From positions 47,993-111,992 of IMG/VR virus record IMGVR_UViG_3300035670_000065: a DNA stretch of 64,000 bases. One strand, 5' to 3'. Under the pieces are notes generated by a model. It had not been told where the DNA came from. It did not search any database and saw only the letters and a program-made list of their open reading frames with translations. Source of the stretch: a virus. Positions 1 through 64,000 of the stretch are shown in pieces (positions within the stretch are counted from its first letter, which is position 1; each line of letters begins with the position of its first letter). Both the position numbers and the translations under genes were made by a program.

Positions 1-2587
1 TAGTTACTACACCAGCAGATTCGACACCAGGTAAAGTAGATAGTCCATTGATATCAATCGCTACGATTCTGGCATACGTAGTAGTCGCCGCCATTGATCC
101 GCCTGATGCGGATGGAGTTCCTGAAGGAGTTCCTGGGGTGGTTAGTGCAACTATTGTGACACCGTTGGTAATGGAAGTACCTGCTCCCAATAAAGAGGCT
201 GACCCAGTAGTTCCAGATAGTGTAAATCTTGTAGTATTATTAGTTGATAAAGCTATTTGACCTGCTTGCTCTGTAGTAAGCACTAGGGTTCCAGTACCTT
301 TATGGCGTATTCCGGAGCCTGCATTAGTTCCGCCATTATCTCTTATTATACGTAAACCATAATCCGTATAAGTTGTATCTCCTATTAGATCTATATAGGA
401 ATTACCACTACCAGTTCTACCATTTCCTAACTCAATTCTACAAGATCCTGTAGATACAGTAGTATCTCCTACAAATAACTGTCCGGAGCTTACAGTAACG
501 GTGCCTGCCGAGTCAATCCGCATACGTTCAGTTAATGTATTTGTCGCGCCAGCGGTGTAGAACCGCATATTTGACAGGTAGGCACCTTCTACATAACTAC
601 GAATGGAGCCTAGGTAGTTTGCTCCTATAGCAACCATGTCCACGGCGGCGTAATCACTAACATCACCACCCATAACATCAATGGTTATAGCCGCGTTATC
701 CGCTCCAGCCACTCCATCTCTTACATGAAGCTTAGATAGAGGAGCGCTGGCACCTCCTAAAGACATTCTCTGTGTTGAAGTAATTCTCATCGCTTCAGTC
801 GGACTACTCGCACCGTCAGCCGTGGTGCTGAATGCAAGATACGTCGGCATCTCCGTAGTGGTTGGAGTGCTTTCGCAGTAGGCAGTGATGTATGCGCCAT
901 CGCGCATGATTGGGGTACCACCATCAACACCTGAGAATGTTAGTCGTCCAAGAATGTCTCCCGTCTGGACTGTGCCGCCCGTGTAAGTATCGACCGTCGT
1001 TGCGCGGTTGCGGGCAAGAAACAACATTGGGTTATTCGTTGCACTGTTGGCGAAGATGCCAATAGATGATGAAGATGCACTAGAACTGGCTGAGTTGACT
1101 TGCAGTTGAGGAATAAGACCAGCACCGCCACCTTGCGACGATCCCGGTACAGTTGCGCCCACTACAGTTCTTCCGTTCGCATCAATCACAAACGGCGTAC
1201 TATCCGGCGAAGCACTATCCTCCACCACAAACGCATTACCTGTGCCGGTGTTCGTCACCGTCAGCGCAGCACTGGCACTGTTGCTCAATATCGTCGTCGC
1301 GCCTTTGATCGCGTGGGTGTCGGTGGCTTCAGCGTCACCTATAGTTGCATTTCCAGTTATTACTACATCATTAAATACATTACTACCAGATACTGAACCT
1401 AGAGATACAGTCCATAAGGCATAGGTACCGGAACCTGCTATAATAGTTACATCTATAGTTAAGGATCCAGTACCACTATTATAAGCGGTTACTACGCCTG
1501 CCATCCTAGTGGAAGGTACTGTAGTATATGCAATAACTAGGTCCATACCTACTACTATTGCTTTACCTGTTTGAATAGTTAATGTTTTAGAACCTGTCCC
1601 TATAGTTAAACTAGTAGTACTAGTAGCATTAGTACCGGGGGCATTTAAAGCCGTTAGTGCAGAGGCTGCAGCATTAGTGGCGTGTGTACCTGCTGTAGTA
1701 GCTGAATTAGCTGCCGCAGTAGCGGAGTTAGAAGCATTAGTAGCGTGAGTAGAAGCAGTACTAGCCCAGTTAGAAGCTGTAGTTGCTGAGTTAGCTGCAT
1801 TAGTAGCATGAGTAGAAGCAGTACTAGCCCAATTAGAAGCTGTAGTTGCTGAGTTAGCTGCATTAGTTGCTTGGGTAGTAGCAGTACTAGCTTGATTTGT
1901 AGCTGTAGTAGCTGAATTAGCTGCATTAGTTGCTTGAGTGGATGCTGTCGTGGCTGAATTAGCTGCCGCAGTAGCGGAGTTAGAAGCATTAGTAGCGTGA
2001 GTAGAAGCAGTACTAGCCCAATTAGCTGCAGTAGTAGCTGAGTTAGCTGCATTAGTAGCGTGAGTAGAAGCAGTACTAGCCCAGTTAGAAGCTGTAGTTG
2101 CTGAGTTAGCTGCATTAGTTGCTTGGGTAGTAGCAGTACTAGCTTGATTTGTAGCTGTAGTAGCTGAGTTAGATGCCGCAGTAGCTGAATTAGAAGCATT
2201 AGTAGCATGAGTAGAAGCAGTACTAGCCCAATTAGCTGCAGTAGTAGCCGAGTTGCTAGCACTGGTGGCATAGTTGGAAGCTGTTGTAGCCCAATTAGAA
2301 GCTGTTGTAACAGATGCTGCTGCAGAAGTTGCTGCAGAAGTAGACTGTACAGCTACCCATGCTGACCCGTTCCAAACTCTCATTTCTGGAGTTACAGTAT
2401 TCCAATAAATAGCTCCCGTAACTAAAGCAGCTCCTTCATTATCTAAAGTAGGGTTTGCCGCTTTACTACCTAAATATTTTTTATTAAAGTCTGTTAACCC
2501 AGTACTAACTCCAGTAATTTCTGAAGTAGTGGCTAAGGTATTAAGTACATCTATGTAGTCCAGTTGTCCAGGATAAAAAGTGCTCAT
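1..2587 (-). CDS. Tail fibre protein (3' end outside window)
   Basis: Open from the ATG at 2587 to the window edge without a stop, at least 862 codons. The N-terminus starts MSTFYPGQLDYIDVLN. Residues about 85-310 are Ala/Thr/Ser/Asn heptad-like repeats, and the distal part has motifs such as ERMRID and AMRIT that recur in phage fibre shafts. It ends the late tail operon and begins 3 bp after the preceding gene stops. It probably forms a trimeric fibre for host contact. Family assignment rests on composition and position, since no receptor domain is recognisable. Confidence 0.8.
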   Translation of the reverse strand, partial: MSTFYPGQLDYIDVLNTLATTSEITGVSTGLTDFNKKYLGSKAANPTLDNEGAALVTGAIYWNTVTPEMRVWNGSAWVAVQSTSAATSAAASVTTASNWATTASNYATSASNSATTAANWASTASTHATNASNSATAASNSATTATNQASTATTQATNAANSATTASNWASTASTHATNAANSATTAANWASTASTHATNASNSATAAANSATTASTQATNAANSATTATNQASTATTQATNAANSATTASNWASTASTHATNAANSATTASNWASTASTHATNASNSATAAANSATTAGTHATNAAASALTALNAPGTNATSTTSLTIGTGSKTLTIQTGKAIVVGMDLVIAYTTVPSTRMAGVVTAYNSGTGSLTIDVTIIAGSGTYALWTVSLGSVSGSNVFNDVVITGNATIGDAEATDTHAIKGATTILSNSASAALTVTNTGTGNAFVVEDSASPDSTPFVIDANGRTVVGATVPGSSQGGGAGLIPQLQVNSASSSASSSSIGIFANSATNNPMLFLARNRATTVDTYTGGTVQTGDILGRLTFSGVDGGTPIMRDGAYITAYCESTPTTTEMPTYLAFSTTADGASSPTEAMRITSTQRMSLGGASAPLSKLHVRDGVAGADNAAITIDVMGGDVSDYAAVDMVAIGANYLGSIRSYVEGAYLSNMRFYTAGATNTLTERMRIDSAGTVTVSSGQLFVGDTTVSTGSCRIELGNGRTGSGNSYIDLIGDTTYTDYGLRIIRDNGGTNAGSGIRHKGTGTLVLTTEQAGQIALSTNNTTRFTLSGTTGSASLLGAGTSITNGVTIVALTTPGTPSGTPSASGGSMAATTTYARIVAIDINGLSTLPGVESAGVVT
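1654..2340 (-). repeat. Tandem coding repeats in tail fibre
   Basis: Units of roughly 21-45 bp encode variants of ASTASTHATNASNSAT. Whole blocks recur nearly unchanged, for example the 'actagcccagttagaagc' segments. Such tracts form fibre shafts and expand or contract by recombination. Confidence 0.8.
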
Positions 2588-2590
2588 CTT

Positions 2591-3511
2591 TTAAATCTCC
2601 TCAATATCTATCGTGGAACTATACATTTCGTATATAGGATGAGTTACTCCCGGCAACTGAGATAGCTTTCCATATATTTGGTGGGTTTGTTCCTTGGCCC
2701 AATCTGTGCTATTATCAGGAAATAGACTAATAAATAAAGGTTTAGACAACCCATTACCTTTTAATATTCTCATCATCTCTAACCTATCTGACGCATCTAG
2801 CCACTGTAGGTCGAAAGATAAACTATTATAACTAGTATTTCGGACGGTTACTAAATTACCAGACTCACTTCTAACGTGGGAGCTTAGATCTTTGATAGTA
2901 TTAGATAGACCGAAACTTGTATTAAATTTAGGTGACCAATGTCTGCCTATAATCAATCGGGAAGCTTCTATGTACTGTGCGGAGTTACTTGTATCTTCTA
3001 TTTCAATTGATAGAGATGTAACTGCTAGTCCTACAGCTGTAGAGGGTAGCCAAACTCTAGCATACGTTCCACCTCCATAAGAATAACTATTGACCCCTAG
3101 TGGTACAGAACCCCAGTTCCATAAACCTAACTGCTGGTAAGGACAGGCATTTATAGCACCTGTATCAAAGACTGTGGTAGCGCCTGTAGTACTAATTGTA
3201 GGTACAGCCGTTGTTCCAGTATGTGTTGGCGTTGTTCCTGTGTATCCTCGAACTCTAATAGTAGCTACTGAAGATAGATTACAGAAGGGTATAATTATAC
3301 CAGTTAGGGTCTGAGAAGGGAAACTCACTATTAAGTTCGCCTTCGCAGTGTCAGTAGTGCCAGTAGTTAGAGATCTCCACACCAGCGATTTAGCATCTAG
3401 CTTAAGATTAGTTACTACTACCTGGGCCGATGCCGTGCTAGATGGTGTCATAGTGGTAGTGCTAGCATCTACCAGATTTTCGTATATAATTCTTAAGTTA
3501 TTAGATGCCAT
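2591..3511 (-). CDS. Virion/tail tip protein, unknown family
   Basis: 306 residues, beginning MASNNLRIIYENL. The first 200 residues are rich in Thr, Ser and Gly and look like a beta-sandwich. The C-terminal 100 residues contain an IGRHWSPKFNTSFG segment and end in DIEEI. It lies between two fibre genes with gaps of 3 and 9 bp, so it is probably a baseplate or minor tail component. No catalytic motif seen. Confidence 0.7.
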   Translation of the reverse strand: MASNNLRIIYENLVDASTTTMTPSSTASAQVVVTNLKLDAKSLVWRSLTTGTTDTAKANLIVSFPSQTLTGIIIPFCNLSSVATIRVRGYTGTTPTHTGTTAVPTISTTGATTVFDTGAINACPYQQLGLWNWGSVPLGVNSYSYGGGTYARVWLPSTAVGLAVTSLSIEIEDTSNSAQYIEASRLIIGRHWSPKFNTSFGLSNTIKDLSSHVRSESGNLVTVRNTSYNSLSFDLQWLDASDRLEMMRILKGNGLSKPLFISLFPDNSTDWAKEQTHQIYGKLSQLPGVTHPIYEMYSSTIDIEEI

Positions 3512-3520
3512 TTTTACTCC

Positions 3521-3844
3521 TTATTGTTGAGCTCTAAGCGCATCTCGTGCTGTGGCCGCTTGCATATACAGACTATATAAAATTACGTATAGTTCTGTAT
3601 GTGTACAGGTTGTACCTAAAGGTGCTCCTGTTTCTGGATTGAGTAGGTCAATTGATCCATTTTCTGCATCAAAATCTAGTATGCAGGAATCGTTGCCTAA
3701 TCTAGCTAGATTGCTATCAATTAGGGTCACTATTTCCTCTTCGAAAATAGCTACAGGCAATCTACCGTAGTTATTCTTTATAGTTACTGTCTTACATCTT
3801 TGCCACTTAGTACCAGATACTGCAGATTCGTTATAATTTGCCAT
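3521..3844 (-). CDS. Small hypothetical tail-region protein
   Basis: 107 residues, not recognised. It contains a short acidic region (FDAENGSIDLLNPETG) and an Ala-rich C-terminus. It is translated in the tail operon, 3 bp after the collagen-like gene stops. Position suggests an accessory of the fibre proteins or an assembly factor. Confidence 0.65.
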   Translation of the reverse strand: MANYNESAVSGTKWQRCKTVTIKNNYGRLPVAIFEEEIVTLIDSNLARLGNDSCILDFDAENGSIDLLNPETGAPLGTTCTHTELYVILYSLYMQAATARDALRAQQ

Positions 3845-3847
3845 AAT

Positions 3848-5710
3848 TTAACCACATAAATAAATACAACCTATCATCTTAACTTCAGTGGGAGAACTAA
3901 ATACTAAGTTCTCTCGTGCTTTTGCCACTGTGTATCCTCGAACAATATCATCAGACTGTTTCATACCTTTTCCAGGTATTGAGGATGCAGTAATTAAATC
4001 ACCTATTTCAATATTACCGTTTTCCCCACATACATTAACCTGTCCTTCTCCCAAAGCATTTATAGCCACTAAGCTATAGTTATTTTTAATAGTATCATAT
4101 TCCGGAATGGGGGTAGGTGCATCTGTGTAGTCTGACTTTATGATGTTAGTAAATACAGCAGGAGTGTACCCAGTAGCTAGTAACTTAGGTATGCTAGCAA
4201 TAACTCCTACGGTACCTTTCTGATTTGGGGATGTAGTTAGTGTTACGCGACATATAATATTTGAAACACCTTTTTTATACACTACTTCAGAGTCTACTAC
4301 AATATCCCCTGTTTCTACAATATCAGATAATGCTAGTAGGGCATCGTGCGCTCCAGTAAATGGTCCATAGTTAGTACCACCACCCTCAGCATAAAAATCA
4401 AAACCATTAGCAGCACCTATTAGACCACCTGTAGACGTTCCACCGTACCTCGTACCTCTAATAGCATGTGCGCTTGCCCCTGCATTATTGGAGGTACCTA
4501 ATATAGCTACATCATTTCCATTATTATCCCCTTTGATGCCAATGGCTCCCGAGGAGTACCCATACACACCAAAAGAGCTGCCTGTGCCATATACACCGTA
4601 AGATCCTCCTGCCCCATAGAGCCCATAGGAGGAGGCGTAGCCGTAGACCCCATAAGTACCTGTAGCTACGTTAGCATAGCTACCGGATGAACCAGTAAAA
4701 TTACCTGCAGTACTACTAGTATTATATCCAATTACTGGAGCTACTGAACCACTCCAGCCTAGCGCAGCGTATGCTCCAGCAAAGGAGAGACTTTCTACAT
4801 ACATTCCTTTTACGGTTGCCTGTAGATTAGTACCATCCCAACGTAGATAGTTAGTAGAACTTCCTATAGAGAACTTGTACGCTCCGCCACTATACCCTAG
4901 ATAGTATCCCGTTCCAGTAGCATAATCTGTCTGGCCCCCCTTCATGTGTCCAGAAGTACCTACAGTTAGAGCACCTGAAACATTTAAAGCTCCAGTATCT
5001 ACAGTAAGAGCGCTTAAAGCACCTACCTTAAAAGTTGCTAGGTAAGAGGGGCTTACCCAAGTATATGATCCGGAAAGTACAGTTCCATCAGCTATGAATA
5101 GCCATTCACTGCTGGATAGGGCTCCTGAAGGTGGTAAAGTATACCAAGTTGTATACCCTGTAGCATTTCCTGCTGTAGGAGCACCTATAGGTACTGCTGG
5201 TGCGGCGGGTAAAGAACCACCACTTTGTATTTTGTAAGCTTTTACGGCTGTTGCACCTGTAGCTCCAGCGGTCCCTGTAGGGCCTGTGGGCCCTTGAACT
5301 CCTGTAGGACCAGTATTACCAGTCTCGCTGTAAGGTACAAACATAGTACCGAATGAACTGAGTATACCTGTCTGTGCCGCAGTAGCTTTATAGTGAACTA
5401 CAGCACCACTACCCTTCTGAGTAAGATAAGTAGCCGAAGATATAACTGCGGTTGCTACAGCGGTCCCAGTGCTAGTAGATATCTGAGTATACGTTCCCTC
5501 GGACCCAGTAGGGCTATAGTAAAACGTAATCAGTGGTGAAGTCATACCAGTGACTGTAGCCGTAAGTGTAATGTTAGCTGGAGTATATCCACCACCATCA
5601 GCTAGCTTAGTCATAGTACCGGAACTAGATGTTAAGGCTACAGCGCTACTTGCTAACCTGTTAGCCGCTGCGTGCAACTTTAGGTCTCTATCGTTAACAA
5701 TGGTTGCCAT
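3848..5710 (-). CDS. Collagen-like tail fibre/appendage protein
   Basis: 620 residues. A short Gly-X-Y collagen stretch (GPTGVQGPTGPTGTAG) lies around residues 135-155. A run of YGVYGxxS repeats around 350-400 resembles a beta-helical shaft. The C-terminus (GDLITASSIPGKGM) resembles terminal domains of phage and bacterial appendage proteins. Its start codon overlaps the stop of the upstream tail hub gene, which supports co-translation. Probably a side fibre or spike, with receptor specificity unknown. Confidence 0.75.
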   Translation of the reverse strand: MATIVNDRDLKLHAAANRLASSAVALTSSSGTMTKLADGGGYTPANITLTATVTGMTSPLITFYYSPTGSEGTYTQISTSTGTAVATAVISSATYLTQKGSGAVVHYKATAAQTGILSSFGTMFVPYSETGNTGPTGVQGPTGPTGTAGATGATAVKAYKIQSGGSLPAAPAVPIGAPTAGNATGYTTWYTLPPSGALSSSEWLFIADGTVLSGSYTWVSPSYLATFKVGALSALTVDTGALNVSGALTVGTSGHMKGGQTDYATGTGYYLGYSGGAYKFSIGSSTNYLRWDGTNLQATVKGMYVESLSFAGAYAALGWSGSVAPVIGYNTSSTAGNFTGSSGSYANVATGTYGVYGYASSYGLYGAGGSYGVYGTGSSFGVYGYSSGAIGIKGDNNGNDVAILGTSNNAGASAHAIRGTRYGGTSTGGLIGAANGFDFYAEGGGTNYGPFTGAHDALLALSDIVETGDIVVDSEVVYKKGVSNIICRVTLTTSPNQKGTVGVIASIPKLLATGYTPAVFTNIIKSDYTDAPTPIPEYDTIKNNYSLVAINALGEGQVNVCGENGNIEIGDLITASSIPGKGMKQSDDIVRGYTVAKARENLVFSSPTEVKMIGCIYLCG

Positions 5711-7287
5711 TATACAAGTACCTCTACGTCTATTGTGCTATCTAACCAACTAGGTGCTAAACTAATAACTTGCCCTGTAAGTCCATTGGTAAGTCCGAAT
5801 CTAGGATACTTCAAGCTAACTTGTTGACCTAATTTTAAGCCTAGTAACTTAGAAGTACCAGTTAGGGAGTATACGTTGTGCTGCTGCCTATAGTACGTCA
5901 TTATTCTATCAGCTTCTGCAGTAGCATCCGTACCTTTTACTAGCAAAGTATTCTTTTGCTCAGGGTCTATATTTAAGCCATATAGTGCTTTTACGCCTGT
6001 GCCATCCGTTGCAGTTTTTGTTAAGTATTCTGTTGCGTAATCTGTTTTGTGATCCTCAGGAATTGCTGTTAGTAGATCACTTTGCACTGTCCAGTTCTTA
6101 CAGTACCCAATTGTGCATGTGGCACGAACTGGTACACGTTGGGATAAGTTAAAGGATCCTTGAATTATATCATTATCAGTTATTTCTGTAATATCTGAAT
6201 TGACAAACGGTACACCATACTTAAGAAGCTGTAACTTACCTTCCTTAGACATTACCAATTGCGCGCCTACGCTGGCCGCTAGTTCTGAACAGATTGAAAA
6301 GACTGATTCTGACCCAGTAACTTGAACGCCGGTTGGTTGAGTATTAGCCGTTGAAAATGCTAAAAGGTTTGGCAGATCTAAATCTGAGGCTGTAAACCTT
6401 TGGTAAGAGTTGCCGTACTCTTTAACTAATAACGCAATTATTTGTGCAATATTATTAGAGTATGTACTATCCGTAGCACCAGTAGTTAAGTTAATTGACT
6501 TCTGTACTCCTTGAACCGACATTGTAATAGTGCCTGCTGGAGTATATGCCAACTTAAACTTACCACTAGGGGCTGTATAAGTAATACCTGATAGTAGGTC
6601 TCCGGGCCCGTCTTTATCTGTATAAAGTGGAACTCCATTATCTCTAACTTCTATAATACGTTCTGAGTTATCTCTACAGAACATATACTCTAGCTGAGCT
6701 GGATCTACGTATAGAGGTTCTATATTATGAACTTCTCCAAATACTAAAGGTTTAATAGTATCTTGATTAGTTTGTCCGTCTGCCCAGGTTCCATAAGTAC
6801 CTAACTTATCTTCAGTTATAGGGGAATTTAGTTTCTGTAGTTTATCAATAAAACGAATATTTAATAAGCTACGTTTCTTTGAGTCTATATCAGCAATAAT
6901 ACCGCTAAATATTAGTTTGAACTTTGTTTTAAAATCTGCTAAATCTGTGGAGACCCAGAAAGGGTCTCCCAAATATATATTAATGGATTTATTAACCCAT
7001 AGGTACTTTGTATTATCTAACCAATCATCCAATTCTCCATTAGGGTTTAGGATCTCTACATCTCCATAGGACAGCGACGAATCGCTGTCCGATATGGATT
7101 CTGAAAACTTAATCCTATTTCCTAGAACTGGATTAAAACTAACTAGAGAGTCTTCCGTTAGGTAACCAGTGGATGAAAGATACAACGTTTCGCTAGCCCA
7201 TCCGCCACTGTACTTTGAGATAACTACCTCAATAAATAAAGCTTTTATTGCTTTAGGGTCTTCCAACCACGATTGTGAATAAGACAT
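5710..7287 (-). CDS. Tail hub / baseplate protein
   Basis: 525 residues directly after the tape measure, with the tape-measure stop overlapping this start. In siphoviruses this slot holds distal-tail and hub proteins. Segments such as SYGDVEILNPNGELDDW and KLLGLKLGQQVSLKYPRFG look like baseplate beta domains. No enzymatic motif was found. Assignment is mainly positional. Confidence 0.65.
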   Translation of the reverse strand: MSYSQSWLEDPKAIKALFIEVVISKYSGGWASETLYLSSTGYLTEDSLVSFNPVLGNRIKFSESISDSDSSLSYGDVEILNPNGELDDWLDNTKYLWVNKSINIYLGDPFWVSTDLADFKTKFKLIFSGIIADIDSKKRSLLNIRFIDKLQKLNSPITEDKLGTYGTWADGQTNQDTIKPLVFGEVHNIEPLYVDPAQLEYMFCRDNSERIIEVRDNGVPLYTDKDGPGDLLSGITYTAPSGKFKLAYTPAGTITMSVQGVQKSINLTTGATDSTYSNNIAQIIALLVKEYGNSYQRFTASDLDLPNLLAFSTANTQPTGVQVTGSESVFSICSELAASVGAQLVMSKEGKLQLLKYGVPFVNSDITEITDNDIIQGSFNLSQRVPVRATCTIGYCKNWTVQSDLLTAIPEDHKTDYATEYLTKTATDGTGVKALYGLNIDPEQKNTLLVKGTDATAEADRIMTYYRQQHNVYSLTGTSKLLGLKLGQQVSLKYPRFGLTNGLTGQVISLAPSWLDSTIDVEVLV

Positions 7288-10200
7288 TAAACCATCCTAA
7301 CTTTTGATCTATCGGCCCAAACTACCTCTGAAACTGCAGTATCTACAGCCTCTGCGACAGCCTCTGCCATTCTATTAGACGAATCATACGTTGAAGTTAT
7401 TAGGCTTCCAGTATGCTTAATCTGCTCTTCTCTCATTCTCTTAACTTCTTCACGAAGATACTTAAGTTCCTGCAACAGTTCGGTATTGTTAGTAGATAAC
7501 ATTCCCATAGTCTGTCCAGCTGGATAAACTCGTGCAGGTGTCGCGAAGTCGACCAACTCAGGACCCTCTTCACCCACTAGAGACATACCACTAGCTAGAC
7601 CACCTCTGGCGTACTGTCTAAATACTTCACCATTCTGTGAGGCTGAATGGGCAAACACACCCTTAATATTAGATAGACCTACTGCTCCTGTCTGCAACTG
7701 GGTTAACCAATAATCATACCCGGCCTGTTCTGGTGCTCTACCTAGACCCTTATAGTATAGGTCGTTTACTATTTCTTTATAGGCTTCGTTGTTAAACGCC
7801 TTAGTAATAGTAGTAGTATCTAAGGCACCTGAAGACAGCTGACCCATCCAGTAATCCATACCAGTGGATTCACCTTTACGCCCTAAGGTATCTTTATATA
7901 AGCCGCTAACTAGATCGTTATAGATATTGGGCTGAGTGTATGATCCTCCTGCTGCTCCTGATCCAGCAGCTATTGCAGCTCCTAGGGTATTTTTAACAGC
8001 ATCCATTGCAATACCTAATTGAGCTGTTAATTGTGCTGTTGTCTGAGTATTAGTAGCAATGATACCTAGAGCATCTAACTGCAGTTGCTCTACGTCTGCC
8101 TGTGCACTTAGAGAAATTGCCGTACTGTCTAGCATCTGTAGTACACTATTGAAGTCTTGTGTATACTGTGCTGAACTAGCAAATAGACCTCTTGAAGCTT
8201 CTAAGAACTTATCACTAACTTCTGGTAGCTTGTCGATTGCTGCTTGTTGGGCAGTTTTCTCTGCTTCCGTTGATCCTCTTGTAAGGGCTGCAATTACTGT
8301 AGCTTCGTACTGAGACTTAGCTTCGCCGTACTTTTGGGTCGGAGTTAGTGTAGAACTATCACTTAGCAGTAATGACTTCTTGTAGTCTCTTAGAGCTTTT
8401 ACGTTATCTCTTAGAACTTTAACTGATTCAGTGTAGGTATCGTTTAGCTTTTCTTGAATCTCTTTCGCATCTTCTAAAGCGTATATATACTCTAGGATAG
8501 GTTTGAACTGTTCGCTGGTTCCTGACAGTTCTTGCTCTCTGGAAATAGCGTTAGCCTGACTCTCTCTGCCTGTTAAGTTATATATGCGTTGCTCTAGGGT
8601 CAACTTCTGATTGTTTAGTGCGAGCTGTTGTTGAGCTACCAGAGCTTTTCTGAACGTACCTATTAGCTTCTCTGTTTCTGAAGTTAGTTGGCCGATATCC
8701 TCAAAGAACTTGGTAAACGCGGCGGTCTGCTTATCTATATCTACTAAAGCTTTCTGAGCTGCGGTACTAGTTATCTCAAATATTCTATCAGTAATCTCTG
8801 TAACTTTATTATCAGCTGCGCGCTTATTTTGAGCTTTGTATAGAGCTAGTTGAGCAGCCGCATAAGTTGAAGTTGAAGAGGTAACTTGTTCTAGCGTTGC
8901 TCCTACTTCTAGTAACTTCGCTGTGTAGTCCTCTACCTTATCATTAACTTCGGCTTGTTGTCTCTCCCAAGTTGATAGTCCTAGACGGGCTAACTCTCTC
9001 TCAGCTTTCTTTGTATCTTCAGCCAGCTGCTTTAGTATGTCGGCCAGTTTCTTGGCTGAATCTTCTGCGTCTTTTTTGGAGTCTTTTTCTGCGTCCTTAC
9101 GTAGCTGAATATCTCGTACGCCAAAATCTGGCATATCTATATTAAATCCACTACTTAAGCTTGCTATAAGATTTTTCCACTCAGGGCTACTTAATAAGGT
9201 TTTAAATACCGTAGATAGCTTAGTAATTTGCTCTTGTGCAGTTGTAATCATACCTGCCACCGATATATTGGAAGCCAGTTTTACAACGCCCTCACCAATT
9301 ACTACATTCTTCATTAGAGGAGTTACAACGGTATTCATAATGATGGAACCTACTTGACTAGCAAAAGTATTGGCTAATCCAATACTTAAACTATCTGCTA
9401 GATAAGTGCCTAATTCCTTACCTACATTTTTTCCATCCTTAAAGGAATCCATTATGTTATCTTGCATTCCACTTATTGAGATTCCGAAAAGTTCGGCCTT
9501 CTTAGCGCCATCTTCTAGTTTCCACAGGCTTTCATATGCTGCAATATTCGCTGAACTTAAGTCTTCTGTCGCTAGTATGTTAGCTCTTGTGCTAGTAGTT
9601 AGAGCCTCCTGAGCCTGGAACTGATCTAACATTCCTCCAGATACTTCCTGTATCGCCACATTAGTGTCAAACAGTAATTGTGCTCTAGCCTCTTCAGCGG
9701 ATGCTACTGCCTCAAATGCGGGCATTACATCAAGTAGGGAGTTTAGTAGATCTATTCCGGCTTGTCCCGTTGTAGAAAGTGACTCAGATACCGTAGTAAA
9801 TGCGCTCTTAAATTCTGCTTTAGTTTTAGGTACTTGTAATCCAAAGTCCTTTAATTGTTTACCAAGTCCAGGTATTGCGTCACCTAGAGCATTATCCTTA
9901 CCACTAGCTGCTCTAGTATCTTGGAAGGTATTGAAGAGTCTGAATCTTACAGGGTCAAGTTTTTCAGTCTCAGTCAAGAAGTTGTCTGTATAGAACTCCA
10001 TCTTTTCAGTGAAGGATTCTAACCCACCTGCTCCTTTAACTAGAGAATCTTGTAGCTTGATTACTTGATAAACAAAAGCTTCTGCGTCATTTGCACCGGT
10101 TCTAGTAGCGTCGGCGAGTTCTTTTTCAGCATCCGCTAATTCTTTAGCGGCACTCTGAACCTCCTTACTAGAGGACGTTAACATGTTATTTGCTAGTACT

Positions 10201-13200
10201 TCCTTATACGCTTCTTTTTCCTTAGTTGTAGCAGCTCGGGTATTATATACTGGGTCGGAATCTGCACTTCCTTGACTGACAAGGTCCTTTACCAGATAAG
10301 AATCTACTTTATCTTTTATTATCCCATCTAGCTTTGATTTGGCTGAGGCTACTTTATCTTGAGCTAATCCTATAGAAGCACTATTGACAACCGGATTTGC
10401 AATAGTGGGGCCAAACTGAGGAGTCTTAGGATTTAGAAATCCCAGTACTCTTTCCCCTCTATTATATTTATCCAGTAACTCTTGGGAATCTAGGAAATTA
10501 ATACCTGCTTGCTCGAAGGATAGTGTTACAGTACGTAGTTGGCCAGCTAATCTTATGAATGTTTCTCCGAGCCCCTCACCTACTTGTTGGAAGGCTTCAA
10601 TCCACGGAGTGGCTTTAGTTATTAAGCTATCAAATGCCTTACTAAATACACCTTGTAGAGCATCTGCAATTTCATCCCCTTTTAGTCCCTGTAAAGAGAC
10701 TCTTAGATCAATAGGTACATCCTCTAAAGATTTCATTATAGGGTCAATAGCTTGGATAGTGTATCCTAGGGTACTGAGCCCTTCAGATATTGAGGTATCC
10801 ATTTCCTTGAATACTAGGGATAACTGTTTAGGGACTTCCCCAGTTACCTTCTTAATATTTTCAGAGATGCTAGTACCACTGTCTGCTCCAAAACCTAAAA
10901 ATCCCGAATCTTGCCAATGTGTGGCTACTGTCTCGTACTCATTAACTATTGCAGTTACATTCTTAATTGCGGAACTGGTACCTTTAATTATTAGACCTTT
11001 ATCTACAATTTCTGTAGAACTAGAAGAGCTTCCAAATATTAAGCTGGCTAATCCACCTCCGCCTCCGCCACTCTTTCCTTCTACAGTTCCGAATGATGAA
11101 GTTTTACTTAGGATATTAGTACTTCTAGCAATTCCTCCTGCCATCTCTGCAATATTAACATCGACGCTTCTTAAGGCGCGTAGCATAGACTGGTTGTAAT
11201 CTAGCATTTCAAAGCTATGTTCTGCTAGAATTTCAATACCTGAACGGATTGAGTCAGACTTGGCTGTAGAGTCACCTAGTACAGATCCTGTGCCTTGTTT
11301 TTCTTGTCTTTCTTCGGCGGTAATTCCGGTTGGGATGGATACTGAAGCACTACTACCACCACCTAGGCTAGACATAATTGCTAACATAGCGGCTACGGCC
11401 GCAAATCCTAGGGGTCCCATAGTACTAAACATGGAGGCTGCTCCGGCGGCTGTTTTTACAGGTATACTAGCAGCATGCGCTGCTGTTACAGCCCCTTCTA
11501 CAGCTACTTCTGCAGTTCCTCCGGCTATTATAGCAGAAATTTTAGATCCTAATAAACTTATCTCTTTAGTAAATTCTACCACCATCATGGCCATTTTAGC
11601 CATATGCATAGTTTTCTCTATACCATCAAGTACTTTGTAAGCTACTGTCTTTTCAGAGAACATCTTCTTGAAAGCGCCAGCACCTGTACCTATTACATCT
11701 AATTGGTTCTTTAGAGAGTCTTTTTGATACTTCTTCTCTATTTTAGCGTCGGCCTCATAGAACTCTTTAGTATCAGCTCCATACTCCTTCAATGCTTTTA
11801 ATTTTTGATCTATAAGATTTTTATCTAGGCCTTCTTGCTTAGAAGTAAAGTCCGTTAAAGCCTTAACGCCTTTAGACAGTCCATCAGCAATTGAATCCCC
11901 TACGTCGCCAAATACTGCAGACAGAGATCTACCGAATTCCTCTGTATCTTTTAGGAGTGCGGAAATTCCTGCCATTTCTTCTTTATACTTGGCTGCTGCA
12001 TCTGCTCCGGCGTTGGTTGCGTCATTAACAGCAATAGTACTATCTCTTACAGCATTTTGTTGTAGTACTAGTGCAACAAGTAGGTCTACCTGTTTCTGTC
12101 TTGAAGCATTTAAGTCATCTATTAGTGCAGTATTTGGTTCTGAACTGTCTTTGGCAGCCTGTATACTAGCATCAATATTGGATATTTTTCCTTGTACCCC
12201 TGTCTGTGCTTCTTTATCTGCTAAGGCTTGTTTTTCTAGTTCTAAGGCTTGTTTTCTTTGTGAGGCTTCTGCTTCAATTCTATTTAAGCTCTTTACATGC
12301 TCAAGTTCTGTTATAGCCCCCAATTCTTTTAGCCTATCTAGCTGGGAGGTTGCATTAGACTCTTGTGCTTGTGTTAGGTTCTCTAAGTTAGTCTTATCTT
12401 TTAGGCTATTCTGATCTTTAATACTGGCTATTTTTGCTTCGTTAGTAAATGCTACTTCTGCGGCAGCACCTGCTTTCTCTATGTATGCAAATCTAGCCTG
12501 TTCAATTTTCTCATCAAATCCCTTATTACTCTGGGCCTTTAAACCTTCCTGCTGAGCTATAAGCTTTTTATTTCCTTTAGAACGACTTATTAGCTCTTCA
12601 AATTTTGCAGCTTCAGCGACCTGTTCAGTAGCTAACTTGCTAATCTCTAGGTCTCGTTGTTGGGCGTCTATAGCTAGTTTAGCCGAAATAGATTTATTAG
12701 CGTAAATACCCTCTTCCTTAATAAGGAAGTCTAGTCTTTTTGCCTCATTATCTAGTTCTTCTTTCTTTAACGCTAAAGATTTTTGGGTCTGCTTTAGGGC
12801 CTCTGCTCGTATTTCTCTCTGATTAGTTAGGGAGGCTTCTTGAGACTTAAGAGCTGCTGCATACTTTTGCTCATCTCGAGCCATTAAAGCCCCTTGCGCT
12901 CCAGATAAGTTGTCGTCACCTTTTAAGCTTTTTCCATCTGCAGTGCCTGCTTGTACTGCTTTAAGCTTACCTTCTGAAACCTTTAGACTATCAATTAGAT
13001 CTACTAGTTTTTTGGCCGTTGGATCTTCTTGACCAGGTTTTAAGGCATCTGGATTATCTTTAAGTTTTAGAGCAAGTTGGTTAACTGCAATTAATCTTTC
13101 ATTTGATAACTTTAGACCCTCTTGGGATAGTAATAATTTAAATCTGCTATCTATAGCCTGCTGCTCAATACCTATTTCTTGCTGTGCAATGGCCCCTCTG

Positions 13201-16094
13201 GCTTTAACAGCCTCAGTTCCTTCAGCACCTGATAGAATAGCTTTAGATAACCCTAAAGAAGCTTTAGCTTTAGCCCTCTCCATGCCTGCTTCCATTTCAA
13301 CTAAGGAGGCTCTTATTCCTTCTAGCAGACTAGCTTTTAGGGATTCTTTTAACTTTTCTTGCTCAGTTTTTAAGTCCTTTATTCTGTTAGTAACTCCAAT
13401 TATTGCAGTACCATATAAACTCATCTGACGGGATTGTTCCTCAGTTATGCCTTCGCCTGCTTGCATAGCGTAGTTAATTTCATCCCGTAGTTTAGCTTCT
13501 TCTTTCTGAAATTTAGCTTTATCTTCGGAGTACTTTTTCTCTAAATTAGCTATCTCCTCAATTGCCGGTCTCATGGCTAAGAGTTTCTGTTGCTCCCCTT
13601 CGGGCAGTAGCTTTAAGGTTCCCGTATCAGAGATAATTTTAGTTAAGGAGGCCATACCCTCTTCAGCGGTTGTTATACCAGTAACCAGTTCTTGGAAACC
13701 TTTAGCAGAAGTTTGAGCAATTTTAGCTACAGGATCTGACACGGCTAGAGAATTAACATACGTGTCATATTCTTTAGTGGCTGCGGTTAGACTCTCGAAA
13801 CCTGATTTGATTTTAGAAATAGGGTTATTAATGTCATTACTAGCTTCTTGCCAAGCTTTGCCAATTTGTTTAGCAGCTTCCGGAGCTTTGTCCATTAAGT
13901 CATTTAAAGCAGCTTCTAGCAGCTTAGGGTCACCCAGCAACAATTTAGGGTCAAGGCCGGCTTTTGTTAGCTTGCTATTTAACCTATCTTTAACATCGGA
14001 ACTATCAATTAACTTAATACCTTCAGTTAAAGATTTTGATAAACTTTTCGCAATATCATTTTTAGCACTACCTCCAAATAGTCCCTTAACCCAGTCTTTA
14101 GCCTTATCCCACCCAGAAGCTTCGTCTAAGGTCTTAGCAAAAGATTTACCTGTTTTATTAATAGAGTCACTTAACTCATTAAAGGCCTGAGCTTTAGCAG
14201 ATATGGATTCTACTCCTATACGCTCTAAGGGGTCTTTTTCAGCTATAAAAGATAGGGTTCTCTGGGCTCCTTCTGCTGCGGAATCCAGGGTTTTTAAGTC
14301 CTCTGAAAATTCTTCGGCAGCTTTTCCATTTTTAGAGAAAAGTTTATCAAGCCCTGCAAGTGCTATGGCTCCTATAGCTATCACCATAAATATCTGGTTA
14401 ATAGCGGCACTTAGTAGCTCTACCCCTACCATAGCCAATCTTGCCGCGGCACCTAGTCTAATATACGCCGCCCCTAGCATTCCTATTCTGGCTCCACCTT
14501 CTCCTACGGCGGCATTGTGTCTAGCAATGTCTGCTCCTATCTCTTTCCAGGCATATTTGATGCCACCAGTTTCCGCATTTTCTACTACGGAGTTACTAAT
14601 ACGGCGAGATCCTGCACGTCTAGTTAGTCTATCAGCATTTCTCTGTCTTAAATCTAGTTCACGGTCTGGAGCATCACTTCTACCTTCTGCAGCTTCTGCA
14701 GCTTGTTGAGCCGCAGTTACGGCCCTTATTTCCCCCTGTAAAGCAATGTACGCTAATCTCTTGTCATTTAGGGACTTAAGGGCTGCCTCATTCGCCAGTT
14801 TTTCGGCTCCGCTACTTTGTTGTACTTTAGCAGACATATTTGTAATAGCAGTATCTATGGCAGATAGTTTTTTACCTGTCTCTGCCGCAGCTAGTCCAAG
14901 ATCTTTGGCCCCTCCTGCTATTGCATAAAATGTGGCGCTTTTCTTACCAAATAATTTGTTCTCTTCCATTAGCTGTACGGCTTTAACTCTCGAAGCTTCT
15001 GCAACTTTGTCGTATTCCGCAGCTTCAACACCATACTTATTAGATTTAAACTCAGCTAAACTAGTATTAATGCGCTTTGCTCTGGCTTCTGCCTCGTCTG
15101 CTGCGGCTGCTAATCCCCCTCTCCATTGAGAGAGGGCAGGGATGGCCTTACTTAGAAGCATTCCAGCTATTCCAGCCATTGCAGCCCCTAAAGCTACTGG
15201 AGATTCACCCAGTATTTTAGCAATGGGTCCTAAAACTTTATTTATTAACTGTCCACCAGCTATTGCTAAGTTGGTAAATGTTGCCAGCAATTTCTGATAC
15301 GGGTTAGCGTCTATATTAATAGATCCAAACTTCTTCTCACCCTGTTCAAGTACTGCAATAGCAAAAGACTGGCGTTTTTCAAATTCTGTTAACTGTGTAG
15401 CTGTCTTTCCTAGGGTTATAGCATAGTCTCTGGCTGCGCGGTCTACCTTAACCATAATGCCTAGTTCGTCTAGTAATTCTGGCTCAATTTTAGTAATACC
15501 ACGGGATAGGCGACTAAGAGCATCTCCCATATCACGACCTAGTGCCTGTGATGCAGTTTTTGCAATCTTAGTCATACGTTCCATCTGTTGACTTGTAAGA
15601 CCTGCTGCGTTGCCCTGAGCTACCGCAGCCATACTTTCCTTCATATTTACTGCGCCATCACTGATCTCAGACATGCGTTTAGCAAGAGTACCAAGATTCT
15701 TTCCACTAGCTGCGCCTAGCTGATTTAAGCCCTCTACCATGTTTGTAACGTCTGCGGCTTTGCTAAGAGCATTGAACGCGGCACTAACGGCGAAGATATT
15801 GGCGGCGAATGTAGCATAGACGTGCACAAGCCCGCCTAAGCCTTGGGCTTGGCGTGCGAAGTCTCGGGATCCTCCACGTTCCATACTACCAGCAGTTCCA
15901 CGTCCTAAGCCTTCGGCTGTAGGACCATCTTGGGGCCTGGCTGCGCGTGCAGCGCTGGTTTGCGAAGCTGGTCGAATATTATTAGCAATATTCTGCGCTC
16001 TACTTAGTTCTCTGTTTAACCCCTGGGCATCTCTTGTAGCTTGTGAGATGTCAGTATTAAGGTTAAGACGCATATTAATAGTATTACTCGTCAT
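7287..16094 (-). CDS. Tail tape measure protein
   Basis: 2935 residues, the largest gene. Long Lys/Glu/Gln-rich coiled coils are broken by hydrophobic segments at about residues 90-125, 290-315, 560-590 and 1530-1570. Near the C-terminus there are two DUF4214-like units (YKDTLGRKGE and YYKGLGRAPE) and the typical SLVGEEGPELVDF motif. Tape-measure length sets tail length. At about 0.15 nm per residue this implies a tail near 440 nm. It has its own promoter at 16138-16166. Confidence 0.95.
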   Translation of the reverse strand: MTSNTINMRLNLNTDISQATRDAQGLNRELSRAQNIANNIRPASQTSAARAARPQDGPTAEGLGRGTAGSMERGGSRDFARQAQGLGGLVHVYATFAANIFAVSAAFNALSKAADVTNMVEGLNQLGAASGKNLGTLAKRMSEISDGAVNMKESMAAVAQGNAAGLTSQQMERMTKIAKTASQALGRDMGDALSRLSRGITKIEPELLDELGIMVKVDRAARDYAITLGKTATQLTEFEKRQSFAIAVLEQGEKKFGSINIDANPYQKLLATFTNLAIAGGQLINKVLGPIAKILGESPVALGAAMAGIAGMLLSKAIPALSQWRGGLAAAADEAEARAKRINTSLAEFKSNKYGVEAAEYDKVAEASRVKAVQLMEENKLFGKKSATFYAIAGGAKDLGLAAAETGKKLSAIDTAITNMSAKVQQSSGAEKLANEAALKSLNDKRLAYIALQGEIRAVTAAQQAAEAAEGRSDAPDRELDLRQRNADRLTRRAGSRRISNSVVENAETGGIKYAWKEIGADIARHNAAVGEGGARIGMLGAAYIRLGAAARLAMVGVELLSAAINQIFMVIAIGAIALAGLDKLFSKNGKAAEEFSEDLKTLDSAAEGAQRTLSFIAEKDPLERIGVESISAKAQAFNELSDSINKTGKSFAKTLDEASGWDKAKDWVKGLFGGSAKNDIAKSLSKSLTEGIKLIDSSDVKDRLNSKLTKAGLDPKLLLGDPKLLEAALNDLMDKAPEAAKQIGKAWQEASNDINNPISKIKSGFESLTAATKEYDTYVNSLAVSDPVAKIAQTSAKGFQELVTGITTAEEGMASLTKIISDTGTLKLLPEGEQQKLLAMRPAIEEIANLEKKYSEDKAKFQKEEAKLRDEINYAMQAGEGITEEQSRQMSLYGTAIIGVTNRIKDLKTEQEKLKESLKASLLEGIRASLVEMEAGMERAKAKASLGLSKAILSGAEGTEAVKARGAIAQQEIGIEQQAIDSRFKLLLSQEGLKLSNERLIAVNQLALKLKDNPDALKPGQEDPTAKKLVDLIDSLKVSEGKLKAVQAGTADGKSLKGDDNLSGAQGALMARDEQKYAAALKSQEASLTNQREIRAEALKQTQKSLALKKEELDNEAKRLDFLIKEEGIYANKSISAKLAIDAQQRDLEISKLATEQVAEAAKFEELISRSKGNKKLIAQQEGLKAQSNKGFDEKIEQARFAYIEKAGAAAEVAFTNEAKIASIKDQNSLKDKTNLENLTQAQESNATSQLDRLKELGAITELEHVKSLNRIEAEASQRKQALELEKQALADKEAQTGVQGKISNIDASIQAAKDSSEPNTALIDDLNASRQKQVDLLVALVLQQNAVRDSTIAVNDATNAGADAAAKYKEEMAGISALLKDTEEFGRSLSAVFGDVGDSIADGLSKGVKALTDFTSKQEGLDKNLIDQKLKALKEYGADTKEFYEADAKIEKKYQKDSLKNQLDVIGTGAGAFKKMFSEKTVAYKVLDGIEKTMHMAKMAMMVVEFTKEISLLGSKISAIIAGGTAEVAVEGAVTAAHAASIPVKTAAGAASMFSTMGPLGFAAVAAMLAIMSSLGGGSSASVSIPTGITAEERQEKQGTGSVLGDSTAKSDSIRSGIEILAEHSFEMLDYNQSMLRALRSVDVNIAEMAGGIARSTNILSKTSSFGTVEGKSGGGGGGLASLIFGSSSSSTEIVDKGLIIKGTSSAIKNVTAIVNEYETVATHWQDSGFLGFGADSGTSISENIKKVTGEVPKQLSLVFKEMDTSISEGLSTLGYTIQAIDPIMKSLEDVPIDLRVSLQGLKGDEIADALQGVFSKAFDSLITKATPWIEAFQQVGEGLGETFIRLAGQLRTVTLSFEQAGINFLDSQELLDKYNRGERVLGFLNPKTPQFGPTIANPVVNSASIGLAQDKVASAKSKLDGIIKDKVDSYLVKDLVSQGSADSDPVYNTRAATTKEKEAYKEVLANNMLTSSSKEVQSAAKELADAEKELADATRTGANDAEAFVYQVIKLQDSLVKGAGGLESFTEKMEFYTDNFLTETEKLDPVRFRLFNTFQDTRAASGKDNALGDAIPGLGKQLKDFGLQVPKTKAEFKSAFTTVSESLSTTGQAGIDLLNSLLDVMPAFEAVASAEEARAQLLFDTNVAIQEVSGGMLDQFQAQEALTTSTRANILATEDLSSANIAAYESLWKLEDGAKKAELFGISISGMQDNIMDSFKDGKNVGKELGTYLADSLSIGLANTFASQVGSIIMNTVVTPLMKNVVIGEGVVKLASNISVAGMITTAQEQITKLSTVFKTLLSSPEWKNLIASLSSGFNIDMPDFGVRDIQLRKDAEKDSKKDAEDSAKKLADILKQLAEDTKKAERELARLGLSTWERQQAEVNDKVEDYTAKLLEVGATLEQVTSSTSTYAAAQLALYKAQNKRAADNKVTEITDRIFEITSTAAQKALVDIDKQTAAFTKFFEDIGQLTSETEKLIGTFRKALVAQQQLALNNQKLTLEQRIYNLTGRESQANAISREQELSGTSEQFKPILEYIYALEDAKEIQEKLNDTYTESVKVLRDNVKALRDYKKSLLLSDSSTLTPTQKYGEAKSQYEATVIAALTRGSTEAEKTAQQAAIDKLPEVSDKFLEASRGLFASSAQYTQDFNSVLQMLDSTAISLSAQADVEQLQLDALGIIATNTQTTAQLTAQLGIAMDAVKNTLGAAIAAGSGAAGGSYTQPNIYNDLVSGLYKDTLGRKGESTGMDYWMGQLSSGALDTTTITKAFNNEAYKEIVNDLYYKGLGRAPEQAGYDYWLTQLQTGAVGLSNIKGVFAHSASQNGEVFRQYARGGLASGMSLVGEEGPELVDFATPARVYPAGQTMGMLSTNNTELLQELKYLREEVKRMREEQIKHTGSLITSTYDSSNRMAEAVAEAVDTAVSEVVWADRSKVRMV

Positions 16095-16137
16095 GTGTTA
16101 CCTCGCACGAATTTTTGCATATAATTTCAATTGTCCT

Positions 16138-16166
16138 ATTATACCACTACACATACCCTATGTCAA
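16138..16166 (-). promoter_or_regulatory. Sigma70-type promoter for tape measure and tail genes
   Basis: On the minus strand TTGACA (16161-16166), 17 bp, TATAAT (16138-16143), a perfect consensus. It lies between a terminator and the tape-measure start. Confidence 0.9.
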
Positions 16167-16193
16167 GGATAAAATTTTTTGAGCATTAGCAAT

Positions 16194-16221
16194 AAAAAAG
16201 GCCACCAATTACTTGGTAGCC
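16194..16221 (-). terminator. Intrinsic terminator after the chaperone gene
   Basis: Minus-strand hairpin GGCTACCAA / TTGGTGGCC with a GTAA loop followed by six T. It overlaps the last codons of the GT reading frame and separates it from the tape-measure promoter. Confidence 0.85.
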
Positions 16222-16589
16222 TTTTGTTTGTGCTTTGCATTTAGTATTTCACTTCGCTGTCTATCAAGAAGATTTAGTATGAAGTATATAGTTTTTGGAT
16301 CCTCTATACCTACGATATTAAATACATCCGATACACCTGCCATGACTTTACCCATGTAGACACCGTTCATATCATCCCAATTATCTTGGAGCATGTTATA
16401 AACAGTCATTGCCTCCTGGACCTCGTCTGGTAAATCAGCGTATTCAAGCGGAATTTCCTCATCTATAGGGTCAGTACCCATCATTTCACACATTTCAAAG
16501 TACTGATCTTTGGTCATTCCTGCCTGACTATTCTGATAGAAGGACTTTATTTGGTCGTTGACTTTGTCCCACTGGGCAGCTGAAAATTT
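16209..16589 (-). CDS. Tail assembly chaperone, T extension of GT
   Basis: A second reading frame entered from the upstream G gene by -1 slippage at 16583-16589. It runs SAAQWDKVNDQIKSFYQN, then the ATG at 16517, to the stop at 16209. This order (short G, longer GT, tape measure) is standard for long-tailed phages, where GT chaperones the tape measure and recruits the tail tube protein. Internal initiation at 16517 would give only 102 residues and has no good ribosome binding site. Confidence 0.8.
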   Translation of the reverse strand, partial: KFSAAQWDKVNDQIKSFYQNSQAGMTKDQYFEMCEMMGTDPIDEEIPLEYADLPDEVQEAMTVYNMLQDNWDDMNGVYMGKVMAGVSDVFNIVGIEDPKTIYFILNLLDRQRSEILNAKHKQKATK

Positions 16590-16978
16590 GATAGTTCGGT
16601 CACCGTTTCGCTAACGAAAGAGTCAAAGTTAGAACTAGCCTTCATTAGATACAATGCGTTTTCACGAGAGTATCCTAGGAAATCATCTGGCTTTTGTCCA
16701 GATACATCCACAGGGGCTAACTGTTCTAAGTAAGAAAACTTTAGGCCTTCCCAGCCGCGGATACAACTATCAACATATAGTTGTAGGAATAGATCATCAT
16801 TCAGCGACTCTACTGGTTGACGATTTTTATACTCCAGTTTTGTGGCCTTTTTTCTAATTTTCATTAGTTCTTCACGAGAAAGGAAGGATAGTTTTAGTTT
16901 GAAATCCTGCATTCCAGGATATTCTACTTCCACTTCTTTAGTAGGAACTAGGAGGCTCTTAAGACTGATTTCTGACAT
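16547..16978 (-). CDS. Tail assembly chaperone G
   Basis: 143 residues, starting MSEISLKSLLVPTKEVEVEY, in the canonical place between the major tail protein and the tape measure. The last dozen codons contain the slippery heptamer that yields the GT fusion. G and GT act only during assembly and are absent from virions in studied phages. Confidence 0.85.
   Translation of the reverse strand: MSEISLKSLLVPTKEVEVEYPGMQDFKLKLSFLSREELMKIRKKATKLEYKNRQPVESLNDDLFLQLYVDSCIRGWEGLKFSYLEQLAPVDVSGQKPDDFLGYSRENALYLMKASSNFDSFVSETVTELSNFQLPSGTKSTTK
16583..16589 (-). other. -1 programmed frameshift site (AAATTTT)
   Basis: In the zero frame the minus strand reads A AAT TTT, a canonical X XXY YYZ heptamer. A -1 shift continues as TTT TCA GCT into the open T frame, which has no stop until 16209. 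Confidence 0.8.
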
Positions 16979-17004
16979 TTAGTGTTACCTTATTATAGTT
17001 ATAG

Positions 17005-17037
17005 AAAAAAGAGGGTGGGCAAGCTTAAAACCCACCC
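17005..17037 (-). terminator. Terminator after major tail protein
   Basis: Minus-strand stem GGGTGGG / CCCACCC with a loop of about 11 nt, then TCTTTTTTC, 10 bp after the tail tube gene stops. It may attenuate rather than block chaperone expression. Confidence 0.8.
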
Positions 17038-17047
17038 CCGTAAAACA

Positions 17048-18508
17048 TTAAGCTGAGTAGTAACGAGCCGTTAAGTCGTTAGTGTTCTCAATATCGAACG
17101 TACCAGTAGTATTAGCAGTATCTGTACCTTGTGCGTTGAAGGTGATCGTTGTAGCAACAACGTCAGCAATATCAACAGAAGGAATACCGATCATAGCACC
17201 AGGCATATCTAGCTCAACACGAGTAGGAGCTGTAGATCCACCAATTTGGAAACCTAAAGCATACTTAGTGTCAGTTGCAGTTGCGGAAGCAGTTAGAAGA
17301 TCCTTTAGAAGAGTAGCTGTTTGAGGTTTATTCTCAAAAGTACCTGTTCTTAAGTATGCATTCATACTACCAGAGATAGAACGTGCACCTGTGTAGTATC
17401 CGATAGGAACGTTTAGGGTTCCGATATTGTTAGGTGTAATATAGTTAATGTTGTTAGCAATAGTAATATTACCACCAGTTAGAACGACAGAGTAGGCTGT
17501 ACCATCAGTACCGCTATTTTTACTTACTAGAGTTACGGTTGATAACTTGTTTGTAATATAGTTAGCTGTAGTAATCTTACCTGTAGCTGTTCCTGTTAGA
17601 CCACCAGAGAATACTGGATCTTGATCTGTACTTAGGGCAGCATTAGTAGCTAGCTGATTCAGTTTAGTACCTTTAGCTGTCCAATTGATCATTGCGATAG
17701 CATCTAGACCGAAATCAATCTGAGCCTGATCTAGTGCGCAGTTATCAATAGTATAAGTTGAGCCATCTACTACGAAGATAAACCCTAGGGTTTGTAGTTG
17801 ATTACGTCCTGATACTGCTGAAGTAACTTGACCGTACGACGTTGTGATACCAGTAGCGGTTGGGTACTCTACCCATGCTGCCTCAGTAAATTTAACTGAC
17901 GCGCTGGCGGTCACACCTGTGAATCCTGTACCTAGACCAACTGCTGGAGCTGTTAGATACTCGAAAACAATTGCGCTAGCGGTATTACTAACAATCTTAG
18001 CAGGAGCGTTAGCTTCTTTAGGAGCTGCAGTACCTGTTAGACCACTAATATTGTAGATCTTGCCTACAGTTAGTGTAGTGGCCATCGAAGTACCGGTTAA
18101 GGTAGCTGTAGGGGTGGCTGTAGTTGTGCGTGAAAGCGCGTGGCCTGTTCCGCCAACTGTAACACCTGTATCACCGATCGCTACAGAACCTAGTAGGGCG
18201 TTCCATAGAACACGCTCTTCGGCGGTAGCTTGGTTAGTTGCTAAACGTGGACGAATGTATGTTGAGAAAGTAATATCCACAGGGTTAAGAGCAGTATTGA
18301 ACGCACGCTGTCCACGGATAGGCGTTGTACCTGCTTCATTGATCTGGATATTAGTTGTATTCGTTGCCTGTGAGAACTTAAAACCATCAAGAACCTGAAC
18401 TTCAAAGGTATTTGCAGTTGTAAGACCAGTAGTAATTACTGCACCTGTGGCAGTATTAACGTTCGTAGTAACGAATACTCTAGAATTTCTTGCTAAATTA
18501 TAGGCCAT
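17048..18508 (-). CDS. Major tail (tube) protein
   Basis: 486 residues, rich in Thr, Ala and Gly, beginning MAYNLARNSRVFVTTNVNTA. Position after the tail terminator-like gene and before G/GT identifies the tube subunit. It is long for a tube protein, so additional surface domains are likely around residues 120-250. A strong terminator follows, consistent with high monocistronic expression. Confidence 0.8.
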   Translation of the reverse strand: MAYNLARNSRVFVTTNVNTATGAVITTGLTTANTFEVQVLDGFKFSQATNTTNIQINEAGTTPIRGQRAFNTALNPVDITFSTYIRPRLATNQATAEERVLWNALLGSVAIGDTGVTVGGTGHALSRTTTATPTATLTGTSMATTLTVGKIYNISGLTGTAAPKEANAPAKIVSNTASAIVFEYLTAPAVGLGTGFTGVTASASVKFTEAAWVEYPTATGITTSYGQVTSAVSGRNQLQTLGFIFVVDGSTYTIDNCALDQAQIDFGLDAIAMINWTAKGTKLNQLATNAALSTDQDPVFSGGLTGTATGKITTANYITNKLSTVTLVSKNSGTDGTAYSVVLTGGNITIANNINYITPNNIGTLNVPIGYYTGARSISGSMNAYLRTGTFENKPQTATLLKDLLTASATATDTKYALGFQIGGSTAPTRVELDMPGAMIGIPSVDIADVVATTITFNAQGTDTANTTGTFDIENTNDLTARYYSA

Positions 18509-18573
18509 ATTTATTCCTCGATATGGTTATTGTACCTACTAACACTATAACTAGACATTTATCTGTTGTTGTG

Positions 18574-19017
18574 CTAGGACAGTACGGGGTACTGGACAGT
18601 AATGTTAACTTCACCCACTCCGTATGGCTCTAACAGTCCTTCATCTGTTACGATTGAATTGATTAGTATTTCAGTCGTTTGAGCTCCGGCGGTTTCAGTA
18701 TCATACACTAAAGTCCGGTTTGCGTCGATTACCTTCTCTACATCTTCTAGAAGGTTCTCTAGTTCGATTGCAGGGTCTTCACCCTTAACATAAAGCTTAA
18801 GAGATATTCCTAGAAAGCCCCATTTGAAGCCTCCAGGGTGATAGTCTCTGGATTCTGATCCGGTTGACATATAAACGGCGGGGAAATCCATAACTTCGTC
18901 CCAAAATTTCAATTTAGGGTATGCATTACCATATATATTAGTAGTATATGGTGCCTCACCGTTTATTAACTTTAACTTCTCTGCTAGAGCCTTGGCAATA
19001 GATGTTCTTACGCTCAT
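18574..19017 (-). CDS. Tail terminator / minor tail protein
   Basis: 147 residues. Length, position (head connector side of the tube gene) and the alpha-beta pattern (MSVRTSIAKALAEKLKLING, then AVYMSTGSESRDYHPGG) fit tail terminator proteins that cap the tube. Assignment by synteny. Confidence 0.6.
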   Translation of the reverse strand: MSVRTSIAKALAEKLKLINGEAPYTTNIYGNAYPKLKFWDEVMDFPAVYMSTGSESRDYHPGGFKWGFLGISLKLYVKGEDPAIELENLLEDVEKVIDANRTLVYDTETAGAQTTEILINSIVTDEGLLEPYGVGEVNITVQYPVLS

Positions 19018-19020
19018 AGT

Positions 19021-19662
19021 CTAAGTTACCTCGAAATAATTACTTTTTCGTAAATTTTCCTCGGGCGTAAGGTATTGCAAATTGAAAATATTATGCAAGC
19101 CACTAACTAGAGGGTGGTTTATAGGTACTATATGATCTATATGTACCCCTTTTGGTCTGTTATTATAGAAGTCTGCTAAACCTTCCTGACCAAATAGCGT
19201 AGTCTGAGATTGTACTTTAACTCTCCTACGCTGCTTTTTATTATAATAGTAAGCCTTGTTTTTAGAATAGTGTGCTTTACAATACTCTCTATGATATTGA
19301 ACATCCCTTGTTTCTTTAGAGCATTCTTTGCAAGTATACCTAATTCCTTTAGTATTCACGTTAGTTTTACTAAAGTTTTCTAGTTCTTTTATCTGATTGC
19401 AAATAGTGCAACACGCTTTACCTACCTGCTCAAGTAACGCTAGTCTTAACGTTCTATTACCAATACAGTTTAACTGGGGATAGCAAGGTAAGTATTCTTT
19501 TAACCTATTCCGGACAACTATTCTACCGATTTCATAGAATTCTGCAATATTATTAATAGTTTCCAAAGTTAATACTGCATCACAGAACTCAGATATAGGA
19601 ATGGATAGGTTATTACGTTTATTTAAAATGAAAGTTTTGGTGTTAAATAATTGCTCTATCAT
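19021..19662 (-). CDS. HNH homing-type endonuclease
   Basis: 213 residues. A four-Cys zinc knuckle (CCTIC and CKEC, about residues 90-125) is followed by the HNH core HIDHIVPINHPLVSGLHN and the tail YLTPEENLRKSN. It overlaps the upstream gene by 4 bp, so it looks inserted into the head operon. It shares its C-terminal core with the plus-strand gene at 56778-57392, suggesting related mobile endonucleases. Confidence 0.85.
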   Translation of the reverse strand: MIEQLFNTKTFILNKRNNLSIPISEFCDAVLTLETINNIAEFYEIGRIVVRNRLKEYLPCYPQLNCIGNRTLRLALLEQVGKACCTICNQIKELENFSKTNVNTKGIRYTCKECSKETRDVQYHREYCKAHYSKNKAYYYNKKQRRRVKVQSQTTLFGQEGLADFYNNRPKGVHIDHIVPINHPLVSGLHNIFNLQYLTPEENLRKSNYFEVT

Positions 19663-21575
19663 ATAGATACTGATCTTAGCCTATTTCCTACGATTGTTGA
19701 GGCAATCTCTCTAATAGACTTAGAAATTAGGGTTTTTGGGTTTCTCTTTTCGGATCCTTGTAAGAATCCAGGTTGGAATGTTTGATACGGGTTCTTCATA
19801 TAAGAGTAGAAAGCGGTAATCATACCTGCTCTAGACTCTGAAAGACGCTCTACTTTAGCAGACTCTGCAAAACGCCCTGTTCTATTTACTAGGGCGGGTT
19901 TCTTCATATTTCGCTTAATTTGGTCGGCTAGTTGTGAATTAAGTAGGGTCTGTAAATGTACTAGATTCGTGGGTCTGACTGCTGAAGAGCTTGAACTAGT
20001 ACCTACCTTTACGGTGTGCTCTCTAGTTTTTGAAGGCTTCGTTTTCGAAGGCTTGATAGACGTCTTAGTCTTACTACTCCGTACACTATCGATAGCTTTT
20101 TTAACACTATCAATAGCTTCCTGAATACTATTATTCTTCGTATTCTTAGTAACTTTAGGAGTTACAGTATTTCCAGGATTAATAATGTTTTTACCAGTCT
20201 TTATAATACTAGCAACATTTAGCTGTATAAACTCAAGAATACTGGGGCTGCCTCGGGCACCTAGAAGCTCTTGCCCTGTTTTTACACTATTAAGAGTTTT
20301 AATTAAATGTGCTCGTAATTCCTGAGTAATCGTGGTGTCTCTCACTACCTTTCTAATCATCCATCTCGACTGAATCATTGCTGCCCTTAGGCTATCTAAT
20401 ACCTTACTTAGGCGTTTATCTTGTTCTAATTTGTTTAGCTCTGCGTATACTGCGTCATAAAGATCTTTTTGTATTAAGTCCTTCAACATCTCTTCATATG
20501 TAGCAGCTACCGCTTCTTTGTACTCCTTAGTTCTTATATTAGATATAACTTTTTGTACCTCTTGCTTAGCATCTTGCTCAGCTTTTTGTCTAAAATCTCG
20601 TAGTTTAAAGGATACTATATTATTTACATCTTTTTCTATTTTGGAGATGGCCTCACCTATTGCACGAACCTGAGCTCCGGCTTTATTATTTAAAGTACTA
20701 AATTGTAATTCAATAGTAGCGCTTGGGGAGGTAGCTGAGGTCATATTTTTTCTAGCTATGGCCCACAGTTCACTGGTTACAGACAGGTTAGAAGTTAACT
20801 CGTCTAAAGAGATCACGGACTTCATGATACCATCTGTAATACTATCTACACTAGCACTTAGGGAGCCCGTAACTCTATTTAAATAGGCATCGCGAGAGTT
20901 ATTATAGTCCGCCCCCAGTAGGTTTCTTAATCTTAGGGTTAGTACTCCTGCTAAGTGGCCTGCCTGTAGGTTTACATTAATAAAGTCTATTACAGATATA
21001 CCGCTGGTATTTTTATAGTTGCTTTCTGAAGGATGTGTTTCCTTAAGGTACTGTATTACCAGTACTCTTAGTTGGGAGTGATTTAAGTTTTTAAATACTG
21101 CTTCAGTATCATATAGCCGAGCCTCCGTTTTTCTCCCATCTAATTTTAAATCTAATACTTTATTGGCGGTTCCTGTGGCTTCCTTATTTCTGGGGTAGTA
21201 ATTTTTCTTCTCAACTAACCACTTAGAGAAGGTAGGTTTAGAAATATCTGCATCTACCATCCGGAAGTTCTCAAGTAGTGAGGCGGCTCTTTCAGCAATC
21301 TTTAGTAATTCAGGTGAGTCTGCGATAGATACCTCAGAGCCTTTTGTTGTTTGTACATAAAATGTATTAGATTTATCCTTAAACTGTTTGGCCAAGATAC
21401 TAAAGGCATCTATACTAATGACTCCAGTATTTCCTTGAGACCCCTTCTCTAGTGCAGGTCTGAGTACATCCTTAGCATCTAAAGATTTGGTTAAGTCTCT
21501 TCTATTTTGTACGGCTAGGATTACATTTTCTAAAATTCTTTTACCAAGTACAGAAGTAAACTCATTAACGCTCAT
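19659..21575 (-). CDS. Head-tail region structural protein, unknown
   Basis: 638 residues, basic and helical, with a Lys/Ser/Thr-rich low-complexity linker around residues 490-530. It overlaps both neighbours by 4 bp. It occupies the slot where head-closure or minor head proteins are usually encoded but is several times longer. No family recognised. Confidence 0.55.
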   Translation of the reverse strand: MSVNEFTSVLGKRILENVILAVQNRRDLTKSLDAKDVLRPALEKGSQGNTGVISIDAFSILAKQFKDKSNTFYVQTTKGSEVSIADSPELLKIAERAASLLENFRMVDADISKPTFSKWLVEKKNYYPRNKEATGTANKVLDLKLDGRKTEARLYDTEAVFKNLNHSQLRVLVIQYLKETHPSESNYKNTSGISVIDFINVNLQAGHLAGVLTLRLRNLLGADYNNSRDAYLNRVTGSLSASVDSITDGIMKSVISLDELTSNLSVTSELWAIARKNMTSATSPSATIELQFSTLNNKAGAQVRAIGEAISKIEKDVNNIVSFKLRDFRQKAEQDAKQEVQKVISNIRTKEYKEAVAATYEEMLKDLIQKDLYDAVYAELNKLEQDKRLSKVLDSLRAAMIQSRWMIRKVVRDTTITQELRAHLIKTLNSVKTGQELLGARGSPSILEFIQLNVASIIKTGKNIINPGNTVTPKVTKNTKNNSIQEAIDSVKKAIDSVRSSKTKTSIKPSKTKPSKTREHTVKVGTSSSSSAVRPTNLVHLQTLLNSQLADQIKRNMKKPALVNRTGRFAESAKVERLSESRAGMITAFYSYMKNPYQTFQPGFLQGSEKRNPKTLISKSIREIASTIVGNRLRSVSI

Positions 21576-22144
21576 GACACATCCGCTAAATATAACTCCA
21601 ACACGCGCTGGATATGGGAAGGTAATGTATTCTTGGTAATGTACTCGATCTGTACAGTATTAGATCCAGCATCTCGCTGTGACTTAACTGACATATCTGA
21701 CTTCAGATAATAAGTAATTAGATCAAGACAAGCGACCTTAATATCCTCTGGCAGTGTTTCGTATCCAGCCGTGTACACAACGCGATAGGCATTCAGTTGC
21801 TGTGGTATAATCTCCCAGTTAAGAAAGTCTATATAGCCATCTTCTAAGTTAACTACATAATCTGTGAATTCTACTAAAGCGGTATAAGTAGCACCATAAT
21901 CTGAACTATACTCAACTGAGGAGATAGCTAGTACTGGGAACTCTTTTAAGTAGACACGTGCTGAACCGCTAGCGAATACATCCGTCTTAGCGTCATTAAC
22001 GTAATCTACAAAGGTTCTACGACAAGTACTTTTAACTAATGCAGAGGCTTTAGGGATAATAGATTTAATAGCATTATCTTGCGTAGCACTAGTAATTCCT
22101 ATGTAGCTCTTATATTCTGCTAATGTAACGAGATCTGTTGCCAT
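21572..22144 (-). CDS. gp6-like head-tail connector protein
   Basis: 190 residues. The start VTLAEYKSYIGITSATQDN and the later AYRVVYTAGYETLPEDIKVA with a helical C-terminus match the HK97 gp6-type connector family. It sits just downstream of the capsid gene. It forms the adaptor ring under the portal. Confidence 0.8.
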   Translation of the reverse strand: MATDLVTLAEYKSYIGITSATQDNAIKSIIPKASALVKSTCRRTFVDYVNDAKTDVFASGSARVYLKEFPVLAISSVEYSSDYGATYTALVEFTDYVVNLEDGYIDFLNWEIIPQQLNAYRVVYTAGYETLPEDIKVACLDLITYYLKSDMSVKSQRDAGSNTVQIEYITKNTLPSHIQRVLELYLADVS

Positions 22145-22194
22145 TTATTACTCCTTATATTCTTCTATGTAGACTTGTTAGAATCCACATAGAA

Positions 22195-22218
22195 GAAGAG
22201 GGACCGAAGTCCCTCTTC
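22195..22218 (-). terminator. Hairpin after capsid gene
   Basis: Minus-strand stem AGAGGGAC / GTCCCTCT with a TTCG loop, followed by TTCTTCT. The weak T tract suggests attenuation between the abundant capsid and the connector. A second hairpin (TTCTATGT/ACATAGAA) follows before the connector ribosome binding site. Confidence 0.6.
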
Positions 22219-22227
22219 GAAGCTATA

Positions 22228-24156
22228 TTAGCTCCACTTAAATGTGCTAACTCCTAGACCATTGGTCGTAGAGATTTGTGTCATACCAGTACGTAGGGAA
22301 GCTACGAATACCTTACGCTGAGTTTCAACTAGATCTTGCGTATCGAAACGTAGACCACGCTGATTACCAACGATGAAGTTACCTGGAGCAAGACAGATTG
22401 CACCGATGTTTGTAGTAGCAGTATTTGCGCCACCAGCCTTAGTTGGGAATGCATCGCTAACTAGAATAGGTGTATTACCTACTGAACCAACTTGTCCAGT
22501 TAATAGCGTAGCAACAGCGCCTACCTTGTCAACTGTCTGGAATAGGGTGTCATCTAGAAGATCGTAATAGATCTCTGTAGAAACAACGAATACTAGCTCA
22601 GAAGGATCAAGACCCCAAGCACCTAGGTCCTTACGTAGTGCACGTAGGTTAGCAATAGATGCAGCACCTGTGTTAGTTGCTTGAACTGCTGCAGTCGCAT
22701 CATAGATAGCAACGCCTTTAACAGGGTCAGCACCAGAACCAGCACCTAGTAGGAATGCCTTATCGACAGCCTTAGCAACACGACGAACCATTGCATCACG
22801 TACGATAGGAAGAATAGCGATTAGAGAATCTTCATCTTCTTCGTAGTTTAGGTACTCGTTAGTCGCTACTTTATATGCGCTTAGAGTAATTTCTGAGAAT
22901 GGGTGAGTTTGTGTAGCACCTGGAGAAGCAGTAGTACCAAATGATGAATTAGCCATCCAAGTAGCAAATCCAGCTTCTGGATTTACAGGGATCTTCATCA
23001 CGTTAGTATTCATGCTTAGGTTACGGAATAGAGGAGCCATAACTAGACGACGGCGAATCTCGTTTTCCATATTTAGAGAAACTTCGGTTTCCCAAGTAGA
23101 AGAGTTGTCAGGCTGGTGAGGAGAAATACGAGCCTTTTCTAGAAGTGCATGACCGTACTTGGTAGCTTCTACGCTCTTGTTCATGATCTTAGCAGCTAGA
23201 ACAGCTAGTTCTTTTTCTTTGTAAGAGATGCCGTCGCCGGAAGTCTTATCGCTGAAATTCATCTTGCTCTTCTGAATAGCTTCTAGTTCTTTAGCTTTTT
23301 CAGCAATAGCAGACTCTAGACCTTCTAGGGCTTTCTTTGAGCTATCTGATTGCTCGTTTAGGCGCTTTTCAACTTCGGCTAGAAGCTTTTCTGCACCGGA
23401 CTCACGTACTTCGATGGCTGCCTTAACAGCTGCATCAATTTCTGCCTTGCGCTTAACTTCAGCTTCAGCAGCAGCTTTTTCAGCTTTTTGCTTGTCTTCC
23501 ATAGCTTTAGTAGCTGCAGCAGCTGCATCAGTAGCAGCCTTGGCAAGTAGTTGTTCAAGTTCTTTTGGATCCATATTCCATTCCTTTTTAATATCCGTAG
23601 CTTGAGGCGATGGAGGCGTAGACTCTTTAGTCTCTTTACTCTTTGCCACAAACTGGTTTTTAAATTTACTATAATCCTCGTCATTTTCGAATGACTTAGA
23701 AAGACTAAACGTACTATCTTGATTACACGGTACTGATACTACTGAAATTTCTAGAAGTTCAAGCTCTTTTATTACGAAGAGATCAGTTACTGAATCATAA
23801 ACAGCATCTTTGACGATAAATCCTACGCTAAAGGCTGTAAGGACTTCGTCTTTTATTAGGTTGTATACCTCTTCCGCTGCGGAAGAAATACGAGCTTTAA
23901 TCCAAAGACCCTTCTCATCAATCCTATGATCAACCATTCTACCGATAGGGTCGTCATGGTCATGATAAGCTAAAATGATAGGATTCTTTAGATAGTTGTT
24001 TAAGGCCTCATTCCATGCGGGCATTGGAATTACGTCTCCGGAACGATCTACTGCAGTTGTATTTGCATACCCCTCAATATAGATCGAGCCTCCAGATTCA
24101 TCATCTCCGGCTGCCTTCTTGAAATACTGGTTTAAGTATAATATCTTATTTTCCAT
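22228..24156 (-). CDS. Prohead protease-scaffold-major capsid fusion
   Basis: 642 residues in three parts. Residues 1-165 are a caudoviral prohead protease with His in AYHDHDDPIGR and Ser in AFSVGF. Residues about 195-310 are an Ala/Lys/Glu coiled coil that acts as a delta/scaffold domain. Residues about 330-642 are an HK97-fold capsid protein (NLSMNTNVMKIPVNP, LLGAGSGADPVKG). An ATG at 23574 behind AAGGAATGGAAT could start scaffold-capsid alone at MDPKELEQLL. Confidence 0.92.
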   Translation of the reverse strand: MENKILYLNQYFKKAAGDDESGGSIYIEGYANTTAVDRSGDVIPMPAWNEALNNYLKNPIILAYHDHDDPIGRMVDHRIDEKGLWIKARISSAAEEVYNLIKDEVLTAFSVGFIVKDAVYDSVTDLFVIKELELLEISVVSVPCNQDSTFSLSKSFENDEDYSKFKNQFVAKSKETKESTPPSPQATDIKKEWNMDPKELEQLLAKAATDAAAAATKAMEDKQKAEKAAAEAEVKRKAEIDAAVKAAIEVRESGAEKLLAEVEKRLNEQSDSSKKALEGLESAIAEKAKELEAIQKSKMNFSDKTSGDGISYKEKELAVLAAKIMNKSVEATKYGHALLEKARISPHQPDNSSTWETEVSLNMENEIRRRLVMAPLFRNLSMNTNVMKIPVNPEAGFATWMANSSFGTTASPGATQTHPFSEITLSAYKVATNEYLNYEEDEDSLIAILPIVRDAMVRRVAKAVDKAFLLGAGSGADPVKGVAIYDATAAVQATNTGAASIANLRALRKDLGAWGLDPSELVFVVSTEIYYDLLDDTLFQTVDKVGAVATLLTGQVGSVGNTPILVSDAFPTKAGGANTATTNIGAICLAPGNFIVGNQRGLRFDTQDLVETQRKVFVASLRTGMTQISTTNGLGVSTFKWS

Positions 24157-24164
24157 AAGACTCC

Positions 24165-25358
24165 TTACTTCTCCGGATCTTTCGGTTTAGGGCCCGTAGC
24201 GGGTCGTCCACCTTGGTCTGGGTTTGTAGCAGAGCCTGCTATATTTGCCGGTACTCTTATTTCATCCTGACCCGAAATTGCAGCATAGCGTAGCTCTGCT
24301 CGGGCTTCGTTCGGGGTAATCACTCCACCGTTTACTAACGAAACATGATATGTAGCTATGTCTTTTATATCGGGTTGAAGGGCGGATACTGTAGAAGTAA
24401 CGACCTCAACATCGTAACCAAAGAAGCGTTCCATTGCTGACGTATAACGCTTCACAATAGGTACCACTGTCTCTAGATAAAATAGTCTTAGATTTGGAGA
24501 GATATTGGCATTATTTCCACCGTAGATCAGAACTTCCGGTACGCCTAATGCTAATAGAATCTTAATGTCATGGGTCTTGATAGAGTTATCAAAGTCCATA
24601 TCTTTAAAATTTGTGTCTCCGATGCTTTTTAGTTTTAAGCCAGAATCTAGGATCATGGGACGCTTAGCCCCGTTTTTGACGGAGTACTTAGTCATCCATC
24701 CTTGAATTGTGCGATCTTTCGCAATCTGGCTTAGAGTATTTTCTGTTTCGATAACGATACCTGCAATGGCGCCGTTATCGAAAAACTGTTCTTGGAAGGT
24801 TTGCATCTTATACATAATCTTAACAGATCTATCTGCTGCCATTAGGCGACTAGATCCTCTATATACTGAGGAACTGCTAAGATCTTTAATATGTATAATT
24901 TCGCTTGCTTTAAAATCGGTTTGGCCATTGTAAGTATACTTACTTACAAAGGTCTTAGTATCTGGTGTGACTGTAACATTTGCTGCTGGTAGATGGTATA
25001 AAAACACTCCATCGTAGTACAGGAAGATATTACCTTCTAATATAAAATCTGTGAATATATGAGTTCTAAACTCTTGAGCAGATTGGTAAGGGTTAGGGCG
25101 GAAGTTCAGTAAATTAATTAATGCCTTCTGCTTTACACCTACTACTACGCCTTCAATAGTCTTGTCCTTAACATCGAAATCCAGGCTTGCACACGCTGAA
25201 ACAATTAAGTTAGTACCGCGGTTAACGGCTTCCAACTTATCGAATGCTTGAGCATATGTAATACTAGCATCTGTGCCAATGAACATTCCTTCGGCTTGGG
25301 CTATCTGCTCCTGTGCTGGGTTCGCTTTACGAAACCAGTTTATAGGATTCCAGTTCAT
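24165..25358 (-). CDS. Portal protein (HK97 type)
   Basis: 397 residues. The N-terminus has INWFRKANP. EIIHIKD, the helical NGAIAGIVIETENTLS and FKDMDFDNS with LGVPEVLIYGG are hallmarks of HK97-family portals. It precedes the protease-capsid gene by 8 bp. Twelve copies form the DNA channel at one head vertex. Confidence 0.92.
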   Translation of the reverse strand: MNWNPINWFRKANPAQEQIAQAEGMFIGTDASITYAQAFDKLEAVNRGTNLIVSACASLDFDVKDKTIEGVVVGVKQKALINLLNFRPNPYQSAQEFRTHIFTDFILEGNIFLYYDGVFLYHLPAANVTVTPDTKTFVSKYTYNGQTDFKASEIIHIKDLSSSSVYRGSSRLMAADRSVKIMYKMQTFQEQFFDNGAIAGIVIETENTLSQIAKDRTIQGWMTKYSVKNGAKRPMILDSGLKLKSIGDTNFKDMDFDNSIKTHDIKILLALGVPEVLIYGGNNANISPNLRLFYLETVVPIVKRYTSAMERFFGYDVEVVTSTVSALQPDIKDIATYHVSLVNGGVITPNEARAELRYAAISGQDEIRVPANIAGSATNPDQGGRPATGPKPKDPEK

Positions 25359-25366
25359 GTTGTTCC

Positions 25367-25786
25367 TTAGTAGAACGAGCTAAACATTCCTTTTGGCTTG
25401 TCGTCAACAAGTCCTAAAGCTTTAGCTTTTTGCTTCTCTATCCAACGACACTGTTTATCTGACGTATGAAGTGCGGGCGCTTTTCCAAATACGCGATGTA
25501 ATGCAACGTGATGTTTATTACAAAGTGTAAACACTAAATCGTAGATCTCAGAACGATGGGCGTCAATGAACTGATCTCGGATGGCTAATACTGCTTCGTC
25601 ACTACTAATATCGTGGTTATGCTCTTTAGCCCACTTTTCAAGCAGTAGGGTCAATGAGTTCGTATGGTGCAATTCTAGGTCAACTGCAGAGGAACAAATA
25701 AAGCAAGCGCTCTGTTTCTCGTATGCTGCCTTCGCACCGTCTCGGATCCATTTGACAGCCACCCGCTTATTAGTATTTACAGCCAT
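25367..25786 (-). CDS. HNH nuclease-like protein next to portal
   Basis: 139 residues. CFIC, LELHHTNSL and CNKHHVALHRVFG form the zinc and HNH signatures. This type of small HNH protein next to terminase and portal genes assists terminase cutting in several HK97-like phages. It is the first gene behind promoter 25818-25846. Confidence 0.8.
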   Translation of the reverse strand: MAVNTNKRVAVKWIRDGAKAAYEKQSACFICSSAVDLELHHTNSLTLLLEKWAKEHNHDISSDEAVLAIRDQFIDAHRSEIYDLVFTLCNKHHVALHRVFGKAPALHTSDKQCRWIEKQKAKALGLVDDKPKGMFSSFY

Positions 25787-25817
25787 TCATTTTTCCTACT
25801 TCAGTTTATTTTTAACT

Positions 25818-25846
25818 ATTATACCCCCGGAGCTAGCCAATGTCAA
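25818..25846 (-). promoter_or_regulatory. Sigma70-type promoter for head operon
   Basis: Minus strand TTGACA (25841-25846), 17 bp, TATAAT (25818-25823). It lies between a terminator and the HNH-portal-capsid genes. Confidence 0.9.
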
Positions 25847-25874
25847 GAATAAAATTTTTCATGCTCTATAGATA

Positions 25875-25899
25875 CAAAAAAGCCCGCACAAGGCGGGCT
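25875..25899 (-). terminator. Terminator after terminase operon
   Basis: Minus-strand stem AGCCCGCC / GGCGGGCT-type hairpin (AGCCCGCctTGTGCGGGCT) followed by six T. It closes the operon just after the GIY-YIG gene. Confidence 0.85.
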
Positions 25900-25904
25900 G
25901 ATTG

Positions 25905-26456
25905 TTACCAGTTAAAAATGCGGGCTAGTAGCCCTCGGTTCTTGACCCTAGAAAGCTCTTTTAATAGGTGTTCTTCTTTTTCTGCTAATTTATGAAACTC
26001 TACTGCAAGTTCCTTGAACGCCTGGGCATTTTTAATTACCTTCATTTCGGCAATATGGTCTAGTTCCTGCTGTTCTAGTTCTTGCTCTAAAAGAGCTATC
26101 TTATCTTGGTTTATTTTATTTCCATCTAGCATATTAGCAACTGAGTATTTTAGTAGGGGCAGGTGCCATTCCTGCAGGTTAGGGTCGAAGTCTTCCCTAG
26201 TAGTGTTTAGGATCTCATCCGACCAATAGTTATGAATGAATATAGGCTCTACTAAACTAAGGTGATCTGCATGGCACTCGAAAAGAACTTCACCCTCAGG
26301 ATGCCCCTGCCTATCAAATTCAGCTTGCATAGCTTTAGCAGCTTTGCCTTCAGTCATCTTCTTAAAATGCTCTTTCCAACGACGTACTATGTCGTTGGAT
26401 TTGCCTATGTAGTAACGCCCACTCTTGAAGGTGAGTTTATATATTCCGCTAGTCAT
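25905..26456 (-). CDS. GIY-YIG endonuclease
   Basis: 183 residues. The N-terminal GIY-YIG domain shows SGIYKLTFKSGRYYIGKSND with Arg in VRRWKEHFKKM and Glu further on. The C-terminal half is a coiled coil. It overlaps the Lar-like gene by 8 bp. Such free-standing nucleases spread between phages by cutting the cognate site. Confidence 0.8.
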   Translation of the reverse strand: MTSGIYKLTFKSGRYYIGKSNDIVRRWKEHFKKMTEGKAAKAMQAEFDRQGHPEGEVLFECHADHLSLVEPIFIHNYWSDEILNTTREDFDPNLQEWHLPLLKYSVANMLDGNKINQDKIALLEQELEQQELDHIAEMKVIKNAQAFKELAVEFHKLAEKEEHLLKELSRVKNRGLLARIFNW

Positions 26457-26667
26457 TTATCTTGTTCCATGCTTCAATTAGTATATCTTCGTAGTCTTCA
26501 TAGTAGTGAGGATCGCAGTCCATCCTAAGAGAGGCTCCACATTTCTGACCTAAAGTGTCGGAGCATTGCACACTCATAGATTGCCAAGCCCATCCATAAC
26601 ACTCTGACGCAGCTCCTCCATAATCAACTGAAGCAGGAGATCCACATTGTTTGCAGTTCTTAATCAT
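26449..26667 (-). CDS. Lar-like restriction alleviation / zinc protein
   Basis: 72 residues. Cys pairs CKQCG and a later CxxxxxxxKCG, ending ILIEAWNKIND, match the pattern of Lar-type restriction alleviation proteins (Cys4 zinc ribbon followed by a (D/E)AxxAWN motif). It overlaps the large terminase stop. A role against host restriction is inferred from family resemblance only. Confidence 0.55.
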   Translation of the reverse strand: MIKNCKQCGSPASVDYGGAASECYGWAWQSMSVQCSDTLGQKCGASLRMDCDPHYYEDYEDILIEAWNKIND

Positions 26668-27977
26668 ATTGTAAAGGTATAAAGTGCGTATCTAAGGGCA
26701 TCCGCTATGTGCGACGCCGAGTTGTGAATAGGTTTCTCGCGTTGTAGAGCTTCGTTAGGATCCCATTGGTATTGGTCTAGAGAATCTAAAGTATGAATAC
26801 ATTTATGTAGCACTTTTAAACGACCCTGTTGTACTAGGGTCTGAACGTACGCGATTCCTTCTAGAACTGCCTTGTTTGCTTTAATTGTAGCTATATCATA
26901 GTTGTAAGCTAAGTCAGCTCCGAACTGAGCTGCAGCAGAGTCGATGAAGATCGTCTCTACATCATGCCGTCTAATGATTTCGCGCAGTTCTTTAGCGTGT
27001 TGTGCGGTTGTTTTTTCAGCTTCTAAATAGTCCTCGATAACACAGAACCAGTCTTCTTCCACGTTGTAAGCTATAACTACGAAAGCAGTAGGGTCTTTGT
27101 ACCCTGGATCTAGGCCGCCAAATATCTCGTACTTACCTTCTGGTAGTTCTTCAATTATGTGCTCGGCTTCTAAAGTATAGATTTGACCTTCGAAGCTGTT
27201 GAATGACGCTTCGTATTCTTGCTCGAATTCAGCCTTGGACATGGTCAGCCGCGCTTCGGCAACGTCAGCTTCGCTCATCCTAGAATTCTCTCGCCAGTCG
27301 GCGTGGATCGAGATCCATTCTTTCATGTCTGGAGATACGCCGCGGTTAAAGAACTGGCTAAACCAGTTTTTCTTACCTCGAGGCGTCGAAATGAATATAG
27401 CTTTCGAACCTGGTCTATCTAGGGTCGGACGCAACGACACATTAAAAGCAGCCTCACCGTCGCTACTCAGAGCAGCCTCATCAAAGATAATCAAGTTGTA
27501 GGATCTTCCCACACAAGAATCCACCATTGACACGCTACCCATGCGAATTGTACTACCGTTTGATAGCTCTAGTACGCGTTCTTTAAGGTTATCTCGCTCC
27601 AATTCTAGGTCGAACTGCCGTATGAGTTTACGTTGTAGCTCGAACGAGATCGTCGACAAAGCATAGTTAGGTGACATAATCAGCACGTTCTGGTTTGGCA
27701 CTAGAGCGACCATTTGACCGATGATGTTCGCGGCAAAAGTTTTGCCCAGACGACGCGAAAGTGCTGCGCAAACGAATCTGTACTGAGGGTCATTAACTGC
27801 GTTAATTAATGCAATTTGGGGTGCGTTCAAGTCATCAAAGACTGTACGTGGCTCTGCACTAGTAACAGGACTAGGAAGAAGTTTCATATAAGAATCAATA
27901 GGAAGCTTAATAAACCGCTTGTCCCCAAAGTTAATCAAGTGAGTAGTTGTTACACCCGGTCTACTAACTTTAAGCAT
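26664..27977 (-). CDS. terL: Terminase large subunit
   Basis: 437 residues. ATPase: Walker A-like SRRLGKTF (about residue 64), Walker B YNLIIFDEAAL, coupling motif FISTPRG. Nuclease: GGLDPGYKDPTAF, TIFIDSAAAQFG and HIADALRYAL with the acidic residues of the RNase H-like fold. It packages DNA into proheads through the portal. It overlaps its upstream neighbour by 8 bp. Confidence 0.95.
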   Translation of the reverse strand: MLKVSRPGVTTTHLINFGDKRFIKLPIDSYMKLLPSPVTSAEPRTVFDDLNAPQIALINAVNDPQYRFVCAALSRRLGKTFAANIIGQMVALVPNQNVLIMSPNYALSTISFELQRKLIRQFDLELERDNLKERVLELSNGSTIRMGSVSMVDSCVGRSYNLIIFDEAALSSDGEAAFNVSLRPTLDRPGSKAIFISTPRGKKNWFSQFFNRGVSPDMKEWISIHADWRENSRMSEADVAEARLTMSKAEFEQEYEASFNSFEGQIYTLEAEHIIEELPEGKYEIFGGLDPGYKDPTAFVVIAYNVEEDWFCVIEDYLEAEKTTAQHAKELREIIRRHDVETIFIDSAAAQFGADLAYNYDIATIKANKAVLEGIAYVQTLVQQGRLKVLHKCIHTLDSLDQYQWDPNEALQREKPIHNSASHIADALRYALYTFTI

Positions 27978-29190
27978 AAACTAACTCACGTAAATCTTTC
28001 TCAACGCAGTCAAATACATATTCCCACGATTGAGGATTATCATATATTTCAACGTCATTATACCACACACTACGTCGTACACCATTACCCCATCTAAAGT
28101 CAGTCTCCTTATACGGCTGCAATACCCAAGTTCTAGCCCCAAGAGACCCAGCTAAATGAACTACAGATGTATCTACCGAAATTACGAGATCAAGTCCGTT
28201 AATACACTCCGCCGTATCAGTCCACGAGCCAATGTCCAACGAACGCACATACGGAGGAACGATAGCACCGGGCGCCAGACTATATAAGTTGCAAAAATTA
28301 GCAAGCCGCTTAAAACGCCCCACACTAGTGCTACGATACCTATCATTAGCATGAGTAGGAGAGCCAGCCCATACAATACCAACATTGAAGCCCGGACCAA
28401 TATCTCTAACACTGAATTTACCACGTAACCAATCTCCACTAGGAATATCACTAAAACACTCGCCTAAACTACAAATAGGGTAGGCCACTAAATCAGACGA
28501 CGAAATATCCACCGCATCCCGCACACACTCATAATCGCTAAAAAGTACCTCTAAAGAAGGGTGGCATTGGACGAATACTCGCTCAAACTTTTCAGCTAAT
28601 AATGACAAGTACCTACCAAACATAATATTATCCCCAATACCTTGTTCGGTTAAAACTACTATATCCTTACCAGGACTAACACGATCCCAGTAGTTCAGTC
28701 CTTCCCGTGTATTCTTTAGCTTAATAGGAGGATTCTTTAGGAACCTAGCACGGTACTCCTCCCAAGCTGGTGGAAATACATCGAGCTTTCCAGAACTAGC
28801 TTGACGTAAAAGAGCAGTAGATAGATTCCAATGCGCTTCCCAGAAATCTCCCTTGCGCATGATAGCCTTCATGTACGTATCTACAGCACGAGTATCGTCC
28901 CCATACATATAGTACGCTAGACCTAAATTGTTGAGAGCGTGCAAATCGGTTCCGCTATTAGGGTCTAGGAAAGGGACTTTATCTTCTAAAGCCAGTTTAT
29001 AGCAGCGTATCATATCTTTGTCTTGGCCTAATGCTTTATAGCAGTTGCCAATATTTACATACGCTTCTTTACATGGATACTCCGCTAATACTTTTTTAAG
29101 CATTGGAAGTGCCCTTTTCACGTTACCTTTAGTTAGGTACTCTGTTGCCTTATTATAGTCTAAGGTTATTTTAGTTAAGTTTTCTATCAT
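27970..29190 (-). CDS. TPR protein with glycosyltransferase-like domain
   Basis: 406 residues. The N-terminal 130 residues are tetratricopeptide repeats (YVNIGNCYKALGQ, ALNNLGLAYYMYGDD). The rest resembles GT-B/GT9-type transferases: EQGIGDNIMFGRYL, NVGIVWAGSPTHAND, DLVISVDTSVVHLAGSLG. Insertion between the two terminase genes with 4- and 8-bp overlaps is unusual. Possible roles include glycosylation of virion proteins, DNA bases or host surface sugars. The substrate is unknown. Confidence 0.8.
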   Translation of the reverse strand: MIENLTKITLDYNKATEYLTKGNVKRALPMLKKVLAEYPCKEAYVNIGNCYKALGQDKDMIRCYKLALEDKVPFLDPNSGTDLHALNNLGLAYYMYGDDTRAVDTYMKAIMRKGDFWEAHWNLSTALLRQASSGKLDVFPPAWEEYRARFLKNPPIKLKNTREGLNYWDRVSPGKDIVVLTEQGIGDNIMFGRYLSLLAEKFERVFVQCHPSLEVLFSDYECVRDAVDISSSDLVAYPICSLGECFSDIPSGDWLRGKFSVRDIGPGFNVGIVWAGSPTHANDRYRSTSVGRFKRLANFCNLYSLAPGAIVPPYVRSLDIGSWTDTAECINGLDLVISVDTSVVHLAGSLGARTWVLQPYKETDFRWGNGVRRSVWYNDVEIYDNPQSWEYVFDCVEKDLRELVYA

Positions 29191-29663
29191 TCTTTCGGCG
29201 CTAAAAGTTTTGCTATAAGGCTACCATACTTGGTGCCGTCCCCGCCAAACTCATTCATTTGAACATTTACCTGAGTCTGGACTTTGTTTCCTTGTTTTAT
29301 CTTCTCTAATTGAATCTCCCGGTCTAAGATATCCATTGACATCTTGTGAGACATCTGTAGTAAATCTGCGATATCCTTTGACGATCCGACCTCAGCCTCA
29401 TCTAACTCTTCAAGCTTTTTCTGGATGAGTAAATCCATGACTTGTCGCATTCTAAAGCGATTGTTGAACCCTATGTCAGCGAACACGGAATTAATGTACG
29501 CTCGCACTTCAGGGCGCTCTAGGATCTCTGCGATGTGATCTTTAGGGTAACCTAAAGCATCTGATACTTTTTGGATCGAATTACATCCAAGATATTCATT
29601 TGCGACCTCTAACCCCTCAGGGGAGATCTGTACTGCTTGGGCTGGAGAGGCTACTGGTAACAT
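29187..29663 (-). CDS. terS: Terminase small subunit
   Basis: 158 residues. A helix-turn-helix-like N-terminus (SIQKVSDALGYPKDHIAEIL) is followed by helices (MRQVMDLLIQKKLEEL) and a C-terminal oligomerisation region. It is the first gene of the late operon, behind tandem promoters, as expected for the DNA-recognition subunit of the packaging motor. Confidence 0.8.
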   Translation of the reverse strand: MLPVASPAQAVQISPEGLEVANEYLGCNSIQKVSDALGYPKDHIAEILERPEVRAYINSVFADIGFNNRFRMRQVMDLLIQKKLEELDEAEVGSSKDIADLLQMSHKMSMDILDREIQLEKIKQGNKVQTQVNVQMNEFGGDGTKYGSLIAKLLAPKE

Positions 29664-29692
29664 AATAGGATAAAAGTTGTGGCAATGATGAT

Positions 29693-29721
29693 ATTATAGC
29701 AGGTTTAGGGAATGTTGTCAA
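29693..29721 (-). promoter_or_regulatory. Promoter of terminase operon, proximal
   Basis: Minus strand TTGACA (29716-29721), 17 bp, TATAAT (29693-29698), 30 bp upstream of the small terminase start. Confidence 0.9.
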
Positions 29722-29753
29722 GTGTGAAAATTTTGGATGGGTGTGGACACGAT

Positions 29754-29856
29754 GCTACACCTTAGGGTCGATAGCGAAAAAACCAAAATATTTTCTCTGC
29801 GTGCTACACTTGTTACACCTTAGGGTCAGTCGAAAAATCTCATAATATTTTCTCTG
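29754..29856 (-). repeat. Direct repeat in late-operon leader
   Basis: Two imperfect copies (29754-29799 and 29811-29856) of about 45 bp, each with CACCTTAGGGTC, a CGAAAAA tract and AATATTTTCTCTG. Each holds one GACCCTAA motif. They lie in the 421-bp gene-free stretch between the distal and proximal terminase promoters and could be operators. Confidence 0.7.
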
Positions 29857-29906
29857 GGGGTGGGCCCTGCTGTTGTAGGAAAACAACAAGTCTACTAACC
29901 CCCTCT

Positions 29907-29936
29907 ATTATAGCACACTTCCTTCTCACGTGTCAA
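29907..29936 (-). promoter_or_regulatory. Promoter of terminase operon, distal
   Basis: Minus strand TTGACA (29931-29936), 18 bp, TATAAT (29907-29912). Transcripts would pass through the GACCCTAA-bearing direct repeats before the small terminase. Confidence 0.8.
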
Positions 29937-29996
29937 ATCAAATTTTCTTATGTATATAATAAACTTTCCTTATATGCCTGGAGCATACCCTGGCCC

Positions 29997-30051
29997 TGTT
30001 ACAATTTGTTACAATTAGATGCTTGCATTGCGATGCGAATCGGAGCATAAT
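29997..30051 (+). promoter_or_regulatory. Cassette promoter 1 with TGTTACA pair
   Basis: TGTTACA at 29997 and 30007 (10-bp spacing), then TTGCAT (30023-30028), 17 bp, CATAAT (30046-30051). The same arrangement precedes three later promoters. Confidence 0.8.
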
Positions 30052-30084
30052 AGCTTCATTGGATGACTAACGAGGTAACACGAA

Positions 30085-30210
30085 ATGACACAGAAACTGT
30101 TTAACGCATACGCAACAAAGCATGGCATCTTCACCGCTATCTCGTTGTTCCATGTGCTCACGCAAGACAAGGCTCTCATCAAGAATTTGGTTACAGAATT
30201 TCGCACTTGA
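30085..30210 (+). CDS. Small hypothetical early protein
   Basis: 41 residues, starting MTQKLFNAYATKHGIFTAIS, behind AACGAGGTAACACGA. First gene of the rightward early cassettes. Not recognised. It ends inside the -35 box of the next promoter. Confidence 0.6.
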   Translation: MTQKLFNAYATKHGIFTAISLFHVLTQDKALIKNLVTEFRT

Positions 30211-30235
30211 TTTTGTTGTTTAACTGATTTATAAT
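30207..30235 (+). promoter_or_regulatory. Promoter for paralogue A
   Basis: TTGATT (30207-30212), 17 bp, TATAAT (30230-30235). Confidence 0.85.
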
Positions 30236-30265
30236 AGATTCTTACACACTACGAAAGGAAACAAA

Positions 30266-30610
30266 ATGACTACCAAAACCGTGAATTACACTCCTGAGCA
30301 AACTGCTGCCGTTGTTGCTGATTACCAAGCAGGCGTGAGCGTTGAGCAAATTGCTGTTGCTGTGGGCAAGAGCGTGCGAAGCGTGGTTGCGAAACTGTCA
30401 CGTGAGGGCGTATATGCCAAGAAGGTATATACTACGAAGAACGGTGATGCCGTTGTCAAGAAGGACGCACTAGCGTCTGAGCTGATGCTGTTGGTCGGTC
30501 TGACCGAGGCCGAGGCCGATAGCTTGGCTAAGGCTAACAAGACAGCGTTGGCTAAGATCGTGGCCGTTGTCAAGGCTAACGTGGTGAGCGATGCTAATGA
30601 CGTAAGCTAA
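30266..30610 (+). CDS. Small DNA-binding-like protein, paralogue A
   Basis: 114 residues. Residues 5-50 (YTPEQTAAVVADYQAG, then IAVAVGKSVRSVVAKLSREG) look like a helix-turn-helix with a basic recognition helix. The C-terminal half is helical and Ala-rich. The same architecture occurs at 34902, 36866, 37306 (minus) and 62603. GC content is higher than in its surroundings and the ribosome site GAAAGGAAACA is good, suggesting strong expression. A nucleoid or transcription role is inferred. Confidence 0.75.
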   Translation: MTTKTVNYTPEQTAAVVADYQAGVSVEQIAVAVGKSVRSVVAKLSREGVYAKKVYTTKNGDAVVKKDALASELMLLVGLTEAEADSLAKANKTALAKIVAVVKANVVSDANDVS

Positions 30611-30615
30611 TAGCA

Positions 30616-30655
30616 TAACATTATGCCGATGGCGTAAGCTGTCGGCATAATGTTA
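30616..30655 (+). other. Strong hairpin after paralogue A
   Basis: Near-perfect inverted repeat (TAACATTATGCCGA / TCGGCATAATGTTA) 5 bp after the gene. No T tract, so it probably protects the mRNA 3' end or works with the following hairpin repeat. Confidence 0.6.
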
Positions 30656-30673
30656 GCATTATGTGAAGCGAAT

Positions 30674-30743
30674 AAAAAAGGCCTTATAAATCAAGGACTT
30701 AGGCCAGGGGCCTGGCTAACCTATTGATTTATAAGGCTTTTTT
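30674..30743. repeat. Hairpin repeat R1
   Basis: About 20-bp arms (poly-A, GCCTTATAAATCAA and its complement with poly-T) around a GC-rich core AGGCCAGGGGCCTGG. Bidirectional terminator structure. Copies R2-R5 follow at 31795, 33506, 34580 and 35735. Confidence 0.85.
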
Positions 30744-30772
30744 GGGTGTTGTAAAAATACCACAGGCGCGCC

Positions 30773-30801
30773 ATTATACCACATCCCCCTAGGGATGTCA
30801 A
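30773..30801 (-). promoter_or_regulatory. Minus-strand promoter facing hairpin R1
   Basis: TTGACA (30796-30801), 17 bp, TATAAT (30773-30778) on the minus strand. The only thing downstream before a terminator is R1, so the product would be a short RNA of about 90 nt. Confidence 0.75.
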
Positions 30802-30838
30802 ATAGAATGTTTTTATAATCAGCATAAGGTGAGCTTAT

Positions 30839-30872
30839 ATGCTGTTAGCATACTAGCCTATGCTAACAGCAT
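30839..30872. promoter_or_regulatory. Palindrome upstream of cassette promoter 2
   Basis: ATGCTGTTAGCA and its complement separated by about 10 bp, preceded by CATAAGGTGAGCTTAT. Similar CATAAGC/GCTTATG palindromes occur at 31898 and 31978. Candidate operators. Confidence 0.6.
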
Positions 30873-30901
30873 AATGACACGAGCATACCCTGGCCGATTC
30901 C

Positions 30902-30956
30902 TGTTACATCTTGTTACAATTAGGCGCTTGCATTTCCTGGGCGATGAGAGCATAAT
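30902..30956 (+). promoter_or_regulatory. Cassette promoter 2 with TGTTACA pair
   Basis: TGTTACA at 30902 and 30912, then TTGCAT (30928-30933), 17 bp, CATAAT (30951-30956). Confidence 0.8.
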
Positions 30957-30990
30957 ACATTCATTGGATAAATGAATGAAAGGAAACAAA

Positions 30991-31122
30991 ATGTTCGGAA
31001 GCACTTTTAACAGCAATTACATCATCGCGATGATGGACGTTTATTTCGAATCCGTAGAAGATACTAATCTCGGAATGGAAGAAACTGTTTATATTCTTTT
31101 TAGCATGGGATGCGAGATCTAA
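30991..31122 (+). CDS. Small acidic hypothetical protein
   Basis: 43 residues, starting MFGSTFNSNYIIAMMDVYF, behind AAAGGAAACAAA. First gene of cassette 2. Not recognised. Confidence 0.6.
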   Translation: MFGSTFNSNYIIAMMDVYFESVEDTNLGMEETVYILFSMGCEI

Positions 31123-31124
31123 TC

Positions 31125-31301
31125 ATGTTTAACATTATTCTTACCGATACTTATAACGACTATTCAAAGACGGTTTTCCGTTCTAATTCGCGTGAAATGG
31201 CAATTCAGATTCGCGATGAAATGAATCGCTTGAATGCTGAGGCTGCCCGCTTGACTGGTCGCGCTATCCGTTATGCTTATTCGATTCTTCAGGTAAAATA
31301 A
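31125..31301 (+). CDS. Small hypothetical protein
   Basis: 58 residues from the ATG at 31125, 2 bp after the previous stop (MFNIILTDTYNDYSK). An Arg-rich C-terminal helix contains AARLTGRAIRYAY. Not recognised. It is translationally coupled to both neighbours. Confidence 0.65.
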   Translation: MFNIILTDTYNDYSKTVFRSNSREMAIQIRDEMNRLNAEAARLTGRAIRYAYSILQVK

Positions 31302-31302
31302 A

Positions 31303-31686
31303 ATGGCTAAATATGATACCGTTAAATTGCAGCGCATCGCGGAAACGTGGGCGATGGAATGGTGGAAGGCTGCGCGTAAAATATGGGGTGATAATATCGG
31401 CGCAATGCCTGCAATTAGAATGAATCCGCGTTTAACTGCTACGGGCGGGCGTGCATTCCTAGATCATAACTATTGCGATTTTTCATGTTATCTCATGGAA
31501 CGGGAACCGGACTATTATAAATCAAATACTATTCCGCATGAATTGGCGCATCATATTGCATGGCGTTTATATAAAGATAATGGACACGGCAAGGCATGGA
31601 AGGACGTTTCTAAAATGTTATATGGCGATGATAATCGCTGTCACTCCATGGGAACAAAATACCATCATCAAAAGGCGGGTAAATAA
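31303..31686 (+). CDS. SprT-like zinc metalloprotease
   Basis: 127 residues. TIPHELAHHIAW gives the HExxH zinc site, and NGHGKAWKDVSK is the typical following SprT segment. Eukaryotic SPRTN homologues cleave DNA-protein crosslinks. The role in this phage is unknown. A second, divergent SprT-like gene lies at 34152. Confidence 0.8.
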   Translation: MAKYDTVKLQRIAETWAMEWWKAARKIWGDNIGAMPAIRMNPRLTATGGRAFLDHNYCDFSCYLMEREPDYYKSNTIPHELAHHIAWRLYKDNGHGKAWKDVSKMLYGDDNRCHSMGTKYHHQKAGK

Positions 31687-31687
31687 T

Positions 31688-31768
31688 ATGCTTGGGCTAA
31701 TAATGTTTATTTCAATTATGATACTTATCAATGCCGTATTATTGGAAATATATTACGACGATGACTAG
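31688..31768 (+). CDS. Tiny membrane peptide
   Basis: 26 residues. A single hydrophobic span (LGLIMFISIMILINAVLL) precedes an acidic tail (YYDDD). It starts 1 bp after the SprT-like stop. Function unknown. Confidence 0.5.
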   Translation: MLGLIMFISIMILINAVLLEIYYDDD

Positions 31769-31794
31769 GCAAGGAACGTGCCAGGAGCAATAAG

Positions 31795-31862
31795 AAAAAG
31801 GCCTTTAGAATCAAGGACTTACGGGGGCCCTGGCCTAAGCCTTTGATTTATAAGGCTTTTTT
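31795..31862. repeat. Hairpin repeat R2
   Basis: Same element as R1 with core ACGGGGGCCCTGGCC. Terminates cassette 2 and also faces minus promoter 31927-31955. Confidence 0.85.
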
Positions 31863-31926
31863 CTTGCACTTGTCATTATGAAATGTTTTTATGGGCACAT
31901 AAGCGCAGCTTATGGGGTGCGCCAAA

Positions 31927-31955
31927 ATTATACCACACTATTTGACCACGGTCAA
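31927..31955 (-). promoter_or_regulatory. Minus-strand promoter facing hairpin R2
   Basis: TTGACC (31950-31955), 17 bp, TATAAT (31927-31932) on the minus strand, about 65 bp from R2. Confidence 0.7.
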
Positions 31956-31998
31956 ATCAAATGTTTTTATGAAGGGCATAAGCCTGGCTTATGATGCT

Positions 31999-32072
31999 TG
32001 TTACAATTTGTTACAATTCCTGGGCGATTATTTTCAAAAAACGCTTGCATTCTTTTCTGGAAGGACTATAAT
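31999..32072 (+). promoter_or_regulatory. Cassette promoter 3 with TGTTACA pair
   Basis: TGTTACA at 31999 and 32009, then TTGCAT (32045-32050), 16 bp, TATAAT (32067-32072). A CATAAGCC/GGCTTATG palindrome lies just upstream. Confidence 0.85.
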
Positions 32073-32106
32073 TCTCTACATGGACACAACGAAAGGAAAC
32101 AGCAAG

Positions 32107-32571
32107 ATGATTAAAAAGGTTGAAATTTTCGACATGGATGGCACGATTGTTGATTCGACGCATCGCTATCGGACAATGCCATGTGGCACGAAAATTGATT
32201 TGCAATTCTGGCGTGATAATCAAGATAAGGCAATGGATGATAAACTGTTGCCGCTTGCGGATTACTATAAGGAATGCTTGGCAAATCCTAATGTTTATGT
32301 TATTATTGCGACTGCGCGTGTATTAAATGAACCGGATTATAAATTTATTAACGAAATTCTCGGAAAACCAGATTATATTATTTCTCGCAAACCCGATTCT
32401 AACATTTCTGGCGGGTTGCTTAAAATAAATGGATTGGCTAAATTCTTTAATCTTCGCAATTTCAAAAACGCAACATTCACTTTTTATGAGGATAATGTAA
32501 GCTACTTAAAAGCGGTTTGCGATAAATTCAATATAAACGGCGTATATTGTCCGTCGAAACAGGGGCACTAA
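32107..32571 (+). CDS. HAD-superfamily phosphatase
   Basis: 154 residues from the ATG at 32107 behind CGAAAGGAAACAGCAAG. Motif I FDMDGTIVDSTHRYR (nucleophile Asp), motif II region VIIATARV, later Lys-rich helix and FYEDNVSYL. It resembles small phage phosphatases related to the polynucleotide kinase 3'-phosphatase domain. Substrate unproven. Confidence 0.75.
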   Translation: MIKKVEIFDMDGTIVDSTHRYRTMPCGTKIDLQFWRDNQDKAMDDKLLPLADYYKECLANPNVYVIIATARVLNEPDYKFINEILGKPDYIISRKPDSNISGGLLKINGLAKFFNLRNFKNATFTFYEDNVSYLKAVCDKFNINGVYCPSKQGH

Positions 32572-32572
32572 A

Positions 32573-32671
32573 ATGATAGAAAAGATTTTCAATTTTGTAT
32601 CAATAATCGTTATTTTTCTGTTTATTACGATTGTTCCCTATGCTTGCACTACTAAAATAGTTAATCTGTAA
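32573..32671 (+). CDS. Tiny membrane peptide
   Basis: 32 residues. A hydrophobic span (FVSIIVIFLFITIVPYA) with a Cys just after it. It starts 1 bp after the HAD gene. Function unknown. Confidence 0.5.
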   Translation: MIEKIFNFVSIIVIFLFITIVPYACTTKIVNL

Positions 32672-32719
32672 TTAAACGCGATAATCCGGCGATTCCGGTA
32701 TTAAATAAAGGGTAATAAA

Positions 32720-33415
32720 ATGAGCAAAAAACAATTTTTTCTAATCGTTGATACTGAAACCACAATTACAGATAAGGTTTTTGATTTTGGCGCAATTGTT
32801 GCAGATCGCAATGGTAATATCGTGGCGCAATGCGCGGTTATCGTTTCGGATTTTATGGGCGATGAATTGTTTTATGATGCAAAAGATAATGGTTTTTGGG
32901 GTAAAAAGGCTGCCGTTGAACGTAAAATTAAATATGATGCAATGGTTAAATCCGGTGCTCGGATGGTTGCATCTGCTAATGCTGTGAATCGTTGGCTTGA
33001 AAAAGTTGCTGCAAAATATAATCCTACTCTCACGGCTTATAATCTTGCATTTGATCGCAATAAATGCGCGAATACTGGAATTGATTTAACCATGTTCTCG
33101 AATTCTTTTTGTTTGTGGCATTTGTCTTGCGCGGTATTTGCTAAGACTAAGGGTTATCGTCAATTTGTTTTGAATAATCATTATTTTGGTAATCGTACCG
33201 ATAAGGGCAATATGACTTATAAAACAAATGCTGAAGTTATGGCGCATTATGTTATCGGACAATTTAGCGAAGAACCGCATACAGCATTAGAAGACGCACA
33301 ATTTTATGAATTGCCAATTTTGGTTTCTATTCTAAAGAAACGCGATTATAAAGATAAAATCGGTCAAGCTTATAATTGGAAAGATTACCAATTAAAAGAT
33401 AATTTCACGGCTTAA
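32720..33415 (+). CDS. DnaQ-like 3'-5' exonuclease
   Basis: 231 residues. Exo I motif LIVDTETTITD, Exo II-like AYNLAFDRNK, Exo III HTALEDAQFYE with HxAxxD spacing, so the DEDDh catalytic set is complete. Stand-alone enzymes of this type degrade host or nicked DNA, or trim RNA. A strong hairpin follows at 33425-33453. Confidence 0.85.
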   Translation: MSKKQFFLIVDTETTITDKVFDFGAIVADRNGNIVAQCAVIVSDFMGDELFYDAKDNGFWGKKAAVERKIKYDAMVKSGARMVASANAVNRWLEKVAAKYNPTLTAYNLAFDRNKCANTGIDLTMFSNSFCLWHLSCAVFAKTKGYRQFVLNNHYFGNRTDKGNMTYKTNAEVMAHYVIGQFSEEPHTALEDAQFYELPILVSILKKRDYKDKIGQAYNWKDYQLKDNFTA

Positions 33416-33424
33416 TAAGCCGTT

Positions 33425-33453
33425 ATAATAGCCGGATTATATCCGGCTATTAT
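33425..33453 (+). terminator. Hairpin terminator after exonuclease gene
   Basis: Perfect 13-bp inverted repeat ATAATAGCCGGAT / ATCCGGCTATTAT with a 3-bp loop and a short T-rich tail. Confidence 0.65.
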
Positions 33454-33465
33454 TTCGCCCAGGCC

Positions 33466-33482
33466 TGTTACAATTTGTTACA
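33466..33482 (+). promoter_or_regulatory. TGTTACA pair without promoter
   Basis: TGTTACA at 33466 and 33476, directly before R3 and with no promoter in between. Probably a remnant or a spare operator from cassette duplication. Confidence 0.6.
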
Positions 33483-33505
33483 ATTTTTCTATGCTCCCAG
33501 CATCG

Positions 33506-33573
33506 AAAAAACCCTTTAAAATCAAGGACTTAGGCCAGGGCCTGGCTAACTCATTGATTTTAAAGGCTTTTTT
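33506..33573. repeat. Hairpin repeat R3
   Basis: Most symmetrical copy: arms of about 19 bp (CTTTAAAATCAA and its complement) with core TTAGGCCAGGGCCTGG. Confidence 0.85.
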
Positions 33574-33601
33574 CGGGTGGTGGCTGGCACGGTTATTGCT
33601 C

Positions 33602-33675
33602 TGTTACATCTTGTTACAATTCCTGGGGCGTATCATGCAAAAAATGCTTGACTTCGCTATCCGTGGGCGTATAAT
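33602..33675 (+). promoter_or_regulatory. Cassette promoter 4 with TGTTACA pair
   Basis: TGTTACA at 33602 and 33612, then TTGACT (33648-33653), 16 bp, TATAAT (33670-33675). Confidence 0.85.
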
Positions 33676-33709
33676 TCACTACATGGACAAACAACAAGGA
33701 AACAGCAAA

Positions 33710-33826
33710 ATGAACAACGACAAAATTTATATCTACAACCGCGAATGGAAATGCGTGAATAATGCACTGGCTGCGTTTATTCTAATAAAGGTTTCGGGTT
33801 ACACTCTCATGGCTAAAGGTAAATAA
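33710..33826 (+). CDS. Small hypothetical protein
   Basis: 38 residues from the ATG at 33710 (MNNDKIYIYNREWKCVNNAL) behind AAGGAAACAGC. Not recognised. First gene of a four-gene cassette. Confidence 0.6.
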   Translation: MNNDKIYIYNREWKCVNNALAAFILIKVSGYTLMAKGK

Positions 33827-33828
33827 TA

Positions 33829-34038
33829 ATGATTAAATGGATTGGAACAATTGCGGGAATTATCGGTTCCCTATTGGTTGCGATGAATAACGGTTTGCAG
33901 TTTATCGGATATTCTGCTTTCCTGATTGGTGCGGTATCGTGGCTAATCGCTTCTATTCAAAATAAGGATAAAGCGGGAATCGCACAATGGGGATTTTTTA
34001 CTGCCGTAAATATTATGGGGATTATAAATTATGTTTGA
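33829..34038 (+). CDS. Small membrane protein
   Basis: 69 residues with two to three hydrophobic spans (IGTIAGIIGSLLVAM, YSAFLIGAVSWLIA, GFFTAVNIMGIINYV), the pattern of small sugar-transporter-like membrane proteins. Starts 2 bp after the previous stop. Function unknown. Confidence 0.65.
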   Translation: MIKWIGTIAGIIGSLLVAMNNGLQFIGYSAFLIGAVSWLIASIQNKDKAGIAQWGFFTAVNIMGIINYV

Positions 34039-34168
34039 TTTGGTCGATGAAATGATGGGGGAAGAATTGGTTGATTTTGAAACTTTGGAATCTGCCGGAT
34101 TAGAAGATTCTTATTGCGGGGATACTGTTCCCGCTGCACAAAAGGCATATTATGATGATGAACAATAA
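34031..34168 (+). CDS. Small acidic hypothetical protein
   Basis: 45 residues, strongly acidic (MFDLVDEMMGEELVDF). Overlaps the membrane protein by 8 bp and the next gene by 17 bp, a typical compact phage arrangement. Not recognised. Confidence 0.55.
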   Translation: MFDLVDEMMGEELVDFETLESAGLEDSYCGDTVPAAQKAYYDDEQ

Positions 34169-34496
34169 AGAATTAGAGGTTTTAGATTTTGCTTATGACT
34201 TCTGCAATATGATGAAATGGGAATTACCAATCGAACGCGTTAGAATAACCAAAATGATGCGTTATAAGGGATTATGCACAAATGACGGCGAGCGCATTTA
34301 TCTGGTATTATCCGAAACGACTAACGAAGATAATAAAGACTTTTTCGCTACGCTAATTCATGAGTTAATCCATGCGAAATTGATTATGACAAAGCACTGG
34401 AAAAAGGCGCATAAACATGGTAAATTGTTTAAGCGAATAGCTAAGAAAATCGAAAAGAAAACAAATGGATTTTATACTGTAAAGGAAATAATATAA
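34152..34496 (+). CDS. SprT-like zinc metalloprotease 2
   Basis: 114 residues. FATLIHELIHAKL provides HExxH and HKHGKLFKRIAKKI the downstream His-rich SprT segment. Only distantly similar to the gene at 31303. A terminator follows immediately. Confidence 0.7.
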   Translation: MMMNNKELEVLDFAYDFCNMMKWELPIERVRITKMMRYKGLCTNDGERIYLVLSETTNEDNKDFFATLIHELIHAKLIMTKHWKKAHKHGKLFKRIAKKIEKKTNGFYTVKEII

Positions 34497-34516
34497 CCGC
34501 CGAAAGGCGGTTTTTT
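34497..34516 (+). terminator. Intrinsic terminator
   Basis: CCGCC-GAAA-GGCGG followed by six T. An almost identical terminator lies at 35626. Confidence 0.9.
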
Positions 34517-34579
34517 ATTGCCATATAATCCAGGCTGGCACGATTCTTGCGCCGAAATTTTCGTGCCAGGCAGGGCCAG

Positions 34580-34650
34580 AAAAAAGCCTTTAAAATCAAG
34601 GACTTAGGCGGGCCCCTGGCGTAAGTCATTGATTACAAAGGGAATTTTTA
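34580..34650. repeat. Hairpin repeat R4
   Basis: Left arm intact, right arm degenerate (GATTACAAAGGGAATTTTTA), core GGCGGGCCCCTGGC. Confidence 0.75.
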
Positions 34651-34758
34651 GGTGCTCGTCATAATATGCCTGGAGGATGCTTTAGGTTTCAAGTAATGAT
34701 GGAGGCATTATGCACATGGGATACTTGACATTTCAAATAAGACCTGGGCATCCTGTTC

Positions 34759-34832
34759 TGTTACATCCTGTTACACTTCCTGGCGCACAATGTTGAAAAA
34801 ACGCTTGCAATATTTTTGGAAGGGCGTATAAT
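34759..34832 (+). promoter_or_regulatory. Cassette promoter 5 with TGTTACA pair
   Basis: TGTTACA at 34759 and 34769, then TTGCAA (34805-34810), 16 bp, TATAAT (34827-34832). Confidence 0.85.
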
Positions 34833-34901
34833 TCTTTACATCGGATGATGAACTGACCTAGCGAAACCCGATACTCTCAATCAGGTCAAGGAGAATCAAA
34901 A

Positions 34902-35258
34902 ATGGCTGCTAAAACGACTGTTGCGAACTACTCGGACGATCAAGTTGCCCGCATCGAACAAGCTGCGGTTGCGGCTGGTGGCAAAATCAATGCCGCTGTT
35001 GCTGAAATGCTTGCGGTTGAAATGGCGAAATCGGTTCGCTCACTGGTTGCGAAAGCCTCGCGTATGGGCCTCTACGCTGCGAAAACCTACGTTCGCAAGG
35101 ATGATACTCCGGTTCAGAAAAAGGATGAGTTTGCGACTGCGATTGGTAACATTCTTCGTCTGAGCGAAGCTGATACCGACTCGCTTGCGAAAGCTAATCG
35201 CAAGGGGCTGCAGGCGATATTTAACGCCCTTGCGAATTCAACTCCGATTGACGGCTAA
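34902..35258 (+). CDS. Small DNA-binding-like protein, paralogue B
   Basis: 118 residues. Same layout as paralogue A: YSDDQVARIEQAAVAA, MAKSVRSLVAKASRMGLY, KKDEFATAIGNIL, then SLAKANRKGLQAI. High GC and a good ribosome site (AGGAGAATCAAAA). Likely abundant DNA-associated protein. Function inferred only. Confidence 0.75.
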   Translation: MAAKTTVANYSDDQVARIEQAAVAAGGKINAAVAEMLAVEMAKSVRSLVAKASRMGLYAAKTYVRKDDTPVQKKDEFATAIGNILRLSEADTDSLAKANRKGLQAIFNALANSTPIDG

Positions 35259-35319
35259 TCGGTAAAAGGTTTGCCGGATTACCTTGGAAATCCGGCTTAT
35301 TCTAATAAGGGATTATATT

Positions 35320-35520
35320 ATGATGCGACTGACTCTTGATTATTCTGATTTTGGCGTCGATTCGATTGTAGATAGCGAATCGGTTATTGTTGAGAAACTC
35401 GAAAAGAAACTCGAAGATGAATTCTGTAATTGGGATATTGATATGGCTTTTGATTGGGATACTCTGCAACTCGATCACGTTAATGGTTATATTGAAATCG
35501 GGTTTTCCGAATTTAACTAA
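35320..35520 (+). CDS. Small acidic hypothetical protein
   Basis: 66 residues from the ATG at 35320 (MMRLTLDYSDFGVDSIV), rich in Asp and Glu. Not recognised. The preceding AAGGGATTATATT acts as ribosome site. Confidence 0.6.
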   Translation: MMRLTLDYSDFGVDSIVDSESVIVEKLEKKLEDEFCNWDIDMAFDWDTLQLDHVNGYIEIGFSEFN

Positions 35521-35529
35521 GGGGATACA

Positions 35530-35625
35530 ATGAGCGAATATGATACCTATATGATGATTGAAGAATACGTCTGGTTTATTCAATTTATACTCCAGATGCT
35601 AGGATTAGATATTGAATTCTTTTAA
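35530..35625 (+). CDS. Tiny hypothetical protein
   Basis: 31 residues (MSEYDTYMMIEEYVWFIQFI), amphipathic or membrane-associated helix, behind AAGGGGATACA. A terminator begins at its stop codon. Confidence 0.5.
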   Translation: MSEYDTYMMIEEYVWFIQFILQMLGLDIEFF

Positions 35626-35644
35626 CCGCCGAAAGGCGGTTTTT
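35626..35644 (+). terminator. Intrinsic terminator
   Basis: CCGCC-GAAA-GGCGG followed by TTTTT. Confidence 0.9.
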
Positions 35645-35659
35645 ATTTGTCTGGGCAAC

Positions 35660-35717
35660 TCTTATATAAGACATAAGAACTCTTATATAAGACCTGTCTT
35701 ATGTCTTATATAAGACC
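35660..35717. promoter_or_regulatory. CTTATATAAG palindrome cluster
   Basis: Three CTTATATAAGAC units, two in direct and one in mirrored context around CATAAGA/TCTTATG. No promoter follows nearby on the plus strand. Looks like a multi-site operator. Confidence 0.55.
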
Positions 35718-35734
35718 CAGGAGCCTCACTAACG

Positions 35735-35805
35735 AAAAAAGCCTTTAAAATCAAGGACTTAGCCCAGGGCCCCCATAACCTATTGATTTGTCAAGACTAT
35801 TTTTC
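35735..35805. repeat. Hairpin repeat R5
   Basis: Left arm intact, right arm altered to TTGATTTGTCAAGACTATTTTT, core AGCCCAGGGCCCCC. It faces the minus-strand promoters at 36037 and 36219. Confidence 0.7.
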
Positions 35806-36036
35806 GTAACCACCGGCCTCGGCGTGGAAGTGAGCACTCACTCCCGACCCTAAATTGTAGCAAGTTTCGTGCCACCGAAAAGAGGATAAACCTGTCCCAA
35901 TTTAGGGTCAATGTGTTGCGTGGAACCAACAGGTGTATGTTTCACGCAACACCGGAGGTGAGCACTCACTTCGCACCTGGCGCGGTGCGCCCCAGTGCAA
36001 AAACTTCAAGTGCAAAATCTCCATGGTTCTGCGCCC

Positions 36037-36066
36037 ATTATAGCAAGTGCAAAACCTCTGTGTCAA
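36037..36066 (-). promoter_or_regulatory. Minus-strand promoter
   Basis: TTGACA (36061-36066), 18 bp, TATAAT (36037-36042) on the minus strand, directed at R5 with no convincing gene between. Confidence 0.75.
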
Positions 36067-36218
36067 GATCAAATTTTTAAGCCCTGACCCTAAATTGAGC
36101 AAATACCTCCAGCCACAGCCCGCCTGCGCCGGCCGCCGCAAGTGCAAAAACTTCAGTGTGGCCGCTGCAACTTAGGGTCAGGGCTGTCAAGATTATTTTT
36201 TAAGAGCCACCTGCGCCC

Positions 36219-36248
36219 ATTATACTCCGGCACCTCCCCAATTGTCAA
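36219..36248 (-). promoter_or_regulatory. Minus-strand promoter
   Basis: TTGACA (36243-36248), 18 bp, TATAAT (36219-36224) on the minus strand. Shares the GCGCCCATTATA context with the promoter at 36037, so the pair arose by duplication. Confidence 0.75.
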
Positions 36249-36427
36249 GACAGGATTTCTGACCCTAAATTGGGCAAAGTCGAGCAGATTCGAGTAAAAG
36301 CGAGCATATTTGAGCAATTTGATGCAATTTGCGTTAATTTAGGGTCAGGACGTAGCAAATTGGACCACCAATAAAAAATCGGGGGTAGGCTACTTTGTAA
36401 GCAGTTACAACCTGCGTAATTTCCGTC

Positions 36428-36456
36428 TTGATTTAGAATCCTGGTCAGCGTATAAT
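36428..36456 (+). promoter_or_regulatory. Promoter
   Basis: TTGATT (36428-36433), 17 bp, TATAAT (36451-36456), about 120 bp upstream of the gene at 36571. Confidence 0.8.
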
Positions 36457-36511
36457 ACTAATCATTGGGAGAGAAAAATATCTTCCTGGTGTCAGAGAAG
36501 AAAAATTGAAC

Positions 36512-36540
36512 TTGAAGAACGATGATTAAGCGTTTATAAT
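36512..36540 (+). promoter_or_regulatory. Promoter
   Basis: TTGAAG (36512-36517), 17 bp, TATAAT (36535-36540), in tandem with the promoter at 36428. Confidence 0.8.
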
Positions 36541-36570
36541 ATGTAAATGATGTGAGAGAAAGGGAACGAT

Positions 36571-36705
36571 ATGAATGATGAACAAGTCACATCGCTTTGG
36601 TACGATACGACTGAAACCTGGGGTGTTACCGTAGATGAAGCACAATTCGTGACATTGCAAGATACCTTAGTAGCTTTCGACTTACTTGAAGATTTTGAGT
36701 TTTGA
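36571..36705 (+). CDS. Small acidic hypothetical protein
   Basis: 44 residues (MNDEQVTSLWYDTTETWGVT), very acidic, behind GAGAAAGGGAACGAT. Tandem promoters upstream. Not recognised. Its charge and length would fit a DNA-mimic inhibitor, but nothing in the sequence proves this. Confidence 0.55.
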   Translation: MNDEQVTSLWYDTTETWGVTVDEAQFVTLQDTLVAFDLLEDFEF

Positions 36706-36715
36706 AAATTTGATG

Positions 36716-36744
36716 TTGATTCAGTAACTGAGACGCTTTATAAT
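36716..36744 (+). promoter_or_regulatory. Promoter for paralogue C
   Basis: TTGATT (36716-36721), 17 bp, TATAAT (36739-36744). Two GACCCTAA sites lie between it and the gene (36771, 36801), a plausible place for repression. Confidence 0.85.
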
Positions 36745-36865
36745 ACTTACATAGGGTGATGAAACAGACTGACCCTAAATTGAACGAACTGTAACAGACT
36801 GACCCTAAGTTGAACAAACTATAGCAAACTTTTATATCACTAACCAGTCCAAGGAGACTCTAATT

Positions 36866-37165
36866 ATGACCACCAAGACCGTGAACTACACCCCCGAAAT
36901 GACTGCCGCTGTTATTGATGCTTACAAGAACGGTGATACCGTCGAAGCAATCGCTGTTGCAACCGGTAAGTCCGTCCGTTCCATCGTTGCAAAGCTGTCC
37001 CGCGAAGGTGTCTACGCAGCGAAAGCGAAGACTGCGGGTGCTGTAAAGGGTGCTACCAAAACCGAGCTGGTTGCTCAGATTGCTGAAAAGCACGGTGTCG
37101 AAGCTGACGCACTTGCTGGACTCGAAAAGGTAAACAAGGACGTATTGCTTATCCTGTGTTCCTGA
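36866..37165 (+). CDS. Small DNA-binding-like protein, paralogue C
   Basis: 99 residues. The N-terminus is nearly identical to paralogue A (MTTKTVNYTPEMTAAVI, GKSVRSIVAKLSREGVYAAK). The C-terminal half differs and ends VNKDVLLILCS. It is flanked by GACCCTAA motifs on both sides, so it may bind or be controlled by them (inference). Confidence 0.75.
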   Translation: MTTKTVNYTPEMTAAVIDAYKNGDTVEAIAVATGKSVRSIVAKLSREGVYAAKAKTAGAVKGATKTELVAQIAEKHGVEADALAGLEKVNKDVLLILCS

Positions 37166-37200
37166 CCCTCCTGGGTTGACCCTAAATTGCAGCAAGCAGT

Positions 37201-37231
37201 AGCTCCAGATCGAAAGGTCTGGAGCTTTTTT
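37201..37231 (+). terminator. Intrinsic terminator after paralogue C
   Basis: AGCTCCAGA / TCTGGAGCT stem followed by TTTTTT. Confidence 0.9.
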
Positions 37232-37272
37232 ATTATTGTATAAAAAGACAAAGAGCTCTTATTTTGCATAAT

Positions 37273-37303
37273 AAAAAAGGGAGCCGATTTCTCAGCCCCC
37301 TTA
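37273..37303 (-). terminator. Terminator of minus-strand operon
   Basis: Minus-strand imperfect stem AAGGGGGCT / GGCTCCCTT followed by TTTTTTA, 3 bp after the gene at 37306. Confidence 0.7.
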
Positions 37304-37305
37304 AC

Positions 37306-37638
37306 TTAAATCTTCTCCCGCAGCGACTTCTCAATTAAAATCAATGCAGTTTTCGTTACCTTCTCCATCGACTCTAATAAATCAATATTCAAATCCAATA
37401 GAGTAGCGATGCGTTGGATATATTCTTCTTTACGAACAGGGGGTTCCCCCCGTTTATTTAAGTACTCTTTCTTTTTATAAATTCCTAGAGAACTCAGCTT
37501 AGCGATAATTGACCTAGGTGGAATTTGCTCATTCACTTGTTCAGATACCCAGTCTGCTATTTGCTCAATACTTTTTCCAGACTTATAGTCTGATACAACT
37601 TGATTAGTTATCTCTATAGTGTATTTCATATTACTCAT
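37306..37638 (-). CDS. Small DNA-binding-like protein, paralogue D
   Basis: 110 residues. YTIEITNQVVSDYKSG, PPRSIIAKLSSLGIYKKKEY and MEKVTKTALILIEK align with paralogues A-C. Low GC and Lys-rich, unlike the GC-rich copies. It overlaps the upstream gene by 8 bp. Confidence 0.7.
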   Translation of the reverse strand: MSNMKYTIEITNQVVSDYKSGKSIEQIADWVSEQVNEQIPPRSIIAKLSSLGIYKKKEYLNKRGEPPVRKEEYIQRIATLLDLNIDLLESMEKVTKTALILIEKSLREKI

Positions 37639-38398
37639 CCCAAGGTAGTCTTGTGCCAGTCTTTGCTGGAGCTAAGTCTGAACTAATTAAGGATTTAGGT
37701 GTCTCATCCCAATTACTCGGATTTAGTACCATATACTCATGTCTAAAACTAGGATGAGCTAACCAAACTTGGGTTAACATAATCTTAGCTAACCTAGGAA
37801 GCTTATCAAACTCATCAATCCCAGTAACTGTAATACTTGTAACACTAACAGGATTCTTAACCGTTCCTGCTTTATCACCAGTTTTAACAGTCGACCCTAA
37901 CTTGCGTAATTCTAGTAACTCATCAGGAGTATAGCTAGGGGGATTACAGGTCATTGCAGAGTATAAATCCTTATCAGTAACAGTTTGAACATTAATCCAA
38001 GTGCTGTAAGGAATACTTTGATACTTCTTAAATGCAGCTAGGAATAAAGGAACTAAAGCACTAAAAGGAATCATGTCATCTGATGTAGCTTTAACTCCCG
38101 TAGGAATAATTGTTCCTCTAGGAGTAGACATCAAATAGAACAACAAACCCTTCAACCAATCTGACCCTAAATCGCAGCTAGCTAAAGCATTCTTGATTGT
38201 TAGTACTGCGTCATTCTTACCATTACTATCTTTCACTGCCTTCCAATTACCAATGTATGCTAAAGCTTGGGGTAAAGCCCAGGTGCTGTATTTAGCAAAA
38301 GCCTTGCGTTGATCAGTACCATCTGGACCATCTTCATAAACCAGTTGAAACGGTACACTCTTCAAATCCTTCTTACTTAGGGTAAATATCTTATTCAT
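37631..38398 (-). CDS. Unknown protein behind structured leader
   Basis: 255 residues, not recognised. Mixed alpha-beta composition with WALPQALAYIGNWKAV, FYLMSTPRGTIIPTG and LPRLAKIMLTQVWLAHP, ending TGTRLPWDE. Transcription from 38690-38718 gives a leader of about 285 nt that contains a long hairpin. Operon with paralogue D. Function unknown. Confidence 0.7.
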   Translation of the reverse strand: MNKIFTLSKKDLKSVPFQLVYEDGPDGTDQRKAFAKYSTWALPQALAYIGNWKAVKDSNGKNDAVLTIKNALASCDLGSDWLKGLLFYLMSTPRGTIIPTGVKATSDDMIPFSALVPLFLAAFKKYQSIPYSTWINVQTVTDKDLYSAMTCNPPSYTPDELLELRKLGSTVKTGDKAGTVKNPVSVTSITVTGIDEFDKLPRLAKIMLTQVWLAHPSFRHEYMVLNPSNWDETPKSLISSDLAPAKTGTRLPWDE

Positions 38399-38541
38399 TT
38401 TAGTCTCGGTGGATGCGGAATTTTCAGCAGTTTGCTATATCCGCTTAATTTAGGTAAAAAACGTGAAAAAACATGCATTACAAAAAATTAAAACACTTTC
38501 CCCAATTTATCAAGTTGGGTTAAGCTTACAGCGGGTCGTCA

Positions 38542-38648
38542 GCAGATTTAGGAGAATGTCTAGTGGACCGTACTCCCGAAATTGATCTTTACGTTTTGGG
38601 AATTCGCAAAAGAACATTTCGGGGGTCCACAGAATTCTACAAATCTGC
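38542..38648 (-). ncRNA. Structured 5' leader RNA
   Basis: The minus-strand transcript folds into a long interrupted stem: GCAGATTT/AAATCTGC, AGAAT/ATTCT, TGGACC/GGTCCA, CCGAAAT/ATTTCGG. Helices are nested in order. It lies between the promoter and the gene at 38398, so it may be a riboregulator or an independent small RNA. The whole 38399-38719 stretch has no gene. Confidence 0.7.
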
Positions 38649-38689
38649 AACACCCTTAAATTAGAACTCTTTAGTTCAATTTATATAAT

Positions 38690-38718
38690 ATTATAGCATA
38701 CATAATCATTTGTTGCAA
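38690..38718 (-). promoter_or_regulatory. Minus-strand promoter
   Basis: TTGCAA (38713-38718), 17 bp, TATAAT (38690-38695) on the minus strand. Confidence 0.75.
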
Positions 38719-38719
38719 G

Positions 38720-39805
38720 TCAATTTTTTTCATCCCCATAAGCTAGAGATAATATTTCTGATTTAGTGGCTAAGGACCAGCCTTTAGTTGACTTTTGATC
38801 TCCTTTAATTACTAGAGAAAGGGACTGTTTTAGCAGGCTATGAGTTGCTGCGAATGCAGATACTCCTCTTTCGTATATTCTATAGAGTTTATTGTCCGGA
38901 GATTTAATCGTGGCTATTTGCTTAGCAGGCTGTAGATACCAACCCTCATATATCTTTAAATACCCATTTAGAAGCTGCTTGACCCTAGTCTGTTCTAGGT
39001 TGTGAGACTGGCAGAATTGCTTAACATCTAGAACCTCTGTCTTTTTGCCATCTTTATATAGGTAGATAGATTCTATAAACTTATGTCTTTTCCGGTCTAT
39101 TCTATCTATGACTAGGAACGCTTTAGGATGTTCCTCTCTTAGATAGTGATGGGACCTACCTGCTAGAATGGATCTAATAGTATCTTCAGCAACTCCCGTG
39201 GATTCTTCAATCTCTCTAACTAACAATTTAGGGTCTTGAAGAAGCTCTAGTACCTTTAGGATCTGTTCTTCTGTGAATTTTGCTCTCTGATGTGAGTGTC
39301 CTTGTTTACGACGAGAAGTCTGCAATATCTTTAGGAACTCTTCGGGGAACTCCTCCTGAATCCAGGTATGAGTTCTGCCTGCTTTAATATTATATAGCTG
39401 CCCTTCACTAATACCTGTTATTTTCTCTATATCTTTAAGAGATAATTCCGGATCTTGCAAAAGAGGTAGAGCCTGTATAATCTGTTCTTTACTGTATTTA
39501 GCTCTAGGGTGCTCTGTACCTCCTCTAAATATATCTACTTCCGCAATATTGAGACCTTGATTAATAGAGTTTAACCTATCAATCCAGTAAGCTTCTCTAG
39601 AGTTGAGATCAATTATCCTACATTCTTCTATAATTTCTAAATTGGGTAGCCCACACATTTCATACGCTTCATTCAACTTAGGGTTATAATGCCCCTGTTC
39701 AAAAGAATACTTATGTGCTTTAAACCTTGCTTCTATATTTCTAGACTGCCCAACATAGGGCCAATCTTCCAACCCTTCAAACACTAACTTGTAAATACCT
39801 ATCAT
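38720..39805 (-). CDS. GIY-YIG endonuclease with HTH repeats
   Basis: 361 residues. GIY-YIG domain at the N-terminus (GIYKLVFEGLEDWPYVGQSR, NIEARFKAH). Then two repeats of about 60 residues, each an AKYSKEQIIQALPLLQDPEL / DIEKITGI DNA-binding module ending in a GRTH/GRSHH segment, and a C-terminal NUMOD-like part. Related to the plus-strand gene at 61895. Mobile homing-type nuclease. Confidence 0.85.
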   Translation of the reverse strand: MIGIYKLVFEGLEDWPYVGQSRNIEARFKAHKYSFEQGHYNPKLNEAYEMCGLPNLEIIEECRIIDLNSREAYWIDRLNSINQGLNIAEVDIFRGGTEHPRAKYSKEQIIQALPLLQDPELSLKDIEKITGISEGQLYNIKAGRTHTWIQEEFPEEFLKILQTSRRKQGHSHQRAKFTEEQILKVLELLQDPKLLVREIEESTGVAEDTIRSILAGRSHHYLREEHPKAFLVIDRIDRKRHKFIESIYLYKDGKKTEVLDVKQFCQSHNLEQTRVKQLLNGYLKIYEGWYLQPAKQIATIKSPDNKLYRIYERGVSAFAATHSLLKQSLSLVIKGDQKSTKGWSLATKSEILSLAYGDEKN

Positions 39806-39846
39806 TTTTGTACCTTCTTTGTGATATTAACTTTTGGCAATAATAA

Positions 39847-39875
39847 ATTATACTATATTTAGGGTAAAATGTCAA
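39847..39875 (-). promoter_or_regulatory. Minus-strand promoter of GIY-YIG gene
   Basis: TTGACA (39870-39875), 17 bp, TATAAT (39847-39852). The spacer contains ACCCTAAA. Divergent from the promoter at 39916. Confidence 0.85.
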
Positions 39876-39915
39876 GTATAAAATTTCTTTTGGTGCTTGG
39901 TTAATAAAAATTGAC

Positions 39916-39944
39916 TTGAAAATTATTGTGTGTTAGTGTATAAT
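39916..39944 (+). promoter_or_regulatory. Promoter of the 40-42 kb operon
   Basis: TTGAAA (39916-39921), 17 bp, TATAAT (39939-39944). It decides the start of the first gene: the upstream ATG at 39930 lies within the promoter. Confidence 0.85.
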
Positions 39945-39965
39945 AATATTTTAGTGGGGAGATTT

Positions 39966-40148
39966 ATGTTTGATCGAGAGTACGTTACTGCGTTAGAAGA
40001 TATAATTATGGACGAACTATTGCCTATGTATATTGTAGGTTGTAGATCTGTTGGTCGTGACCCTAAATCTAACCTAATTTTAGAGAAACTAATGACTGCT
40101 AGGATGAACCGGAGAGAAACACCTTGGATACTAAAGAAAAGCGAGTAA
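39966..40148 (+). CDS. Small hypothetical protein
   Basis: 60 residues from the ATG at 39966 (MFDREYVTALEDIIMDELLP), behind GTGGGGAGATTT. Contains RDPKSN encoded by a GACCCTAAA motif. Not recognised. First gene of a tightly overlapping operon. Confidence 0.65.
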   Translation: MFDREYVTALEDIIMDELLPMYIVGCRSVGRDPKSNLILEKLMTARMNRRETPWILKKSE

Positions 40149-40381
40149 TATACAAATATAATGTTGGTCGTAGCGTGCCTGTTGGAATGAATGATGTAGT
40201 TGTACAGGCTAATAAAGACTACCTATGGATATGGCATAAAGGTGGCGAAGAAGGAATGAGCCTAGAAACTGAGGTAGTTGGTACTGGCTGGGACTTAGAA
40301 GAATACGGAGAAGAATGGTTCCATATTCAAACCGTAGAAGAACAGCAGTACGTTTGGCATATTCTAGGACGTTATGTATGA
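40124..40381 (+). CDS. Small hypothetical protein
   Basis: 85 residues, Trp-rich (YLWIWHKGGEEG, EEWFHIQTVEEQ). Overlaps both neighbours. Not recognised. Confidence 0.65.
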   Translation: MDTKEKRVIYKYNVGRSVPVGMNDVVVQANKDYLWIWHKGGEEGMSLETEVVGTGWDLEEYGEEWFHIQTVEEQQYVWHILGRYV

Positions 40382-40395
40382 ATGGAGAACCTATT

Positions 40396-40686
40396 ATGAT
40401 GTCTACAGTGTTACATACAGCAAAGCAAACAGATTTCGAACAAAGACTAAGTATAGAACTAGGCAACTTAAAGAATATGCTTCTATCTAAGAACAAAGCT
40501 TATGGCAATAGTGCATTAGAACCTGTACGTATATTTGCTCGTTCGGATAAACTTGAGCAACTTAGGGTCAGGATAGATGATAAACTGAATCGTTTGAAGC
40601 AAGGCCTACCAGACGACGAAGATGTAGTATTAGACTTAATAGGCTATTTAATCTTATATAGGATCGCAAAAAATGCGCATTTATAA
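40396..40686 (+). CDS. Nucleotide-modification-associated (Nmad1/DUF1599-like) protein
   Basis: 96 residues from the ATG at 40396 behind GGAGAACCTATT. The pattern NKAYGNSALEPVRIFAR, EQLRVRIDDKLNRLKQG and EDVVLDLIGYLILYRI matches the small phage family annotated as nucleotide-modification associated domain 1. Predicted all-alpha NTP-pyrophosphohydrolase-like fold. May act on nucleotide pools. Confidence 0.8.
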   Translation: MMSTVLHTAKQTDFEQRLSIELGNLKNMLLSKNKAYGNSALEPVRIFARSDKLEQLRVRIDDKLNRLKQGLPDDEDVVLDLIGYLILYRIAKNAHL

Positions 40687-40837
40687 AACGGTTCAGACCT
40701 TCGTAGTCACATATGAAGTACGAGAAGAGGAAAACCATAGGTTCCTGGATATGTTAGCAGACCAGGACGATCTGTCTGAGTTTGAGGTAGAACAGACTTA
40801 CATCGGAGAGCAGATAGTTCATGCAGAATCCGATTGA
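40673..40837 (+). CDS. Small hypothetical protein
   Basis: 54 residues (MRIYKTVQTFVVTYEVREEE), starting inside the end of the previous gene and overlapping the next by 17 bp. Not recognised. Confidence 0.6.
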   Translation: MRIYKTVQTFVVTYEVREEENHRFLDMLADQDDLSEFEVEQTYIGEQIVHAESD

Positions 40838-41027
40838 GCCTGCGGACGAAGAAGTAGTCTTTGCTCCGGAGGACGAACCGATTGAGTTAGGTGGGATAGC
40901 TGATAAGCCTCCCGTGCCTCATATGGTTAAGCACGTTATGGAAGTGCTGGCACAGAGCGCAGAAGCTTCTTATTTAGTATGGCTAAAGCTCAGCCTAAAG
41001 TACGGCAGTATGCAGAAAGTAGTATGA
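40821..41027 (+). CDS. Small hypothetical protein
   Basis: 68 residues, acidic N-terminal half (MQNPIEPADEEVVFAPEDEP). Overlaps both neighbours. Not recognised. Confidence 0.6.
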   Translation: MQNPIEPADEEVVFAPEDEPIELGGIADKPPVPHMVKHVMEVLAQSAEASYLVWLKLSLKYGSMQKVV

Positions 41028-41230
41028 CTGAACTTACTGAAATACTGTACAGAACTAACAGGTCTATTTCTAGCGCTTGTGAAGAACTATCAGCTGTCTT
41101 TGCTATGGAAGACTTAGAAGACCTGGAACAATGCAGCCACTGCAACGTATGGTGGCACGACTATGAACTAATACCTGATCAAGACGATAACCAGGTGTGT
41201 AAATTTTGTGGAACTTATTATGGCTTATAA
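40979..41230 (+). CDS. Small zinc-ribbon protein
   Basis: 83 residues. C-terminal CSHCNVWWHDYELIP and CKFCGTYYGL form a Cys4 zinc ribbon. A similar ribbon occurs in the gene at 44033. Function unknown. Confidence 0.65.
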   Translation: MAKAQPKVRQYAESSMTELTEILYRTNRSISSACEELSAVFAMEDLEDLEQCSHCNVWWHDYELIPDQDDNQVCKFCGTYYGL

Positions 41231-41399
41231 TATATCAATAGAGAAAAAAGAATTAGATGGGCTTCTCAACTACTTGTTAGACGCCCCGACCCGAAGTGGT
41301 ATGTACCCTATAGTTGTTGCAATTTTGGGTCAGGTGGAAGCACAGAACGCTAAAGCTAAGGCAGAAGCTGACCCTATGCCCCGGCCTGAGAATGACTAA
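41220..41399 (+). CDS. Small hypothetical protein
   Basis: 59 residues from the ATG at 41220 (MAYNISIEKKELDGLLNYLL), helical, ending ADPMPRPEND. Overlaps neighbours on both sides. Not recognised. Confidence 0.6.
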   Translation: MAYNISIEKKELDGLLNYLLDAPTRSGMYPIVVAILGQVEAQNAKAKAEADPMPRPEND

Positions 41400-41970
41400 G
41401 ACTCTCCTTAGCCTATTTGATTTTAGTGGGCGGTGGAGTCGACCCTACGTTGAGGCAGGTTGGGATGTGTACCAGGTAGACATAAAGCTGGGGATTGATA
41501 TACTTAGCTTAGAACCGTGTGATCTACCCCCTAAGATAGATGGAATACTAGCGGCTCCTCCTTGCACAGACTTTGCCGGGAGTGGCGCACAATACTGGAA
41601 AGCGAAAGACTTAGATGGAAGAACAGAACATTCACTCGCGCTTCTTGACAAAACCCTTAGTCTGGTACGGCACTATGAACCAGTATTCTGGGCCTTGGAA
41701 AATCCGGTGGGTAGACTCCCTACACTACGTCCAGAAATCGGAAAGCCCTGGTACTTCAACCCAAATGAGTTCGCAGGATGGCTTGAAGGAGAATGTTACA
41801 CCAAGCGAACCGGTCTTTGGGGAGTATTCAATAAACCCGAAAAACTGGCCCTTCCCGTCTCAGGAACCTCCCCAATAATGTCATTAGGAGGGAAATCTGA
41901 GAGAACGAAAGAACTACGATCAATGACCCCATTAGGATTTGCATATGCTTTCTACAATTCGAACCACTGA
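41392..41970 (+). CDS. C5-cytosine methyltransferase-like protein
   Basis: 192 residues from the ATG at 41392. SLFDFSGRWSRPYVEAGW is the SAM motif, GILAAPPCTDFAGSG holds the PC catalytic loop, WALENPVGRLP is the ENV/ENP motif. Only these core motifs are present and it is half the length of typical Dcm enzymes, with no clear target recognition domain. It may methylate phage DNA against restriction or modify free nucleotides. Confidence 0.75.
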   Translation: MTKTLLSLFDFSGRWSRPYVEAGWDVYQVDIKLGIDILSLEPCDLPPKIDGILAAPPCTDFAGSGAQYWKAKDLDGRTEHSLALLDKTLSLVRHYEPVFWALENPVGRLPTLRPEIGKPWYFNPNEFAGWLEGECYTKRTGLWGVFNKPEKLALPVSGTSPIMSLGGKSERTKELRSMTPLGFAYAFYNSNH

Positions 41971-42121
41971 AGCCTCATTAGAATTTACACAAGCTACAGT
42001 TGATGAAACTATTACAGCTGGGTTACTAAAAAGCTGGACCACCTGCGATAAAGACGGGCATATATTAGCAGTAATGTGGGCAGATCCTTTATTTATGTAC
42101 CAAATGGGAAACGAACTATGA
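41945..42121 (+). CDS. Small hypothetical protein
   Basis: 58 residues from the ATG at 41945 (MLSTIRTTEASLEFTQAT). Overlaps the methyltransferase end and the next gene (ATGA). Not recognised. Confidence 0.55.
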   Translation: MLSTIRTTEASLEFTQATVDETITAGLLKSWTTCDKDGHILAVMWADPLFMYQMGNEL

Positions 42122-42237
42122 ACTACTACATTACATATAAGAACGGAAGAATCGACGCTAAGTTTGCGTACCGTAGCAGCTTGAACTATTATCTATTAGA
42201 GAACCGTGATGCAGTATACCGTGAATTCAGTGCCTGA
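42118..42237 (+). CDS. Tiny hypothetical protein
   Basis: 39 residues (MNYYITYKNGRIDAKFAYRS), start overlapping the previous stop by 4 bp. Not recognised. Confidence 0.5.
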   Translation: MNYYITYKNGRIDAKFAYRSSLNYYLLENRDAVYREFSA

Positions 42238-42442
42238 AGAGTTTGTTACAAGCTTGAACGTAAATACCACTATTGATACTTATGACCCCCATGGCCAGTA
42301 CATACTACGAGCTGCTTGGGATATGTTTAACAACTGGCGTAGGCAATGGCATTATAGAGACCTAACAGAAAAAGAACAGCTAAAACTATATGAACGACTC
42401 ACAGGTATCACAATCATTGGGCATCCAGAATTTCGATCTTGA
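42209..42442 (+). CDS. Small hypothetical protein
   Basis: 77 residues from the ATG at 42209 (MQYTVNSVPEEFVTSLNVNT). Last gene of the operon, its end overlaps the next promoter. Not recognised. Confidence 0.6.
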   Translation: MQYTVNSVPEEFVTSLNVNTTIDTYDPHGQYILRAAWDMFNNWRRQWHYRDLTEKEQLKLYERLTGITIIGHPEFRS

Positions 42443-42467
42443 ATCGGAAGCCGATCCTTGCTATAAT
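42439..42467 (+). promoter_or_regulatory. Promoter
   Basis: TTGAAT (42439-42444), 17 bp, TATAAT (42462-42467) followed by ATTATTTCTG, a transcribed start region shared by several promoters to the right. It rules out the upstream in-frame ATG at 42390 as start of the next gene. Confidence 0.85.
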
Positions 42468-42494
42468 ATTATTTCTGTGATCGGGGGAAAAGTA

Positions 42495-42647
42495 ATGATT
42501 AAAGACATCATTCGTTTCATCATGAAATCTGAAGGCGTATCGGCTAAAGAAGCTATCGAGATTTGGGAAGAAGAACTGAAAGTTTGCGACAACGATTGGG
42601 AAGAAGCTCTTTACAACTTTGGAATGGAACTGGACTACGCGCTATGA
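42495..42647 (+). CDS. Small hypothetical protein
   Basis: 50 residues (MIKDIIRFIMKSEGVSAKEA) behind CGGGGGAAAAGTA. One UBA-like helix pattern (AIEIWEEEL). Not recognised. Confidence 0.6.
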   Translation: MIKDIIRFIMKSEGVSAKEAIEIWEEELKVCDNDWEEALYNFGMELDYAL

Positions 42648-42829
42648 AAATCGAACTGCACGCTTCAACCCGTTGGGCTAACTGTTCTGTGAATGCTGTG
42701 ATTGACACCTGGGAAGACTTGGGTGTGTCTGATGAAGAATGGGATAATATGCCGGACGTAGACCGTCAGTATATGTTACAGGATTGTGCTTTGGATATGG
42801 TTGGTTTTAGCTTTGCTGCCAACTATTAA
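42644..42829 (+). CDS. Small hypothetical protein
   Basis: 61 residues (MKIELHASTRWANCSVNAVI), ATGA overlap with the previous gene. EEWDNMPDVDRQYMLQD is a typical phage small-protein segment. Function unknown. Confidence 0.6.
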   Translation: MKIELHASTRWANCSVNAVIDTWEDLGVSDEEWDNMPDVDRQYMLQDCALDMVGFSFAANY

Positions 42830-42838
42830 AATTTGAAC

Positions 42839-42867
42839 TTGACCCTAAGCCGTAACAATGCTATAAT
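42839..42867 (+). promoter_or_regulatory. Promoter with GACCCTAA at -35
   Basis: TTGACC (42839-42844) continuing CTAAG, 17 bp, TATAAT (42862-42867). Confidence 0.85.
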
Positions 42868-42897
42868 ATTATTTCTGAGTGAGTGAAAGGGAAAGAA

Positions 42898-43077
42898 ATG
42901 CTTAACATCATCTTGATTTACACTCATCCAATTCATGGCCGTTGCTATCTATGGTCGGCGGGAGAAATGCAGTATAGCCTGGGTACGGTTAGCACAACCT
43001 ACTGTAAGTTTGATGGATACACTCTAGATGAAGTTAAGGCTAGAGTGGAAGCAAAAGGATTTGCCCTGGTAGTTTAA
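42898..43077 (+). CDS. Small hypothetical protein
   Basis: 59 residues from the ATG at 42898 behind AAAGGGAAAGAA (MLNIILIYTHPIHGRCYLWS). Not recognised. Transcript probably continues into the tRNA-Arg gene 6 bp downstream. Confidence 0.6.
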   Translation: MLNIILIYTHPIHGRCYLWSAGEMQYSLGTVSTTYCKFDGYTLDEVKARVEAKGFALVV

Positions 43078-43083
43078 CACAAT

Positions 43084-43159
43084 GCCCTCTTAGCGTAGTG
43101 GACGACGCAGCGCTCTTCTAAAGCGTTATACGGGGGTTCGATTCCCTCAGAGGGTGCCA
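43084..43159 (+). tRNA. tRNA-Arg (TCT)
   Basis: Acceptor GCCCTCT/AGAGGGT, anticodon stem GCGCT/AGCGT with loop CTTCTAA, T arm GGGGG-TTCGATT-CCCTC, encoded CCA. Confidence 0.9.
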
Positions 43160-43162
43160 TAA

Positions 43163-43330
43163 ATGCGATTATTAGAAGCTTGTAAATTTGTATGTGAATT
43201 TTATAGTATAGATATCGAAACTTGTCGTAATCTATACTGGGACGAAGTACTTGCTTATCTAAATATTTTGAATTGGAAAGATAATGTACACACCAGATCG
43301 TTGGGTAATTTTGACGTTGCGTCATCCTGA
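43163..43330 (+). CDS. Small hypothetical protein
   Basis: 55 residues (MRLLEACKFVCEFYSIDIET), starts 3 bp after the tRNA and overlaps the next gene by 47 bp. No clear ribosome site. Moderate confidence. Confidence 0.45.
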   Translation: MRLLEACKFVCEFYSIDIETCRNLYWDEVLAYLNILNWKDNVHTRSLGNFDVASS

Positions 43331-43610
43331 GTATGCCCCGTTCTCTAGGGTGTTTGCAGGTTGGTACGGCGGATATACTGGATCGGACTCATGGAAGATG
43401 AACTCCGGTATTAAAGGCTGGATGCAGCATAAAGATTACTTCGAATTTGATGGGGCTAGTGGTAGCGTGTACCGTTGCTACAAGAACGCTCATGGAATGT
43501 CTGCTTACATGGGGTCTGTTTTAGCTAACTTCCAGGATCAACTGGCAGCGCAAGGTGGACAGCTCGTGATTGAAGATGAACATAATCTAGAAGGAATTAT
43601 ACTATGCTAG
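43284..43610 (+). CDS. Hypothetical protein
   Basis: 108 residues (MYTPDRWVILTLRHPEYAPF), rich in Trp, Tyr and Gly (GWYGGYTGSDSWKMNSG). Same style as small proteins of T4-like and T5-like early regions. Function unknown. Confidence 0.65.
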   Translation: MYTPDRWVILTLRHPEYAPFSRVFAGWYGGYTGSDSWKMNSGIKGWMQHKDYFEFDGASGSVYRCYKNAHGMSAYMGSVLANFQDQLAAQGGQLVIEDEHNLEGIILC

Positions 43611-43774
43611 AAGCTAGGGAGCATTTTGAATCTTGGTATCAAAGAGTTTATTGGGACTTTCGAAATCATGGAGTTAGGTATGACAAAGAAAAAGACCAAT
43701 ATAACCACTATGATGTAGATTTGGCATATAATTCATTTATGGAAGGATGGAATTATGTTAGTGAAACCGCGTGA
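43604..43774 (+). CDS. Small hypothetical protein
   Basis: 56 residues (MLEAREHFESWYQRVYWDFR), Trp/Tyr-rich, overlapping both neighbours. Not recognised. Confidence 0.55.
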   Translation: MLEAREHFESWYQRVYWDFRNHGVRYDKEKDQYNHYDVDLAYNSFMEGWNYVSETA

Positions 43775-43889
43775 CCCGTTTGCCAAGGCGGTTCGTACCG
43801 ACCCTATGTTTAGGCAACGTGTAGTAAAGAGCAAAAAGTGCTTCAAGCGGCATGAAAAGCATCGGACTGACCGTGCCCAAACAGCTTGA
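43755..43889 (+). CDS. Small basic protein
   Basis: 44 residues (MLVKPRDPFAKAVRTDPMFR), very basic second half (RVVKSKKCFKRHEKHR). Could bind nucleic acid. Overlaps both neighbours. Confidence 0.55.
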   Translation: MLVKPRDPFAKAVRTDPMFRQRVVKSKKCFKRHEKHRTDRAQTA

Positions 43890-44127
43890 AGATCGTCGGA
43901 TTGAAAAATTAGAGTATCGACTAGACCAGGCTCACCGTGTGATTCGGGAACTTCTCGGTGCTCTAACTTGCCCGTCTGAGGAACTTAGAATGTTGGTTCA
44001 CGATGTAGCTAAAGAATACATGGAGGAAGTATATGACAGAATGGGACGAGACGGAACACTTCCTGCCTCACGGAATGGGGGCGAGGGAGTTGTGGATGAC
44101 GGAAGAACAGAAGTACCAGTACTTTGA
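43852..44127 (+). CDS. Hypothetical helical protein
   Basis: 91 residues (MKSIGLTVPKQLEDRRIEKL), a predicted coiled coil around EKLEYRLDQAHRVIREL. Overlaps neighbours by 38 and 95 bp. Function unknown. Confidence 0.6.
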   Translation: MKSIGLTVPKQLEDRRIEKLEYRLDQAHRVIRELLGALTCPSEELRMLVHDVAKEYMEEVYDRMGRDGTLPASRNGGEGVVDDGRTEVPVL

Positions 44128-44374
44128 TCGTGCTTTAGGGCATTTGATTGGTACGATCATGACGACTCCTCGCAGTGTATTAGAGGAAGTCATGGAAGAA
44201 AAAGTATCAGACAGGTTGGTAGAACAGTTTGAGGAGTATATGACCCAGGGTGACCTGGTTACAGAGTGTAACTGCTGTGGCTGGTGGCAGAACGATCACG
44301 ATGGCATTCATGGCGACTTGTGTTGGCGTTGTGCTGAAGACGAAGAAGATTTTGATCTTGAAGACGAAGCCTAA
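44033..44374 (+). CDS. Acidic zinc-ribbon protein
   Basis: 113 residues. CNCCGWWQNDHDGIHGD with CWRCAEDEEDF forms a Cys4 site close to that of the gene at 40979. Strongly acidic C-terminus. The large overlap with its upstream neighbour is unusual but both frames keep good coding character. Confidence 0.65.
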   Translation: MTEWDETEHFLPHGMGARELWMTEEQKYQYFDRALGHLIGTIMTTPRSVLEEVMEEKVSDRLVEQFEEYMTQGDLVTECNCCGWWQNDHDGIHGDLCWRCAEDEEDFDLEDEA

Positions 44375-44386
44375 TTGCTTTATAAT
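44358..44386 (+). promoter_or_regulatory. Promoter
   Basis: TTGAAG (44358-44363), 17 bp, TATAAT (44381-44386). Confidence 0.85.
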
Positions 44387-44440
44387 ATTACTTGTTGTGT
44401 GAGAAAAAGAGTTTCAACCCTAACCTAAAAAGGCAAAATA

Positions 44441-44662
44441 ATGGCTAAGACTTATACGTTTGTGTGTTATGATAACGAAGATAAATGTACGACTGAAGTA
44501 ACTTTTAAGACCGATAATGACTGTTGGGATGGCTTTGATGGCCCAATGTCCAAGTTCTTTGACTTCCTGAAGGGCTGCGGTTTCGTGTTCGATATTAACT
44601 CTGAGATCGGAGTTATGGATGACGATGGTGATTTTCGCAGTTCAGTGAATCAACATTTTTGA
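44441..44662 (+). CDS. Small acidic hypothetical protein
   Basis: 73 residues (MAKTYTFVCYDNEDKCTTEV), alternating beta pattern with many Asp. Monocistronic behind its own promoter. Not recognised. Confidence 0.65.
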   Translation: MAKTYTFVCYDNEDKCTTEVTFKTDNDCWDGFDGPMSKFFDFLKGCGFVFDINSEIGVMDDDGDFRSSVNQHF

Positions 44663-44664
44663 TC

Positions 44665-44693
44665 TTGAATTGACCGCTTAAACCCTGTATAAT
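44665..44693 (+). promoter_or_regulatory. Promoter of structured RNA 1
   Basis: TTGAAT (44665-44670), 17 bp, TATAAT (44688-44693). No gene for 390 bp downstream. Confidence 0.85.
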
Positions 44694-44699
44694 ATTACT

Positions 44700-45072
44700 T
44701 ATACGATGAGGGAACGCAGCCGACACCGACAAATAAATATCGCCACTATGTGCACAATATTGTCGAGTACGTCCTAGAGCAAGTACCCATTATCAGTACC
44801 ATGAGTTGAGGCTCTCAGAAAAGCCCCTAATATCATGAGTTTACGCTGTCTCAGAAAACAGGATGAGGGAGGCATCTCAATAGACAAGGCCCTTAGTGCT
44901 ACTAATTTCTAGCTAGGTCGATTGGTTACCTATCTGCGTTCGCAAACCCAGCGAAAACCAATGTGTTGCGGGGGTACGGGCTTCACCATACGAAGCCCCT
45001 TTAGTAAGCATCAACTTGTAGGACTTTACCAGTGCTTCGGTATACGGGACAGCCAAAGATGATGCTTTCTAA
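44700..45072 (+). ncRNA. Structured non-coding RNA 1
   Basis: About 370 nt without a credible reading frame directly after a promoter. Local helices are evident: GGGGCTTC region (CGGGCTTCACCATACGAAGCCC), TGGTTACC type pairs, and GAGGCTCTC/GAGAGCC-like hairpins. Ends before the AAAGGAGGTAGTT ribosome site of 45084. Class not recognised. Confidence 0.6.
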
Positions 45073-45083
45073 AGGAGGTAGTT

Positions 45084-45239
45084 ATGACACACTTTGCTAT
45101 TATATGTAAGGATACCTGGAAAGTTCTAGGGTACATTCCTGCCGTTAATCATAATCAAGCTACGGTAATGGGACAAATTGTATATCATAAAAATATTGTT
45201 GCAGTACTTCCGGAGGATAACTGTGCAACTTCAGACTAA
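45084..45239 (+). CDS. Small hypothetical protein
   Basis: 51 residues (MTHFAIICKDTWKVLGYIPA), very strong ribosome site AAAGGAGGTAGTT. Not recognised. Confidence 0.65.
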   Translation: MTHFAIICKDTWKVLGYIPAVNHNQATVMGQIVYHKNIVAVLPEDNCATSD

Positions 45240-45417
45240 TGATTTGGATCAACTAGAGTTCGAGTGGGATATGTCAATGCTTCATGCCCAACTGGACATT
45301 TTGAATGCCGTTCGTAGAGAAATGCCTGAGGATCAAAGAGGTATAGTTGAGCGTTACATGGTTGAAATCGAGGACGAAATTGCCGGAATGACTATAGGTG
45401 AAGAAATTCTGACTTGA
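45223..45417 (+). CDS. Small acidic helical protein
   Basis: 64 residues from a GTG at 45223 behind CGGAGGATAACT, which is a much better site than upstream in-frame starts. MQLQTNDLDQLEFEWDMSML, helical and acidic. Not recognised. Confidence 0.6.
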   Translation: MQLQTNDLDQLEFEWDMSMLHAQLDILNAVRREMPEDQRGIVERYMVEIEDEIAGMTIGEEILT

Positions 45418-45442
45418 TTTTGTTTTGTGTTCGGCGTATAAT
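45414..45442 (+). promoter_or_regulatory. Promoter of structured RNA 2
   Basis: TTGATT (45414-45419), 17 bp, TATAAT (45437-45442), then ATTATTTCTGG. Confidence 0.85.
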
Positions 45443-45449
45443 ATTATTT

Positions 45450-45805
45450 CTGGGTTGAAGAACACTTCAATGAAAGGCAAGTTCTTTCAAGCGTTTAATC
45501 TTCACCCCAGAGTATTTAAGGTAGTTCACTTGGTGTTTCTAGACTCCTCAAATTGGGGAGATGAAAACTTAATATATGGTAAACATCTACCCCATGTACC
45601 AAGTACACTACCTTAAATGCTTTTAAGTAAAGCTAGCAGCAAGACTGTACCTTAGCAATAGTTCATTCGAGAAGGGGTAATGGCCTTCAGCTACCTAGGG
45701 AGCGCATACAGTCCCAAGTGTGAGACTCGCTCTGACTGATTCGAACAGATCAAGAGATAATAACTAAGGTGAAACACGAGTACTTAGTAGCTTTTCTTAA
45801 AAGTA
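45450..45805 (+). ncRNA. Structured non-coding RNA 2
   Basis: A very strong stem pairs TTTAAGGTAGT-tc-ACTTGGT (from 45518) with ACCAAGT-ac-ACTACCTTAAA (to 45619). Smaller hairpins (CTCC/GGGGAG) lie inside and more pairing follows (GGAGCGC..., ACTAAGGTG...TACTTAGT). A 48-codon frame from 45470 falls inside the stem and is probably spurious. It runs directly into the Tyr tRNA. Class unknown. Confidence 0.65.
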
Positions 45806-45813
45806 AGTAATTC

Positions 45814-45903
45814 CGGGAGTGCAAGTAAGGTAGGTTGGACCTACGCAGCGCTGTAAACGCTGTCCTTCTAGGCACGAGGTTCGATTCCGTCCATTCCCGA
45901 CCA
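45814..45903 (+). tRNA. tRNA-Tyr (GTA), atypical
   Basis: Acceptor CGGGAGT/ATTCCCG, anticodon stem CAGCG/CGCTG with loop CTGTAAA, a short variable arm (CCT/AGG), A73 and encoded CCA. The T stem has mismatches and the D arm is displaced, so it may be degenerate or specialised. Confidence 0.6.
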
Positions 45904-45910
45904 AGTTTAT

Positions 45911-45987
45911 GGAGCTATCGTCTAACTGGTTAGGACATCACCCTTTCAAGGTGGGAACGTGGGGTTCGAATCCCCCTAGCTCTACCA
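45911..45987 (+). tRNA. tRNA-Glu (TTC)
   Basis: Acceptor GGAGCTA/TAGCTCT, anticodon loop CTTTCAA, T loop TTCGAAT, encoded CCA. Confidence 0.9.
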
Positions 45988-45989
45988 AA

Positions 45990-46330
45990 TAGAAGTAGAA
46001 CAGTGGCACACCTGGCGACGTGCGAAGCCACCGCATGAAGTAGCCGCTACCATCGAAACATTTAGAAAATTTGGGTAAATCCGACGACTCTAGTTGTTTT
46101 AGAGGCCTAACGTCCGCCAGACGCGGTAACTGGCTTAGTATCCTAAAATGTATTAACTGACCCTAAGTTGCGAAACGCGGAGACTGAGTGGAATCAGTCT
46201 AGCAAACCCAATACGGTGGGAAGATGAAAAAATTCAGGATTCACGACGACGCCCGAACCTACGAGATTCCACTCTGGTATACGGCCTAATAGTGACGAGC
46301 AACAAGTAATCTTACAGTTAATACTTTTTA
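45990..46330 (+). ncRNA. Structured non-coding RNA 3
   Basis: No credible gene for about 340 bp. Helices: GTGGC/GCCAC, GCCAG/CTGGC within CTAA/TTAG, ACATTTAG/CTAAAATGT, and GAGTGGAATC/GATTCCACTC over 80 nt. Contains one GACCCTAA. It lies between tRNA-Glu and a small gene, so it is probably part of the same transcript. Class unknown. Confidence 0.6.
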
Positions 46331-46348
46331 GTATATTAAGGAGTTATT

Positions 46349-46489
46349 ATGATACAGATAGCAATGTGGCCTGATGGCACATGGTGTGAACTTGAGGACA
46401 TAGAAGCGTACTTGCACTTCATGTCAGATGACTACGAAATTAAACAAGTTACTACACTAAAGTATTACGAATTATGCTTTGGTGATTAA
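46349..46489 (+). CDS. Small hypothetical protein
   Basis: 46 residues (MIQIAMWPDGTWCELEDIEA) behind TTAAGGAGTTATT. Not recognised. Sits between RNA genes. Confidence 0.6.
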   Translation: MIQIAMWPDGTWCELEDIEAYLHFMSDDYEIKQVTTLKYYELCFGD

Positions 46490-46499
46490 GAAGGTATTT

Positions 46500-46585
46500 G
46501 GGGCGGTGGCGTAACCCGGTAGCCGCGCTGGTCTTAGAAACCAGTTCCGAAAGGAGTGAGAGTTCGATTCTCTCCTGCCCCACCA
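46500..46585 (+). tRNA. tRNA-Leu (TAG)
   Basis: Acceptor GGGGCGG/CTGCCCC, anticodon stem CTGGT/ACCAG with loop CTTAGAA, long variable arm, encoded CCA. Confidence 0.92.
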
Positions 46586-46607
46586 GATAAGCAGTTCAAG
46601 ATATAGA

Positions 46608-46690
46608 GCCACCGTGGAGAAATTGGTATACTCACAAAACTTAAAATTTTGCGCTTCGGCATGCCGGTTCGATCCCGGCCGGTGGTACCA
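46608..46690 (+). tRNA. tRNA-Leu (TAA)
   Basis: Acceptor GCCACCG/CGGTGGT, anticodon stem CAAAA/TTTTG with loop CTTAAAA, variable arm GCGCTTCGGCATG, encoded CCA. Confidence 0.92.
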
Positions 46691-46707
46691 AATACTATGG
46701 AGCTAAA

Positions 46708-46926
46708 ATGAAAATCAGAGTAGAAAGAGATACATCGTATAGCTATTATCTTTTAGATGCCGAGTATCTAGCTATTATTGATCCAGATAGTTACTACAAT
46801 ACGATTACGGTTTCTGATGAGTTTGTAGCTAAGTACAGAGCATTACAAAAGTTAAATAACGAAATGCAAGATGCGCTAAAGGCGATACACGATGAAAGTT
46901 TCCGCACGGTATACAAGGCAATCTAA
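46708..46926 (+). CDS. Small hypothetical protein
   Basis: 72 residues (MKIRVERDTSYSYYLLDAEY), helical C-terminus (ALQKLNNEMQDALKAI), behind ATGGAGCTAAA. Between tRNA genes. Not recognised. Confidence 0.65.
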   Translation: MKIRVERDTSYSYYLLDAEYLAIIDPDSYYNTITVSDEFVAKYRALQKLNNEMQDALKAIHDESFRTVYKAI

Positions 46927-46928
46927 AT

Positions 46929-47003
46929 GCTCCGGAAGCTTAACGGTCAAGCGATGTCCTCATAAGACAGGGAAAGCTGGTTCAACTCCAGTCCGGAGCA
47001 CCA
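46929..47003 (+). tRNA. tRNA with CAT anticodon (Met, or Ile after lysidine)
   Basis: Acceptor GCTCCGG/CCGGAGC, anticodon loop CTCATAA, T arm CTGG-TTCAACT-CCAG, encoded CCA. Sequence alone does not decide between elongator Met and Ile2. Confidence 0.85.
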
Positions 47004-47004
47004 C

Positions 47005-47079
47005 GGGTTGCAAGCTTTAATGGTGAAGCATACGGCTCTTACCCGTAAGAACACGGATCGTTACCGTGGCAACCCACCA
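47005..47079 (+). tRNA. tRNA-Lys (CTT)
   Basis: Acceptor GGGTTGC/GCAACCC, anticodon stem TACGG/CCGTA with loop CTCTTAC, T arm CACGG-ATCGTTA-CCGTG with a non-canonical T loop, encoded CCA. Confidence 0.8.
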
Positions 47080-47089
47080 AATTTTAATC

Positions 47090-47118
47090 TTGAATTGTAG
47101 TAAGATTCTTGCTATAAT
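47090..47118 (+). promoter_or_regulatory. Promoter
   Basis: TTGAAT (47090-47095), 17 bp, TATAAT (47113-47118), then ATTATTTCTG. Confidence 0.85.
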
Positions 47119-47149
47119 ATTATTTCTGAATTGATGAAAGAAGAATACT

Positions 47150-47671
47150 ATGGCAAACATCTTTTTTGCTAGCGATCACCATCTAACTCATACAAACATA
47201 CTCACTTTTAAGCGCTCAGATGGAAGTCCTCTTAGGGATTTCCCTAATATCACCGAACACGATGAGTACATCATTGCTCAACACAATAACCGTGTTCGTG
47301 ATTGCGACAAGACCTACTTTCTAGGTGACGTGGTCATGAGCCACAAGAATCTTCACCTCCTGGGTAGGCTGAATGGAGAGAAGGTTCTAATTAAGGGCAA
47401 CCATGATTGTGCTAAGCTAAGTCAGTACGAGCCTTACTTCAAGGATATTCGTGGCAGCCACCAGTTTAGCGGTATTATCATGACTCATATCCCTATTCAT
47501 CCAGAGAGTCTGGCTAGATGGGGCGTCAATATTCATGGCCACCTACACTACCATCGTGTTCCAGATCAGTACGGTAATCCGGACAAACGATACTTTAATG
47601 TTAGTATGGAATGTCTAGACGACTATACACCGATCAGTCTTGAGGAAATAAAATCTAGACTTGATCTCTGA
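47150..47671 (+). CDS. Metallophosphoesterase (calcineurin-like) 1
   Basis: 173 residues. FFASDHHLTHTNI, YFLGDVV, LIKGNHDC, IIMTHIPIHP and NIHGHLHYH give the full set of metal ligands. Small phage enzymes of this type are phosphodiesterases or phosphatases. Given the surrounding RNA genes, an RNA-end or cyclic-nucleotide substrate is possible but unproven. Own promoter. Confidence 0.88.
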   Translation: MANIFFASDHHLTHTNILTFKRSDGSPLRDFPNITEHDEYIIAQHNNRVRDCDKTYFLGDVVMSHKNLHLLGRLNGEKVLIKGNHDCAKLSQYEPYFKDIRGSHQFSGIIMTHIPIHPESLARWGVNIHGHLHYHRVPDQYGNPDKRYFNVSMECLDDYTPISLEEIKSRLDL

Positions 47672-47689
47672 GTTAAAACAGCGTATAAT
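47661..47689 (+). promoter_or_regulatory. Promoter
   Basis: TTGATC (47661-47666), 17 bp, TATAAT (47684-47689). The -35 box overlaps the end of the phosphoesterase gene. Confidence 0.85.
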
Positions 47690-47713
47690 ATCTTTATTGA
47701 ATGGGAGAACACT

Positions 47714-47896
47714 ATGAACGAAACGACACTAGAAATTGTGAGACTTTTGAATGATGTTGGCCTGTTCCCCGGAGAGACTGTATTAGTAGAGATCAATGAC
47801 CTGGTTCAATCCACGCTTGATGAAGCGTACAGTGATGGATACCTCGAAGCACAAGCTGAGTTTGATGTACCGGAAGAATACGAGTACGACTACTAA
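47714..47896 (+). CDS. Small acidic hypothetical protein
   Basis: 60 residues (MNETTLEIVRLLNDVGLFPG), acidic tail (EEYEYDY). Monocistronic behind its own promoter. Not recognised. Confidence 0.65.
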   Translation: MNETTLEIVRLLNDVGLFPGETVLVEINDLVQSTLDEAYSDGYLEAQAEFDVPEEYEYDY

Positions 47897-47906
47897 AAAT
47901 TCAGAC

Positions 47907-47935
47907 TTGACCCTAAACTGAAATTGCTTTATAAT
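47907..47935 (+). promoter_or_regulatory. Promoter of large non-coding RNA
   Basis: TTGACC (47907-47912) continuing CTAAACTG, 17 bp, TATAAT (47930-47935). Confidence 0.88.
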
Positions 47936-48172
47936 AGTTATATACACTGAGGAAAACGAATAGCGATAATTGACGAATTATCTACTCGGGCGCAAACGGC
48001 GGGTGACGCGTCCTGATATAATCTGATCTCCGCTGCGGACAGTTAGCTACTGACTCCAAAATTGATCCCTAAAGTGTATACATATGGTGGTAGAGACAAC
48101 GAAACTCTCCAACGCTTCTAGGTAAGTGCTTGCAGAACGCTACGGCGTCAATATTCTGCATAAACCTAGTAC

Positions 48173-48277
48173 CCTACTGATGAGCTAGTGAAACTCTAGC
48201 GAAACGGCAGACAATCTAGCGAATAGGTGCGGAGAGGCTTCAATCCAATCCCCTACATAGCGGTCTGTTCGTATAGG
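48173..48277 (+). ncRNA. Hammerhead ribozyme, type I-like
   Basis: Stem I CCTA (48173-48176) then CTGATGAG (48177-48184), stem II GCTAG/CTAGC, GAAA (48201-48204), stem III CGGCAGAC paired with GTCTGTTCG (48263-48271, one bulged T), then TA with predicted cleavage after A48273 and TAGG closing stem I. All core nucleotides are present. Stem III encloses about 50 nt. Confidence 0.65.
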
Positions 48278-49182
48278 TAAAATCAAGAAGTGTGGAACTG
48301 TCAAGCCACTAGCGGAGAAGTCAACGCTCTCCAATATACTGCTAGCGCTAGCTATGACGCAGTTGACCCAAGCTGTAGGGGGACTATAATTCTAAATGAC
48401 CCGTAATAAAGCATTATTGGATATCTACATAGTGCTTACGGAACAATATAGAATCTTGGTAAAACGGGTTACTTTAGACGACCTGGGAACAGAATAAGTC
48501 CACAACTTAGACCGTGTTAAGTATAAAATACGTTTAGTGGTGGTAGTGCGAGGCTATTGTTAAACGGATTGCTAAGATCCGGCCACTTAAATAAATCCAG
48601 CGCGAGTGCAGCGTTCCAACGATAGAAAGCATCAACGGTAATAGTTGGATTATCTGGTACTAAGGTGAGTATGTAAGGGAGCCAGTAGAAGTCTGATGAA
48701 CGAGGGTCGCCTCACCCCCTGCATAAAGGCCGATTGAGAATCGACCACCTAAAAGTCCAAGGACACAAGTGACTATAAATATAGTGTTAGTGCGACATTG
48801 CCCTGTTTAAGCACTTAAATCCTAGAAACTGGCAAAGGGGTATCCGCCCTATGTATAACTGGATAGGCCGTGCCTACAAGCCGAATGTAACTGGAGACTG
48901 CCTAGGCCACCCGTGCCTCGATCGCAAACGGTAGGGATACAGGCCAACCCCGGAGTGAAGAGTTTTCCACTAACTTGGTTTCTTCTTCAATCTACCTCCG
49001 CCTCAACGGTAAATCAGCTGTAGATAGCTCGTAAATCCGTATGAAAGATATTGTTAGCGGTGTTTCCTCGATTCTTCCGTAAAAGTAACGAAGTGTAGCC
49101 TGACGCTGGCTATGAGTCCCGTAAAGACAGTACGTTGTGATATGAGCCTGACCAAATCACAGAAATCTCGTGGTTAGGACTC

Positions 49183-49212
49183 AAAGCCTCCTGTGTAAGG
49201 AGGCTTTGTTTT
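49183..49212 (+). terminator. Terminator of large non-coding RNA
   Basis: AAAGCCTCCT-gtgt-AAGGAGGCTTT followed by GTTTT. Confidence 0.88.
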
Positions 49213-49304
49213 CTGTAGGTTCTTGTAGGTGGACATAGGTCGTTGAGATACACGACTGAGAATGTCGAATCCTTTAGAATCTACAGAAAACAAAAGGAGA
49301 GTAT

Positions 49305-49538
49305 ATGATCCGAGAATTTCAGCAAACATTAGAATCACAACTAAAGACATTTGACCCTAGGGATGTAACGGATTTAGCACATTTCAAGTCCCTACGTTTC
49401 GACGGTAAGCAAGGCTGCCGTCGTTACATCGTTGAGCATCCGTTTCCGGATGTAATGTCGATGATGCTGCATAAGATTGCTGTAGCTTATCTAAAAGATA
49501 GTAAACAATATACTGCGTCAGAACTAGCGAGGTACTAA
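49305..49538 (+). CDS. Small hypothetical protein
   Basis: 77 residues (MIREFQQTLESQLKTFDPRD) behind AAGGAGAGTAT. Not recognised. Starts an operon with the next three genes. Confidence 0.65.
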   Translation: MIREFQQTLESQLKTFDPRDVTDLAHFKSLRFDGKQGCRRYIVEHPFPDVMSMMLHKIAVAYLKDSKQYTASELARY

Positions 49539-49539
49539 A

Positions 49540-49725
49540 ATGAACCTAATAAACTGCGAAAACTGTGGAGTTGTTCTAAATAAGAAAGCGGTACACTTTG
49601 CACACGATATATGGAATGAAAACGGCGAATTAGACGAGGACTTTGGAACATATAGTTTCAAAGAGGAAATGATGGTTGCCTACGTCAGATGCCCTGTCTG
49701 TAACGAAAAAGTATTGGACGAATAA
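49540..49725 (+). CDS. Small zinc-ribbon protein
   Basis: 61 residues. CENCGVVLNKK and CPVCNEKVLDE form a Cys4 zinc site. Coupled to both neighbours (1-bp gaps or less). Function unknown. Confidence 0.65.
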   Translation: MNLINCENCGVVLNKKAVHFAHDIWNENGELDEDFGTYSFKEEMMVAYVRCPVCNEKVLDE

Positions 49726-50475
49726 ATGTTAGTTAAACTTCTGTCAGACCTACACATTCATAATAACAACCCGTTCCGTTATACGGATCACGGAGAGTAT
49801 GTTTGCGTTCTAGCAGGAGATATTAGCGAAGGTATGCATGGTGTGGAGTGGGCGTTAGCTTGTATTCCAGACCACATTAAAGTGCTGTATGTTCCTGGGA
49901 ACCATGAGTACTATGGTCAGATTTACCAGGTGCTAAATGCACGTTTTGCTCACCATAATAAGAGAGGTACTCATGTAACTGTGCTGCAGGAGCAGTCTGT
50001 TACGATTGGTGACATTGAGTTTGTAGGCACGACCCTATGGTCAGACTTTGCGTTGTATGATAACCCTTCAAGGCACGCTATCTACTGGAAGAACGGCCTA
50101 AACGACTCCAGGTGGATTTGGCGGGAAGAAGGCGGTGGGATTGGCCCACAAGACTTCCTAGACTGGAATGCAAGGTCACTCGCGTTTCTGCGTTCAGTTG
50201 CAGAGACCCCCAAAGATAAGACAAGAGTTCTTATCACTCACTACTGTCCAGATCTTTCGGTGGCGCCCAGGTACCGAAACGATGAGCTAACCCCTGGTTT
50301 CGCTACGCATATCCCTGTGGAGACACATGAAACATTCGACTTCCATTTTCACGGCCATACCCATGATAGTATGAAATATGAGTACCCATTCGGTACTAAG
50401 GTATTCTGTAATCCTAAGGGTTACGGTATGGAGAACGTATCGGGATTTAATCAGGAGCTAGTACTGGATATTTAG
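49726..50475 (+). CDS. Metallophosphoesterase (calcineurin-like) 2
   Basis: 249 residues. LLSDLHIHNNN, VLAGDISEG, YVPGNHEYYG, LITHYCP and HFHGHTHDSM are complete catalytic motifs, and FCNPKGYG is typical of the YP/serine-threonine-like subgroup. Only distantly related to the enzyme at 47150. Substrate unknown. Confidence 0.88.
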   Translation: MLVKLLSDLHIHNNNPFRYTDHGEYVCVLAGDISEGMHGVEWALACIPDHIKVLYVPGNHEYYGQIYQVLNARFAHHNKRGTHVTVLQEQSVTIGDIEFVGTTLWSDFALYDNPSRHAIYWKNGLNDSRWIWREEGGGIGPQDFLDWNARSLAFLRSVAETPKDKTRVLITHYCPDLSVAPRYRNDELTPGFATHIPVETHETFDFHFHGHTHDSMKYEYPFGTKVFCNPKGYGMENVSGFNQELVLDI

Positions 50476-50488
50476 AAAAGGAGTCCTT

Positions 50489-51067
50489 ATGGAACCTAGA
50501 TCTAGCTACTACTACGATGGCAAAGTTTTCCGCCTTAGAAGCAAATGGAACAAAAGATTCAGATTATTTTTAATGTTAGTATGTTTTCTAGGATTAAGTG
50601 GATATTCTAAGGATATTTCTGATGGTGAAGTAGTACCACAGAAACACGCTTTAGAGTCTCACGTTCTAGAAGAAAATCCCAAAGTATCAATCAACGACGC
50701 AAAGAGTATAGTTAACGCAGTTATTAAATGGGGGACTGAGTTTAGTATCGACCCTAAATTGTTACTAGCTATAGCTAAAGTGGAAAGTAACTATAACAAA
50801 CACGCTATATCGCCTTCTGGTGCTTATGGACTAATGCAGGTTATTCCTGTGTGGCATAAAGATAAGATTAAGAAGGCTAAAGAAGAACTTGGAAATCCTG
50901 AGGTCTTCGATATTCACACTAATATATATCTAGGTGCTAGTGTGCTTAGAGAGTGTTATAACAAGAACCCTGGACTCAGTAAGGCGCTTTTGTGTTATGC
51001 TGGCCAAACGCCAGGGTATGATAAGAAAGTGTTAGCAGCATATAGGGCTTTAAAAATATTCACTTGA
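50489..51067 (+). CDS. SLT lytic transglycosylase with membrane anchor
   Basis: 192 residues. A hydrophobic segment at residues 27-45 (RLFLMLVCFLGLSGYS) acts as signal anchor. The SLT domain follows: AKVESNYNKHAISPSGAYG with catalytic Glu, LMQVIPVWHK, then NIYLGASVLRECY. Cleaves peptidoglycan. Position away from lysis and tail genes suggests a role in host wall remodelling or lysis. Confidence 0.85.
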   Translation: MEPRSSYYYDGKVFRLRSKWNKRFRLFLMLVCFLGLSGYSKDISDGEVVPQKHALESHVLEENPKVSINDAKSIVNAVIKWGTEFSIDPKLLLAIAKVESNYNKHAISPSGAYGLMQVIPVWHKDKIKKAKEELGNPEVFDIHTNIYLGASVLRECYNKNPGLSKALLCYAGQTPGYDKKVLAAYRALKIFT

Positions 51068-51092
51068 TTTTTCTTTTTGTTCCGTGTATAAT
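51064..51092 (+). promoter_or_regulatory. Promoter
   Basis: TTGATT (51064-51069), 17 bp, TATAAT (51087-51092), then ATTATTTATC. Confidence 0.85.
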
Positions 51093-51118
51093 ATTATTTA
51101 TCAACTGGAGAAAACATC

Positions 51119-51316
51119 ATGGCAGGGTATAGTAAAGAATTGATTGTAGGTGCTTACCTACACAAGTTCATTCATTCCGGTCTAGTGGATATTGATACTC
51201 TTGTGGTTTTAGAAGATAATGCTAATCGCTTCTACGATAAGGTAGGTAAAGATGAATTCAGAAAATACGCCGATGTTACACCCGATAGAATTAGAGAATT
51301 CCGGTGTAGTGTATAG
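51119..51316 (+). CDS. Small hypothetical protein
   Basis: 65 residues (MAGYSKELIVGAYLHKFIHS), behind CTGGAGAAAACATC. Not recognised. Confidence 0.65.
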   Translation: MAGYSKELIVGAYLHKFIHSGLVDIDTLVVLEDNANRFYDKVGKDEFRKYADVTPDRIREFRCSV

Positions 51317-51428
51317 ATTTGTATATTCTGACGGATTCTCTAGACTTCGGACATTTCCTTCAGACGAAGAAGCTAGATGGTTTGCTCATAACGAAGGAGA
51401 CCATCTAATGACATATATTAAGATTTAA
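51252..51428 (+). CDS. Small hypothetical protein
   Basis: 58 residues (MNSENTPMLHPIELENSGVV) overlapping the previous gene by 65 bp and ending 1 bp before tRNA-Met. Ribosome site GGTAAAGATG is weak. Not recognised. Confidence 0.5.
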   Translation: MNSENTPMLHPIELENSGVVYRFVYSDGFSRLRTFPSDEEARWFAHNEGDHLMTYIKI

Positions 51429-51429
51429 T

Positions 51430-51503
51430 TGCGGGTTTGTGGCGGCACGACTAGAGTCTCATAAGCTCATAGGAAGGGAGTTCGACTCTCCTGCCCGCAA
51501 CCA
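51430..51503 (+). tRNA. tRNA-Met (CAT)
   Basis: Acceptor TGCGGGT/GCCCGCA, anticodon loop CTCATAA, T arm GGAG-TTCGACT-CTCC, encoded CCA. Second CAT tRNA in the window. Confidence 0.85.
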
Positions 51504-51505
51504 GT

Positions 51506-64000: not shown

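What the first reader, a model, noticed from the sequence alone, without database searches (positions are those of the whole stretch)
48173..48277. Hammerhead ribozyme inside the large RNA
CTGATGAG, stem II GCTAG/CTAGC, GAAA, stem III CGGCAGAC with its partner, and the GTA cleavage triplet are all present in correct order with a closing stem I of 4 bp. Self-cleavage after A48273 would split the large RNA into about 330 and 940 nt.
Basis: seen in the sequence. Interest (0 to 1): 0.8.

Follow-up and report, generated by a model that had tools for sequence, protein, structure and literature searches.

The report
Hammerhead ribozyme inside large phage RNA
A long non-coding RNA of a tailed phage carries, in its middle, what looks like a genuine self-cutting hammerhead ribozyme, conserved with compensating changes in one related phage, so this large RNA may mature into two pieces.

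Summary
Window 48173-48277 contains every element of a hammerhead: CUGAUGA, 5-bp stem II, GAA, 9-bp stem III (one bulged U), the GUA triplet and 4-bp stem I. A full structural descriptor hits the 64-kb window only here; random sequence gives 0.0025 hits per 64 kb. The motif lies in an ORF-poor ~1.27-kb transcription unit (promoter TTGACC-17-TATAAT at 47907-47935, terminator 49182-49208) inside a tRNA array.

One relative exists (IMG/VR contig 3300035670_000137, locus L002; same gene order, neighbour proteins 51-81% identical). It keeps all core nucleotides while stem II changes sequence and still pairs. An unconstrained two-sequence fold returns exactly the hammerhead, and L002 alone folds into it. 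L002's only departure, a U10.1-U11.1 mismatch, is a natural variant noted as tolerated in the literature. In the window sequence alone, a competing fold is 2.0-2.7 kcal/mol lower.

Most likely: a type I hammerhead that cuts after A48273, giving ~332- and ~939-nt pieces, possibly held together by an enclosing helix (48109-48117/48288-48295). No cleavage has been shown. The host RNA matches no Rfam family, GOLLD and ROOL included. I found only two members.

The parts
47907..47935 (+). sigma-70-type promoter TTGACC-17-TATAAT of the large RNA; start of transcription near 47942
   Evidence: 11 of 12 consensus; same arrangement TTGATT-17-TATAAT seen in L002 upstream of the homologous RNA
47942..49212 (+). 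large structured non-coding RNA, about 1.27 kb, homologous to L002 about 6640-8005
   Evidence: no ORF of 60 aa or more inside; blocks of 72-86% identity with L002 and same synteny; 32 predicted pairs with changes on both sides in the two-sequence fold; no Rfam match
48109..48117 (+). 5' strand CCAACGCUU of a predicted helix enclosing the hammerhead
   Evidence: RNAalifold of window and L002; sequence invariant in both, so no covariation support; -6.1 kcal/mol duplex
48131..48160 (+). conserved hairpin UGCAGAA...UUCUGCA just upstream of the hammerhead
48173..48277 (+). type I hammerhead ribozyme; predicted cleavage between A48273 and U48274
48177..48183 (+). core CUGAUGA
   Evidence: invariant in L002
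48184..48200 (+). stem-loop II GCUAG-UGAAACU-CUAGC; in L002 CUGAG-GUGGUAA-CUCAG after a U-U mismatch
   Evidence: two base pairs changed on both sides with pairing kept (read); shuffled segments give a 5-bp helix in 3%
48201..48203 (+). core GAA (G12 A13 A14)
   Evidence: invariant in L002
48204..48272 (+). stem III ACGGCAGAC/GUCUG-U-UCGU with a 50-nt capping domain (48213-48262)
   Evidence: G-U in window, G-C in L002; AAUCUAGCGAAUAG and CCCUACAUAGCG of the cap invariant
48273..48273 (+). H17 (A) of the GUA cleavage triplet
   Evidence: invariant in L002
48283..48285 (+). candidate partner (UCA) of loop II UGA 48189-48191 in a loop II / stem I-tail pseudoknot; L002 has ACCA/UGGU
   Evidence: three to four pairs only, weak
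48288..48295 (+). 3' strand AAGUGUGG of the predicted enclosing helix
49182..49213 (+). intrinsic terminator CAAAGCCTCCTGTGTAAGGAGGCTTTG-TTTTC ending the large RNA

Best explanation
A tailed phage (T5-like by its p143 tail match) transcribes a ~1.27-kb structured non-coding RNA from its own promoter in a tRNA array. About a quarter of the way from its 5' end the RNA folds a type I hammerhead (stem I open, stems II and III closed). It cuts itself between A48273 and U48274, leaving a ~332-nt 5' piece with a 2',3'-cyclic phosphate and a ~939-nt 3' piece with a 5'-OH. A predicted helix around the ribozyme may keep the pieces together, so the likely role is maturation of the large RNA into a nicked, two-piece RNA. 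Shown here: the motif, its rarity, its conservation with covariation in stem II, promoter and terminator matches. Inferred: catalysis (from the hammerhead family), two-piece maturation and its purpose.
For: All core positions present; descriptor expected 0.0025 times per 64 kb. Homologous RNA in L002 at the same locus keeps every core nucleotide while stem II changes from GCUAG/CUAGC to CUGAG/CUCAG. RNAalifold without constraints gives stems I, II and III; L002's own minimum-energy fold is the hammerhead. L002's U10.1-U11.1 mismatch is the variant reported in natural hammerheads and said to support more cleavage than any other mispair at that position (PMC3088659). Of 18 consensus hammerheads tested there, 14 cleaved in vitro. 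Predicted promoter and terminator delimit a 1.27-kb RNA with no ORF of 60 aa. Enclosing helix predicted.
Against: No cleavage data. In the window sequence the hammerhead lies 2.0-2.7 kcal/mol above a competing fold and stem I has pairing probability under 0.1. Stem I is only 4 bp (5 in L002) and invariant, so it has no covariation support. Only two sequences exist; the covariation count on them alone is not significant against shuffles (111 of 500). Rfam's hammerhead models do not reach threshold (Hammerhead_3 16.2 bits against 48.5; Hammerhead_1 none); the long stem III cap is one possible reason, not tested. The whole-RNA fold keeps stem III but not stems I and II. The enclosing helix is invariant, hence untested by covariation.
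Confidence: 0.7

Rival explanations
1. A hammerhead-shaped three-way junction kept as a structural element of the large RNA, with little or no cleavage in the cell, or with cleavage and re-ligation in balance so that the RNA stays whole.
For: Window sequence prefers another fold; enclosing helix would favour re-ligation; L002 has a mismatch at 10.1-11.1; 4 of 18 consensus hammerheads were inactive in vitro in PMC3088659.
Against: Positions needed specifically for catalysis (G5, G8, G12, H17 and the rest of CUGAUGA/GAA) are identical in both phages while stem II drifts; a plain junction would not need them.
Confidence: 0.18
2. The hammerhead serves gene expression or transcript turnover (release of an upstream or read-through transcript, mRNA end formation) and the surrounding RNA is incidental, as proposed for hammerheads in prophage operons.
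For: Known bacterial hammerheads sit between phage genes and may process polycistronic RNAs (PMC3088659); theta ribozymes are proposed to process tRNA 3' trailers in phages (PMC10879173); the unit lies in a tRNA array.
Against: Predicted own promoter and terminator, no ORF of 60 aa within, hammerhead roughly 330 nt from one end and 940 from the other, and conserved structure on both sides of it point to the large RNA itself as the substrate.
Confidence: 0.1
3. Chance match of sequence letters.
For: The loose pattern CTGATGA...GAAA is expected about once per window.
Against: Full descriptor expected 0.0025 times and independently retained with covarying stem II in L002.
Confidence: 0.02

Closest known systems
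Hammerhead ribozyme, type I (Rfam RF00163 Hammerhead_1; related RF00008 Hammerhead_3)
   Same: Core CUGAUGA/GAA/A15.1-U16.1/NUH, three stems in order, stem I open; U10.1-U11.1 variant in L002 also known from natural examples (PMC3088659).
   Different: Stem III is capped by a 50-nt partly invariant branched domain; stem I is very short; whole motif is predicted to be enclosed by a helix of a large RNA; Rfam models do not reach threshold.
GOLLD (RF02032) and ROOL (RF03087) RNAs
   Same: Large, ornate, non-coding phage RNAs encoded near tRNA islands (PMC12286853).
   Different: No match of either model to either record (the ROOL search rang in no control genome, so its silence is weak); nothing about ribozymes in GOLLD or ROOL turned up in the searches made here.
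Hammerheads between genes of prophages and phages (e.g. PaP3, Bcep176, PMC3088659)
   Same: Hammerhead in a phage intergenic region.
   Different: Those are described in or between gene transcripts; this one is inside a conserved large non-coding RNA.
Permuted two-piece tmRNA
   Same: A phage RNA made as one precursor and matured into two associated pieces; this phage also encodes a tmRNA of permuted type (59868-60170).
   Different: tmRNA pieces are made by cellular nucleases, not by an internal ribozyme (own knowledge); no sequence relation.
Theta ribozymes of gut phages (HDV-like, PMC10879173)
   Same: Self-cleaving ribozyme associated with phage tRNA genes.
   Different: Different ribozyme class, proposed to act on tRNA trailers.

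Membership tests
Hammerhead ribozyme (type I) | Conserved core CUGANGA ... GAA ... with A15.1-U16.1 | tested here: met
   identical in L002
Hammerhead ribozyme (type I) | NUH cleavage triplet at the stem III / stem I junction | tested here: met
   GUA at 48271-48273, same in L002
Hammerhead ribozyme (type I) | Three helices in the right order with stem I open | tested here: met
   RNAalifold and L002 MFE; stem II covaries; but not the MFE of the window sequence alone
Hammerhead ribozyme (type I) | G10.1-C11.1 pair at base of stem II | tested here: inconclusive
   met in window; U-U in L002, a tolerated natural variant
Hammerhead ribozyme (type I) | Tertiary contact between loop II and stem I region | tested here: inconclusive
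   weak candidate pseudoknot UGA/UCA (window), UGGU/ACCA (L002)
Hammerhead ribozyme (type I) | Score above Rfam gathering threshold | tested here: not met
   Hammerhead_3 16.2 bits vs 48.5; RF00163 no match. This is a detection criterion, not a mechanistic one; the long stem III cap is a likely but untested reason
Hammerhead ribozyme (type I) | Site-specific Mg-dependent self-cleavage | not testable with these tools
   needs in vitro transcription
GOLLD RNA | Match to RF02032 covariance model | tested here: not met
ROOL RNA | Match to RF03087 covariance model | tested here: not met
   the search rang in no control genome either

The most novel reading that the evidence does not exclude
A new class of giant phage RNA that matures by internal self-cleavage with its own hammerhead into a stable two-piece RNA, perhaps a nicked particle handled by the phage's Ro60/TROVE protein encoded 3.4 kb downstream of it (also present near the RNA in the related phage).
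Probability: 0.3. Interest if true: 0.8.

Novelty: new variant of a known kind. Interest (0 to 1): 0.6.

Why it matters
Large ornate RNAs of phages have no known function, and most bacterial hammerheads have no known purpose. A hammerhead conserved inside such an RNA ties the two questions together and gives a simple assay: does the RNA cut itself, and do the two pieces stay together in infected cells? I found no paper that describes this combination among those searchable here, which does not exclude one.

Tried and rejected
Rfam at gathering threshold and at E up to 10 for the large RNA in both phages: only tRNAs and tmRNA in the window and chance-level hits in the RNA. GOLLD and ROOL models on both whole records: nothing. 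More members: a 20-mer, a 22-mer, a 21-mer, one gapped pattern and two protein queries against IMG/VR returned only the same contig for the RNA; 24 further loci with the 173-aa neighbour protein lack the RNA within the stretch fetched; one neighbour protein query found nothing. Phage records by blastn: only promoter-sized or chance matches. GTDB genomes: no exact match for either pattern. A second CTGATGA at 48693 lacks a GAA partner and is absent from L002, so the idea of two ribozymes making a circle is not supported; no RtcB or RNA_ligase match in the record, which is only 112 kb and may be incomplete. Cofolding of the two halves gave mostly different inter-strand pairs at this length and is not relied on; it did show a competing pairing of 48172-48179 with about 48929-48937, recorded as an idea only.

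Full report
Observation. I read 47600-49600 and checked each element by coordinate. Stem I is CCTA 48173-48176 with TAGG 48274-48277; the core CTGATGA is 48177-48183; stem II is GCTAG 48184-48188 with CTAGC 48196-48200; GAA is 48201-48203; stem III is ACGGCAGAC 48204-48212 with GTCTGTTCGT 48263-48272 (A15.1-U16.1, C-G, G-C, G-U, a bulged U, then five pairs); H17 is A48273.

Chance. The short pattern CTGATGA-gap-GAAA is not rare (expected 1.12 per window). A descriptor with all three stems and the NUH triplet hits only this place in the window and 1 time in 400 random 64-kb sequences of the same dinucleotide composition (0.0025 per window).

Host RNA. The motif lies between the ORFs ending at 47896 and starting at 49305. 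There is no ORF of 60 aa inside that stretch on either strand. A near-consensus promoter (TTGACC-17-TATAAT, 47907-47935) and an intrinsic terminator (49182-49208) frame it, giving an RNA of about 1.27 kb, cut by the ribozyme into about 332 and 939 nt. Transcription is predicted, not measured. The record is a 112-kb virus contig; the window has about 20 tRNA genes and a permuted-type tmRNA, a prohead protease/capsid, a terminase and a T5-type tail completion protein, a TROVE/Ro60 protein and a HAD domain of RNA-repair 'Swiss army knife' type.

A relative. The neighbour protein 47150-47671 led to IMG/VR contig 3300035670_000137 (L002, 81% identical protein). There the same gene order encloses a homologous RNA (L002 about 6640-8005) with blocks of 72-86% identity. 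The other three neighbours compared are 51-76% identical. The promoter architecture is shared (TTGATT-17-TATAAT, read).

The ribozyme in L002. L002 has ACCUA-CUGAUGA-U-CUGAG-GUGGUAA-CUCAG-U-GAA-ACGG-CAGAC ... GUCUG-U-CCGU-A-UAGGU. Every core nucleotide is unchanged. Stem II differs: two pairs changed on both sides and remain paired (A-U to G-C, G-C to A-U), one new pair is added at the loop end, and the basal G10.1-C11.1 is replaced by U-U. Stem III's G-U is G-C. Shuffled versions of the L002 stem II segment form a helix of 5 bp in 3% of cases. RNAalifold on the two sequences, given no constraint, returns stems I, II and III, and L002 folds into the hammerhead on its own. The U10.1-U11.1 mismatch is precisely the exception that Perreault et al. 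note in natural hammerheads and describe as the best tolerated mispair at that position (PMC3088659, section 8).

Limits of that evidence. With two sequences the covariation count alone is within shuffles (111 of 500 reach it); the slid controls are far worse (17-40% of cells paired against 100%), but that structure was derived from these sequences, so it tends to win against the slid versions. In the window sequence the hammerhead lies 2.0 kcal/mol (112 nt) to 2.7 kcal/mol (201 nt) above the best fold. Rfam's hammerhead models do not reach threshold; the 50-nt cap on stem III is one possible reason, but I could not test a copy without it. A model built from the two sequences finds only these two places in both records, and none in the 24 other phage loci, apart from one chance-level match (E 2) in the window.

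Surroundings of the ribozyme. The two-sequence fold of the whole RNA places the hammerhead, together with the hairpin 48131-48160, inside a helix formed by CCAACGCUU 48109-48117 and AAGUGUGG 48288-48295. That helix is invariant, so covariation cannot test it. If real, it would hold the two cleavage products together. In the whole-RNA fold RNAalifold did not pick stems I and II of the hammerhead, although it kept stem III; the alignment misplaces a 2-nt gap in stem II, which may contribute. A loop II / stem I-tail pseudoknot, a common way of stabilising natural hammerheads (PMC3088659), is possible in both sequences (UGA/UCA and UGGU/ACCA) but too short to be convincing. L002 carries a 115-nt insertion folding as a three-way element (z -2.3) immediately 5' of stem I.

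Mechanism. The best-supported reading is a type I hammerhead that cuts the large RNA after A48273, giving a 2',3'-cyclic phosphate and a 5'-OH (established chemistry of the family). Because the site lies inside a structured RNA, within a predicted closed helix and not next to a gene, I think maturation of the large RNA into two associated pieces is the likeliest role. Circularisation is unlikely: there is no second ribozyme and no RtcB or RNA ligase match in the record. A purely structural, uncut junction is the main rival.

Known relatives. By anatomy it is a hammerhead; by membership it meets the core and helix criteria I could test, two features are inconclusive, the Rfam score is not met, and catalysis is not testable here. 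The host RNA sits in a setting like that of GOLLD and ROOL (large phage RNAs near tRNAs, PMC12286853) but matches neither model. Paper searches found no hammerhead inside such an RNA; these cover open-access full texts only.

Verdict. Observation confirmed, interpretation supported. The ribozyme is a new member of a very old family; its place inside an undescribed large phage RNA is the new part. The family rests on two metagenomic contigs, which limits certainty.

Noticed in passing
window 49205-49294; L002 7998-8047: A 19-22 nt inverted repeat (95% complementary) starts inside the 3' arm of the large RNA's terminator and ends just before the next gene's ribosome site; present in both phages with different loop length (52 and 6 nt) and partly different arms, so possibly an alternative to the terminator or a processing hairpin.
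   Followed up: partly
window 59868-60170; L003, L005, L006, L008, L012, L018: tmRNA of permuted (two-piece) type in this phage (tag ANDERYSLAA) and in several related contigs; in L012 the match spans 781 nt (3625-4405), suggesting an insertion. Two-piece tmRNAs are known from aquatic phages (PMC9004378).
   Followed up: partly
window 52608-54173; L031 10001-11551: Ro60/TROVE protein encoded near the large RNA in both phages (76% identical); a candidate RNA-binding partner.
   Followed up: no
L002 6984-7099: 115-nt insertion relative to the window directly 5' of the hammerhead, folding as a 10-bp stem with two arms, with a T-arm-like GGTTCAAATCC.
   Followed up: partly
window 48172-48179 and about 48929-48937: The stem I strand and first core bases (CCCTACTG) can pair with a partly conserved CGGTAGGG 0.75 kb downstream in the same RNA; seen in the cofold; might compete with the ribozyme, or be chance.
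   Followed up: no
window 61030-61494: Protein with HAD domain of 'Swiss Army Knife' RNA repair type (PF18143, E 3e-25).
   Followed up: no
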